A stretch of 64,000 nucleotides of DNA from Macrocystis pyrifera (lineage: Eukaryota; Sar; Phaeophyceae; Laminariales; Laminariaceae), in NCBI GenBank assembly GCA_031763025.1, contig JASSKH010000017.1:2503924-2567923 (forward strand), written 5' to 3'. Every line of letters begins with the position of its first letter. Within the stretch, counting starts at the first letter, position 1. Under the pieces are notes generated by a model. It saw only the letters and a program-made list of their open reading frames with translations, was not told the DNA's origin and did no database searches. A program made the position numbers and the translations under genes. This document shows positions 1-64,000 of this stretch, piece after piece.

Positions 1-325
1 CCCTCGCATCTCTACTACAATGGTCCGGGACGGAGCACGTCGGGTTTTCACCGACTAGGCAGACATTGCTTGCACCAACCTCGAAGCGCCGTGAGGTGCC
101 CGGCGAGTCGCACTAGGGGTGAGCTGCATCCTACTATTAATAAGAACCGCAAGGCGGACTTACATATGGATGACAGCTTCAATGAGTCAAATTTTAATTC
201 CCGGTGTGGCCACTTCCAGAGACAGCAATGGGTTTACTGTGTAATTGCGTCGTGTGTGCCTCACCATATACACGCTACGTTAGACGATCATCCCCCTTGT
301 GCAGAGTAAAGATTCTCCCCGCATA
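1..325 (-). repeat. Dispersed poly(C)-associated repeat, family A, copy 1 (window edge)
   Basis: This segment is the reverse complement of the repeat at 29460-29850. Shared stretches include the block reading GGGACGGAGCACGTCGGG, the block around GCGCCGTGAGGTG, the CATATGGATGACAGCTTCAATGAG stretch and the GTGGCCACTTCCAGAGACAG stretch. Similarity continues to about 325 (the CCCTTGTGCAGAGTAAAGATTCT region). The end that carries the homopolymer tract in other copies lies to the left, outside the window. It has no coding capacity. The family is described further at 29460-29850. Confidence 0.75.
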
Positions 326-482
326 AAAATGATCTAACTTGACCGCCAGTCATGGTAACCGCCAGAACAAAAAAAAAATAGCGGTGCCCTGGCAGTCTAG
401 CTCACGCAGTGAGAGGCGTGTTTTAAAGCGCCGTCGCCAACAGACGCCAACCTAACCTATATATACGCCAGGTATATAATAT

Positions 483-503
483 AGGGGGGGGGGGGGGGGG
501 GGG
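483..503. repeat. poly(dG) tract
   Basis: A run of about 20 G in gene-free DNA. Similar runs of G or C occur throughout the window, for example near 1826, 1886, 13231, 14275, 15541, 29830, 31395, 37558, 37642, 43613, 46299 and 47380. Run lengths in such tracts are unreliable in most assemblies. Confidence 0.9.
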
Positions 504-661
504 TATCTGACACCATCCACTACCTCGGTGCATGGACAAGAAGTGCACGAAATTCCGCATAAAAGCAAGGTACCAATCAGGGTGGAAGGGAAATTTCGCA
601 GACACCCGAAACCTAGCACGCGACACGACGGCAGCAACGCACTCGCGAGTATGCTTCACTT

Positions 662-1620
662 ATGTATACATTAAAACACGCTGTCATGTCATGGTTATTT
701 TCCGTACGTAACGATGCCCTCTTATACGCATTGCTCTTTACTTGCAGTCACCAGGATGTCGCCGCGGACCCTCCGTCGGGCACCGACACACAGGACGCCC
801 TGGAACGGATGGAAAAGGCGATGTATCTCAAGTCCGACCGGTACAAGAAGGAGGGAGAGGATACCTTGCTCGATGAAGAGTCGAAGGAACTTTTCGCGCC
901 GAGGTCGGCGGCGTCTTCGCCGGGCGAGGCGCTCCCGACGCCAGCGGCCTTAGCGGCAATGGACGCCGATCTTCGTGGGTGAGCCAGGAGCGGGTGAGCC
1001 GGGAACAGGTGATCAGGACGCGGGTGAGAGCGGGGGTGGAAAAGCCGGACGACGTGGAGGTCCCCGACGACGACTACATCTACACGTGGATCCTTATCGC
1101 ATGTGCGTGGGCACCGTGGGGCGGCAACACCCCGTCAGAGTGGAAGCATCTCATGTCGTCCAGCGGGCCCAAGAAACGCAAGAAGCCGGACGAAGACATT
1201 ACTCTCGACGAGGGAAACCCTGTTTCCAGCCCCTCGGCGATGGGCCGGGTGAATGCTAGTGGCGACCCCGCGAGTCGCCGCCAGCACAACGCGGCGGTAA
1301 AGAAGGAGCAAGAACGAGCCCAGAAAGAAGAGTCTGACAAACAGAACAAGGACGCCAGGAGGGAAGCGCTCAAGACTAGCAGGGAATCGGTCGAGACTAG
1401 GAAGGCAAGCGTGGCCGTCCTGGCGAAGGCGAGCGGCCATGTCGAGACCATCGGATTGAACCTTCAGCGGATGGTGGAGCAGGCGGACGCCAAGGCTGCG
1501 AAAGAAAGCACGGGCCGCAAGGATCGCGCGCGGCACTGGAGAAGAAGCTGATGCTGGGCATTGGCAGTCGCGCCCGACGTCAGGAACCAACTCGAGGCCC
1601 TGCTTGACATGGAGGGCTGA
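662..1620 (+). pseudogene. Frameshifted coiled-coil protein, possibly transposon-associated
   Basis: Three overlapping plus-strand frames read as pieces of one charged protein. Residues from 662-982 (acidic and lysine-rich, around MEKAMYLKSDRYKKEGED) run into 979-1551, which holds a short aromatic patch (DDDYIYTW) and a basic PKKRKK stretch that looks like a nuclear signal. A long Lys/Glu/Ala/Arg helix suited to a coiled coil follows. A third frame ends with VRNQLEALLDMEG and a stop at 1618-1620. At least two frame changes, near 980 and 1530-1570, are needed to join them. The family was not recognised. The piece lies about 1.5 kb beyond the 3' end of the PIF/Harbinger transposase and on the opposite strand, which is where these elements can carry an accessory DNA-binding ORF, but I see no clear Myb/SANT signature. 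Alternatives are an unrelated decayed host gene or an intron-containing gene. Confidence 0.4.
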
Positions 1621-3160
1621 CCGTTGCGAGACGACAACATACCGTACCTCGGGGTAGGGACACTGGTCGCGTGTGCCCTTGTGTCGCATTGTGTTAGCTA
1701 ACCCTAAGACCCTAAGCGACAGGATGGCGTCGTGTTATTTGGAATTCCAGTCGGCGAGCGGGCGATCGCAGGGAGGGGTGTGAACTCATGTACTCATGTT
1801 ATACATGGCCGTAGTGGCATTGGGTGGGGGGGGGGGGGGGGGGGGACTTGATATCACGCATGGCCGTAGTCGCATGACCATAGGGGGGGGGGGGGGGGGG
1901 GTACTCATTATCTGCATTATCTGGGGGGGGGAGTCCAAACAAAGGAACTGAGACAATACGCCCGGTGTCGCTTGTTTTTGCGTGGTTGCTTCTTTTTTTT
2001 TTCTACGCTTTTGTCGGCTGCTTCGTTTTGCTTCTTTTATTTCTAGCTCTTTTTATCAAACCCTTTTTGATCTGCACTCTTCTTGTCTTTCGTCTGGGTA
2101 CGTTTATGTCAGCCATCAGCTGGAACTAGGACTGATCGTACTCGGCGCGCGCCCTCAGCGTTTTTTGTCATCATTAGTATTTTGTGTTGTATCTTCCCTT
2201 TCCTTGTTGCCATTTTTTCTTAGGGTAGCCTCAGGCCTCTTTTTTTGTTCTAATTGTTGTTTTTGTTGTATATTTTTTGTTTGGGTGCACGCATGATACA
2301 ATGGATGTGTTCTCGACTGATCGTACGGGGAAATAGGAACGTCGTCCCCTCGGGACTCGGCCTACGCTCTGCCTACAAGTTTGTTTTTGTTCCATCTGTT
2401 TGTCTATGTCGTTTTTGTTGGTTTTTTGCCTTTCTTTGTTGCCTTCTTCGCGCTTCTTTACGTTTGGTTCTTAGTTTGTTTTTGTTTGGGGGGGGGGGGG
2501 TGTACGCATGATACCGTGCATGTATTTCTCGTGGTATGTCGTTGCTCGTCACTGGGGTTTCGAAAGAATCTGGTAGGAACCCAAAAATATTTCTTGGAAG
2601 GCTGGGAGGCCTGACAAACTCGACGAAAACAAACACGAAGGCAGCATGATCAGCATCTTGAACAATCCACTTGATGCGCACCAAGGGAGGACCAAATGGT
2701 CCTTCGCTGTCACGTATGCAAGGACACAAACCGTTATTTTTTTTTTTCCCCCCAGGAAACGTTAGTCGTTTAAACAATGTAAATCTGGGAACACGAAATA
2801 GCAACTACAATGGACGAACGATTGAAGGCGTGAACGCAGGGGAGGGACCAAAGAAGACCGCCCTTCACACGTAATCCATCTGAACCACGGAACAACTGCC
2901 AAGATAAAGCTGCGTACTGGCGCAGCCTAGTGGAGAGCTATACGGCGAGAAGAAGTAGGTTCCTGGTATGCAATACACGTATACTCGCCGAGAGCACCAG
3001 TATATTACACAGTACAGAGAAACTCGTCATATTGCGCCCCCCCCCACACCACCCAAACCAAAGGAAAATATAACACGAACAAACAGGCAAGTGTCGTACA
3101 GGGGCAAGAGAGACGGGGGCGCTACGTACGATATATGAGTACTTGTCTCCCGCAACCAAC
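1621..3160. other. Gene-free, T-rich low-complexity DNA
   Basis: No convincing coding sequence. The stretch holds two poly(G) tracts near 1826-1846 and 1886-1902, with remnants of the family A tail (ATGGCCGTAGTCGCATGACCATAG-like sequence) around 1805-1885. A T-rich region follows at 1975-2500, whose apparent ORFs are rich in Phe, Leu and Cys and reflect only base composition. Confidence 0.6.
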
Positions 3161-6100
3161 TTAGACCCGTACTTTTAACCACTTCTGATAAAATAAGTGC
3201 CCAACAACATCGGTCGAAGGCGGGCGCGCATCACCAGCCGGGGGCGGGGGGTGGCTGGCTCGCGTCTTTGCCGCGCGGTAACGCCAGGATGGCTTCGCCG
3301 CAACACCATATAGGACAAATATAATGCTTGGTATTATGGCCGCTGATTTCACAGTATGTTGTAGTACTGACTGCGCTAGACAAGACCCAGCTCTGAAAAA
3401 AAATAGGACACCCCAAATCCAAACCGGCCTCTGCTTTACAAAGATTGCAGCTATGTCTTCCCTGCGTGTCGTAACTATCAATAACGCCAGAAGGACAGCG
3501 CGGCAACAGAAGGCACCTTGCGAGTGGTCTGCCCGCTTGAACCACAACAGCTGCTTGTGGTCGTCGCAGTACTTGAAATGAGTTACCAGCCTCGCACGCG
3601 CCGCTTCAAATCCGCGGGCAGGGGGTTCACACTTGCCCGCGATGATGCTGCCAGCCTCTGGATCGTCCTCCGACGCTCCGGCCGACCCCACCCAGTCCGA
3701 TACCGCCTCCATCTTGTCCAGACCGTTCATCATCTTGTGTAACATGTTGTGAAGGATGCACGCCGTGAACCACGCGTTTGTCGATTTTTTCTCGTGAGCC
3801 GAAAAGGACGCCGCATTTGAAGAGCCTCCATCGTCCTTTCAACCTGCCGAAACAGCACTCGATGTCTTTGCGTACACTCTCCACCCGCCTGCTCCAGTTA
3901 TGCTCCGCGATGGTTTTGTGTGTTATCATCGGCGGAATGAGAAGCGGGATCTGGTGTACAGCGAAGCAGAGCAGCGAGGGTGGGAACGATGGAAACGTGG
4001 GGTATGGGAGGGACGCGAAAATGAGTCCCGGGGCGGAAACCAGCCGAGGTGCATGGCGCGAACAAACGATAGTTGCATACATCGCACCCTCCTGAAAACA
4101 ATGAAAACACGCACGTGAGATACGTGCATATATGCTGCGAAAAAAATGCAACAGTCGTAGTGCCGTGGTGGAAGCAATTGTGTTCACGTTATTTGGTGCG
4201 TTATAACGGCAAACAACACCAAAATACATCGACGTCGGCGGATGCCATTCCTGGCGGGCGTGGGAGGGGGGGGCGGGGGCGGGGGGAGGGGATACTCGCG
4301 TCATGCATGGCCGTTGTCATATAACCATAGACCCTCGCATCGTGCAATGCCGGGACGGAGCACGTCGGGTGGGTGATAAAACAGCACAAGCCCTTCCACG
4401 GAGCGGAAAAGTACGCACGGCGCCGCACCGTTTGATCACGAAAAACTCGAAACCACACCGCATCGGAGTATGCTCAGAAAACTCGTACCGCACCGCACGA
4501 GGAAAATACGCACCGCATCGTACTGCCGTACTGCACGATTTTCAAGCTACGAAAAGCGTTCCACACTGCACCGTATCGTATGGTTCACAACGGATAGAAA
4601 CGTCAATCGTCCCGCCGTGCGACGTTAGAACGTTCAAAGCCTTTAAAAAAAAAGAGCCGATGACGCGAAATAAAGCAGTTGGATCTTGCGAGTTTTTTGT
4701 CGGTGGCCTGCATGAACCGACAGCTAAACAGAAGTCCCACTCCTATTCAACAGGCGTTACGGTGAAACATCACGACGGCCACGGCTGTTATAAAAACAAC
4801 ACCACAGCCGAAAGCACGGAGGCTCTGAAGGGTACGTAGGGTATCGTCGGGACAGCGCGGTGCCGATGCAGGCTCTGTACACACTTTGTGTCGTAGGGAA
4901 TATATTATATGTACACAGCGCACTGCCAAAACAAGGGCAATCTGCCTTCATTGTGGCGACTTCCTTTCTTTGCCAGGTATGTATAGGTGCTCAACTCGTT
5001 TGGGAGTACCTGGAGGATGACGAATAATTAAGTTCAGAGAGACACCCAAAAGAAAGAGGGCACCAAAAGAAACACACAAAAATTAGCTACGACGAGTACC
5101 TGGAGGGATTTGGCGGGTTTGGGAATTTAGCGGGGGGTGTCGGCAGGTTGCGTGGGTTGGAACACATGTAAAAGGCCCCAGCTGACATCAGTGAACTCCG
5201 TGTGCAATTACTGTAGGAACGCGACTTACTTTCGGATACCCCCCATCGACGATAAGCCAGGCGCCAGTGTAGTCCGTTTCAGATCCATCCGCGTTGCGCA
5301 GCTTGTACGGAAAACTTTTCCAAGGCTCCTCGTCTTGGATTCGCCAGATAGACTCGTCGCGCGCAATGACAGTCTTATCATTCTCGGCCCCGGGGTATGA
5401 CTTCGTAGCGGCGATTATGCGGCCAGAGTGGTCACAAGTAGCCTCGACTACGACTGACGTATACCCCTCTTTTGCCTTGGTGGATGCTCCGTTCCGAGAA
5501 CGGTGTCGCCTCCCACTTGAAGTGGGTGCAGTCCACGGAGCCTATGGCACCGGGATAACCACACTTGCGATATATTTCCTCGACTCTCTTGAGCTCCTCA
5601 CCCTCGGGAAGGTATACCCACGTATCCCACAGCGCCTGCGAGAACTTCTCGCACAAGTGGTGGAAGGATGCTTCCGCAGTCTGCCGGCTCATCCGAGTAA
5701 AACCATGGATGTCCTTGAAGCAGTTTCCTCCCCCCAAGACTTTCAGCACTGACAGCACCTGCACCCGCATATCGGAACAATGAGATAGAATTGGTGTGAT
5801 ACGTGCACCAGCGACGCACGAATCGTCAAAGCTAAATAACATACGCATGCGTATGTGTGCCAAATTGACTATTTTTGCACATCGGCTTTTTTTCTTCTCA
5901 TCCGGCCGGGGCTATTTGCTCGTGCTCTCGGCCGCGGGGCACGTCGTGCGCGCTCTGGGGGATTAAAGGCACGAAAACTACTACCATGGTAAGTAGTTAC
6001 AACGGCGAGCTGTTTCCGCCGAGCCAGAGCCTGCCAGGACAACCCAAACCCCACATTTGCGATTTGGATATTTTTGCTCTGCTGCTGTGTCACGCTGTCC

Positions 6101-7707
6101 TTCCAGCTCCCAGGATTTGTACATTGAGGCAGGCTCCGTACAACAGCAGTCGACAATCAAGCACTTCCCTTTTTGACGGTGGCGAACCACGCTTTTTGCG
6201 TATATGCGTGTGTATGCCATGATCCCTGTTTTTCTAGGAAATCGGAACGAACGCATACCGGTATCGTAGTCTCAAAGAGCGAAGGCAGGACGATTGAACA
6301 TACCGCCTCCGAATTCCACAGCAACCCGCAGCCACGGGATACACTCCTCCTACAACGACAGCAGCGGTACAACGCCAGTACAATGGCGGTGCATTTGCAT
6401 GCGGCAGCGTCAACAGCAGTAGTCCAACAACAGCGGTAGCCCAGCACAAGCGCGTCACGCTCTCGTCTTTGTGACAGCCACGGTGCTTACGTCTTTGTGT
6501 GCGCAGTGACCAGAGCGTGGTGCTCGTGGAGGTGTAATATTGTATTCTGCTGTACAAGGTGTGTGCACGTACGAGTACCAGTACGTAATTTTGTGTATAT
6601 GCATGTACTGGTAGAGGTTAAACGTGTACTCGGCACAAACCGGTCGGACAGGTTACAGTTAGAGTAGTAGCGTCATATATATGTTGTATTCAAGCACACG
6701 GGGGACGTGCCGTGCACACCAGTACTCACTAGTGCACGTCAACACGCCTCGCTGCCTGCTGTAGTCACCCTTCTACATCAGTCTAAGAACAATAACAAAC
6801 TTTCATTCCAAGGCAAGTGTCCCCAAATACGAGGATGCAACGCATGGCCGACGAGATGGCGTACAGCTGTGCGGCCGCAGCAGCTGCTGTACGCGCGTCG
6901 TCTGTCCTTCATCAACTGCTTGTGCATACGTGCCCCACAGAGCTGGCAGCTACCTTGTGCAGCGCACCCAAAATAGTCAGTACTGCCCGTTGCCCGTACT
7001 TGCTGCGCTGTTGCACTCAGGGTTGATGCGTCGGCTCTTCTACAGCAGTACTCTAATACCGATACGAGTGGAAAAAAGCAGGAAAAAAGAACTCTACAAT
7101 CGGAAGACGAAAAATAACAGCCGAGCGCAGTACGTACGAGTACCGAGAGCCACGTGAGCACTTAGCTTCCAAGGCATCAATGTAGGACATCGTCAGAAAC
7201 GTTAAAGGCATGACGATACAACCAGCCTACCAGGATCACATACCCGCTAGTCTACACGCACCCCGTACCTTCAGTTTCAAGGGGGACGCACTCCCGGCCC
7301 GCTACGTCGTGAGTATCACATGTGAAGACCGATTTGCCCGTCTCCACCAAGGACACGAAGACCTCGTACGGTACACGGAAGTGCTCCACGAATCTCACAG
7401 CGTCTCGGCAGTCTGGATCAATCCCACCAGCAGCAGCAGCAAGCTCCCCTAGCGCCGTCAGCCACCGTCCCCACTCCGACTCCATGTACTCTGGTCGCGG
7501 GTACGACCGCCGTGTTTCCTTGGGTTTCTCGGCGTCTTCTTCCTCGCCCCAAAAGTCTCCCATCGCATCCAAATCACCGCCCCCGCCCAGCCCATCGTCG
7601 TCATCGTCGTCCAACAAGAAACTATGAGTCATACTCTGCAAATGGGTGACGGCGGCAGCAGCAGCTGCCATCACGGCCGCCGTCCGTTGAGCATCATCGT
7701 CCGACAT
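3161..7707 (-). pseudogene. PIF/Harbinger-type DDE transposase, three exons, frameshifted
   Basis: This is a cut-and-paste DNA transposase of the PIF/Harbinger (HARBI1-like) family. Exon 1 (7707-7269) has an Ala- and Asp-rich leader and the N-terminal helical motif FRVPYEVF. Exon 2 (5758-5230) has VLSVLKVLGGGN, the first catalytic Asp in GSVDCTHF, the second in PGAENDKTV, and ends in GGYPK. Exon 3 (from 3950) carries PPMITHK and the catalytic Glu in DIECCFGRLKGRW, followed by ILHNMLHKMM. Splice signals are GTACGG and GTAAGT donors and CAG acceptors, all phase 0. Exons 1 and 2 each have one surplus base: in the G5 run 7281-7285 and the T4 run 5470-5473. A third surplus base in exon 3 lies at the T3 run 3777-3779. 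All three catalytic acids are present. The reading frame runs to a stop at 3161, but family similarity fades near 3540. It is either a decayed copy or a sound gene with assembly indels. Element ends were not identified. Confidence 0.85.
4265..4372 (-). repeat. Dispersed repeat family A, partial copy
   Basis: A G-rich run at 4265-4290 is followed by CATGCATGGCCG, CCATAGACCCTCGCATCG and GGGACGGAGCACGTCGGGT, the tail-proximal part of family A in the same orientation as copy 1. Downstream, 4380-4640 is a patchwork of CACCGCAC-like short repeats with no coding signal. Confidence 0.65.
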
Positions 7708-7993
7708 AGTGTGCGATGGGCTGGCGATGGCTGTCGGTGTGTGTGATGCGGCCTAACCTCAAGGTGACGCCGCACAAAGATCGGCCTGAGTCTTCCTCAA
7801 GCCGATCTTGGCCCAACATCGGCCCCAGATTTGCTTTTTTCGGGATTTTCCCAAAGTTGGGAACTTTTTTTTTTTCTGAACGTGCCCATACATAGGAAGC
7901 GTGTTCTAATTTTTTTTGGCGGGGATCTTTGGAATTCAAACTTTTTATTGATACTTCGGGTTGCCATTGGCATAGGTCTAAGTGTGTTATCTG

Positions 7994-8380
7994 TAACATA
8001 ATGTTATGTGTTAGTAGTGCTGGTGAACATGGTAAAGTTATGTTAGGGTGTTATGTATAACACTCCTCCTAAGGGTAACATTGTGTTACCTCTAGCGCAG
8101 CGTCGACATAACATTATGTTATCGTGTTAGTAAATATGCGAATATCGATCTGGACATGTTAGAGTAATAACGTACAGTACGTGTTTGGTAAAGCCTAACA
8201 CTGTGTCACGGTGTTAGTTCAAGGACTGATCACGGCATAACATAATGTTACTGCTGTACCAGAGCTGGACGAGACCGAGCAGCAACGTAACGTTAAGGCT
8301 CGTGCACGTTCGTGGGTTTCCAGTTAACACTGTGTTACCGCGGGTACCGTGATCGCTCCTCTGGTGCTAACACTATGTTA
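7994..8380. repeat. Array of seven 13-bp palindromes, consensus TAACAYWRTGTTA
   Basis: Seven copies of a near-palindrome with arms TAACA/TGTTA start at 7994, 8076, 8109, 8196, 8238, 8325 and 8368; the copy at 8196 has one arm mismatch. Spacings are 82, 33, 87, 42, 87 and 43, so the sites fall in pairs with a period of about 115-130 bp. Extra half-sites (GTGTTA, TAACG) lie between them and on to 8450. The array starts about 290 bp upstream of the transposase exon 1 start at 7707. Dense short inverted sites near a DDE transposase suit subterminal transposase-binding sites or operator-like sites, but the function is inferred. Confidence 0.7.
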
Positions 8381-8507
8381 GTACGTTACCACGTTCCTGT
8401 GTTAGGCCCCATAACGTAGATAAGTGTTATCCGAGTGTTACGTTATCCGAGGTGTGCAATTTTTACGAATTTGGACTTGATTTTTTAACACAAGTTCATG
8501 CACTCAC

Positions 8508-10182
8508 AGGCCGTTTCCTATGCGGTTCGATTTTTGAGCTTCAGATTCTGAGCCGATCGCATTTTCAAAATTGTGAACTTGGCAAATCGAAACGGTCTTG
8601 CTGAACAATTAGATTTATTGTGCGTGCAGAGATTCTATTACGGGGGTCCATAGTTAATGGGACCAAATTTTGTTAGTAAAAATCGGTAAATATATAGTTT
8701 TTTATGTATACCATAGGTCCTATTAACTATGGACCCCCGTAATAGCAAACGCCGAGACCAAATGCTGTTGTTGTGGTTTGGCGCCGCGAAGAGACGCGCT
8801 GGGTGCGCTGCCCTGCGCGTAGGACCCAAGCGTCCGAGCCAAGGCCGACTGCCTCTGGTCTGGCGGCGAAGAGACGTGCCGCGTGCGCTAGAGTCAACCT
8901 GTCTTGGTATTTTGTGTTTCTTAATGTGACTGGCTGCTGCTGCTGCTGATGCTGTACAGCAGTGTAGTCTACGAGTACGTATCCACGGAGAAGTACGCAC
9001 GGAGTGCGCTTCTCTTGGTCTCTAAGCCCGGGCCCGCGCCAGCCGACTGTAGGCTGGCCATGGAGGGACGCGCCGCCCGTCACCCGCCGACCGCGCGTCG
9101 GGCGCGAAGCAACGTCGCTATACAGCTGTGTCACCATCCAACTCGTCGATCGTTCTGCTGCTGTTTGCTGTCGTGGATAACATTTTGAATTTGGAGTGCA
9201 TTCCATTTTTCGATTAGAGAATCTGATGACCCAAGTCGTCGGATTTTGGCTGACCCAAGTCGTCGGATTTTGGCCCAAAATCTGACGACTTGGGTCATCG
9301 AATTCTCAAATCGAAAAATTCCAGTCGGATTTTACATATTTGGACTGCATAAGGCCGTTTCCTATGCGCTTCGATTTTTGAGCTTCAGATGTTGACCCGA
9401 TGGCATTTTCAGATATGAACTTGCCAAATCGAAAGAGTCTTCCTATGCGGAAAAATCAGATTTATTGTGCGTGTATAGATTCGAGCAAACGCCGAGACCA
9501 ACTGCTGTTATTGTGGTTTGGCGCTGGGAAGAGGCGCGCTGGGTGCGCTGCCCTGCGCATAGGACCCAAGCGTCCGAGCCCACGCTGACTGCCTATGGTC
9601 TGGCGGCGAAGAGACGTGGCGAGTGCGCTAGAGTCAACCTGTCTTGGTGTTTTGTGTTTCATTTTGTGACTTGACTGCTGCTGCTGTACAGCAGTGTAGT
9701 CTACGAGTACGTATCCATGTAGAGGCGCGTGCCGAGTGCGCTTCTCTTGGTCTCTAGGCCCGAGCCCGCGCCAGCCGACTCTAGTCTGGCCACGGAGGGA
9801 CGCGCCGTCCGCGCGTCGGGCGCGAAGCAACGTCGCTATACAGCTGTATCACCATCCAACTCATCGATCGTTCTGCTGCTGTTTGCTGTCGTGGATAACA
9901 TCTTGAGTTTAGAGAGCATGCCATTTTTCGATTTGAAAATCTGGCCCAAAACCCGACGACTTGGGTCATCAGATTCTCAAATCGAAAATTTTCCGGTCGG
10001 ATTTAGCATATTTGGACTGCATAAGCAGGGTCATTCATTTTTTCATTTTTTAGATCGAAAACTACAAATCTGAAGCTCGAAATCGAACCGCATAGGAAAC
10101 GGCCTAATAAGCAGGGTCATTCATTTTTGGGATCGAAAAATACAAATCTGAAGCTCGAAATCGAACCGCATAGGAAACAGCC
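8508..10182. mobile_element. Nested non-autonomous inverted-repeat element with internal duplication, family D
   Basis: A terminal motif of about 38 bp beginning AGGCCGTTTCCTATGCG and running into TTCGATTTTTGAGCTTCAGAT occurs direct at 8508-8546 and 9352-9390, and inverted at 10067-10105 and 10144-10182. Between them a block of about 740 bp is present twice (roughly 8500-9350 and 9352-10020). Shared stretches include AACGCCGAGACCAA, GGACCCAAGCGTCCGAGCC and GTCTACGAGTACGTATCCA. The start, ACAGGCCGTTTC, resembles hAT-type ends, but no target duplication was established. No transposase is encoded. A family B MITE interrupts the first duplicate only. Confidence 0.6.
8638..8742. mobile_element. 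MITE family B, copy 1 (105 bp, TA target duplication)
   Basis: This is a near-complete hairpin. Its ends are TTACGGGGGTCCATAGTTAA and the inverse, and TA flanks both sides (8636-8637 and 8743-8744). TA duplications and hairpin form fit a Tc1/mariner-type (Stowaway-like) MITE. Other copies lie at 18340, 22709, 23231, 25831, 39953 and 53335. It encodes nothing. Confidence 0.9.
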
Positions 10183-10984
10183 TCACCGACGCATTGAGTG
10201 TCGGCCCGCTATTGTTTTTTTTTTCATTTTCCGCGAAATTATACCTCTCCAATAACCCAACTAATAGAAAGGCGATCAAAATTGGTAAAAAAACTTAAAA
10301 ACTGATAACCTGGTAGGGCGGTAGGTCCGACACTCCATGCCTTTGAAACTTCAGCGCAAAATGTAAAAAATTGAGCGGGGCATCGCAGAAACGCCTTTTT
10401 TTTTCCTAATTACTTTATTTATATACTGAAGCGAGTTTTGGTAACATCTCGTGATGGGTGGCGAATCGGGCAACAAGACTTGCAACGATCTCCTTACGCC
10501 CTCAGCACTTTCTCTACCAATTTTCGTCTTGATCGAAAACATTTTTTTAATACGAATTTTGTGCAAGGTAAGTGGTGTTGTTGAGTTGTTCCGGACATCT
10601 GGGCGAACACCGAGCCCGAAAAAAAAAAAATGTTAGAATTTGTCAGGTACTGCTTTTTTTTGCACAAGCAGCAGGGGTGTGTCAGGGTTAGTGATGCCAA
10701 CTTTTGTAGCCTAATTTGCAGCGGTTCAGGAGATACGACTTGAGGAAGCTCTTCTCCGTTTTATGGCTGGCCCAGCTCGTACGCGCAGCTTTTGAAGAAG
10801 GGTTTGACGGCAAACAGGCCAACACGCACAACAACGCTGCGGGGTAGGTGTTTGTATGGAGAGAAAGCGTTCGAGTGTATGATGCGTACGAGTACAACAG
10901 AAGCACAAGCGGTGTAGAGCAGAGCGAACACTAGCGTCGCCCACAGGGCGGCTACCGCGAGCATTATCTTCGGTCACCACTCTA

Positions 10985-12005
10985 ACGATCTCAAGCTCCG
11001 ATGAACGCAAACTCTGACTAGCTCAAGCTCTTGTGAGCGCAAGCTTCGATGAGCGCAAGCTCTGATGAACACAAGCTCGGACGAGAGCAGACTCTGATGA
11101 GCGCAAGCTCTATTGAGCGCAAGTTCTAATTAGCCAAGCTCTGATCAGCGCAAGCTCTGACGGATGAAGTCCTCATGAGTGCAAGCTCTGACCAGCGTAA
11201 GCTCTGATGAACGCAAGCTTTGACGAGTGCAGGCTCTGACGAACGAAAGCTCTATCGATCGCAAGCTCATGATGAACGCAAGGCCCGAAGAGCGCAGGCT
11301 CTGATGGGTGCAAGCTCTGCTGAACGCAAGCTTGGATGAACGGGATCTTTAATGAGCGCAAGCTGATCAACGCAAGCTCTGATCAACGCAAGCTCGGATG
11401 AGTGTACACTCTGACCAACGCGCAAGCTGTGACGAGCGCAAGCTTCGATTAACGTAGCCTCTGATGAGCGGAAGCTCCGATGAGCGGAAGGTCTGGTGAG
11501 CGGTAAGCCCTAATAAGCGCAAGCTCTTGAACAACCCAAGCTCTGATGGAGTGCAGACTTTGACAAACTAAACCTCCGATGAGCCCAAGCTCTGATCAAC
11601 ACACAATTCAATGAGCGCAAGCTCTGATGAACGGAAGCTCTCGCAATCGCAAGCTCTGATGGAGTGCAGACTCTGACAAAACGAAAGCTCTCATGACTGC
11701 AGGCTCTAACGAACGCAAGTTCTGAAGAGCTCAAGCTACGATCAACACAACCCCTGTTGGGCGCAAGCTCTGATAAACGCAAGCTTCAGGCTTCGATGAG
11801 CTCCAGCTCCGACGAGCGCAAGTTCTTATGAGCTCTAGCTCTGATGATGATGGGCCGAAGCTTCGATGAACCCAAGCTTCGGACTTGCGCAAGCTCTGAC
11901 AAGCGCAAGCTCTGATGGTGCTCAACCCCTGATGAGCGCAAGCTCTGGTGAACGCAAGCGCTGGTGAACAGAAGGAAGCTCCGATGAACGCAAACTCTGA
12001 TGAGC
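10985..12005. repeat. Minisatellite, about 20-bp unit, roughly fifty copies
   Basis: A tandem array of degenerate copies of GAGCGCAAGCTCTGATGA with variants (GAACGCAAGCTCTGAC and others) fills about 1 kb. The minus-strand ORFs across it (repeating SELAFIRA-like peptides) are products of the repeat. The unit contains AGCTCAAGCT-like self-complementary cores. Confidence 0.9.
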
Positions 12006-13500
12006 GAGTGCCTAAAAAAACGCGCAGGGTTTTACCCTTGGCCTTTGCATGGACACGCTGACCGCGGTCTATTGTTATGGGTCGGCTAACGTTGTAAATC
12101 AGAACCCATGACGGACACAAAAAACCGGTACCCCCCTGTGTTTATACGCCGCATTCGGTTCCGATTGCTATGTTCTCCCGGTTAAGGTGGCATCGCATTT
12201 TTTTTCCCCCCTTTCTGTTTTCTGAAATATAACAATTCGGGGTGGGGCAAACACCCGAAACTGAACTGTTTTGAGTAGCGTATCACCAACGCCAAGAGCA
12301 AACGAAAAGCGCTGAGACGAACATGAACAGGTCTGATACGCGTCATCTTCCATCAAATATACATCTGGTTCATTGTGCCTGGTGTACTTGAGCAGGTACG
12401 GGTACAGTACCGAACAGAGCGTTGAGTGCACACAGGCGCAGAAAGAGGTGATGCGGTCGTGTTTCGGGCGCTCGATTTTTTTTTAGAACGGGAGGGTTTT
12501 GCCGATAATACCGAACAGCAAAAGTGTGTGTTGTCTTTACATTAAGTCGTCCTTCCTGCCCAGCTTCATCAGTACACCCAGTGTCCGTCCTGATTCCTGA
12601 TCCTAAGAGAGATACTAATTCTGTGGTCACAGACTGCTGTGAGACAGAGGAAGACCAAAAACAAAAAATAATCGCAACTTCAAGGATCAAGCAAATGAAA
12701 TGCTAGCGTACCGGGTACGAGAACACAACAATACAAGTAAAACCAGAAACAAAATAAAAAAGACAACGAAACAAAAAAGAAATGAAACATAATACAATTG
12801 ACGCAAGGAGAGCAGAAAGGCTGCTAGACGGAAAGCGCACGTACTCAGGAAGGACAGATAGCTGCCGCACGGACGAAGCAACACGAAGGAGAGGAAGATA
12901 CCGGCATACATACGGACGGCGGGGCGGGGAAAGGAAACAAAGGGAGAGACAAGGCAAAAAAGAAGAGCATCGTACTCCAGGCGGTGATAGTAACATGGGT
13001 GCCTGTCTCTGCTAGAAAATCGATTCGGGAACCTAGCCACACCGTTTGCCGTCTCCTTCCTACTCTCGTCAATAGCGGTGCCAAGTGTCAGTGCTGCCGC
13101 TGTCGCGCCCCCCCATTGGACAACAAGAAACAAACAAAAATCTTCTAGACTTCAAGAGCTAGTCGAACCGATACCTAGCCACCCGATCTATCATTTCGTT
13201 TCTGCATTTGTCGACAGCTGTATCAGTACGGCTGCCCCCCCCCCCCCCCCCCTCCCCAAAAGATTCGGTGGAGAGAGTTTTTTTTTTTTTTTATCATCAC
13301 TTTTAGTTTCCAGCTTTACTCGTAGGAGGTTCTTACCCACAGCGCAGGACAGACCGTGGTCACAGGTGTCGTCCCTTCTCGCCCCCGATACGTGCCTCCA
13401 CCACTATCGCGCATGGGGTTCAGCATTCCCACCGCTCGTCGATTTTCATCGAATGTTGCTATTAATAACTCACGCTCACGCGCTCTCCGTTAATCAATTT
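12006..13500. other. Gene-free stretch before the ARID gene
   Basis: No exon could be supported. It holds A-rich DNA near 12710-12800 (shadow ORFs on the minus strand), and a poly(C) run at about 13231-13252 followed by poly(T). The missing first exon or exons of the ARID gene could lie here or further upstream. Confidence 0.4.
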
Positions 13501-13534
13501 TCTTTTATACAAGAAAAAGTCCTCACGAGTATGC

Positions 13535-13616
13535 ACTCGGCGGGACTCGAACCTACGAAATTGATCTCGAATAGGCACGCGGACCACCCGCCAAGCCACC
13601 GGGGACGCCGACCGAA
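13535..13616 (-). other. tRNA-like or SINE-head sequence with B-box
   Basis: The minus strand has GGTTCGAGTCC, a perfect RNA polymerase III B-box, inside a roughly tRNA-length segment starting GGCGTCCCCGGTGGC. The T arm has one mismatch, but the 5' and 3' acceptor halves do not pair, so it is not a credible working tRNA. A tRNA-derived SINE fragment or tRNA pseudogene fits better. A similar fragment is at 63893-63966. Confidence 0.45.
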
Positions 13617-13734
13617 TATATCATATTCGACTTTTGTTTTTTTATAGCACCTCTGTTGCCGTTGTCGAGAAAACACGATCGCTGAAAAACGATCTCTACC
13701 TCCGTGCGACTCAGCGCTCTTTACCGTATATTCC

Positions 13735-14035
13735 AGTACCGCTCTGTCCCTAATTATAACGACCTTTTTCACACTGATGTTCAAACAACACGTTGATTAT
13801 ATTTACGTACATAATGTCCCTAATTATAAGGATATTTTTGACGCTAATATTCAAACAAAACGTTGCTTAAATCTGGGCACAGATTCACCTAATTAAGGAC
13901 CTTTTATACATTAATATTCAAACAAAACGTTGCGTATATTTTGGTACAGAGTGTCCCTAATTATAAAGACCTTTTGAACACTAATATTCATACAAAACTT
14001 TGCTTGTATTTACAGCAGGTACAGAGTGGTACTTA
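13735..14035. repeat. Tandem repeat, about 70-bp unit, four copies
   Basis: Four units each contain TGTCCCTAATTATAA, then GACCTTTT, then CTAATATTCAAACAAAACGTTGC. Units begin near 13746, 13815, 13880 and 13951. The array ends about 100 bp before the first recognised ARID exon. A decayed single unit recurs at 22940-23040. Confidence 0.8.
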
Positions 14036-14135
14036 CTTCACAATGTCTTGTGTACTCTCATGGCATTCTAGTTTTTACCGCTGTGACTGTTCTTGCCCCG
14101 TTTTTGGTTGATTTGACGTGTCTAAACCCGTCCAG

Positions 14136-17100
14136 GGAGCGGTTCTCAAAGACGTACCATCGATCAACAGCAGCTCGGCCGTCTTGGACATCGTGGCTCT
14201 CTTCGACGCCATCTCCAAGCGCGGGGGGGTGCGACGCGTTCAGGAGCAAAACCAATGGAAAGAGGTAAGGACGACCCCCCCCCCCCCCCCCCCGACCCTC
14301 GCCCCCCCCCGCCATCACCACCTGCAGAAGTAGTGGGGGAGGTTTCGTCGTGTATGTAGGCCGCTGATTATCTAGTCGCGGAGGGACCGCCGTGCGTGCA
14401 AACAGGCGCTTACAGTAGTACCCGTCGACATTTAAAACCCATTTAGTACTGCACTGTCCAGAAAAATGTATCCGACTCTACTTCCAAGTAATTTGTCCCC
14501 AATTATCCCCCAAACGGGACTGCGGTCCTAAAAGGGTCAAGAAACTGGGACTGTTGCACGAAACAAAATAAAAACAAAACAAAAAATGCTGGGCTGCTGA
14601 CGGGTCGGGTCAGGGTCAAACCTCGCGGGTCGGGTCGGGTCGGCTCACCCAGCCCGACACCGACCCGACGCGTGATGTTTGGAGGACCTCCTGACCCGAA
14701 CTGACCCGACCCGGCCCGTGAGATATTGAAGACCACCCTACCCGTGAACATCCCTGAAAGTTTGTAGGACACGCCCTACCTCATGCTCGGTGTGAGAAGT
14801 TGAACCCTTGCCCCTAGACAAGAGTTACTCGTGTGGTGTCGCGTACTCATATATAGCTTCGTATGTCTTCTCCTCGTGGGTGCTTGGTGCAGAGCTGCGA
14901 GTTGCGGCTCGGTTCGGTGTGTGCATGCGCTGTGCGCGTACCGTCCACCCCCCTTTTTGTAGCAAGCGACGCGCGGTTGGCTCGTCTTGGCCGCCTCGGC
15001 TTAGCTTTCCTTGTAGGGAACACTGCGTGCCGGGGACTTGAAGGGTGCTGTGGATGGGAGGAGGCAAGTAGTCCACTCACTTCGAACAGATCATGTACAG
15101 ATCATCTACAGATAGATCATGATCTAGATCTTTCAGGGCAGATATATTCCCGATCTTGTGTGATCCGAGCTCATGATACCGGGTGGGACCCGTACAATCC
15201 GCACGATCTACTGTAGCTCCTGTTTTCGTGGGTTGGATCTGCCCTATAAGGCAGATCCTGCACACCCTCTCACAACAGCAAGTGAGGAACTAGATCATCT
15301 ACAGATCATGATCTATCTATCTCTAGATTATATGTCTGTCCGAGGTTGTAGAGGACATACCTGCGCGTTACGCGATGCCGTAAAACGGGGATCGCATCGA
15401 CACCTACCATGATGCTTCAGCGTGAGCACCACAAGGATATAATTACATCAGGCCTGAATTGCTGTACTGGTATGGGAATTATTCACATGGAGACTGTGTG
15501 AAACTGTATGAAACGGCTGCGCCGTGCGCGTGGGGAAGGGAGGGGGGGGGGGGGGGGGGGGAGGAGCTCCTCTTCCTGCCGTACGAGTTGCATCGGCCCA
15601 TTTTGTTTTTGGGGTACGACTGCTTCTACAGCGTAGCGCGTATTGCACATGCTGATAGTTTGCATTGAAGCGCAGGCTTCACTTGGATGGTGTGACATCA
15701 AGGATATTTCTAGGAACTGTGCATCGATCGCGTTTCGAATGCGGCAACGGACACTATCAAAGAGGGGCGTGGGATTTGCCGGTTTTGTGGACAGATATGG
15801 ATGTTGTCGGCACCGCGCCGTTGAATTGTGGCATAAAATAGAAGTGAAAATTGTCTTCACCACCCGCCTACTTCGTGAAATTGAATAGGAATGGAAACTT
15901 GTGATCACGTCCTGTTGTGGCTCAAGATAGGAAGTGCGTGCGTAGGAATCTTCCTCTGTTACCGCTGTTGCTCATGAGCATATCCGTACTTTTTAGGCGT
16001 TTCCCCCCCCCCCCTGCCCCCTCTCGGGTGTCCGTCGCCTTTTCGGGGTCGTGCTCAGTTGCGCGTCCAAATGCGGGTGATCGTGGCCGCCATCTACAAA
16101 CCCCAATGTTATCATGTGTCGAGGTATACCTGGCATGAATACTGTACACGTGATGGCTATACATACACTTCGTGCGTATTCAGCGGTAAGACTGACTGCC
16201 TCGCGCGCATACTTCGTGCACACGGTGCCTAACACTTACGGCCCTGATTACACGGTTTTCTCACAAGAAACGGCTCCTGCGGCCTTGGCGCTGCCCCCCC
16301 CCCCGTCTCGGATTACCGATTGCTTCGCTGCTGTAGAAACGCAAGATTACCCCTCTTCTTGAGACCCAGGCAAAGAAGCGATGGAAACTGCAGCACGTAC
16401 GACCATACCACCGGCCTGTTGATATAAGCGTGAACGCATGGCATCGAGGGGAAGTGTCACGCACCGCCCGTGCCGTGTACGAGGGTTCTCTCAGTCTAGA
16501 CACTGACTGTGGCGGGCCGCCGTCTTATGTGACTGATGCTGCAGCTGTAATCGTCTGTTTTTGTGTGTCAAGTCACTTTTGCCCTCTCGAAATCCATCAC
16601 GGTTGATCCACCCCCCCTCCCTACTCAGCGTTTTGGCCTACTTTTTGGAGATCCTGCAGAGGCGTTTTCGTGCCACTACCGTCCGTGCCACAAATCTTGT
16701 GCTGTGCGAGGGCAGAGGAATTGATGGATTATCTCCTGGAAAAAAAAAATCGCCTTCCAAAGAAATGGAAACCCCGAACGACCTTTTTTTTGTCGCTTGC
16801 GTTGCATTCCTCTCCTCTCATTATCAGGTGTTGACGGAACTTGGGCATCCTTTCGACCGGCAGACTCTGTTTGCGGTGTCCGTGCACTACAAGGATTTCC
16901 TCTACGGCTACGAACAGGTGGGCAGCGAGGTTGCAGTTGGGCGGTAAAAAGTAAAAGCAACAGACTAGACCACGGCAGCAGGATATCCGTTTTACTTGCA
17001 TGGCAGGTAATATTTTTTTTACAAAGGTACACACCTCGGACAGATCATGCACATATCATCTACAGATATACCATGATCTAGATCTTTCAGGTTAGATACA

Positions 17101-19323
17101 TCCGTGATCTGTAGGATCTAGCTTTAGTGCTGCCGGGTGGGAGCTGAGCTGTGTAGTCTGCATGGTCTAGGACATGTTTCCTGGGTCGGACCTGCACTAT
17201 TTTGAGATCCTGCACAGGTAGCACCTCAGAACGGCAAGTCAGGATCTATCTGATGTAGATGATCTGTCTGATTTAGATGACCGTCCGAAGGCTGCAAATT
17301 TAAATCATAAGGCATCTACGTACGAGCTGGTTCCAGTAAGAAGCACAACGTTTCACCTTGGGCGATCAAATATAGACTGGTAATTCGAAGTTTTCGGTAT
17401 TCAACATGTCTGCATGACCGCATGGACAAGGGGAACGTATCAGTGGAAATAGTTTTGGCGTGCGAGTTGCAGTTCGAGAGATATGTGAACCTTCTTCGTA
17501 GTTCTTGGGGAGGCGCTATTTCATAGGGGATACCTTTCTATAGCAAAATCAGTATACTATGTATTGAAGCCATATATCGGTCAATACCGCGAGTAATTCG
17601 ACACTAAACGTCTTGACATTATCGCATCAACATGGGGGAAGACGTCCGTGTCACTTTTTTTGTTTCTGCGAGCCTCCAAGGCTGTGATAAGAAACGCTTG
17701 TCAAAGGACTAGAACGATGTATTGAGCAAATTTGGAACCTTCGGGAAAAAAATTACCCTTCCGGGAAATTATTTTTGAACCATGGTTTTTGAGAGTTTGC
17801 AACCAAAAATTTGGCATGGTTGTTCTTTATGGCAATACAAAAAAAGTGAGAGCTGGCCTTTTTGGATTTTGTGTCTTTTCGTGCGTCAGCTAAGGTCAAA
17901 GTTGCCGAAAATCTAAAAAAAATCGTAAAATCGAGCCTCCAGAACGAAAAAAACAAAAATATAAAAAGGCCAGGCCTCACTTTTTTAACATTGCTATCAA
18001 GAACAACCGCGCCAAATTTTACGTTTCAAGTCTCGAAAACCATGGAGCAATATTCCGAAGCCGAAGTCTTCAGCCTGTCGCTGGAACCAGGTGGTAGAGA
18101 GAGTAACAACACGAGCACTAAGAGAGGCAGGTTGGGATTCACAGGTAAGTGAGACGTTCGGAAGTCGGTATTATATTCGAGTTAGCGTATGTAGAATGTA
18201 CTACCATTCCCAAGTAGAAACCCAGCCTGGGACAACGCTCCTGTTGCTTGTTGCTGTTTTTTTTTGCTGGTGTTGTTTTTGTTGTTGTTGTTGTGTTGTT
18301 GTCGTTGTTTTGCGCACGTTAACTACTCGGCATGGTCTATTACGAGGGGCCATAGTAAATAGGACCAAATATTACTAGTAAAAATAGGTAAATATACACC
18401 TGGTAGGTTTTTGTGTGTACTGTAGGTCCTGTTTACTATGGTCCCCCGTAATAGTAAGCGGCCCCAAGACAGGCTCCGATGACTCTGGAGTCGAAGCTGC
18501 ACCAGGAGGCAAAAAAACACAGAATAAAAATACACATAACTGAAGCGAATCGTACTATGAATAGATAGCAGGTACCCTGCACCGCTGTGCGTGCGTAGGT
18601 TGTGTCAACAGGCTCAATCGGTCAAAACACCGCCCTTGAAGCGACGGGGCCACAATCGCTAGCGTTGCAAAGATTTACAACTACATCAGCACTCACGTTT
18701 CTGTGACTGTTGTCAGTGCTAAACGGGTTATAAATGTGATGTATATGACACAAACAAGGCCTACCATAGGTATGAGTTCGTAGTGAAGATGAAAGAAATG
18801 CCGCCGCTGTGGTACGAAATAGGGATAAACGCAAGTAAATACACGGCAGTCACAAATCGCCACTAAAGCAGCAAAATTACGGTCACGCCCAGCGCATAGA
18901 GCAAAGCCCACCCGTAAGTGCTTCCCGGCGTCGCCCGAGGGCGTGTAATTCCTCATTCATGGCCGAAACTATACATGGTTTAGCCTCTGTAAGGTAAAAA
19001 CAATCTCATCAGTAGCGACGCCTCCATATGTGGACAGCTTCCATGGACAGCTGTCCTCGATAGTGCCATACTTGTATACTAAATATGGTAGATACTATCA
19101 CACGGCGGAAGGTTGGAAAGTTAAGATTTCCGATGGATTCAGGCCCGTTCTGAGCTCGTCGCCGTCTCTGCGTATTACTTTCACGGTAGAAGCCTGTAGT
19201 TGCAAGAGTGACGTGGCGAGCTTTTGATGTACATACCTGGTTCATGGTTGCGTCCCCCCGTCTGCGAATGCCTTCGGTTTGCACCAGGCGATGGGTGGGG
19301 CTCGCAGTGATGCCGGGCAACTT

Positions 19324-19373
<50 letters not shown>

Positions 19374-22300
19374 CCAACAACAGCAACAAGAACAAGAACA
19401 AGATCAACTGCAGCTACAGCAGCAACACCATCTGCAACAGAAACAGAAAGAACAACAACGGCAGCAGCAAGAACAGCAGCAGCTACAGCATCGACAACAG
19501 CAGCAGCAGCAAAATCAGACTCAAAACCAAGACCAGCGGAAGCAGCTGCATCAACAACAACAACGAGAACAGCCACAACAACAACCACCACTGCAACAGG
19601 ATGCAGGGCAGCCGGTGAAGCCAGACCAGGCGAGGATAAGACCGATCGTGTTTTCGTTCGGCCCCAGGAGATGCAAGTACACAACAGATGTAGTTGTAGA
19701 TCGACTGGGTCAACTGGCGCCCCGTTAGTCCCTGTCAACTGCTCTGCAGGCACGTTTTTTTTCGTCACATCCTCTTGCCATCAAGGGCGAGTGCATGGCA
19801 GCAACAACGGAGCCACCTCCCCGCCATTAGGCGCGCAGTATTGACCCTAAGCCGATGGGGAGTGTCAGATATTGCGCTTTAAAGTTGCTGCCTACATGTG
19901 TTGAAGCTCATTGGCTCAGCTTGCACCGCATTTGGCTCTCATTGTACCGCATTTGGCTTAGGTTGCACCGCATTTAGATCAGGTTGCACCGCATACGGAT
20001 CAGGTTGCACAGCTCTTGGTTCAGGTTGCACCGTATTTAGCTCAGGTTGCATCGCATTTGGCTCAGGTTGCACCTCTTGGTTCAGATTGCATCGCATTTA
20101 TTTGCGTAACGTATAAACGGATCAGATGCATTCGAGTACAGTCGTACCCGTACAGTTCTTTGTGATTTATAAAAATTGACATACGCCTCAGTACACGCTG
20201 ACTAAACTCCACTCTCTGGCCGCTGTTTTATTTATTTGTCGCTTCCTCTGCACACAGGCGGGCGCAAGCGCACAACGATACGAGCAGTACCAACGGCACC
20301 TCAGGCAGCGGGAGCTTGATCAGGTATATATCTACGGCGGGCTTAATCCTCAGACGAGCCAGCGCCGTATAACACTATCACACTGGGTGATAAGATAACA
20401 CACCCCCTGGGATGATTTTCCGAGTCGATTTGTCTCCATACCCAGCGGGGCACGCACAACGAAAATGGTGGCTTCGGAGAGATACCGCCGACAAAAGCAC
20501 AGCATCGCTGGTCGGCGTTCGGACTCTCTCCCCGTTGTGGAGAAGATCAGCTTGGAGATGCGTCCAAGGGGGGTGTGTTATATTACCGCACACGTGTGAT
20601 AGGGTTTATACGGTACGCTTTCGTACAGCACACCTTTTCCCTCACCAATTCCAAGCAAAATTTTGTCGCCACCAAACGTGGATGCAGTTCTGTGTGAGTT
20701 AATTAAGTCACCCTCTTGGGAATTAGTTGATTATATAGCATAGAGAGGGAAATTGGCGATGGAAAAAAACAAGGTCATCAGTGGCGACTGCTGTGTGGTA
20801 AGGGGATGATACTCTGCAACATGGTGTCCGATTTACGATGTAAAGGAGTCGTACAGCAGTACGGCACGGGGCGCATCATTGTCCTACCCGTACCCGGTAC
20901 TGCTGGGCGCTCACGCTGCTCCTACACAGATAGTTGATGATGACACCAAAGTTACCAACCATTGCTTTGGTCGTTATATTTTTTGACACCCAAGGGAATT
21001 ACGCCGACTCCGATAGTATTTACTGTTGTAGTACAAACGCGCCTTCTGTGTAATTCCTTAAGCCGCTCCCTCGCCCTCCTGGATATGGTACGACGGTGTA
21101 TATTCTGGCACCCCCCCCCCCTGCGGTTGAGATCCATTGGTTTGCTATATACGAGTACGTATTTACAAGGTTCCCCATCGGAGACATTCGGACGTGGGGT
21201 TGACGAGAAGTGAAAAAAAAAGAACGATGGCGTTTTGTGCAGCTGAAGAAAAAAAAGAATGGCCCAGGAGTCATTGATAGAACCGAAGACTACACTTACA
21301 GCCCCAAAGACGAAAGAGATAACGAGCAGCGAAAGGAACTAGGTACATATCATACACTTATATACGTATGCACAACTTATTTGTCCGCGCTCCTCGAGAG
21401 AAGCAAAGGCGCACCAACGCCTGATGAGGTAGGCGGCGGAGGCGTTGCAAAACTGTCCCTTCGGTCAGGTCGAATCGCTAAGTACCGGACCATCGTGGCT
21501 TGAACTTTTTGAACACGCAAGAATGAGAATGTCAACGGCACTTTGTTTGCAACGGCCACATGTAGGCAGGATCGAAGGCTGGTTCGCACTTGGCTTATGG
21601 CCGACAGAAAACGCGAAAACTAACTTTTGAGGACTTAACGTCGCACGTATCCACTTCATCTTTCGGGGGGAGGAGAGAGTGCTCCGGACTTGGATAAGTC
21701 TGCGTTTCTTCTCTAGCTCTCACCCTGCAAGCAAGGAACGTTTGCAACAACGAGAAGTCCGGCGCACTTGTGGTTTGGCATTTTGATGCGCGCTGTCTGT
21801 CACCCACTACCCATCCCGCAGACAGTTGGCAATTTACAGATACAAGGGTAGCTCTTCGTTGTATTCTTTGTGTTTGGTGTCTAGCAGCGGCAAGCTTAGA
21901 AGGAAGAAAAAGATACGGTGGTCGCCAACGATAACGTGCACCGTGTCGTATTGCGGTACGCTGGCATTGAATACGCTACACAAGTATGTAGCCCTGCTGT
22001 ATTATGTTTCGATATAAATGTTACCGTACCATCTCTCGCGAACGCGCGGTAACGTCCAAAACCCAAGCAGCAGCAGAGGCGGATGGCGGGCGCAGTATAC
22101 TCTGCTTCTTGTTGTGGCAAGAGCAGACGCCGTGAGACCATCTGTACTGCTGTGCGTCCATCCCAAGGTTGAGTCACTCTATCCTACCTTTTCTGTTCCG
22201 CGTCTTGCGTTTCGCAGCAGCAGCAACAACTGAGACAGAGACGACAACTGGACCAGCTGCAGCACCAGCAGGGAAGGCAGCAGCGCAAGACCCAAGAGGC

Positions 22301-24861
22301 CCAGCAGCGCAAGAGTCAAGAGCAGCAGCGGTTCATACTAAGGCAGCAGCAGCAACAGCAGCAGCAGCAGCAGCAGCAACAGCTGTACCAGCAACAGCAC
22401 GAACACCAGAGGCAGCAAGAACAACTTATGAAGCAACAGCAACAGCAGCAGCAACGGGGCCCAATGCGTCATGACCACCAACCGCTGCATCAAGCGCAAC
22501 AGCACCGGCAAAACGCCCACGCGAGAACAGGGGACGGCTATCAGAGGCCCGGAAACGCCTACCAATCATCGAGCAGCAGCCATCGGTCGCGGTCCGCTGC
22601 GGCCGGCGCAGGGGTGGCGGCCTCCGTTCCCAGAGCAGATGTGAGTCTCTCGCGTAGCACCGGCTGACGCATGCTATGGCACGAGGGCACGGCACGGGTG
22701 CACTACTACAGGGGACCATAGTAAATAGGGCCTACGGTACACACAAAAACCTATATATTTCCATATTTTTACTAACAATATTTGGTCCTATTTACTGTGG
22801 TCCCCCGTAGTACTATCTTCTGAGGCTCCTCGTTTTGCGGAGGGAGCTCTCGTCCTCACCAAAACTGGCCTGAAGAGGGCACACGCACGCTTGTTTTAAA
22901 ACTCGATGAACCGATTCCATGGTCTGCCTATACCTGGTGTAAAATACCGCTCTGTACCTGAGTGTAACGATCGTTTGTGCACTAATACTCTAACAAAACG
23001 GACTTTGTATTTAGGGACAGGGACGAGTGGTAGGTAGTGCCCGGTACCGGTAAGTATTTTAGCGAAAAAATACGGTGACAACACACCACATGTCGGACAG
23101 ATCATGATCTACAGATGAGTCATGATCTGTAGTTCATGATCTGTAGATCGTCTAGAACCTAGCCTACCGTTATGGGGTGTTGTGCAAGATCTGTCTTAGT
23201 ACAGATCCAACGCAGGAAACACATACTATTTTACGGAGGGCCATAGTGAGTAGGAGGACGTACGGTACACACAAAAACCTGTATACTTCCCCTATTTTTT
23301 TCTAACAATCTTTAGTCTTATTTGCTATGGTCCCCCGTAGTAGATCATGCCGGTTACACGGCTCCCACGTAAAGACCCAACGCAGTAGGGAACACGTCCT
23401 ACTGCAGATAGTGCAGGTTATACGGCTCATCACCCTACACCATGAGCTACCACAGTAGATCACACAGATCAGGGATATATCCGTCTTCCCCCTGAAATGC
23501 TAGATCCATCCAGTGGGAATGATCTATCTGATTTGTTCGAGATGTGAGGCATTACACGAAATTACAACGATATTCCCAGTGACATTGGACTACCGTAGTT
23601 CCTCAGTCGTCAAACCCCGTCAATCAGAAGTATTGTGGCCGAAAAGTGCTACGTACCCTAGCTGCTTATTGTGGCACGCGCCGGTACCTCTTCTGGTTTT
23701 CGTTCAATTTTCGCCTGCCCTCTTCAAAATTCGTGGCTTGCTCGAAGCATTGGGATGGTGTCCTGATTAAGGTCTCTGCACCTAGTTGCTGTCCTCTCGT
23801 ACCTTTTCCCGCTGCAGCTGTATAATATTTCCCTGTGAAGCGTGACTCCCTCCGTTGTGTGCCGCCGCCGCGTTTCATTTATTTATTTTTTTGCGTTTTT
23901 TACCTTTTTTGTAGCTGCTGCGAATGTCCTAGCGGTTGATGCGCTGGGCGCGCAAACTTTCGTCGGCCGAAAACATTTGGGACATAATTTTTCCCAAGTA
24001 GTGTCGCAAGCGACTTCGGCCTGGGAAGCAGAAGTAGGGGTGGGTTTTGTTTTTGTGGGTTACCGTAAATTTGTTTGGCGCTGAAGAAGCAACCATTGTG
24101 TATATACATCATCAGCAGTTCTATGGACGATGCCAAGGTATCACACTACCAATGGATAGCACCATGCCTGTTATTGTTATCGATATGGACGAAAACGTGT
24201 ATGCACATGACACGTTGGATGTATCTGGTCACTACCTAGCGCAGATCGTAATTTCACGTACCAAACCCTTTCCACCCTACAACTCGATGCTGGGTCACTC
24301 TGTTCAGGCCCTTGCGGCCAACAGTCTAGCGTCTAACCACGCGCACTATAGGAAACACCCCCCTCGCTTGCAAGCTGATTTTATGTGTCGTCACTAGTCT
24401 CCCCGAGGCGCCCTGCCTTGCAACCGAGTTCACGCACACCGTCATTGGGTCGCAGCCCCCTCCCGCCTCCATGAATCCTGCCAAGAATTCACGGTCAATC
24501 CTCGAGACCGCCCAAGAATTTAGACATCGCGATCGCACCCCCCCCCCCCCCCTCTCTCTTATTTACAGCCTTTCTTGGAGACAAGCTACTTGGAAAAATA
24601 CAGTGCAGGATCGTTTTTGCAGTAGAGAGAAACTAACCCACCTCCATCTTGACCTTGTTCCCGTGTTGCAGCTCCCCAGGGCTCTGGGCTCTAGCCTCCC
24701 CTCAGAGGTTTGCGCGGCTCTAAACACGCTGACGCTAGAGACGTACGACGCGACGGAAGAGCTGATACTGGACGCGGTGCCGGGTTTGTTAGACGCCATC
24801 TTCGACCTCATGGACAAGCTGAACCCGGCGGTGGCCCAGGTGCTGTGCCGTGTTGTGTTGC

Positions 24862-24894
<33 letters not shown>

Positions 24895-24896
24895 GG

Positions 24897-24927
<31 letters not shown>

Positions 24928-24976
24928 GTTGTTGTTGTGGTTGTTGTTGTTGTTGTGGTTGTTGTTGGTGTTGTGG

Positions 24977-25007
<31 letters not shown>

Positions 25008-28000
25008 GGTTATTGTTGTTGTTGTTGTGGTTGTTGTCATCGTTGTTGGGTTGTGTCGGTAGCCGGTGGTTGGAGATACGATGTGTGTGCTTGCCAGTTT
25101 TGCTTTGCCCCTTTGTTGGCATGCGTGAGTCGAAAACAAAACGGAAGTGTTCGAGGGTGAAAGCGCAAGGGGCTGCCATTGCCTCTTCGTCCGCATTCAC
25201 ACTTTTGGCACAAGTCGTCGCCACAAATGCACGCATCAAACCACCTCCCACCTCCCACCCCACCCCCTCCACCTCTCTGGCAAACCTCAACGCCCCCCGC
25301 TAATCCGTTCACGCAGCAGCATTTGTCGTATGACTTGCCCCCCCCCCCCCCGCTCCTTTGTCTCGGTGGTTATTTCCGATCGAAATTCGTTCTGTGTTGT
25401 GCAGTGGCTGAGAGCATGCAATTTTTCGGCTAAAAATTGCCGCCCCCCTTCATTGATGCCGTCATCCATATGCAAGAAAATCCGCCTCACAAGCGGTTCT
25501 TAGTGGGATGCGGCTCGCCCTTCATGCGACTCGCCCAACACCCCACGGCGCTTCGCGCTTGGTGCAAGCAATGTCTGCCTGGTCGGCGAAAACCCGACGT
25601 GCTCCGTCCCGGCATTGTAGGGATGCGAGGGTCTATGATCATACGGCTACGGCCATGCATGACAATGAGTACGCCCCTCCCCCCCCCCCCCCTTTGCTCT
25701 TTCTGACCAAGGATGTACAAATTTTTTACCGGTGGGCGTGGAGTCATGATTATTTTCTTTGGTTGATGTTAGGACGCGAGCAATGCGTGCCCCTTCCCTG
25801 ACTCTTACAGGTCAAGTGATGTGTAAATTATTACGGAGGACCATAGTAAATAGGACCAAATTTTGTTGGTGAAAACAGGTAAGTATACAGGTTTTTATGT
25901 ATACTATAGGTCCTATTAACTATGGACCATAGTTAGTAGGACCTACGGTACACACAAACACCCATATATTTCCATATTTTTACTAACAATATTTGGTCCT
26001 ATTTACTGTGGCCCCCCGTAGTATCCCTTTTTGGACTCATGTATAACGCCCCAGAAAAAGCGACACACCCCGTACTATCATATCAAGCGACTATTAATAG
26101 GAAAATAACGTGCGGCTGTAAGATTATCGCTAGTAGGGTGCGGACAATAAAATTAGCGCGGTTCGGACCAATGTAACCCTTTACCTGGAGAGCTCGGGTT
26201 TCTCCCTGTGACCGATTCTGTACGTAGTCGCCAATTTTTTGTCGACACGTCCTTCCCTTCCGAACCTCCTAAGAGGTCACAGCCAATGGGCGTAAATTAA
26301 TGACTACCAGGTAAACTGTTTCGTTTTCCAAAGGGGGACGATATAAGTTGAGAAGGCGATGTTGGCGCGCCTTGTCCCCCCTCCCGCACCCAGGTCGCTT
26401 CCCTGGCCGTGGAACTGTGTTCACGGATTCCCAAGGGGGTGGGCTCGACCCCGGCTCTGCTGGACGCCGCGTTTTCTTCCGCCGAGGAACCGGGCGGGCT
26501 GTACGGCTTCACGGCGTCGGGGATGCCCCCGTCGGGACGCGGCGAGCTGCTGCTGCTGCTGCTGAACGCGTTGAGGAACGCGTCTTTCGCCCCCTCTAAC
26601 GAGAGAACCATTGGGCACAGCGCTAGAGCTGTCCAGGTGCGTGGCGGTAGTGGTGGTGATGGTGGTGGTGGTGGTGGAGACGTGTGATATTCTTATTCTT
26701 AGGAGCGAAAGCGAGTTGTTTACGTACGTATTCGAATTTTAACGGCGCCCTATAAAAAAAAAAAACAGGGAACCCTTTTTGAACTATAATGACCGATTCA
26801 GGATTTTACTAAATTTTGGAGGACTTTGTCTGCCACCGCCGAAATCTACGGCCAACCGAGATATCCGAAATTTCAAGTACCTGGACTACCTTACCACGAG
26901 CGCACACAAGTTGACGACAATTTTTTACTGTCCCTGATGCGCGGGGTCCTAGTGACAGTTACGGTATCCCGTCTTGGCGGGAGGCGGGCGCATTTCGGCG
27001 ACCGCTAGAGAGGTTTTCGGGGGGTTGGGGCTAATCGCTCCGGCCTTCTCGTTTTGCCCCGGACTTTCGTGTATTCTTCTGTAATTGTCCCGAATGTTCC
27101 TGTTTTGGTGTATGCGAAATTCTGCTTTTTTTTTTTCTTCCCGAATGTTGATTTGTGGATTAGAAAGAAGATAGACTTACATCGAAAGAGTGTGTCGGCG
27201 TGATGGAGGGCACTGGCCCGCAGAAGTTTGCTGTTTTATTAACTTGTACTAGTACAGGGAATTTCGGCGGCACGTGTGGAGCATGTGCACAAACATACGT
27301 GTACCCTTCTTTTTACCAGTCGACCGCATGTCTCGATAATTTTACGGAACTTGTGCAAGTTTCGTTCCAAGTTCAGCTTAAGCACGAATAAAAAAAACTA
27401 CATGAAGCTCGGCCGACTATTTTCGACCCCTCTCACCCCCTTGCTTGCGCCTACCGCCTCTTCCGGCTGTGTTTTTTTTTTCTTTCCCCGCAGCACTTCG
27501 TCAGCCTTTGCTCGGCAACGAGCCCTGAACCGGCTGTGTTCGCCGCCACTCTTGATCTGTTTGGCAGAGTGACCAAGCACCTCGATATTTGGGGCAGACG
27601 CGCCGCCGAGGCGGACTACGAGGGGTGCAAATGGGCGGAGGTAAGCTGGCGCGCCGGTTGGGCAACCGCTCTTTGGTGTACTGAGGGTATCAGCGGAGCA
27701 AGAAGGTGCACCTCGTTAAGCGGAGGGGCGAGAAGGAGACGGCAAGCAGTGATAAGATCGGGTTGATTTTTTTGTCGCGGGGTGGACCCATTAGTAATTT
27801 CTGCGCAAAAAATCGCAAGGATCTTATCGAAAAACGTCAATTTTCTGCGCGGAATTCGTGCGAAGACTGTGTCGAAAAAGGACGGTTTCTGCGCAGAAAG
27901 TTGAAACAAGATTGTCGAAAAGCGCATACCCGCCTCCCTCCCTCTCCGCGCCCGTGCTACCAGCGTTCCCAGCGGCGTTTTTCATACGGTAGACGCCGTG

Positions 28001-31000
28001 CGCGCTGCGCTACTCAAGTCATTTGCCTCCTCCGCCCACCTCTCACGACCCCGCTCTCTCCCTCCGCCCGAGTTCCGACGTGTCCACTATTCGGCTGGGA
28101 TATTTTATTCTGGACCCCGCCCTTGTTTCGTGGATGAGTTAGTGACGGAGGCCGATAGAGCTCACACTACTGTAGTCTCCATCCCATCCCTTGCACACTG
28201 AAGCTTTCAAGGATGTTTGGGGTGGTATTTAACGCCATGTTATAAACGCGATATTGAACGAGTGCGCCCGATGTTATCAAGCAGCTTGCAAAGTTGAGTA
28301 CCAACCACTCAATCGGTCGAAACTCACAGCTAACGTTTTTTTTTTTTTGTATTTTTCTTACAAAGTTTTTCTCTCGGGGACCCGGGTACCGAACGTGGCT
28401 ATTAGTGTCATATTCGGGCAGGCACTTCACAGAAAAATCCCCCTTAGAAGCTTTTAAAATATCGGACATATTTCCGATTTCCGCCTCATGATCTAAATCT
28501 TTCAGCGCAAATAGATTCCGAACCGTATGATATGTTTGATCTGCAGCTCATGCTTGCGGGTGGGGGAGCGGTACAATCTGCATTATGTGGGACTCGCTTC
28601 CTGGGTTGGATCTATGGTGTACAGATCCTGCACAGCGTATCATAACGGCAGATTATAGGATCTACAGTAGATCTGTCTGATCTATCTGATCTATCTGTAG
28701 ATCGTGATCTGCCTGTCCGACGTGTGGAAGCGGAAGCCTTTTTTTTGTCGACTCTTGTGTTTCACTCTCGAACAACCCGCTGCTCGTTGTGTTCGGTGGT
28801 TCACGGTCCGCCAGGACAGCCTCAGCTACCTGGCCCCGGCGCACATCCGCCTCGCTTCTAGGTCTGCGGAGTCCGGCGGGTCGATGGCATGCCGGTCGTC
28901 TCTAGAGTACGTTTCGTCCGTGGCGCTTGTTTTTTCCGACGCTCGTGGCGGTGGTCGAAGATGAGGAGCGGTCCAGGGTGCTGTCAGCCCTTGCGATTAT
29001 CAGCAAGCTCGCGCAGGTTAGATGGCTTGCTTGGCCATGCACACGTGGGCGTCGTAGTGCTCGCTGCAGCTTCGGTGTAGTGGCTGCTATTTCTGCTTGT
29101 ATATATAATATGATAGTCCGGAGGAGCGCACCGGGGTGCTGCCAACCCTTTCGCGATGGTCAGCTAGCTCGTCAAGGTACCCGGTCACCTAGTCCCTCTC
29201 CCGTCATATCTGGAACCACCCTCTCCCCCCCCCCCCTTCTCCCCCCCCCCCATATGTTATATATATATATATATATATTTTTATCCATCACTTTTACTTC
29301 CCAGCCTGGGTTGGGTTGGCGTCGGTTGGCAACGACACTGTAAAACATGCCGCTCACTACGTGAGCTAGACATCCAGGGTACCGTTTTTTTTTTTGTTTT
29401 TGTTTTTGTTTTGGCGGTCGCCCACAACTGGTCGTCTAGTTAGATCATTTGTGCGAAGTAAAGAACCTTTAATCTGCACAAGGGAATTGATCGTATCACG
29501 TACCTGGTAGTGTTCAAGGTACGGCACCCAAGAGGCAGTTACATAGTACTCCCATTGCTGTCTCTGGAAGTGGCCACACCGGAAATTAAACTAACTCATT
29601 GAAGCTGTCATCCATATGCAAGTCCGCCTCACAAGCGGTTCTTAGTAGGATGCAGCTCACCCTTCATGCGACTCGCCGGACACCTCATGGCGCTTCGCGC
29701 TTGGTGCAAGCGATGTCTGCCTGGTCGGTGAAAACCCGACATGCTCCGTCCCGGCATTGTAGGGATGCGAGGGTCTATGGTCATAGGACTACGGCCATGC
29801 ATGAAATCGAGTACATCTCTCCTATCGAGTACCCCCCCCCCCCCCCCCCCCTTCTTCCTTCATTTTATGTTGATAGGTGAGATTATGGCGTGTGCAACCT
29901 TGCGCGGCTGCCAGCTGTCCGTGTTGCGCCTGACCGCAGAATTAGTGTGGTGGTTTCTGTTTGGGAGACGACAGGTTCCAGTTTTTTTTTTGTCCTTCAC
30001 GTTGAATCATTCGGACGGCGGCAGCGAGTCGTGACCGTGACAGACAAAGTGTTGCGGTGTTTTATACGTGTTGCATATTGCGTGTTGCTGACGCCCCGTG
30101 TCCATGGTTGATACAGTGCGAATTTTCCACGAAATGTCGGACCGCAACCATCGCCAATAGTTGCCTATACATCGCGATATCGGCGAAATGCTGGGAGCGT
30201 TAGTGTTTACGATCGAAGACTCCGATTCCCTTTGCTTGGCGGCCCCTCCACGTCGGCTTCTCAGATTGCCAGGAATTCGTGTCTTGGGGCAGCAGACATT
30301 GCACGGATACTGTTGCCCACCTTTCACCAGCTCTTACAGCAACGTCCGAAGCAATGAGCACGCGACAAACGCGGTGCACGTGTATAAGTAATTTTATTTC
30401 GTGCGTGTGTTGTGCAAAACTCTTCCAGCGGTACGCCTCCCTTCAAACGGCAAGAAAGAACGAACTGGGTCATGTTTCAATCTTATCTTCTTGTCAAAGT
30501 TTTGTTGGTAAAACGGGGATATGTTGTTTGCGTTCCCCCGGATCGAAGCGTCAGCTGACGTCGCATCAGCGGGTTGTCCATCGCCCTTCTCGACCCGTCT
30601 CTTGTTCACCCCCCATCTTCATGTCTCTCTCGCGTACTTTTGGCTGATCTCTGTCTCTCCGTCTATGTGCATTTGCGGGGGGGGGGTGGGGATTTCACGT
30701 CAGACGGATGAAAATAAGGAGGCTTTCAACCGCATGCCCGGTAGTTTCCTGGAGCGTCTGGCCGAACTCCTGTCAATGCCACAGCAGGGATGTGACGTGC
30801 TCGCTCCGAACACCGGGGTGTCGTCGCCCGAGTGGCTCGAGTTCAACTGCCGAGTTCTTCCCACGTCGGTCGCCGGAGTGGACGCGGACGTGAGTCCTCT
30901 TGACGGGAGGGGGTGTCTGTTGACAATTTGGATAGAGGATTTTCGTATCTCGCTGCTTGGAGCACGCTAAACCTGTTTCCGCCCAAGGCAAGCGAACTTA

Positions 31001-33814
31001 CCATTGCTCTGGGGCTTATTTTTTAGCGCGTCTCTTCCCCGAGCATCATGCCAGTAGTGGATGTTTACGTATAAGGGGATATGGCCAACGCTGATGAATG
31101 GTGCGCGCTGGATTGGTGGAATGGTCAATTATTAATAGCTCGTTTGTCTGGCGAGGTCAGGTTTAGAAAGTCGGGTTATTTATGTGGCGACAGTTGTCGT
31201 TTTGACAGCAACCGAAGATTTTTTGCGGGGATTCTTCTATGTACGTGTGTCCGCGGCGGCTGCGCACTCGAAACACACGAAACGCCAGACGTAAAACGCC
31301 TCACCTACGTCTGGCCGTCGCGTGCGCCGCGGCGCCTCTCGTTCCTCCACATTTGCGCCGAAGACAATGAACAGACCGAAGCGGTCTCCTGTTCCCCCCC
31401 CCCCCCCCCCCCGTCTGTCGACCGCAGGTGCGCGATTCATCGCTAGAAGTGATATCTGCGCTTGCAGGGATGTCGGACAACCTGCGCTCGAGGGTCGGCG
31501 CGGTGCCGGGCTGCATGCGTACCTTGACCCGCCTCGTCATCTCGAGCTCAACAGGAACGAGGGTAGATGCTCAGGTAGGGTTTGAGAGGTGGCGCTTTTT
31601 GACCAAAGTAGTTCGGGCTGATCGGGCTCCTTCACAAAATATCGTTTGAATGCCAGTAGTGTTGTATCGTAGGGCATGCCCTATTCGTGTGATTGCCTAT
31701 AACAGGCTACTGGATTGTTCGTCTGGTGACACTTTGAGCTTTTCTCAGAATCAGTTCGTGGGTGCTGCTACTGCAGGTATTGAGTATATAGCTCCTATAC
31801 TGTAATCAGGTGAGAAATCTCAGAAAAAATATGTAGGTGCTATATCCCACCTCTAACCGTAGCATGATCAAGGTTTTTCCATAGCTGTGCCGGGCGTGAT
31901 CCGAACGTGTTGAGTCACTTCACTGTTTTTTTTTTTCAGCTCCACTCCGCGCGACTGGACCGTTTTGAACCGATGGGGTTGTATTTAGCTGCATCCCACG
32001 TGTTTTGAGCGTTTAAATCAGTGCAATGATGGGAATCGACCTGCGGCTGCTGAGTTTCGCTTACAGCAGTACAGAGCAGCTGTTGGTGCAGCGAAGCGTA
32101 GTAACGGGCTGCTGCGTCGAGCTTTCCCTGCCGAGGCCTTGGCAACTCTGCCGGCCCCGTCCGCTTCGGGCCTTGCGCGGCGGGGCGGCCTTCTGGTGCT
32201 CGGTGCACGCCCCGGCAGCGGCGACGAGAAGTAGAGGCTTGAAAATACTTTACTTAACACAATATTATTTAGATAGATACCTAACCCGTGAGATCGTGAA
32301 TCGGACTCAGCTTGCGATGGTTGGCAACGACCAGTGCCTCGGTATAGGAGCACCGCTTTTTCGGCTCAATATTTTCGGGCCTGCTCAGCTCCTTGAGCGA
32401 GCAACTACCGGGTTTTATTCGGGACTGCGCAGTGCTCTCGATTGTTCGTGGGGGTCGCTCGCGCGGACAGACTCCTTCGCAGCCATGTTGCGAGTGAGAT
32501 AATGAGCCTCTTATTACGTGAGGAGCTCATGAAACAATAAGGCGCCATCCCTACCGGGGGGTTGCTCCAAAAGTGGATTGCTGAGGTGGTGTACAGAGCT
32601 CCGAACGTGAGGAACTTCCTGACAACTAGGTGTTGCAAATTCCCTACCTTGACGCACGTCGATGCTGAGTTTTTGCGGGCATTGTTGCCCACACCGACAG
32701 TCGAAAGAGAAACTACTGTAGCACATCTGTACTCCTTCGGATCCGTGCTGTGGACGCGTGAACGTTCTCAACTGTTCGCAGAGCAACGCGCGTAAAAAGT
32801 CATCCTCCGACGCATGTTTGCTTCGCCACCCCGCCTTTTTTCTTTCCTTCTTTTTGTCCCCTGTGAGGAAATTCATCTCTAAAGTGCCCTAGACAGTTGT
32901 TGCTCAGATGGCTGTGTGGCGTCGAGTGCCACGAGGTCTCACGCGCCCCGTTCTCTTCCCATGGCACAGAGTACAGATGCTCCGTTCCCTCGGTTGGCCT
33001 TGTGATCGGTGGTGCAATAGACACACATCTGACAGACAGATCCTCGGTCCCCACTTTCCACGATCTAGATGATTCGGGGCGCTGACAGATATGCCGGATG
33101 GAAGCCGTATAAACTGGATGATCTGGCATGTATGTCCTCGGCTGGACTTGCACTGCGCAGATTATGATGAGTGGTTCTACGATAGAGGTTCACGCAACAT
33201 TTTCTGAGGCTCCTCACTTGACCTTAAGGAGCTCCATACCTCACCCGAAAACTGACTTTAGCAACCATCAAATTGCATCCCGATGAATAATCTCATGGCC
33301 CAAGTATACAAAATCGTCATTTTTTTTTCGACAAGATTGGCATTCCGACGATTTTGGGTTATAACCCTTTTAGTACCGCAGCCTTAACCCTTTTGGGGAC
33401 AAATCACTTGGAAATAGACTGGTTTGTCCCCAAATCGGGACTGCGGTACTAAAGGGGTTGAGGAACCCCGTCATTCAGAAAACATTATTGGCGTAAATGT
33501 GCTACCTTTATCGTAGAATGCGTCGGATCCAGGTGATCTACATAGATATCGCGATCTAACCGACGCTTGAAAAACTGCAGTACGTGCGCACGCTGCCCCC
33601 CCCCCGCATAACGGCGCGACTCTTTTTCCCTCCCGTCATGCGATCCCAGGCTCGGCGCATCGCCGCTCGGACGCTGACGGCTTTGGCTTCGGTGGAGAGC
33701 AACCACGCGGTGATGAAGCCGCTGTACTCAGAGCTCCTTGTGGCCGCGGCTAGGGACGCGAGTGCGGCAGACCTCTTGTTGCACGGCCTTAAGGGCGTGT
33801 TTACCGCCGCTTGA
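14136..33814 (+). CDS. ARID-domain SWI/SNF subunit, BAF250/ARID1/Swi1-like (5' end missing)
   Basis: This is probably the DNA-binding, complex-defining subunit of a nuclear SWI/SNF chromatin remodeller. Thirteen exons were read: 14136-14264, 16828-16917, 18091-18144, 19288-19614, 20258-20323, 22218-22640, 24672-24839, 26394-26636, 27494-27640, 28815-29016, 30704-30889, 31428-31574 and 33650-33814 (stop TGA), about 780 residues. Exons 1-2 hold an ARID domain (ALFDAISKRGGVRRV, QWKE, then LGHPF and YKDFLYGYE). Exons 4-6 are Gln-rich. Exons 7-13 are an alpha-helical, armadillo-like C-terminus resembling BAF250_C, with NALRNASFAPSNERT, SALAIISKLAQ, SLEVISALAGMSDNLRSRV and RTLTALASVESNHAVMKPLY. Every junction is GT-AG and phase 0. 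Exon 10 is one base too long, with a T6 run at 28930-28935 that needs five. The N-terminus and first ARID helix are not found. The ARID-then-Gln order differs from animal ARID1, so a Swi1-like or divergent subunit is possible. Confidence 0.78.
14275..14293. repeat. poly(dC) tract just after a splice donor
   Basis: A run of C begins ten bases into the intron that follows the first ARID exon. A second, shorter C-rich patch follows at 14300-14310. Confidence 0.85.
14444..14542. mobile_element. Hairpin element family I, copy 1
   Basis: The ends TTTAGTACTGCA and its near-inverse ACTGCGGTCCTAAAAGGG enclose TTGTCCCC motifs. It is related to 33367-33460, where the inverted ends (CTTTTAGTACCGCAG and CTGCGGTACTAAAGG) are better kept. 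Confidence 0.5.
15077..15348. mobile_element. GATC-rich inverted-repeat element family C, copy 1
   Basis: The left end CACTTCGAACAGATCATGTACAGATCATCTACAGAT is mirrored by GATCATCTACAGATCATGATC and CTGTCCGAGGTTG on the right. The inside is full of GATCTGTAGATC-like words and a conserved GGTTGGATCTGCCCTAT/AAGGCAGATCCTGCACA centre. Other copies are at 17029, 23083, 28487, 32970, 44160, 49965 and 50195. No coding capacity. Confidence 0.75.
15541..15561. repeat. poly(dG) tract
   Basis: A run of about 20 G inside the second ARID-gene intron; the RNA of that gene carries it as G, unlike most tracts in this intron set. Confidence 0.85.
17029..17293. mobile_element. Inverted-repeat element family C, copy 2
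   Basis: It starts CACACCTCGGACAGATCATGCAC and ends in GATGACCGTCCGAAGG, with the same internal landmarks as copy 1 (ATGATCTAGATCTTTCAGG, GGGTCGGACCTGCACTATTTTGAGATCCTGCACA). It lies 110 bp after the donor of ARID-gene exon 2. Confidence 0.75.
17757..18053. mobile_element. MITE with about 115-bp inverted arms, family L
   Basis: The left arm (CCATGGTTTTTGAGAGTTTG, then AAATTTGGCATGGTTGTTCTT, then AAAAAAAGTGAGAGCTGGCCTTTTT) is the approximate inverse of the right arm (AAAAAGGCCAGGCCTCACTTTTTTAACATT, then AAGAACAACCGCGCCAAATTT, then AAAACCATGG). It sits immediately before the small exon at 18091. It encodes nothing. Confidence 0.75.
18340..18451. mobile_element. MITE family B, copy 2
   Basis: Ends TTACGAGGGGCCATAGTAAATAGG and inverse GTCCCCCGTAA, flanked by TA on both sides. 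Intronic in the ARID gene. Confidence 0.88.
19895..20105. repeat. 21-bp minisatellite
   Basis: About ten degenerate copies of TTGCACCGCATTTGGCTCAGG in tandem, intronic in the ARID gene. Confidence 0.85.
20370..20605. mobile_element. Inverted-repeat element family H, copy 1
   Basis: The left end TATCACACTGGGTGATAAGATAACACACCCCCTGGGATG is mirrored by CGTCCAAGGGGGGTGTGTTATATTACCGCACACGTGTGATA. A second copy at 38033-38262 shares the ends and the internal ACGAAAATGGTGGCTT. Non-coding, intronic. Confidence 0.8.
22709..22810. mobile_element. MITE family B, copy 3
   Basis: A hairpin of 102 bp with ends CAGGGGACCATAGTAAATAGG and inverse CCTATTTACTGTGGTCCCCCGTAG, flanked by TA. It lies 68 bp after the donor of the exon ending at 22640. 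Confidence 0.85.
23083..23548. mobile_element. Family C element carrying a nested family B MITE
   Basis: The left end CACACCACATGTCGGACAGATCATGATCTACAGAT and right end GATCTATCTGATTTGTTCGAGATGTGAGG are of family C. A family B MITE occupies 23231-23340, so the B insertion is younger than this C copy. Confidence 0.65.
23231..23340. mobile_element. MITE family B, copy 4 (nested)
   Basis: Ends TTACGGAGGGCCATAGTGAGTAGG and CTATGGTCCCCCGTAG, interrupting the family C element. Confidence 0.8.
24855..25050. repeat. (TTG)n microsatellite at the start of an intron
   Basis: About 200 bp of TTG repeats with rare GTG interruptions begins roughly 15 bases after the donor at 24840. The long Cys/Val/Leu or Thr/Asn/Gln ORFs across it are products of the repeat. 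Confidence 0.9.
25448..25692 (+). repeat. Dispersed repeat family A, copy with poly(C) tail
   Basis: It runs from GATGCCGTCATCCATATGCAAG through CAAGCGGTTCTTAGTGGGATGCGGCTC, GGCGCTTCGCGCTTGGTGCAAGCAATGTCTGCCTGGTCGG and ATGCGAGGGTCTATGATCAT, then CATGCATGACAATGAGTACG and a C tract at 25679-25692. Intronic in the ARID gene. Confidence 0.85.
25831..26021. mobile_element. Composite (double) MITE family B
   Basis: Two family B units are fused end to end, with the junction at about 25925. TA flanks only the outer ends (25829-25830 and 26022-26023), so the pair seems to have moved or formed as one unit. Confidence 0.75.
28487..28732. mobile_element. Inverted-repeat element family C, copy 4
   Basis: TCATGATCTAAATCTTTCAGCGC on the left, CTGGGTTGGATCTATGGTGTACAGATCCTGCACA in the middle and GTAGATCGTGATCTGCCTGTCCGACGTGTGG on the right. 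It ends about 80 bp before the acceptor of the exon at 28815. Confidence 0.75.
29116..29180 (+). pseudogene. Decayed duplicate of the end of ARID-gene exon 10
   Basis: GGAGGAGCGCACCGGGGTGCTGCCAACCC, then CGATGGTCAGCTAGCTCGTCAAGGTACC, resembles the exon end at 28955-29020 (GAGGAGCGGTCCAGGGTGCTGTCAGCCC, then CAGCAAGCTCGCGCAGGTTA), including the splice-donor position. It is too diverged to be a usable exon. Confidence 0.55.
29460..29850 (+). repeat. Dispersed repeat family A, longest copy, poly(C) tail
   Basis: This best-preserved copy runs from about 29460 (AGAACCTTTAATCTGCACAAGGG) through CTGTCTCTGGAAGTGGCCACACCGG, the CATATGCAAGTCCGCCTCACAAGCGG block, the CGCTTGGTGCAAGCGATGTCTGCCTGGTCGG block, and CATGCATGAAATCGAGTACATCTCTCCTATCGAGTA, ending in about 20 C. 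The constant unique body with a homopolymer at one end is reminiscent of a retroposon, but the tail is C rather than A and no target duplications were found. Confidence 0.85.
31395..31412. repeat. poly(dC) tract acting as pyrimidine tract of an acceptor
   Basis: About 18 C followed by GTCTGTCGACCGCAG, the acceptor of the exon at 31428. Confidence 0.8.
32970..33150. mobile_element. Degenerate family C element
   Basis: Contains CAGACAGATCCTCGGTCCCCAC, CCACGATCTAGATGATTCGG and GGATGATCTGGCATG. Only part of the family body is recognisable. Confidence 0.4.
33367..33460. mobile_element. Hairpin element family I, copy 2
   Basis: The inverted ends CTTTTAGTACCGCAG (left) and CTGCGGTACTAAAGG (right) enclose TTTGGGGACAAATCACTTGGAAATAGACTGGTTTGTCCCCAAAT. 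Intronic, before the final ARID-gene exon. Confidence 0.7.
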
Positions 33815-34440
33815 TTGTTGTGGTGATGGTAGACTTTGCGGGGCGAGTGGGGCCGAGGCGATGAAGTTTTCGTGTGGGGGTATACAATGTTGCGTGTTTG
33901 GGTGCGGGCACAGCGAGGGTGGGAAAGCAAATAATGATTTCGCGAGGTTCGCTGATAGCGTGCTTCAAAAAGTTGTTCGCAAAAAAGTGTCTTGTTTTTT
34001 TTTTTTTTTTTTCAAAATTTCAAAATTTTCAAAAGTCGATTTTCGTTTGACCCGAGGGAAAACAAAGAGTAAGCTCTCTGGAAAGTGCATGAGTTTTCGA
34101 GGGCCAGTAACGTTCCTTCCAGCCCGCTGCGGTACGTCTCGTCCCTGTGTGTATTGGTTGGTCTCTTGTCATGGCCGCTTGCGGAACCCCGTTATTCCCC
34201 TTGTGTAGTGGCTGCTCCGCCACGTTCGCGTGCTCTGCGCGCAGTTTGTTTTTGCGCTCCTATTTATGATAGGCCACGGCTACTCTTCTGGAGAGTAAAC
34301 ATCGGAATAAGTCCGAGGTGTGCAGAGGGGGCGTCGTTTTTTATCACTCATGCCGTGCCTGGCCCACTGTAATGCAGCGTCAACGATAGGCGTTGCCGTG
34401 GTGTTCCCCACTATAACAGTAGTAGTGTGCGTACTGCTTA

Positions 34441-34520
34441 CCACTTTGGACGTACATACGAGGAGAGCTTGGTCTTCGTGTTGATGTCTAAACGCTCCTT
34501 ACATTTCCGACCAGAGTGTT
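34441..34520. mobile_element. Hairpin element family J, copy 1
   Basis: CCACTTTGGACG on the left and CGCTCCTTACATTTCCGACCAGAGTG on the right. It is a diverged member of the family best seen at 37100, 41931 and 50068. Confidence 0.5.
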
Positions 34521-37099
34521 AGTTGTTTTGGGTTGGGCGGTACGAGGAGGGTTAGCAATCGATTCTTTGAATCGTGCTTTGCCTGTCTCACTCAGCACGC
34601 GTCTCGTCGTATGCACGATGTCGAACGCGAAACGATCCGTTTAAGGTGGATCCACTTTCCCTCGTGTATAGAACAGTCATCGAGCGATAGCGATAGGGGC
34701 CGCGCACTGATTTCCTGAGAGTGTGGTTGTTGTTTTTTTAAAACGTGAGAAGGGAACAGGGGAAGAGTACCGTACACGAGCACGTGTGCAGTGCGAGAGA
34801 TACCACAGGTCGGTGGGATACCGGGAAAAGCCGTGAGATACCGTGAGATACGGTGGTCAAGTCGTTCAGAATACCGTAGGATACCGTGGGATAGCGTGGG
34901 AACGTCGGTGGGTTACAGCGGGGTACCCTGGGATATGGATAACGTTTGCTGATGTGGGTTATGAATAATCTAGCTCTCGCAAACACGGTTCCCTGGGTGG
35001 GATCTGTGTTATCTAGGTTTTTACACACGCGTTTGCCTGGTTGGGACCTCTATGATCTGAATATCGTATTGCATCCCGGGTACATGCGTTTGCATGGGTG
35101 GGATCTGTATGATGCGCATGACCTGCACGCTCTGTCTGCCGAGTGCGATCCGCTTGATCTGCGCGTAGATAATATTCACCTGATGGGATTTATTCGATTT
35201 AGATAGCAGGAAGAGTTGAGACCCTATTATAAGGTTTAGTTTGGGCAGGCAACCAACCTATAAGCTCAACACACTGACACATGCATGTCACGATTGTTTT
35301 TTCATTTCGGGTCGTGACTCCGATTCTCGCCAAGCTCCACAATTTATGCGTTTTTTTAAGAAGGGCGAAAAATAGTCGTTTTCAATAATCGGAGTCAAGA
35401 ATGGCGATTGTTGCCGAGCTCCATTGGTTGTTTTTTTTAATAAGAGTATTGAATAACCGTCAAGAATCGCAATATTCGGCATCAATAAATCGCGATATCG
35501 ATACTTTTATTAAAGTGGTTTGATATTTTAGTCCAGACGGAAAACCTTGAGAGAAAAACTATGAGCACCGCATATAATTAACACGGCGCGTGGATAAGTC
35601 AGTTCCTTCGGGGTGCGTCTTCACGACCCGTTTTTTCCCGTCGCCATTCTGACGGAAACCATGCCTGATAAATACCTGTCTTTACACGGCTGCACGTAAG
35701 TATTGGTTAGGCCGACCGCAAGCCCGTAAGGTAGACCGTTTCGGGACCAGCGGGAATAGATGCGCCCGTCGATCGCAAAATATTCCATTCCATGCACCGG
35801 GTGTACTGTGGCGGCCGGGTACCGCAGAAATTGGTGCTCCCGAAACCTGAAATTACCCCGCGTCGAGCATGTCGTCGATCATATATTATATATATATATA
35901 TTATATTTCATATCGTTAATCGAGCTCTGCTTCGTTGCTCACGCAAGACGTTGAATGGCTACTTGATGATATTACCGCAGCGGTACTGCTGTGTATACTG
36001 AATGCGCCTCTTCCTTTTCACCGCAGAGAAGGTTGCCGAGCACAAGAAATAGGTTTGAATATTATCCCCGACCACGTCTACCACACACACCGATACCACC
36101 CCGAACCCTGCTGTACAAGCAAAGTTGGCCTCTGGTCACTTATTGTGCACACATACAGCGCGGTCTGGTCGAGCGCCCACAGCTCGTCTTCCTTGCCGAC
36201 GCCACTGCCCTATAGAAACTTCTGCGCCTTCTCTCACATCTTCCATCATCTACTGTACAATCAGTACGTGGCCGACAAAAGAGTGTTGACATAATAATTC
36301 CAACCGGGGGCGATTTTTTCGCTGCTGTGCACCATGGATATTTCGACGCACCCATCGTAAAGTAAGCATTCGAGATTCGGATCAGAACTTCGCTACCTCA
36401 ATAGCAAAAAAAAAACAGAAAAAAAACAAACACTGCTCGTGCCATCACGGCTACGGTAGCGTGTGCGGTCTGCGGCTTGCCCCTCCACAGCTAGGAGCAT
36501 ATAGCTGCAGGAGGCCCCCTTCGAACAAAAAGTGAGCGACCCCCCTCCCTGAGTGCGGTGATCGCAGCATATATGTGCTCTTGCTTTCGAGAATATTTCT
36601 TCTTCGTATTATGATGAGATCAGCGGCGTCGTTTTTTATTTGCTGGCAAAAGGAGCGTACGAGTTATGTAAGGCGTTTCCGAGAAAATACATCAGCACTG
36701 CCATGGTTCCAACGGGTTGTTCCGCCCGAAACTCGGCAAACAATTGCCCACCTCTGCTCATCATGTAATAAACCGCGCTATCTGCTCGTCCCAGGAACAT
36801 TCTACCCTCAACCTTCCTGGTCGACCATTGGCATCTCTCTCGAGTGCTGTGCAACATTCTCTACTGCTGTACTGTACAGGTTTCTTTCACTCAACGCCAA
36901 CGCTTTGTTCGGCGGAAAGAAGGAGTTGACCGGCTTGCACCGTGTCAAGGGCTTACAGAAATCAGGCAGGCCAACAAAAAACCGGGGGAGGGGGGCTTAA
37001 AAAAAATAGCTTTTACTCTTGTATCGTACCGGGTACACGTCGGACACGAAAAAACGACAGAAAACAAATGCAACTGGCTGTTGTGCGCAGGTACCGCTT

Positions 37100-37170
37100 T
37101 GGACGGAAATATAAGGAACTTTGGAGTATAAATATGGACACCAAACGTTCCTTACATTTCCGTTCTTGGT
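37100..37170. mobile_element. Hairpin element family J, copy 2
   Basis: CTTTGGACGGAAATATAAGGAAC is mirrored by GTTCCTTACATTTCCGTTCTTGG about 70 bp away. Confidence 0.75.
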
Positions 37171-37555
37171 GGTATATACCAACAGGTACCAAGCTACAAA
37201 AGGGCGCAGGGCTTCGTAGCCCGATATTCCCACAAGTTCACTTTCTTCGACGAACTCGTGGGGGATATCGTGTGCGACGTCACTGTCTGCCCTCCGTGCA
37301 CTGCCTGCGCACAGCAACCAGCGGAGTACCCAGCACCAGCCGAGACTAGATCCAGCTCCCCTCCCCCCCCCCATGCTGTTACGAAACACGCAAAAACACA
37401 ACCATATCCACAAACCTACGCCTTCAATCACCAATCCAACCCACCAAAACATCTCCGGAGCCGGATGTTTTTCGCAAGCGCGTACTGTTGCTGGGTGGTC
37501 CATGCCGCCAGGCGTCTCGTACAAGACGCGAACACTCTCTTTTCTACAGCCAACT

Positions 37556-37662
37556 ATACCCCCCCCCCCCCCCCCCCACCACCTATGGTCATACGACTAC
37601 GGCCATGCATGAGATCGAGTACATCTCTCTTATCGAGTACACCCCCCCCCCCCCCCCCCCCA
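37556..37662 (+). repeat. Dispersed repeat family A, tail fragment between two poly(C) tracts
   Basis: CTATGGTCATACGACTACGGCCATGCATGAGATCGAGTACATCTCTCTTATCGAGTAC lies between C tracts at 37558-37577 and 37642-37660. Confidence 0.8.
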
Positions 37663-38032
37663 ACCACCGTACAACATTTACTCTAAACGATTGACCGCTG
37701 CCACCAACACGGACGGTTTGTACACACCAGCCAACGCTTCCCCGCCGGTATCGTAGAGATGACGACCAAACCATGGCTGCCCAGAGGGAGTACGAGCCGA
37801 CCACGAAGAGAGTCGCGACGGCATAATCACATCTTCCGACATCACAAAAACACAACAAGCGCCAGGTTGTTTGCCCCAGCCTTTGCTGAAGGTGCGGATT
37901 TGTTCCATACGGGAGCTCGCGCGTTGCCGGAGTGAGCGTGGGCCGCTGTAACTTGCTCGCTGCGTTTGAGGACGACCACGGGCTTCGATCCAGTACGCAC
38001 ACACAAGACAACCCCCCCCCCCGCCCATATAC

Positions 38033-38262
38033 CGTATCACACGGGTGATAAGAAAATACACCCCCTGGGACGAAATTCCGGGTCGATTTTCTCCAAATAT
38101 GCCTTAAGGGGACACATGCAACGAAAATGGTGGCTTGGGAAAAATCTCGACATCTTTCCATAGACGCATCGCTCGGCGTGTGTTGCTTCCCCATGGTCGT
38201 AAAAATAAGCTTCGAAATCCGTCCGAGGGGGTGTATTATCTTATCACCCTAGTGTGATATAG
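38033..38262. mobile_element. Inverted-repeat element family H, copy 2
   Basis: TATCACACGGGTGATAAGAAAATACACCCCCTGGGACG on the left, CCGTCCGAGGGGGTGTATTATCTTATCACCCTAGTGTGATA on the right, with ACGAAAATGGTGGCTTGGG inside as in copy 1. Confidence 0.82.
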
Positions 38263-39201
38263 GGTAGTCCCTCCTCTCCCCTTTCTTTCCTTTTCTCTTT
38301 CCAAGCGATCCATAGCACCGTTTTTTCAGATGGCTCTTTGGCCGTCGCGACAACGCGGAAGAGGTGGCGGATACCAAAAGAAACACCGGAAAAACAACCA
38401 TACACAAAAATAACACCAAGAACGAGAAAAAAAAATCACGCCGAAAAACCAACCATACACATAAAGAACAGCAAAAAAACGCCCAAAAACCAAGCACACA
38501 CAAAAAATAACAGCGAAATAGCACCAAAAATAGACGCGCACCCTTGGCAACATTTACGCGAACACGGATACGAAGCAGCAGATGCAAGCATTCATGGCAA
38601 GTATGCGCACAGACCAGCTACACACGTAACGGATGTGCACGAGGATCACGTCGGAAAATTAAGAGGAAAAATTGAAAAAAAAGTACCGCTCTCGGAGGAA
38701 ACATGGAACAAAAATCTCGCAAGGGTACGCCTCGATCCCGCCTAACGTCGCGCAACTCCCGCCACCGCAAGGCAAACGCTCACGCCAATCCCCTCCTCCG
38801 CGAATAAAACCAGGGGCACACGTGCACAACGAATGCTTTTACCCGGAATCACAACTGGCCATCACCCCGCCGGGTAACGAACGAATAAAGCACGCCGGGG
38901 ACCCAACCACTCGTGCTCGGTGAAGGTATGCAATCAATCAAGGCTGGGTCGCGTGGTACCGACTACAGGTTGACCACGTACCGACTCATTGGTGACAACG
39001 CACCGATTTAAATATAACTCACACCGCGTTCAACTCTCCGGGCGGAGCGGTCGACCGGAACTGCCGCGGGGTGCCTGTGTGTATCTCGACGAAAAATCGG
39101 CGCCACCGCCGTCGCCACGATGGGAAAAACCGCGCCCAAACGACCTCTGGCCCTCCTCTATCTCCGGCTGACCTCCGAAGCGATTCACTGGAAACTTCTT
39201 T

Positions 39202-42200
39202 TCAGGCGGCCCTAGGCTCCTCCGTTTTCGCTTCGGAGGCGAAAAACGTGTTGATCTCCTCCGGTGGGCATCCCTCCTGTTTCACAGCACCAAAAAAAAA
39301 AAGAAAAAGTAAACGGACCGTTACAAGCTGCTGTTCGCACGTACCAACGATACACAATAAGCTTTTTTTACCCAGATCTCCAAGGAGGATCAAAAAAAAA
39401 AAAAAAAAAAAAATACTACTGGTGAGCGTCTCACGGATGCACAACTACTACTGCATGTGGATGTAGGTATAGAGCCGGATACGTAGCTCTATGGATAGAT
39501 AACTCACAAGTAACACGTTACACCCTGGTGTACAGTACTGGCTCTCTCACAAGAAACCTGAAAGCAGGGTCAGGCTGACGTTCTTATTCTGGGCGCGCCT
39601 GAAAGCACACTTTCTTATGCTGCGCTTTCTTAATTTGGTCCCCGAGAAGACGTTTTCCCTAGGTAGTGCACAATGAATGGCGCCTTGGGTCCAGGTCAGC
39701 CACGGGAACCGGTCAGCTTTCTTAACAGCTTAGGCATCGACTGCGGTAGGCTGAGAGCTTTCTTAATTTAATGTCAAATCTTCAGGCTGACTTTCTCTGT
39801 GAGTTACTTGAGTATGAGCGGGCCAGTACTATTAATATGTACATGGGGCGAAAAATACTCATGAAACAGAGGGAGTATATGATTATCTGTTTTTTATTGG
39901 CTACGGAGAAATCAACCATGGCTCTCTACTGGCGTACTACACAGTAGTAATATTACGGGGGTCCATAGTTAATGGGACCAAATTTTGTTAGTAAAAATAG
40001 TTAAATATATAGGTTTTTATGTACACCATCGGTCCCATTAACTATGGACCCCCGTAATAGTACTTTTAACAGTGCTGCTGCTGTTGTACATCAGAGAAGC
40101 AGGGTGCTCAATTCGCTTTGCCCTCTCGTGTATTTAGCGGCTCTCGCCCCCCGCCAGATGAGTCAGTCCTGCGCGGAGGGGGCCGGAAAATCTCGTGTAC
40201 AATCAGAAACAAGTCTCCCCAATATATACTGGTATGCTGTATAGGAAACATCGATACAAAGACAGTATTAATAGTATTAATAGTAAGGCCCTCGACTTCT
40301 CGCTGCCTGTCAAGCTGCGTGACTTTTGCAGCAGTTGTATACATACCTGATATGTCATGGAGTGCAGTAATTTATAATTGAAATAATAGTCAGCTCTCTG
40401 ACCATTTGGTTCAGAAAGCAGGAGGTGCAAAAAAAAACAACGAAGAAAAACTCTCTTTTTCCTGCTGTGGCCGCGTACCTTGAGTTATCTCATTCAGAAC
40501 TCGGAACTGAACTCGTTATTGACGCGCATACATATCATACACGTATGTATATAATGGTATGATACATTCAACATGCACGAGCCTATTAATAGAGCAACTC
40601 ACTGGATGGCATGGCTCACGACAAACGACAGCCCGCAGATGAGAGGGGCCCCACCAGCTCCACTTTTCAGGGGCCATCGTAGCAGCACAAGGCGCCATAA
40701 TTGTACGATACCCACCCGATACTACCGATACCCACCCGATACTACCGGTAGATTGTGGCCGTTGTGAAAACTGGCGCCGCTATGATACGTCGTCGATAGC
40801 GGAGACGTGCGTACGAGTACGTACGAGCGCAGTATTAATAGTTGGTGCATGGAGTACTCGTGGCTCGTCAACACCGACACCGCAAGCAGCAGTCGCGACG
40901 GAGATTGTGCAGGGTACCCGCAGTGTTTACCTGGTACGTACACCACACGAACAATACGATACCTGGTAACAGTAGGTACACTGCTGTAGTATTGATATTA
41001 GTGTTTAATAGGCGCGAGGCAAGAACCATCTGGTGACGCAGCAGGATTATTATGTAGTACGTAGCTGGCGAAACAAGGCCTTCTAGGTGCGACATTTGAA
41101 CACATCACAGCGAGCCAACAGCAAAGTTCGCGGAGGCTGCTGGGAGGGCGACACCCAAACCCACGCACGCACGTGTGCGTACTTTTTCAAAACTTTTATT
41201 GATCGTCACTTATAAAAACTGGGCCCCCCCGAATTTTTTTACGTTCGTATTGGATTCTGAAGTACAGAGGCAAGGTACCATGCCCAACGAATATTCTCTC
41301 CCCAAAACCACCTGCACCTAGTAGCCTGTTATTTCCTGAACACGTCACACAATCACTGAACAACAGCAGAGCAGCAGCAGTGTTAACGATTCGAACTTGA
41401 CACGGCGAAGCAGTGGCTGCCAGGACGAACGTTCCCTATCTGTCTGAGATGGTTTAGGAGGAACAAGGCAAAAGGTATCATGTAGGCTCCGAAATAAGCG
41501 GCGGTCTATGGACATGAAGATGATCTGGCTCACTGTCAAGTCTCAACGGAAACGTGACTCTGCATGCAGCTGCCAAAGGGGGCAAGCCGGCACGAATAAA
41601 AAGCAGTAGTAGATAGAGTACGCATGCAAAGAGCAACATGACAGACAAGACAAACAGCAGACGTTGTCCATGCCCATTCGTCGCTCGACACCGAAAGTTC
41701 CTCACCATGGCCATCTTCTGCCGCACGACAGCAGGGGGCAGCCCGACCAAGAGCATATCGTGGAATTTCCTGCCCATGTGGACGTGAGGGGAGAACATCA
41801 AGCATGCATCGGGATCGGTATTTATTTGCAAAGCGCAGCAGTCACGGAAAGAGAAAAGCGGTTCGAAGTACTGCTGCACAGGAAAGCAGGCCCCTTGAGA
41901 AAAAACGTGCAGTACCTACAGAATACCACTTAACTCCGGAAATATAAGGACAGATTTATCATTCACATTGATAATAAAACGGTCGTTATATTTCCGGACA
42001 TAGTGGTAACAGCTACCTGGTACACATCGCGGATTCAGCAAAAAGAGCACGAGATGTGTCTGCTCCATGCAAGAGGTTTGTTCGTGCGTGTTTTCGCGAG
42101 AAGACATACAACCGTCGCTATAAAGTCAACACCAACTACTACACCCACGACAGCCGACAAGTGCCTCGTGACCCACGATTCCTCGCTCCCACCTAGCGGA

Positions 42201-42428
42201 CAGCTGTTGGCGTTGCGGAGACGTCGAGGGGGAGCTCGGCGCGACGTGCTCTTCCGATCCGACGTCGCCACCAGCCCCGCTTCCCTTTAGGACAACGTTT
42301 ATCAGGTCCGGCTCCAGGCCTTCCAGCACCAGCTTCTGGCGAATCTTCTCCACCGGCACCCCTTGCTCCTTCCCCTCGTTCGCGAGCTTCACGGCCCATG
42401 GGGACGCGGGTTTCGGTGGCGAGCTCAT
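39202..42428 (-). CDS. Small protein with two WASHC3 (CCDC53)-type motifs
   Basis: Three exons assemble cleanly: 42428-42193 (start ATG, donor GTGGGA, phase 2), 41769-41706 (donor GTGAGG, phase 0) and 39276-39202 (acceptor AACAG, stop TGA), giving 124 residues. Residues about 10-45 read VKLANEGKEQGVPVEKIRQK, then LVLEGLEPDLINVVLKG. Residues about 79-115 read KFHDMLLVGLPPAVVRQKM, then AMEGCPPEEINTFFAS. Both fit one pattern: Leu-x3-Gly-x-Pro-x3-Val/Ile-Arg-Gln-Lys-Met/Leu-x2-Glu-Gly-x2-Pro. It resembles the C-terminal motif of WASH-complex subunit 3, which acts on endosomal Arp2/3 activation. The usual coiled coil of WASHC3 is missing, so orthology is doubtful, and other actin regulators carry similar motifs. 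The second motif is split by an intron of about 2.4 kb that holds a family B MITE. The start ATG is the first in frame after a Ser-rich upstream stretch. Confidence 0.72.
39953..40057. mobile_element. MITE family B, copy 6
   Basis: 105 bp, ends TTACGGGGGTCCATAGTTAATGGG and inverse, flanked by TA on both sides. Nearly identical to copy 1, suggesting recent movement. Located in intron 2 of the WASHC3-like gene. Confidence 0.9.
41931..42007. mobile_element. Hairpin element family J, copy 3
   Basis: ACTCCGGAAATATAAGGAC on the left and GTCGTTATATTTCCGGACATAGT on the right, about 75 bp in all, in intron 1 of the WASHC3-like gene. Confidence 0.8.
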
Positions 42429-43609
42429 GCTGCTGCTGCCGCTGCTATGTGCGCAGAAGGTCCGACTTCTCCCCAAAAAAATATTTCGATACGAAGGAGT
42501 ACAACACTCGCTGTTGCTTCTTCACCAGCTTCTTGCTGCTCGCTGCTTGCTGCTGGCTGACAGGAGATGCGATCAGAAGTCACCAGGAGGGAGAGTCGGC
42601 GGGGGATATACTCGTAGCTACGGCAGTGGCGACAGAACGCTTCCAGAGGACAGCGCTGCTGCTGAGAGGGTCTGGCTGTGCGTGGTAGTGGTAGCTAGGG
42701 TAGTCCGTATGCGGTTGTAGTAAAACCACCTTGGCCTTTATTTTCCCTGACCAAAAACACTGCAACAGCAACAACAATGGAGTGTGAACAAAAAAAGTCT
42801 CCACGTCCCAGCTCCGCTCTGGCTTCCAGTTTCCAGTCAACAACAATGGTTGAAAAATGTTGAAACTGCCGCCGCAGAATTGAATGAATTGAATGAATTG
42901 AATGCAGAATTATTATTGACGAAGTTGACTGAATTTTTATGTACAGTATTATTATTGTCTTTGTTTGAGTTGTTGACTGAGGAAAGCAGGTACCCGGTGG
43001 GTACAGAGCGCATACTCGTAGATATGATCTCTTTTTTTTACAAGTACTCCAGACTCTCGTCAGGATACAGGAGATGCACAAGATCAGCATCCAATCTACA
43101 GGATCTAATGACACAGCATACACGATACACAGCAGCAGCTGAGCAGAGGATGGTACACAGCCAAAAAAGCACTGCTACATGCAACAGTGCGCTAAAACGT
43201 AGCAGCAGAGCAAAATAATATTACGTACGTGTACAAAGTCGCGCAGCGTTATTTCTGTTTTCATAATAATAATCTAGCCGCCCCCCCTCTCATCTTCGCG
43301 GCGGTGATTCGGGTATGTATGTATATTATAGTGGTCGCCCACTGACTGTGTTTTCATTCAGTCTTGTTCCACGACGCCCCCGCCGCCCGCCCCCCCTCGC
43401 TGTGGGGATATAGCGGTATATAACAACAGCTTGTTCCTCCGTCTTCAGAATCCTGTGTATAGTCTATCTCGGGTCTGCTGTGGAGATGTGGCGGCTTGCT
43501 TTTTTTACGTTCTTTGGTTTTCAAACAATGAATTTTCGCCCCCCCCCCCCTCCTATGATGGGCTGATGGGGATGTGGCGGTGGCTTGAGTTCTTCCGTCT
43601 TCAGAAGAC

Positions 43610-43690
43610 ATTCCCCCCCCCCCCCCCCCCCCCGCTACGTATGGTTATACGACTGCAGCCATCATGCAGAGGACATGAATGAGTATTATA
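43610..43690 (+). repeat. Dispersed repeat family A, tail fragment
   Basis: A poly(C) tract at 43613-43632 is followed by CGTATGGTTATACGACTGCAGCCATCATGCAGAGGACATGAATGAGTA, a diverged tail-proximal segment. Confidence 0.6.
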
Positions 43691-44159
43691 CCCCCTCGCC
43701 CCCCCCCGCCTACTGGGGATGTGGCGATGGCTTGTGTTTTTGCTCGTTTTCAAGGATGCATTTTCGCGGCGCGTCCCCCTCCCGCGCCGGAGCAAGCGAT
43801 GTAGCTTTAGTGCCTGCCATTTTTCGAGTCGTGAACGGGTAGGATTCCTTTCCGTTTCCTCGTTTGGCGCTCCTTCAGGAGGCTTCGTAGCCTCGCAGGA
43901 TAGAGATGTTAGACTTCGTTTCGAGGAACCGCTACGTAGGGGGGGGGGGTAAGATGCCGTATGAAGACGGAAGGACTTGAGCTAAATATATACCGCTACA
44001 TCTTGAGCGCGTGCGGGAGGGGTGGGGTGCGAAAATGCATCCTTGAAAACGCAAGAACTTGAAAAACGAACAAAAAACACCACACATCTCCAGCAGCAGC
44101 CGCAAAGATACATACAGTAGATAGAAGGAAGAACAGCAGCTATCGTTCGTTGTATCCAG

Positions 44160-44280
44160 GCAGCGGGGGACCTAGATCATACCCGGTTAGGTCGGTACAC
44201 ATCACAGGAATCTATCTACCCTGAAATACCTAGATCATGAAGTGAGTATCTGATCTGATCTGATCTGAGGTGTGGAAGGT
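44160..44280. mobile_element. Family C element fragment
   Basis: CCTAGATCATACCCGG, CTACCCTGAAATACCTAGATCATGA and TGATCTGATCTGAGGTGTGG match the right half of family C. Confidence 0.5.
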
Positions 44281-46471
44281 TGATAACAAGACCGCATTAT
44301 CTACTTGCCGCCTTTTGGTCACTCTGCCCGGATCCCACACAGTCACGTACGTGTTGATATTCCTATTAGTTGTTACATGTTGTGCAGCCCTAGGGTGACT
44401 GTGGTCTACGTAGCGGGTGACCTGGCGCCCCGCTGGCGGTGTGCTGGGGCTCGAGTATCTGCTTGCGGTGTCCTACTAGGTACCAGGTGTTAATTATAGT
44501 ATAATAGTATGTAATACAGTCGAATGCAACTTTCTAAAAATTGCATAGCGCCAACAAGTATAGTAGTAGGGATCTCTTTCGAGATCGCCGTATACAGGAG
44601 CAGCAGTGGTAAGTAGCATCATCTATCTGCGACCGACCGTGGAACAATCTCCGATAAAAAAAAAATCAGGACCGGCGTTTTTATGTCTGACCAATCACGA
44701 TAACAGAACACACAATTAGAGCAAGTATATATGCGCCTTCCAAGTATTCCGAAAATCTACCCCTTCCTTTCCCCGTATTCCTATATCCTGGGCCATTCCC
44801 CGTTTTAAAAAAAAAAACCCCTAAATCCTGGGCCTTTCTAGGTCTTCCAGGGCAATTCCCCAATTGAATTTGCTGGGGTTTTCTCAATATAATAGCAAAA
44901 ACTTTGAATGTGCCGGACTGATGTATTCATGGTGCTATCAAACGAATGCACCAACCAGCCAACAAACAAACGTAGCCCAACCCTGACGAGCCGTACAACA
45001 ATAAGCTCATGCTACGCGATGTCGGATGGCACGAAGGAGAGTAGGGGGGACTCCGATTCCACGACCTGCATACCAATTAAGTATAAGCTATCAATAGTTT
45101 CAGAAATAGCAGCGTTCATTAATAAAAGACCGCACTGAAATCAGGTCGACGGCTGATTTCTGCATGATTCCACAAAAAACACAACAAAAATTAGCAGCTC
45201 GTACTATCAATACTGTAGTCTCTTACCATACCTGGTACACGCACAACGACAGCAACTGCTGCCTTATATTGAACGACTCAGGGATATATCTCCTCGAACT
45301 CGTGTCTTGTAAAAAAAAAGGGTCGCCCGAGCGAACAGATGGAAAAAATGTTCGCTTTATTGGGTTTTGACGTCTTGGTCCTGGCTCTCAGGCTCTACCC
45401 GTACTAATACCCTATTATGCCGCTGTAACTCGGTTGGCTATGGGTTGTATGGGCTCTCGACGCGGCTCTATATACCCAACACAACACGCGATGCCTCAAT
45501 CAATCGCAGCGAGCTCGAAGTCCGAAAGGAGTCCAGGCAATCCAAAAAGCCTTTCAGCTTGTTAAGAAAAACAAATATGGTACGCATGCCGCCGCTACCC
45601 CCACGCTATCCTCTTCATGCCCTCTCACTGTACGCGATCCCTCCATCTTCCACCGAACTATACTGCATTCTATGAACAGCACTTATACTAACTACATACA
45701 CCCACGAAACAAATACACAACGGCAAGACGACGACACCAAGGACAAAACCTGCTCTCACACGGAAAGAACGCATCATCAACGATGGCAGCCACCTGAAAC
45801 TACCCGCCCTCCTTGCCGTCACTATATAATCAAACCTGACCAACCCATTCCGCTCAAAGTTACGCGGCTGCGATAACATGCAAGAGTCGACCCGGAAAAA
45901 ATATAAACAGAAAGGCTACGTACCTACCATGAAAACACCGAGGCAGATCTCAAAAGAATATTCTAGAACTCATTCCACGGATCAACTCCGTCGAACGCGC
46001 CTCTTCTCATCCCACCGCCTGCCGACGCTCCCCCCTCGGGAGCGTGCGAATACCGCCCGGGGACAGCAGAACCACCTCCCCCCCTGCCAAACGCCTCTAC
46101 GCCCACCCCCCCCTCCCAAACGCCTCCACGCTTCGTCGTCCCCTCTCTATACCGCCTCCCGCCCCCCCCTGCTGTCGGTAAATGTCTTCCAGGGATGCCT
46201 GTGCAATAGCCGGTCGTGGCCTCGCTCGTCCGGAGATGAGTCGGTGTAACGCCCGAGATATTCGGAAACCCTAGGCACATTTTCAGGGACATCAGCGGGA
46301 GGGGGGGGGGGGGGGGGGGGGGAAGGGGGCATGCTTAACCCTGTTAGCACAGCAAAACTGATCTAGCTCCAATAACCGAATTTTTTTTTTTTTCCGATAA
46401 ATATGGTTGCGGAAACGCCCGAGATATTTGGAAACCTTACGTAGGCCTTTGTTCTGGGACAACAGACGGGG

Positions 46472-46560
46472 GGGGGGGGGTACTCGATAGGAGAGATGTA
46501 CTCGATCTCATGCATGGCCGTAGTCATACGAAAATAGGGGGGGGGGGGGGGGGGCACATG
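46472..46560 (-). repeat. Dispersed repeat family A, tail fragment between poly(G) tracts
   Basis: TACTCGATAGGAGAGATGTACTCGATCTCATGCATGGCCGTAGTCATACG lies between G tracts at about 46469-46481 and 46535-46553, in the orientation of copy 1. Confidence 0.8.
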
Positions 46561-47261
46561 CTCAACACCCTTTTGGCACTGCAAAAGTAATCCAATCCAA
46601 CTCCTAATTCAGACCAGGTTTGGTCCCGGAAAGTTGGAAGTTCGTAGTTATGTAGGGGTTAGTCTAACGTGCCGTTTATGCGAGTGAAAAGAGAACGTAC
46701 CAGGCGGGGGACCGGACGAGCGCGCGCGGGGGGGAAGCACCTTCTCGCTTAGAAAACGAAACAGAAGCTCATACGCATATATGTGAGGACGAGTTTTTTT
46801 TTCGAGTGCCCGCGTGGAAGGCGAGCCGTATCACCCATCTCGATCTTGCCATCGTATCGAGCAACCGGTGCAAGGGACAAGCCGCAGAGGGGTGGACGGT
46901 GTACATTCTCCTCGTGCGTGGTCTGTCTGGAGAGAAGGTAGGGCACAAACAAGGGATTGCTTGCCTGTTACGCCCCCCGAAGATCGCCAAGCGCCCAACC
47001 ACAACATCGAGCAGTAGTGTTCACGACTTGGCCCAGCTGCGACGAAACGGTTAACAGTACACACTACATCTTCGACCCCGAGACATTTCTCAGGCAGTCG
47101 GGGTCAGGATAAGGGTTGTAAAGCCAAGTTATATAGTTCCGAAAAAATTGTCCGAGCTGGGCCAGGCTCACAACAGCAACGGCAGTAGAAGCAGTGGTAG
47201 CAGCAGCGGCAGCAGCAGCAGCAGCAGCAGCAGTGACAACACGTCTAAAGCCGTCACCCAC

Positions 47262-50200
47262 CGCATACGCCAGCAAGATGGTCAGAGCGAAGCGCAGCAC
47301 CCTCATCCGGCTCAGCCGTCGTCTCTCTTCTTCTGGCGTCGGGGGCGGTTCTCCTGGAATAATGCGATAGGAGGCAGGAGGGGGGGGGGGGGGGGGGGGC
47401 ACGAGCACGTAACGACAGGGCCCGCCATAGAAAGGGGAAGCCATTGGAGAAACTGGGAACGCCTGAATAGCAGCACATGCCCGCTACACGTTGAAATGTG
47501 CGGCTTGGCAAGGCTCTCCTTCTGTAACTACTTCAGTGCTCTGCTGTAGAGCTTTAATACTACTATAGTGCCATGAACTCTTCACCTACACTTCCGTAGA
47601 CATACTTCTTTATGAACCGCAGCACAGCGGGAGAGCATGTCTTGCTATCTGGGGCGGTCGCGGCTGCTACACAAACAGGGCGCGCCAGAAAAACTCGCGG
47701 CAAGCGCAAGGCACTGCCGGTAGAGCTAGACGCAGGACTCCACACCCTCACTAATCGGATGATAAGAAAAACACAAGAGGCCATCAAACCACAGCCCAAC
47801 ACTCGAGTTCAATGCTGCGACCCCAAAACCGCAACTGCTACTACTAACTGTATATCTCCTTCCTTGGCGCGTTAACAGCACCACAGCAATGCCTGCAACG
47901 CTGCGCGGTCGCACGCGCTTTCTAAGAACGTTCTTCGAAACGCTCTTTTCCAAGAACGTTCTTCCGAACGCTCTGTCACGAACGTTCCGCAGAACGCTTC
48001 TGAAAGTTATCAAAGATATCAGGAGGCAACGCCGGCGGTTAGACTCAGTTTCGATGCCTCACCGTGTCGGGGGTGACCCGGCGGAAATTCTCGCCACGGT
48101 TGTATGAACGTCAAGCTGTTGCCGATGTGCTCTAGAAATCCCATTAGGTTGCCTGCGCGCAAAGGGGGAATGCGCAAACGCAGGCAATACACGGGAAGCG
48201 GGACGAGATTGTCTGACCACGGATACAATCAAAGGTCAAAGCGACAAGACAGTAGGCTACTGTTGGGCAATAGGCCGCAGCGTGGCACAGTAGCCGACGC
48301 TTGTGATGCGGTTATTACTAACCCGCACTCGTGAGGAGCGATTGCTCGCTAAAGAGAGTGCAGAGCATGGCAGTTCAGCATCACAGCAGCTAAAGCATCA
48401 CAGCGGCTAGAGCATCACAGCGGAACAGCATCACGGCAATGCATCAGCACAGCAGTAGCAGCAGTGTTGAACGTTGCTCGTTCTTCTGCAACACCCTTCT
48501 CCATCGTCCCATCTACATACCGCAGTGCATCCTACTGTGAGCTAAGCCGCCGTGTTGACAACGTGATGCAGCCCAGCTGAGATCTACTATGAATACTGTG
48601 GGTAGAGCCTACCATTCTGTACGAAATGTAAGCACAGTTTGGGTATTCGCGCGCCGACAGAGTGGAATTGAATATCAATAGCGCTGCAGCTCCGACGAGA
48701 CGAAAATGTTATCTCACCGAAAACGAATCCGATGGCCTGAGTGTTCATCCCCAGCATCTTCACCGCCGCGAGCGCACGGCAGCCACAGGAAGGGAACACG
48801 CGTCCACGAAGATGAACGAGAACAACAAAAAGACGGCAGCAACAGCATCAGAATCAGCAGCAGCAGCAGCAACAACAATAGCATCAAGCAGCAGCGACAA
48901 TAATAGCGTCAAGCACCGGCAGCAGAGGCAATAGCAGCAGCAGCAAGGACAACAACACCCGTGCTTACAACAACGCTAGCACTAACGCTAACGCTAACGC
49001 TATTGCTATAGCCATTGCCATTGCTATTGCTATTGCTACTGCTACTGCTATTGCTATTGCTACTGCTATTGCTATTGCTAGTGCTATTGCCATTGCTATT
49101 GCTAGTGCTATTGCTACTGCTATTGCTAAGGCTGACGCTAACAACAATAGCACTACGCAGCAGCGGCACACGAGGCAAGGCCGCCAGCGTGAGCGTCGGC
49201 ACGTTGCACGAAAGCGGTCGGGAGGGCACGGACGCAAACACTCCTGGGTCCATCAACAGGTGGATTGTGTTGATGTGGCAAGCAACGGGGATCGGGCACT
49301 GCTGCAATACAGCAGGCGACTTCTGCCATACAGTGGCAACAACTGCAGCAGGAGGAGGCAATGCAGCAGGCTACCATATACTCTGTACGACAAACTGAAA
49401 CTCAGCAGCTGCTCGGGGGAACCTGTCGGCTTTCTCGACTACCCCTACCTCCGGAAATCCAGTCGGGCCTTACATTCAAACGACGATAAGCGAGGAGACT
49501 CAGCGGCAACCAGATTATCTTACGGGTGGCCATTTTAATCAGAATCAACGATGGCCCCAAAAATAAACGTACCCCCCTGTGTTTATGAACCATATTAGAT
49601 TATGATTATTACACAGGAGACCGTGCCATCGTTTACAGCAGTAGGGCGCGTCAAGGCCTCTACAGGCCTTCATATACTACTTTTAGTGTAGGGAGCGGTC
49701 ATTCAAGAGGTCAAATCGCGGTCTCCTGAAATATTTGGTGGCAACTCGAGGAGGCGGCGCGAGAGGGGGGGGGAGGTGTACTCGATAGGAGACATGTACT
49801 CGACCTCGTGCATGGCCGTAGTCGTATGACCGTAGACCCTCGCATCCCTACAATGCCGGGACGGGGCATGTCGGGTTTTCATCCACCAGGCAGGGGGGGG
49901 GGGGGGGGGTGCACTCATTATCATGCAGGAGGGGTGGGGGAAGACACATCAAAACTTGAGCTTGCACCAATCGGACAGATAGATCATCCACAGATAGATC
50001 ACGATCCACTACGTACATCATATGGACCCTAACCTGCCGTTATGAGATGTTGTGCAAGATCTGATGTAACACTCTGGGCGGAAACATAAGGAGTTGTTAA
50101 GCATAAATATGAAAGACTAACCGCTCCTTACATTTCCGTCCAGAGCGGAATATTATCGTAATGTAGTCAGATCCGCTCCAGGAAGAAACCTGTGCTGAAG

Positions 50201-52641
50201 AGAGCAGATCACAGGGTTTCCATGCGGCAACATGAGCTATTGCTGTACCAGGTAGATCGTACAGATCAAGAATCATCTGCCCTGCAAGATCTAGATCATC
50301 AATTGTGGGAACCGATGATCTGTAAATGATCTGTAGATGATCTGTCCGATGTGTGAAAGCCTTGCTCCACCCACCTCTGTAAGGTAGCCCAGAGACGACG
50401 TGAAGTGCTGAATGCTGTGCAGCCAAGAGTACTGCTGGTCCATGCCACCTCCCATACCCCCCATGCCTCCCATGCCTCCCATGCCCATTCCGTAACGGCT
50501 GCCATACATGCCTCCTCCGCCGTAGCTAGAGCCGTAGCCCCCACCGTACATGGAAGACATGCCTCCATATCCGCTGCGGTGTCCGTTCGGCCAAGGCGAA
50601 GACAAGAAGGTTGTTAAACAAGAATGGATGAGACAAATAGGTATAATATAGGTGTCGCTATGATCACGAACTCACAGAGTAGAATTTTGGTAATTGTTGT
50701 CGTACATAAGCGCTGGGAAGGTTTGTTCGAACAAAAAAATCACCAGCCCTCATTTGTAGCTAATCGGACATTATTATACTGTGGCCGTTCGAGGATTTTT
50801 TTTCAGTCAGTAGCGATTATACGGTCGTCCAAGTATACTGGACTGCAGCAGTATATCGCCTCTACCCTCTACTCTCACCTCCCGAAGGCAAGTAGTGGGT
50901 TTCCGTACTATAATATATACCTGGTAGCGCGTTTCTTGGGCGTACGTAATATAAAACTACCGGCGAATATACTGGCCAGGTGAACCAGTAGATTACCACT
51001 GCCAGTACAAATTGTGCCAGGGCCCAGCCTTTAGATTTTAGGCTTGGGCGATCTCGAAAGGAATCCCCATTTTTTGGCGCCGTGCATGCTAAAATCGCAT
51101 TCGTTCATACCTGGTCAAAATACCAGGTAACCAACATATAAAAAAACGGGTGCTGGGGCCAGGGAGGTGATGAACATGCCTACGTATGCAGCTCAGCCCA
51201 TCTTGCCTTACGGGGACTTTTTACCTTTAATTCAGATGTGTTCCCGGTTTTACATGCACTTCGCAGGCTGTTGTTGTGAGGGGCGGGGGGAGTGAAAAAC
51301 GTGCTTACGTAGCAAAACGTGTGCTCCCTGCCTACAGAGCTTTCAAGGTCGATTCAGACATGTCCACGGTTTACCATATGTAGGTACATGGGCATGCTGC
51401 TTACTTTCCTTCCCTACGGGACGATCTGAGATGCACATGTGCACCCATCTGAACCCAAACTCTAATCTTAACCGCAACACCAACGTTCAACCCTCAAGAA
51501 AATTACCGACCTATCTAAAATATCAACCATGATCAAAACTCCTCATAAAGGTAGCGAACGTTTACATCGCCTTCTTATGCAGATTTATCAAACTCCCAAT
51601 TGATGCGGCGCGACCGTTCCTTGCGAGATTGCGATGGCTGGTCTCCGCTGCCACAGCCCTTCTGCTGCTAGGAGATGTCCGGTAGGGGGCCTCGACCGTG
51701 GGAATCCGCACCGCTTGACGATACACACGGGGCGCTGAACGCCACGAAATGAAAGAAGTGGGGCCCTCGGTAAGACCCGTGCAAGGTATAATCTATGACT
51801 TATGTCCCGAAATATAATGACAGTTTGGGTCTTGAGATGAATACCTAACCGGTCCTTACTTTTCCGGCTAGAGTGGACACAGAACACTGCTGTTGTAGAT
51901 ATTCCCGTAAAAAAAAAAGCGTCCAGTTTATATCCACGAAACCCTTTGCGTGATTCCACTCACCCCATCCCGTAACCGCCCCCGTAAGAGCTTCCGTAGC
52001 TGCTTCCGTAGCCCCCCCCGTAACCTGTCGTCGTCCCGTAGCCGCCCGCTCCGTAGCCGCCTGTCCCGTACCCCGTCTGCCCACCATATCCTCCGTGCAG
52101 CCCTCCGTATGCTCCCTGTCCCTGCATTCCTTGACGCTGAAGTTGCTGCTGCTGCTGCTGCCCCCCAATACCTGTGGCGGAGGCGTTTCCATGCGACCCG
52201 TTTGCTGCGGCGCCTGTCCCTGTTCCCGCACCATTCCCAACTCCGGTCTCCGACACGCCCGTTGCTTTCCCGGCGCCCGCCCCCGCCGCCCCCGCTCCAC
52301 CAGCAACACCAGCAACACCACCGCCAACGCCACCACTAACTCCCGCCGCTCCCCTCACAGCCGTAGCACCCACTCCGTTTCTCTGCTGAGGCTGCTGCTG
52401 CTGCTGCTGCTGCGTCGATGGCGTCGGCCCCCACGATGACGAGGGTGGTAACGCTCCGCCCGCCCCGGGGCCCACCGAAGATGACGACCCAGAGCGCGCG
52501 TACTGCGCTCCACCTTGACCAACCCCCACCGGGGGCGCCAACGCTCTGTCCGAGTCCAAAGCCGCGGGCGAGCCGCGTTTGCTGCAGCTGCTGCTCCCAC
52601 GGCTTGGGCGGGGAAGTCTGGGCTCTGGGCTGGGGCACCAT
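47262..52641 (-). CDS. PEX13: Peroxin PEX13 (peroxisomal docking complex), 3' end uncertain
   Basis: PEX13 is the membrane protein that, with PEX14, docks the PEX5 import receptor at the peroxisome. Exon 1 (52641-51964) starts MVPQPRAQ and carries the family N-terminal motif SPPKPWEQQ, then Gly/Gln-rich sequence ending in tandem YGxGYG repeats. Exon 2 (50573-50375) continues SGYGG/MYGGG repeats into QQYSWLHSIQHFTSSLGYLTE. Exon 3 (48757-48718, LGMNTQAIGFVF), exon 4 (47648-47586, AVLRFIKKYVYGSV) and exon 5 (47353-47262, EEERRRLSRMRVLRFALTILLAYA, a likely membrane span) are joined by matching phases 2, 0, 1, 1. Exons 1-2 are strong; 3-5 are weaker, and exon 3 has a poor acceptor. Exon 1 has one surplus base in a short homopolymer, either the C5 run 52523-52527 or the G5 run 52531-52535. 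No SH3 exon was found; plant PEX13 also lacks SH3. No stop was identified. Confidence 0.75.
47380..47399. repeat. poly(dG) tract (poly-C in PEX13 sense) upstream of an acceptor
   Basis: About 19 G on the plus strand. In the sense of PEX13 it is poly(C) followed by CTCCTGCCTCCTATCGCATTATTCCAG, the proposed acceptor of exon 5. Confidence 0.8.
47924..48004. promoter_or_regulatory. Cluster of GAAnnTTC inverted units (heat-shock-element-like)
   Basis: Repeated AAGAACGTTCTT, CGAACG and GAACGTTC units give alternating GAA/TTC blocks: GAACGTTCTTCGAA at 47926, AAGAACGTTCTT at 47952 and GAACGTTC at 47980. The pattern fits HSF sites, but it lies inside a PEX13 intron and could be a simple inverted repeat. 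Confidence 0.3.
48340..48470. repeat. Short tandem repeat AGCATCACAGC
   Basis: About six degenerate copies of GCATCACAGCGGCTAGA within a PEX13 intron. Confidence 0.7.
48978..49140. repeat. (GCTATT)n microsatellite
   Basis: About 150 bp of hexamer repeats GCTATT/GCTACT/GCTAAC in a PEX13 intron. Apparent Ala-Ile and Ser-Asn ORFs are products of the repeat. Confidence 0.9.
49760..49925 (-). repeat. Dispersed repeat family A, copy with poly(G)
   Basis: GGTGTACTCGATAGGAGACATGTACTCGACCTCGTGCATGGCCGTAGTCG, then ACCCTCGCATCCCTACAATGCCGGGACGGGGCATGTCGGGTTTTCATCCACCAGGCAG, then poly(G). Confidence 0.85.
49965..50070. mobile_element. Family C element fragment
   Basis: ATCGGACAGATAGATCATCCACAGATAGATCACGATCC on the left and AACCTGCCGTTATGAGATGTTGTGCAAGATCTG on the right. 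A J hairpin follows directly at 50068, so the two may be nested with the fragment at 50195. Confidence 0.6.
50068..50150. mobile_element. Hairpin element family J, copy 4
   Basis: ACTCTGGGCGGAAACATAAGGAG on the left and CTCCTTACATTTCCGTCCAGAGCGG on the right. It appears to split a family C element whose halves are 49965-50070 and 50195-50360. Confidence 0.75.
50195..50360. mobile_element. Family C element, right part, next to a PEX13 splice donor
   Basis: GCCCTGCAAGATCTAGATCATCA, GAACCGATGATCTGTAAATGATCTGTAGATGATCTGTCCGATGTGTG. Its end lies about 14 bp from the donor of PEX13 exon 2 (50374-50373). Confidence 0.7.
51796..51878. mobile_element. Hairpin element family J, copy 5
   Basis: TGTCCCGAAATATAATGACAG on the left and CGGTCCTTACTTTTCCGGCTAGAGTGG on the right, in PEX13 intron 1. 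Confidence 0.6.
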
Positions 52642-53334
52642 TTTTTTGCTCCCGTTTCCAGTGCTGGCTCGCGCCACCTCTCACGCCTCGTGTTTGTGTA
52701 TCCGCCAAGGGTAACGTGCGCACTGGCTGGTCGACAGAGGTTGTGGGTAGTGAAGGATTGGGGAAACGGGGGGCGGGGGGGTAGTCATTTTTTGCTCGCC
52801 GTAGTAATTTGATCATTGAGCACGCATCCCTTTCGAGACGGGAGCACCATTTCTACTCCCGTAGTAGAGACGCCTCCACCAGTTGGGCGGTCACAACGTT
52901 TTTTTTCTCCATGTTATTACGTGTTCCAGAAAAGTCGACGAGGCAATCAAGTACAAAGGCAACAAGCAAAGCAATCACACCACAAACAGCGACGAGCGCC
53001 GAAGCGTCAATTTTCGTTGTTGTCGAAACAACGGACAGGGGACTGGCTTGAACCACCGGCTGTTGTCAACGTTTCTATTTCCCAGTATGGCCGGTTTCTG
53101 CGTATGACTGATGACTGACGATACCTCCCCGACACTGCTTGCCCTGCGCACCCCAAGGCAATCACCAGCACGAGAAATACCTCCGCGGGGTTTCCATGGA
53201 TGCCACCAGGGTATCTATCTACAGTAACCCCTGAATATACGTCGATGCCACTGCTGTTGGGAGCGGCCAGAGCAGCCCTCTCCAAACTCAGTACGACTCG
53301 AAACACCAGCCTGGGAGTTGGCACGCCCTGACAA

Positions 53335-53440
53335 TTACGGGGGTCCATAGTTAATAGGACCTATGGTATACATAAAAACCTGTATATTTACCTATTTTTA
53401 CCAACAGATATTTGGTCATATTTACTATGGTCCCCCGCAA
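53335..53440. mobile_element. MITE family B, copy 7
   Basis: The left end TTACGGGGGTCCATAGTTAATAGGACC and diverged right end CATATTTACTATGGTCCCCCGCAA form a hairpin. The flanking TA has been lost, suggesting an older insertion. Confidence 0.8.
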
Positions 53441-56400
53441 CACCAAAGCAAAAAGAAGCTGGACTCGCCCAACCTCCCCCCTACGGCAAAACACAACAAG
53501 CAGCACGTCATCTATACGTACGAAGCAGTTCCTACAACTACTTCTTCTGCTGGAGTCAGGTGTGCACAAGGGCGGCTCACGGTAAAGTGTGACTCATATA
53601 TACCACGGAGTCCCAAAATATATGGAATTACAAGGTTCCCCTCCGGGAGGTGCCGTATGAATAGGGGAGTGGCGCAAGAGCGAAATAATATTCGTATGCA
53701 ACCCTGCACACTTGTGTAGAAGTAGTACCTGCATCCCCCCATCATTTTAACCTGAAGAACACACAACATATTTTTGAGGACAGACTATTACACTGTTCAC
53801 GGAATTATAGTGTGAGATCATTACTACAATAATATAAAATAGGGTGGTAGCGGTAAGTGGATATATATTGATCCAGCCGACTCGCGGCGATTAATTCGTA
53901 AGCACAAAAAAGTTGCGCGAGGTCGAGGTTGCGCCATAATACTTTGTGACCGGTTGAGTAAGGTACAGCACATACATACTGGCACAATATATACATGTTC
54001 CCCCAAAATAAATGTTTCTTGGTGCTCACAGGGTGACATCAAGGTTTCACAGATAAATGCTCGAGAACAAATCGTAGTCCGAGCACTGAGAGTATTGGAG
54101 TACTGGCGGCAAAAATATTGCCAGCACTGAGAAGGCCCAAATACTGAGAGTATAATGAGAGTGTGAGCAGTACCGAACCCCGAGAATACAGGAAAGCATG
54201 TACCCGCAGTAGTATCGAAACACGAAATACTCGGAGTAAAGGCAAAATATGCGCAGTACAGAACCTCGGGATACTGAGAGTATTTCGCGGTACATGCATG
54301 ATATATATTCCTCTCAAACGCGTATCTCGAAATACTGCCAGACTGCTTTAAATAATAAGTACTCAAATCGTCTCCAGCGAAAGTCAGAAGTGGAAAATAA
54401 AACACACACAACTTGTATTGTTACAGTATATCATACTATACGCTCAGAAAAGCAAAAGGTGTGAACGAATGTATTAATACTATGTTGTAGTCCTGGTACA
54501 AAAAAAGTCAAAAGTGAAATATACAAAAAGCGTGGATGGTGCGAGTCGAACCTCGGAAACGAAAATTTTATCGCGCGCAGTATAAACGTCTACGCTAGAA
54601 GAGTGCTCGTACAACGTGCACGTCGTGTTTTTTAACACTTTGCACGATCTCCTACTACAGCAGTAGAGTGGCTCGTACAGGTACGACTGCATATACAGCT
54701 GTACTGCTGTAGAATGCCACGCGAGGAACGTACGTGTACTGACCCCCTTTCAGCTGGCTCTAGGATCTGTCGGTCAGCAACGTAGGACACACAGCAATGA
54801 GAACAAATAACTATGCTTTGTACGAACGCTGCTGCACGAATTTGTTGTACAGCGGTACGAACGATTTGCAGTTTGTTTTTGTTGTACTCGAGACGACGAA
54901 TATATCGATCCGGGGACAATGGGTCACACACTGCGGAAGGTACGTGCATCGGCCAATGAAGATGGCAACAACAACGAACTACAGTAGCAGTACTGAGCTT
55001 CCAGCGCGGATCTTCCACATGCGCATAGTACCCTGCCTGCTGCTGCTGTTGGCGCACTGTGCTGAGCACAGGTGGAGCAGTGGCAATGTTGGATCACACA
55101 CATAGTAGTTCGTGGCGTGGTCAAGTGATCCATCGAATAAACCAACTGTGTGTGATAGCCGCAGTACGATCATGCCATCCGCGCAAGGTGTGCCCACTGC
55201 TGCTGCTGCTGCTGGGCAGCTGGGCAGCAGGGTCGTGGTGCTGTAGGAAGCTGGAGGAAAGCGCGCTCTGTGCACTGCTGTGGCTATTGTTCTCTAGGCG
55301 GTGGTCCGTGCTCCGTGCAACACAAAAAATATGTACAGGGATAATATATACGTCATCCTGGGTATATACGGATCAAGAAGTATATGGCAAACGGTGGAAT
55401 GCGGACTGCAGGATCCGACAAACGCAACCAACCACAGCAACACTGCGCATATGGGTGTGTCGCACACGCACGGCGGGTGGGCGGGGGGGCGGCAGCGTTG
55501 GGACGTTGGGATCTGTGCATGTGTTGTCTGTTGTGTACCTGGTATATGTCTGAGCTGTGTGCTCACAGCTCGTGAGAGCCTAGGGGAGAAAACAGACAGC
55601 ATGATGACATGTTATGTATGTATCGATACGTACGTACAAAGTAAGGCCTCTTACTGAAACCAGGGAAATCGTCTGATCCACTCCCGCCGGAAAAAAAACT
55701 TTGAGCGCCCGCCACGCGCTTCAGAGTGCACGGATCGCGCCGAGACCTAGACCAATGTGTCCGGCAGGGCTTCCCGTGTCCGTGTACTTAGTGTTTTGCC
55801 TAAAAGTGCTCGTGCGAAGAGAAAAGTTGGCAAAAGTACGAAAATTTGACAAATATACGTGTACATATACTGCATTAATGTTGAATCCAAATGGTCCTTA
55901 TAGTTCGCGACAGACTGGTACGAGGTGGACAGGTACCAAGTACCACCGCCGTGAGTCATTCAGTAACCCAAAAACAAATACCTGGTACTGCTTGCTGGTA
56001 CTGCTTGCACTCGTACCAGTACCTGTGAGCAAGTACCAGGATATAGTCTATAACTCTGGTGCCCAACCACTGCCGATGTGCAGAGGATAACCGTACGGTG
56101 TCTACCGTATCACTACGAGTACGTATACTACTAGTAGCTAACGAGCGTATACACTGCTGTTGTCCCGCGATCTCATGATCTCATGCATCAGGCATGTGAC
56201 CAGTCCCCCGATACGAAAAATGTTACCTGGGGTACCAGTGGTTTTTCTGTACTACGAGTAGTACTCGTCGTGCGTACCGCTTTTCCGTTTCCCATCCACC
56301 CCCGAAACGCCACGCAAGCCCCCCCTCCCCTCGGCAAACCAAGGTTCGTCAATCCATCGACCAGGGCTCTGTCTCCGTCGTCATACCAGTTCACGTGGCA

Positions 56401-56756
56401 TTGCTACTGTCTCGCTTCGTCGAGCACGCTTCTATTTCTACGGCTGCTGTGGTGCTGCTACGTCTTCACGGCGCGGTGTATTTGGTTAGGGAACTCAACA
56501 CGTGAACTTTCATCATTAAACATAGCCAGCTTGAAAAACATCCCCAGCGCATCCGATCCGATTAGAAAGTGCTGCTACTAAAAGTAGTAATCGTCTGCTG
56601 TGATTTACCCCCTAGTGAATTAAATGACGCCTCCTCAAAAAGCTTCATTTCGCACCTCGTTAAGCGTCCTCTCGCCCCAAGCTGCCTGCTAGGCGACCCA
56701 GTTGTTGAGCACGAAGCTCTCGTTTCAAGTGTTCCGAGGGCAGGCACCCCAGAGAC

Positions 56757-56902
56757 TCCACCCCCCGAGAAGGGCACTCTTTCCCGAGGCCTGCGAATAT
56801 CCAAACAACGGCCTGCTGTTCACGTTGGAACAGAAATCGGAAGGTATCGCCGGCGTGGCCGACCGTCCCGTCATACAGCGACCTACTGGCAAGGTGTGAT
56901 GT
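56757..56902 (+). CDS. Possible C-terminal exon of an unknown protein
   Basis: The plus frame reads LFPEACEYPNNGLLFTLEQ, then KSEGIAGVADRPVIQRPTGKV and a stop at about 56900-56902. Its composition is protein-like, but no family was recognised and no upstream exons were found. It ends about 200 bp before the D27-like start. It may be chance. Confidence 0.2.
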
Positions 56903-57101
56903 ACTGCTGTACTTGTACTGCCGAGAGCGAGGAGTAATACAGTTGTAGACATCCCTCTCAAGTGAAAACCCGGGATATAGTGCGCAGTACCCCCTGCCTT
57001 CATTCGTTGTTGCGTGCTGCGTCAAGATGTATCACTCGGTCTGCTACTTGTACTACCTGTGGTGACCCTGCTGGTGGCTCCACCTGCGTGCCGTCATTGA
57101 T

Positions 57102-60100
57102 ATGGGGTCGGGAGCAGCTGTACTGCTGGCACTCATCCGAGTAGCTCTTTTCGTACCAAATGTGTTTGCTTTCGTGCCTCCATCGTCCCCGGCAACGACG
57201 TTGATGTTGATTGCGCCGCGTTGCTTTGGTCAGGACACCTGCTCTGCTTGCTCCGCAGCTACGGGACGACGTCGGCCACGATCCTGCGCTCTGGCTTTGT
57301 CTACAGCTGGTGGTGCTGCAGGAGTGGGCAGCAATGGGCCTGTGGTCAAGCCTCCACTCAAGGTACGAAGTAGAAAGGGTCCAACCTTTTTGGTGAGGTT
57401 CGGGTGCTCACATGCTCACCTGGTGTTGCATACCTGGTACATGTTTCTCTATCCAGCTCGTACGAACCTGTGAGTTGTACGGGTGCATTTCAAGAAACTG
57501 CTGTGCTGTTGCTGCTATGCTATTCGGGAACAGGCGAACTCCATGCCGCGCCCCCTCCCCCCCGGTCTCTCGCAAACAGATCGTTCACCAGGCTTGAGTC
57601 TCACGGACTTGTTTTTTATTGAAACATCGTCTGGTGAACCATCATAATCGATCAATGCAACGCACAGCTGCTTGCTCGCTTGACTCTCAAAGCCCATTCT
57701 CGGGCTGCAGCAGCACCGCAACAAGTTTTGCATACCTCGACAGCTTACCTGTACGAGGTAGCTCATATCATCGGCCCCGGCCAAGTATCAGTATCAGCGG
57801 TGGAGGGTGTGCTGTGTATCCCCACCTCCCGAGCACAGCAGCACACGTCCACCCACCGACCCATTCCGCCCGTGCATCGCGTCAGCGATTTCTCGAGATA
57901 CCACAGCCTCTGCAGAGCACTCCAAGGCATTGAGTGTCGGTATGTCCAACACCAATACCTGTGTGAGTTCCAGGTATTAAGAGACACCACCAGCGGCTCG
58001 CCAGCCCTCTCCATCCCTCCACCAGAAACGGTGGCCAAAGCTGCCGCTTCTGGGAGTTCCACATGTTGGCGAGGTTCAAAAGAGGGAGGTGAAAAAGGGA
58101 GGTTCGTCAAAACGGGAAACTGGATACCTGGTACGATCTTGCTGTACAATCTTGATCATGCCTCTGTGATTTGAACTGGACTACTCCTGCCTGCTGCTCC
58201 GGGAACTGGCTAGGTACACAAGACAGACTCCAATTATTGCATGATATTCAGCCATCTCAAAATCCCCCCCCCAAAAGCAACACACAGCAGCAGTAGCAGC
58301 AGCAGCAGCGGCCACCCCTGGTCTCCCTGTTCAACGGCGTGCAGCTGGGCCCTCAAGGGTTCGTTCAGCGCTGGTGCTAAGCTGCTGCTTGCTGTTTGTG
58401 CTAAACGAGTCTACGAGCTCCACATCGTCGGAATTTTTCTTGCGTCTATGGCAAGGCTGGAAGAACGTGGTGTGCGCCGGGGCGGGGAGGCGAGCCGAGC
58501 CGTCCCCGTGAAGGTACCTTGCAATAGGGGTGTCCTTGATTTTTCCGCTCGCGGGGCCCGGCGCCCGGCAGACGGAGGTACTTGGTGTCCCTCGTGGGAT
58601 CGCGGTTGCAGGCCAGACACGAAAGGGGACGAAGTTTCTCGTCGTACATCCGACGACGAGAAATTTCGTCTCCTCTCGTGTTTAGGTCGCAAGCGCGATC
58701 TCACGAGGGACACCCTCCGTCTGCCGGACCCCGCGGGCGGCAAAACCAAGAAGGGCGCCCCTGTTGTACGGTACCTTCACGGAGACGGCTCGGTTTGCCT
58801 ACCGGCCCCGGCACGCACCACGTTCGTCCATCCTTGCCATAGGTGCAAGAAAACGTCCGACGATGTGGAGCTCGTAGACTCGTCCGGGAACGGCACGCCC
58901 ATGTTCATTGCCTGCCACGACCGCTGCTTCCATGAGCGGGCCGAGCTCATCGTGGACGTACGCGCCCTCATTGCAGCCAACAATACCTAGGGCAAAAGCC
59001 TGAACATGTCGTATTTCCCCAAGAAACCGCGGTAACGTCAATACCGCCTCGCTCATGCCCTTCGTCGTGATTTTCTTTCCCTTCTCTACAAGCGCCGTTC
59101 CTCATCTCGCCCATACTACGGAAGGTTTTAAAGTGAAGTTTGTTGTTTTGGCTCGACTTTCATCAGCCGACGATATGTCTGCAGGGCTCTGGTCAACGAG
59201 CTAAATTTTTCACTCTGCCAACTTCTCTCACCGATTCTCGTTTTTCCTGCTTCTTGTGCGTGTCGCCTGCTGCTGTTTCTTCTGTAGGCATCTAATCATT
59301 TGCTCTGCATTTCTTAAACCAATTTCCTTGCTTATCGTGGGAAATTGAGCCTCATTTTTGCTAGATATAGTTTTACATTAGCCGTGACCTCTGTACGGTT
59401 CAATAGAGGAGCCTTATGGTCCAACTATTTTCTCTCTCGCAGCCGCCCCAAAAGCTTGCCAGCGCAGCTTGTTTCTCTGCTGTAATCTGTGCTCGCGGTC
59501 ATAAGGTTATCAGGTACTGCCTTGCATCGAGCTTTCCGCGCGACTGCTGCGCACGCGGTGGCCGCTGCTTGCTGCAGCATGCATGCTGCATGGTCAATGT
59601 TCGGCGTAATCACGATTTTGGACTGATTCCGTCCAATCAGAGTTCAATCATGTACCTGTTGGCGATTTCTCAGGCCGCAGTATTGTGAAATTGCCCTCTG
59701 TTCTGTCAATTCCACGCTTCGGCGGGGAACCCTAGATGGGTCTACGACTCCAACACGCCTCTGCATCGTGTGCCTGTACGACTTTCGTCGCCTCGACTTG
59801 GGTTTTGGACAGTTCACTCTGCGTCCGCTCTCCCCGACGTGCCAGTGCGTTCTCGAAAACGTTGTTTTGTGTTTGGTGTTCGTGTTACTTGTGTATTGTA
59901 TTCCACACATCAGATTCACTTGAGTTGTTCGTGTATTTCGTTGATCTTTCTTCCGGTTTTCGGAGCTTCGCTGTTAACGTACGTAGGTACGTCATCATTA
60001 GGCACCATGTTTCTGCGATTGCCTCCGTTCTGCGTCTCGCCGCCTTGCGGTTGGTCACAGTACAGCTTTCGCACGGATTTGCCTTGGTTTTGGTGTCGTC

Positions 60101-63100
60101 TGTTCAGCATGGCACACATTTGCAACATAGATGCCGTCGGTGGGCTTCTTGAGTCTTTCGCGGTGGTCACTAGAGATTGGACCCTGATTTCGATTGCCCA
60201 GATAGTACGATCTGACCTCGAAACCCGCCGGTGTCGTGAGCCTGGGTGTAGTGGCGTCACGTACCCGCCAGTTTTTTCTTATTCCCGGTTCATTACGCCT
60301 CCGTCATCTCTCGTCAGCGTCGAGTTTTCAATTTTTGGATGTCGTCATACTGTTTTAAACTTTTTCCTGAAGATTTTTATGAGGTGACAATGAACTGGGT
60401 TCCCCGGGTGACTCTGCCTCTTGCTTAGTCTCTTACCATCGACAACAGTAAGCGCAGTGCGTAGTTGTACTAACTAAAGTAGGAAGACTTTTCATGCCCG
60501 CAGGTTTCTGATAGGTCAATTGTTTAGATTGGATTTTTTATTGGTGGAAATTCCTCGGTCGACATCAGATACTATATCATACGTCGTACAGCGCAGTAGA
60601 TACTATTCCATACGTTGTACTGATGGCAGTTATGTTCCATTTTTGTGGAGGCGTTTTTTCCCGGGATTTTATATTATCCTACGCTGCCGGGTTATTTTTT
60701 TGTATTACCGTTTTTTGTGTTTCTCTACTTACGCGTGTACGTCATCAGTAGGTATCGTCGTTTCTGCGATTGCCTCCGTTCTGCGTCTCGTCATCTCGTG
60801 GTCGGTCACCGTAACCGTGTACCCTTTGCACGGATTTTCCTTGGCTTTGGTGTCGTCTGTTTAGCATGGCACGCATTTCCAACGTTGATGCAGCCGGTGG
60901 TCTTCTTGAGTCTCTCACGGTAGTCACTAGAGGTACGAGTAGGGCATTTGGTTTTGATTTCCTGGGAAGGGACCGAACTGAAAATTCCGCCGTTTTCGGG
61001 TCCTACTGTCAATAGTAAGGAAGTAGGAGTGGTTTAGTTGTAAATGGTTTGTTTGGAACTGTAGTACTCGTAGCACTTCGTCCAGCAGTAGTAGTTGTAG
61101 TATTAGCAGCAGTGTTTTTTAGCCTGCAACCTCGCCACGACCGCGAGTGGTAGCATATGATACCCAACTTACTTGAAGAGACCTGGGAACGCCACCTACC
61201 ACTGTGGCGAATGAAATATCGCTGTCTCCTGACTCCATTAGCTTCTGCTCGCTCATCTGCCTATGCGGCCGGGTCTGCCTCTCTGCGGTCACCCGCATGC
61301 TCGACGTATCTCGTGTTTGCTTATTTCCTTTCCGTTCACGAAGCTGCTTGTGTACGCGTGCACCCTTGCCGGTGCTGCTGCACCTCTTTCCGTGAGAAGT
61401 AGTCGGCCAAGGAGACTAGCAGCGCGAATAATACTCACTCGATTGCTCCAATAACACCAATGAACTTTAGGTAATCAAGGGGCGAGCCGGACCGGCGGAC
61501 TCAACGCCTGTCTACGACGACACGAGACTGTTAGACCGTATCTTGCTGGGCTTTTTCCGGGCCAAGCTGGCGAACGAGATCGGGGGCGATACGTTCGAGC
61601 CGGGGTACGACGGCTTGATGGAGATGATCCGCGTGCTGAACGAAAAGTTTCCGTCGAAAAGACAGACGCAGGAGGCCTCCAGGTGCGCCGGCGACGTGGA
61701 CGAAGAAGCACTTTCCTACGTACACCCTATAACCCTGACTCTAACGCCCCTCGACGAGGGGAAAATATCGGAAGATGTAAGGAGGAGTTACAGCAGTGCG
61801 AACTACCAGGTACTCAAACCATTTTTCCCCGAGGTGGGCCAAGTCGTAACCACTATATGGTACCATTTACCGGTATACTGAGATATACAGAAGGTTGACA
61901 AACGGTGAAAAGGTGCAGCGGTCGACGTATGGACGTTGAACGCCTGTGCGACGCGCGACCGCGGTTGTACCAGGTATTCCTTGCTGAGGTTGCAAGACGG
62001 AGCCGCCGGTGTTTGGCCACCGCGGACGATGGCGTGTGGCCACCACGTCGGGGGAAATCCTTTGACTAGTGAACGGCACCTGCACGCTTTGTGACGAAAG
62101 TAAACGCGTCAAGATGCGTGGCACATGATACTGTACATGTATCGCTCGTTTTGCGCGCAGAATCCGTCGCCTGCTGCTATTGGCAAACTCAAGCTACTCC
62201 ATGGGACGCGGCGCTAAGGCGATGCACGCACTACACCTTCCGACCCTTGTCCCACGCCTGTGCACCCGCACCCCCCCGTTCTACCTCCCTTCTCCACCGC
62301 AGACGAATATTGAAGTCCCTCTTCCCCTCGTGGCTACCGGCACGCTTCGCGGTGATGTTCTCGAAGCCTTTCCCTGCGTTCTCGTCGCGCTTGAACGCGT
62401 GGTCACGCTCATCGCGTCTCAGTGGCTGATGGGGCCGTCGCAGCTCAACGACATCGAGGTAAGCAAAACAGAACCAACGACGAAACTAAACAAAAATATA
62501 GCAACAAAAGTACAAGACAGAGTAAGTAGCGGTGACATTCGCAGTGACAGTGCCCGTGGCGTCAGTACTCGTTTTTTTTTGCCGCCGTTCGGGAGATTTA
62601 AACTTTTCGGCCCCTTTCAACAATATTATTAGTGTACGTGTAGTACTGATATCCGTGATTTTTTTTTGCAGACGAAACTACAGAGTACGAGTACACGAAG
62701 TCAGAGTTGGGAGAGTTGGATACTTTTCACAATAACACAAGAGTTGAAAGGACGCGTTCGGAGGAAGCGGTGTCGACGAGCAGGCTACAAGCACCACAGG
62801 GTGCGCAACATTGCGGTTTTCCATGCAGGATGGGGAGGCATTGCTGCTGCTTCTTCTTTCTATTAATAACCGGAATCGGAAGCGTGCTCTCATGCCCCGT
62901 GAAGGTGGGGGATAAGCGGTTCTCCTGTCTGACCCACGAGACGTTCTTTCCTCTTCGTTTATGTCGCAGATTGACGACGGGTCTGTCGGCGTCGGTCATG
63001 GGCTGCTGGTAGAGCGCTGCAGGTTTCTGGAGGCGGCAGGGTGCGCTTCCGTGTGCATGAACACGTGCAAGGCGGGTATTTTATTCTTAAACATTGAATG

Positions 63101-63485
63101 CGGCTTGCGTTGTTTTCTCAATCCGCTCTTCTTTATTTTGCTTTCCACTTTTGTTGCAAGATGTTGGTTTTTCTTTGTGCTCGTCTGCGTGCTGCTTGAC
63201 CACTCATCGCAAAGTATGCTGGAAATGTTGGTGGTTTCACCTTTGCTCAGGTGCTTGAGATCGTTTACGGGGGTGCTACCGATTATCGAGTGTATCCCGC
63301 GTCGATAGGAACTCCTCATCCCTGTGAAATGTTGTTATTAAAAATGCTTCGAAGGACGCCTGGTAAATGGCGTTCGGGGGTTTGCTTGCGGTTTCATCGT
63401 TCAGGTTCCGACGGAAGAGTTCTTCGCGAAGGACATGGGGCTTGCGTTGGAGATGACCCCGAACTATGAAGACTTCAGTTGTCAG
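57102..63485 (+). CDS. D27-like carotenoid isomerase, plastid-targeted (3' end not found)
   Basis: DWARF27 (DUF4033) proteins are iron-containing plastid beta-carotene isomerases; algal members vary in substrate. Exons: 57102-57362, 61471-61682, 62303-62458, 62970-63071 and 63405-63485. Exon 1 gives a hydrophobic leader (VLLALIRVALFVPNVFA), then FVPP and a Ser/Arg-rich stretch, matching the signal-plus-transit layout and Phe +1 rule of heterokont plastid proteins. Exon 2 has YDDTRLLDRILLGFFRAKLA and YDGLMEMIRVLNEKFPS. Exon 3 has RILKSLFPSWLP and QWLMGPSQLND. Exon 4 has LLVERCRFLEAAGC and CMNTCK. Exon 5 has VPTEEFFAKDMGLALEMTPN and ends EDFSC-Gln. Phases 0, 2, 0, 0 agree. Exon 3 lacks one base at about 62402, where the two frames meet. 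The exon 4 donor is GC, not GT (AAG-GCGGGT). The terminal exon would follow 63486 and may lie beyond the window. Intron 1 is 4.1 kb. Confidence 0.85.
58406..58882. repeat. Large imperfect palindrome (arms about 235 bp)
   Basis: The left arm starts CGAGTCTACGAGCTCCACATCGTCGG and the right arm ends CCGACGATGTGGAGCTCGTAGACTCG. The centre is near 58645 (CTCGTCGTACATCCGACGACGAG). Matching blocks also include CCGTGAAGGTACCTTGCAATAGG against CGGTACCTTCACGG, and GGTGTCCCTCGTGGGAT against ATCTCACGAGGGACACC. It lies in D27 intron 1. A plus-strand reading frame over the right arm (58650-58990) has a paired-Cys pattern (HPCHRCKK, then ACHDRCFHERAEL) and may be a gene fragment that was duplicated head to head. 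Confidence 0.75.
59987..60175 (+). repeat. Direct duplication in D27 intron 1, copy 1
   Basis: About 190 bp from GTACGTCATCATTAGGCACC through GCGATTGCCTCCGTTCTGCGTCTCG to CTTGAGTCTTTCGCGGTGGTCACTAGAG. It recurs at 60737-60933 with about 80 percent visible identity. Confidence 0.75.
60737..60933 (+). repeat. Direct duplication in D27 intron 1, copy 2
   Basis: Matches copy 1 from GTACGTCATCAGTAGG through GCGATTGCCTCCGTTCTGCGTCTCG to CTTGAGTCTCTCACGGTAGTCACTAGAG. Confidence 0.75.
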
Positions 63486-63621
63486 GTATGCCTTTTGAGT
63501 GTTTCCATACGGTATGGTAGCCGCCGTCATTGTGGCCAGGGAGAAGACAACTGCTGTGCAGACGGCGGCGGAGGCGTGCAAGCGTCGGTGGGTGTGTCTT
63601 GACCGGCGGAATCCTGGCGGT

Positions 63622-63703
63622 GTTCGTTTATAAAGGATAAACCACTGAGCTACTCAGTCAGCGCTGACTGAGTAGCTCAGTGGTTTATCCTTTACAAACG
63701 AAC
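63622..63703. repeat. 82-bp palindrome with no spacer, containing tRNA A-box sequence
   Basis: Arms of 41 bp (63622-63662 and 63663-63703) are inverted copies with one mismatch. Each arm reads CTGAGTAGCTCAGTGGTTTATCC on one strand, which contains TAGCTCAGTGG, a match to the Pol III A-box and to the D-arm of a tRNA. Confidence 0.85.
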
Positions 63704-63892
63704 AAAAGAAGTACCTTTGGGCTCGATACGGCCTCCCGCCGATAGCATCTTCGGGGTTGATCAAGCCCCTAATCAGCGCCTGTTTTTTCCTTCCTATTGT
63801 CCCCCTCCCTAGTCGTGCGTTCTTTTAACAAAGTGGTTCACTCCACTTGATTTCCCTTTTTCTACCCACGGCAGAAAAAGCGGAAATACGAC

Positions 63893-63966
63893 GTCTGGCG
63901 GGACTCGAACCCCGGACTTCCTCCGCGTCCAGTTGCTCCCAAATCTGGCGAGGCGCCCTCACGCAA
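63893..63966 (-). other. tRNA-like or SINE-head sequence with B-box
   Basis: The minus strand holds GGTTCGAGTCC (B-box) with a four-base-pair T stem (CGGG/CCCG), and GCGTGAGGGCGCCTCGCC at its 5' side. The acceptor halves do not pair, so a functional tRNA is unlikely. It resembles 13535-13616. Confidence 0.4.
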
Positions 63967-64000
63967 ATTTGTCTCTTGTTCTGCTGCAATCTCTCTTACA

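Follow-up and report, generated by a model that had tools for sequence, protein, structure and literature searches.

A stretch of 64,000 nucleotides of the giant kelp Macrocystis pyrifera (C197:2503924-2567923, called the window below) holds a cluster of 13-bp palindromes next to the 5' end of a Harbinger-like transposase gene. The question raised by this locus is to which element the palindromes belong, and what such an array may be for. All genome-wide counts given here cover the assembly of 537,376,219 bases in 223 contigs.

A cluster of palindromes in the window

Exact matches to the palindrome TAACAYWRTGTTA were found at six places, namely 7994-8006 and 8238-8250 (both TAACATAATGTTA), 8076-8088 (TAACATTGTGTTA), 8109-8121 (TAACATTATGTTA), 8325-8337 (TAACACTGTGTTA) and 8368-8380 (TAACACTATGTTA), and near-exact matches at 8196-8208 (TAACACTGTGTCA, one mismatch) and 8033-8045 (a weak site with two mismatches), none of them assigned to a strand. 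In the whole 64 kb no exact TAACAYWRTGTTA was present outside 7980-8456. When up to two mismatches were allowed, the window contained 12 matches where 3.86 were expected, a number reached by none of 100 shuffles, and with weaker sites included (at least 8 of the 10 core letters) there were 10 sites in 500 bp, where 200 simulated sequences averaged 0.7 and never exceeded 3. An earlier, sequence-only reading of this DNA had counted seven palindromes between 7994 and 8380; the array is real, but 'seven' is slightly overstated, as six sites fit exactly and the seventh carries a mismatch. The start-to-start steps of those seven (82, 33, 87, 42, 87 and 43 bp) agree with the alternating spacing that had been described, whereas the period of about 115-130 bp that had been derived from it has to be replaced by an underlying pitch of 42 bp in the element family (see below).

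The border with the Harbinger-like element

The pieces of the Harbinger-like transposase gene lie on the minus strand at 3627-7707, next to and outside the array element, and comprise a match to DDE_Tnp_4 (3627-4304, below the curated Pfam cut-off), a match to Plant_tran (5432-5863, above the curated cut-off) and an N-terminal reading frame without a Pfam match (7252-7707). The 5' terminus of the element, reading inward GACCTATGCCAATGGCAACCC, was placed on the same strand at 7958-7978, of which we infer the exact edge, and the adjoining TAA at 7979-7981 is likely the 3-bp target duplication of Harbinger. The genome was searched with window positions 7240-8000, and of the 1,859 candidates from the first look 40 were scored, one of them being the window itself. 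Near full-length matches were obtained for 13 of the 39 others (94-98% identity) and matches to the last ~205 bp only for 26 (93-95%), and all 39 stopped at query positions 740-747, i.e. at window positions 7979-7986, where the array begins. Harbinger thus ends at about 7978, and the array lies outside of it.

This result bears directly on the proposal of the sequence-only reading that the array is part of Harbinger and holds subterminal sites for its transposase or partner protein, or autoregulatory operators regulating it. The array does adjoin the Harbinger 5' end, and passages of PMC12730594 describe Harbinger lineages (Nuwa) that encode a Myb/SANT partner. Nevertheless, we give the proposal next to no credence, given that the array ends in a terminus of its own at 8456, that the array element stands alone elsewhere in the genome and that the array was absent from all 39 other copies scored, an outcome that the same reading had itself named as speaking against it. 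Its idea of transposon binding sites is supported in kind, as far as we infer; their owner is not Harbinger, but another element, the end of which they form.

On its left side Harbinger could be followed with window positions 2200-4400, for which 40 of 1,464 candidates were scored. Here 13 other copies matched, 12 of them starting at base 1 of this query and the remaining one at base 53, so that these copies run at or near window position 2200 without ending; no left end was located, and the length of Harbinger is therefore probably at least 5.8 kb. Repeated copies thus cover window positions 2200-4400 and 7240-7979. Those on C9, C20, C40 and C95 are situated ~20-23 kb from the palindrome cluster of one large repeat, and many are therefore probably not independent. 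A second Harbinger-like copy, inverted, is found ~8-14 kb before the window (C197:2490222-2496054) and is 98% identical in both stretches compared.

The array is one end of a non-autonomous transposon

The array occupies ~477 bp at 7980-8456 (minus strand) and its outer edge at 8456 is formed by a 16-bp terminal inverted repeat (TIR), CACACCTCGGATAACG as read on the minus strand (8441-8456). Directly beyond lies CAATTTTT (8457-8464, no strand), a candidate right copy of an 8-bp target duplication of which the left copy was not seen. This region shares 96% identity with the corresponding end of one complete copy elsewhere in the genome (L038) and 94% with that of another (L037). On its inner side it is cut off at the start of Harbinger, and the inner remainder was not found in the window. 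As judged from this junction, Harbinger most likely inserted later into the array element and thereby cut off its inner part.

Genome-wide, the palindrome TAACAYWRTGTTA was found at 4,955 places (61 for the reversed control), and the first 15 loci listed (~12 distinct places) all belonged to one repeat family by BLAST. The TIR CACACCTCGGATAACG had 389 and 375 exact copies on the two strands, 764 in total, where the reversed control had none on either, and among 100 TIR places listed many formed convergent pairs 1.6-2.1 kb apart. One copy, L031, is a stand-alone element of ~2 kb running from CACACCTCGGATA to TATCCGAGGTGTG, with one difference in the TIR at one end; in L036, L037, L038 and L039 the TIRs were exact at both ends. 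Duplications of 8 bp were observed at both flanks of L036 (GAAGTTTG) and L037 (CAACTTTG), and with one mismatch at those of L038 (CAATATTT/CAATATTG) and L039 (CAAACTTC/TAAACTTC), and the members of an older subfamily (L018 and relatives) have CAAGTTTC at both flanks; in L031 no target duplication was seen. The flanks of L036 and L039 are alike in opposite orientation (96.6% and 97.3% identity over 149 and 148 bp), indicating a single insertion event, and the L018-type loci, which were always seen within the same larger repeat, were counted as one event as well. The four independent events (GAAGTTTG, CAACTTTG, CAATATTK and CAAGTTTC) yield the target pattern nAAnnTTn.

The TIR ends were also counted by flank, 72 being preceded by TTTG and 78 by CAAA-N4. 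A convergent CAAA-N4 partner within 15 kb was found for 44 of the 72 TTTG-flanked ends, against 5 in a divergent and 3 in a same-strand control, an excess as predicted by an 8-bp duplication. Of these 44 pairs, 26 measured 1.55-1.68 kb and 6 measured 1.83-1.98 kb; the former cluster likely goes back in part to a single insertion that was multiplied as part of a larger repeat, and the 44 pairs are therefore not all independent. The longest open frames in the two copies examined were 85 aa (L037) and 107 aa (L038). We conclude that the array is the end of a non-autonomous TIR DNA transposon of ~1.6-2.0 kb that makes 8-bp target duplications and in which no coding capacity was seen. The size of the duplication places the element outside PIF/Harbinger, for which 0-3 bp is given in passages of PMC12730594.

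Several copies are embedded in other repeats. Loci L016-L030 and L032-L035 are long repeats, at most filling all of the ~9.9 kb retrieved, with array sequence at a fixed position, indicating larger units that multiplied after insertion of the array. A Pfam search with eight frames of the larger repeats that hold old copies returned one weak match only (UL78, E 0.01, below the cut-off), which was taken as chance. The flanks of L037 (L037:1-150 and 2030-2179) are mutual inverted repeats over 62 bp (96.8%), so the insertion of this copy probably split another inverted-repeat element near its centre.

The surroundings of the array in the window are rich in other repeats too. At 8508-10183 inverted ends (AGGCCGTTTCCTATGCGG) surround a body with a direct duplication at a step of ~720-740 bp (8744-9225 and 9484-9943), which looks like another pair of TIR element ends. 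Within it, at 8635-8745, there is a small element whose inverted ends of 30 bp (CTATTACGGGGGTCCATAG...) are 97% complementary; relatives of this element were seen by eye inside L036 and L039 and beside L038. Positions 10992-12006 are a minisatellite (62 copies of the 16-bp unit CAAGCTCTGATGAGCG), and 12529-12964 is a copy of a ~435-bp repeat that also occurs inside older array elements (e.g. L019, 5453-5887), with about 79-83% identity where copies matched full-length.

A tripartite unit and a pitch of 42 bp

Alignment of the units of L037 on the palindrome revealed a third half-site, which extends the motif to TAACA-nnn-TAACA-nnn-TGTTA (21 bp). This tripartite motif was found 2,608 times in the genome, as compared to 2 for the control. 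Exact palindrome pairs with 1-30 bases between them numbered 744 per strand genome-wide (0 in the control), and among 50 such close pairs listed, 48 were 42 bp apart from start to start and two 43 bp. The palindromes thus do show a spacing preference, the absence of which had been put forward earlier as an argument against an ordered array.

The same pitch is found within elements. In five complete copies and the window, which are related and therefore not independent, a gap of 42 bp was the commonest (38 times), followed by 85 (8 times) and by 8, 43, 60 and 84 (5 times each). Rayleigh tests for a period of 42 gave values of 1.9e-5 (L037), 4.7e-5 (L031), 0.03 (L038), 0.006 (L039), 0.02 (L036) and 0.009 (window). 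A period of 41 also gave low values in some copies and did better than 42 in L036 (0.004), and for a period of 10.5 bp four of the six sequences gave values under 0.03, the exceptions being L031 and the window, where it was not significant. Among nine older or diverged copies the commonest spacings were again 42 (20 gaps) and 84 (13 gaps), with a Rayleigh test for period 42 that was significant in only one of them. Since a unit spans two helical turns and a step four, successive units would face the same side of the helix.

The sites are spread over most of the element, and not just over its ends. Between copies, differences were found at 63 of 870 half-site positions and at 443 of 5,171 other positions, so that conservation of the half-sites exceeds that of the remaining positions only slightly and no strong constraint after insertion is visible. 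L037 carries an inverted internal copy of its subterminal region at element positions 513-535 (L037:663-685), where the orientation of the units switches, and its layout is as if it were built of three arms.

Comparison with known elements

Target sites of hAT elements follow the consensus nTnnnnAn. Like these elements the array element makes 8-bp duplications, but its pattern, nAAnnTTn from four independent events only, is a different one, and so are its TIR sequence and its motif. Further likenesses to hAT elements (Hermes; maize Ac/Ds), as far as these are covered by the passages of the sources cited next, are a short TIR, non-autonomous derivatives and multiple short motifs inside the ends. 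Passages of PMC10368747 describe how the BED domains of the Hermes transposase cooperatively bind a quasi-palindromic subterminal pair, the exact phasing of which is argued to be crucial, and passages of PMC3260210 describe binding of the Ac transposase to AAACGG hexamers in the terminal 200 bp of Ac. The array element differs in that its 42-bp pitch is fixed, that each unit comprises three half-sites and that sites run through most of its ~1.9 kb, and no hAT gene was found inside the 60 TIR pairs of its family that were examined.

Some features are shared with the KDZ group, for which passages of PMC12730594 give 8-bp target duplications (Zisupton) and CA..TG ends (Kyakuja), and the members of which, according to passages of PMC12477816, are numerous and of giant size in the brown alga Ectocarpus. 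No palindrome array is described in those passages of the two papers. The KDZ domain PF18758 had no match in the kelp genome, with a control that was likewise without a match (0 of 14 genomes), and the same holds for the P-type RNase H domain PF21787 of the P element (0 matches; control 0 of 14 genomes).

The TnpA sites of En/Spm, direct and inverted 12-bp arrays bound by a protein of the element, are another possible parallel. Both En/Spm, a CACTA element, and the array element have site arrays and CAC..GTG ends, but CACTA elements make duplications of 3 bp where 8 bp was found here (CACTA ends and duplications as given in passages of PMC12730594). Also brown-algal is the giant Sola-1 element of Ectocarpus, for which passages of PMC12477816 propose an accessory ParB-like methyltransferase that binds and modifies the element's own DNA; an array is not described in them, and the word 'subterminal' is absent from the text of that paper. 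ParB_N (PF02195) was not found in the kelp genome at E 0.001, although its control was positive in 10 of 14 genomes. This argues against a ParB-type binding protein for the array, and the candidate was rejected. No comparable phased array was found by title or abstract opening in the open literature, a scope outside which most subscription papers fall.

Search for an autonomous partner

The hAT dimer domain (PF05699) was present in none of 60 convergent TIR pairs (pairs from 225 TIR places listed; 150 of 317 hAT candidates scored). At C200:11612264-11617385 a match to this domain is situated 4,966 bp inside a TTTG-flanked TIR, without a right end with a matching duplication among those listed; one such proximity was seen where 0.5 was expected, which is near chance. 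The interiors of three larger TIR pairs were sampled: one contained a frame for a reverse transcriptase (PF00078, E 1.3e-26), another non-coding DNA adjoining array sequence, and the third a frame of 85 aa that looks integrase-like by eye and has no Pfam match. With these contents the three pairs were rejected as autonomous copies. A 22-base TIR pattern had no match in the viral contigs.

Possible roles of the array

In the explanation that we consider probable, the array forms the last stretch of a non-autonomous DNA transposon that was later cut by Harbinger, and its phased sites serve for the binding of a transposase or a partner protein. The sequence data show the identity of the element, its termini and target duplication, the enrichment and the pitch of the sites and the near lack of similarity between spacers; binding by a protein would be the most likely function of such a helically phased array. 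A dimeric or multimeric protein with at least two DNA-binding domains per assembly would find the units in register, and this protein would most likely be the transposase of an autonomous relative or its accessory protein. Binding of the units on one face of the helix may then be cooperative and build up a complex for transposition, as is the case for hAT transposases on their subterminal repeats. Counting against this explanation are the location of known subterminal repeats, which are near the ends where the array covers most of the element, and the lack of an autonomous partner in the pairs examined. The small difference in conservation between half-sites and other positions, the slight excess in spacer similarity and the Rayleigh results for the older copies and for L036 count against it as well.

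It is possible, though doubtful, that the gene-less element is as a whole little else than a scaffold of phased tripartite sites on which a protein filament or complex nucleates. This could be an extended transpososome, or else a decoy and regulatory platform that titrates transposase. The spread of the sites beyond the ends is in line with an array that the element has captured or retained for a host factor, and not for a transposase, and so is the presence of a second recurring block, GGATAACGTA. The host factor could be a protein of replication, of silencing or of chromatin, or a Myb-like factor recognizing TAAC. Such a host array is unlikely in our view: among the 15 loci first listed (~12 places) no site was found outside the family.

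Quite unlikely, too, is an origin of the pitch as a relic of unit duplication without function, i.e. a decayed 42-bp tandem (satellite-like) repeat. To compare whole units, 18 of the 26 sites of L037 were used; of the other eight, one is that of the TIR, two overlap, two are weak and three belong to the second copy of an internal duplication. Pairwise identity was 80% in the half-sites, a figure that is partly by construction (units were selected on two of the half-sites and oriented by the third), 46% in the 3-nt gaps and 27.4% in the spacers, the latter unaffected by the choice and close to the 24.9% (sd 0.7) of shuffled spacers. The units of a satellite would be alike over their whole length between neighbours, and decay would erode half-sites and spacers equally, whereas these spacers are nearly unrelated (0.274 versus 0.249, sd 0.007) and the half-sites are not (0.80). 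The change of unit orientation along the element and the near-constant pitch of the close pairs listed argue in the same direction. On the other hand, L037 contains a duplication with a 216-218-bp step, its two arms differ by one 42-bp step as read from the unit alignment, and the small spacer excess leaves room for a decayed tandem origin.

Very improbable is a function of the sites as hairpins or RNA structure: a 900-nt stretch read as RNA does fold more stably than its 20 shuffled versions (z -5.2), which is what a large number of complementary half-sites would bring about, but a lone 13-mer hairpin reaches only -1.1 kcal/mol as DNA, two units of 44-45 nt fold at z -1.1 and -0.3, and the open frames are no longer than those given above for L037 and L038.

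A phased array bound by a transposase or its partner would extend what is argued for Hermes, where the phasing described in passages of PMC10368747 concerns one end and tens of bases, to a four-turn pitch over nearly 2 kb. The large natural family (764 exact TIR copies and 744 close pairs) is a record, in sequence only, of a possible arrangement of transposase or partner on DNA. If the whole element does serve as a scaffold for a filament, its 21-bp unit and 42-bp pitch would represent a new type of transposon architecture. In brown algae, the transposons of which are called largely unclassified in passages of PMC12477816, an abundant DNA transposon family of giant kelp is hereby described, and its TIR and unit provide a probe for the autonomous element.
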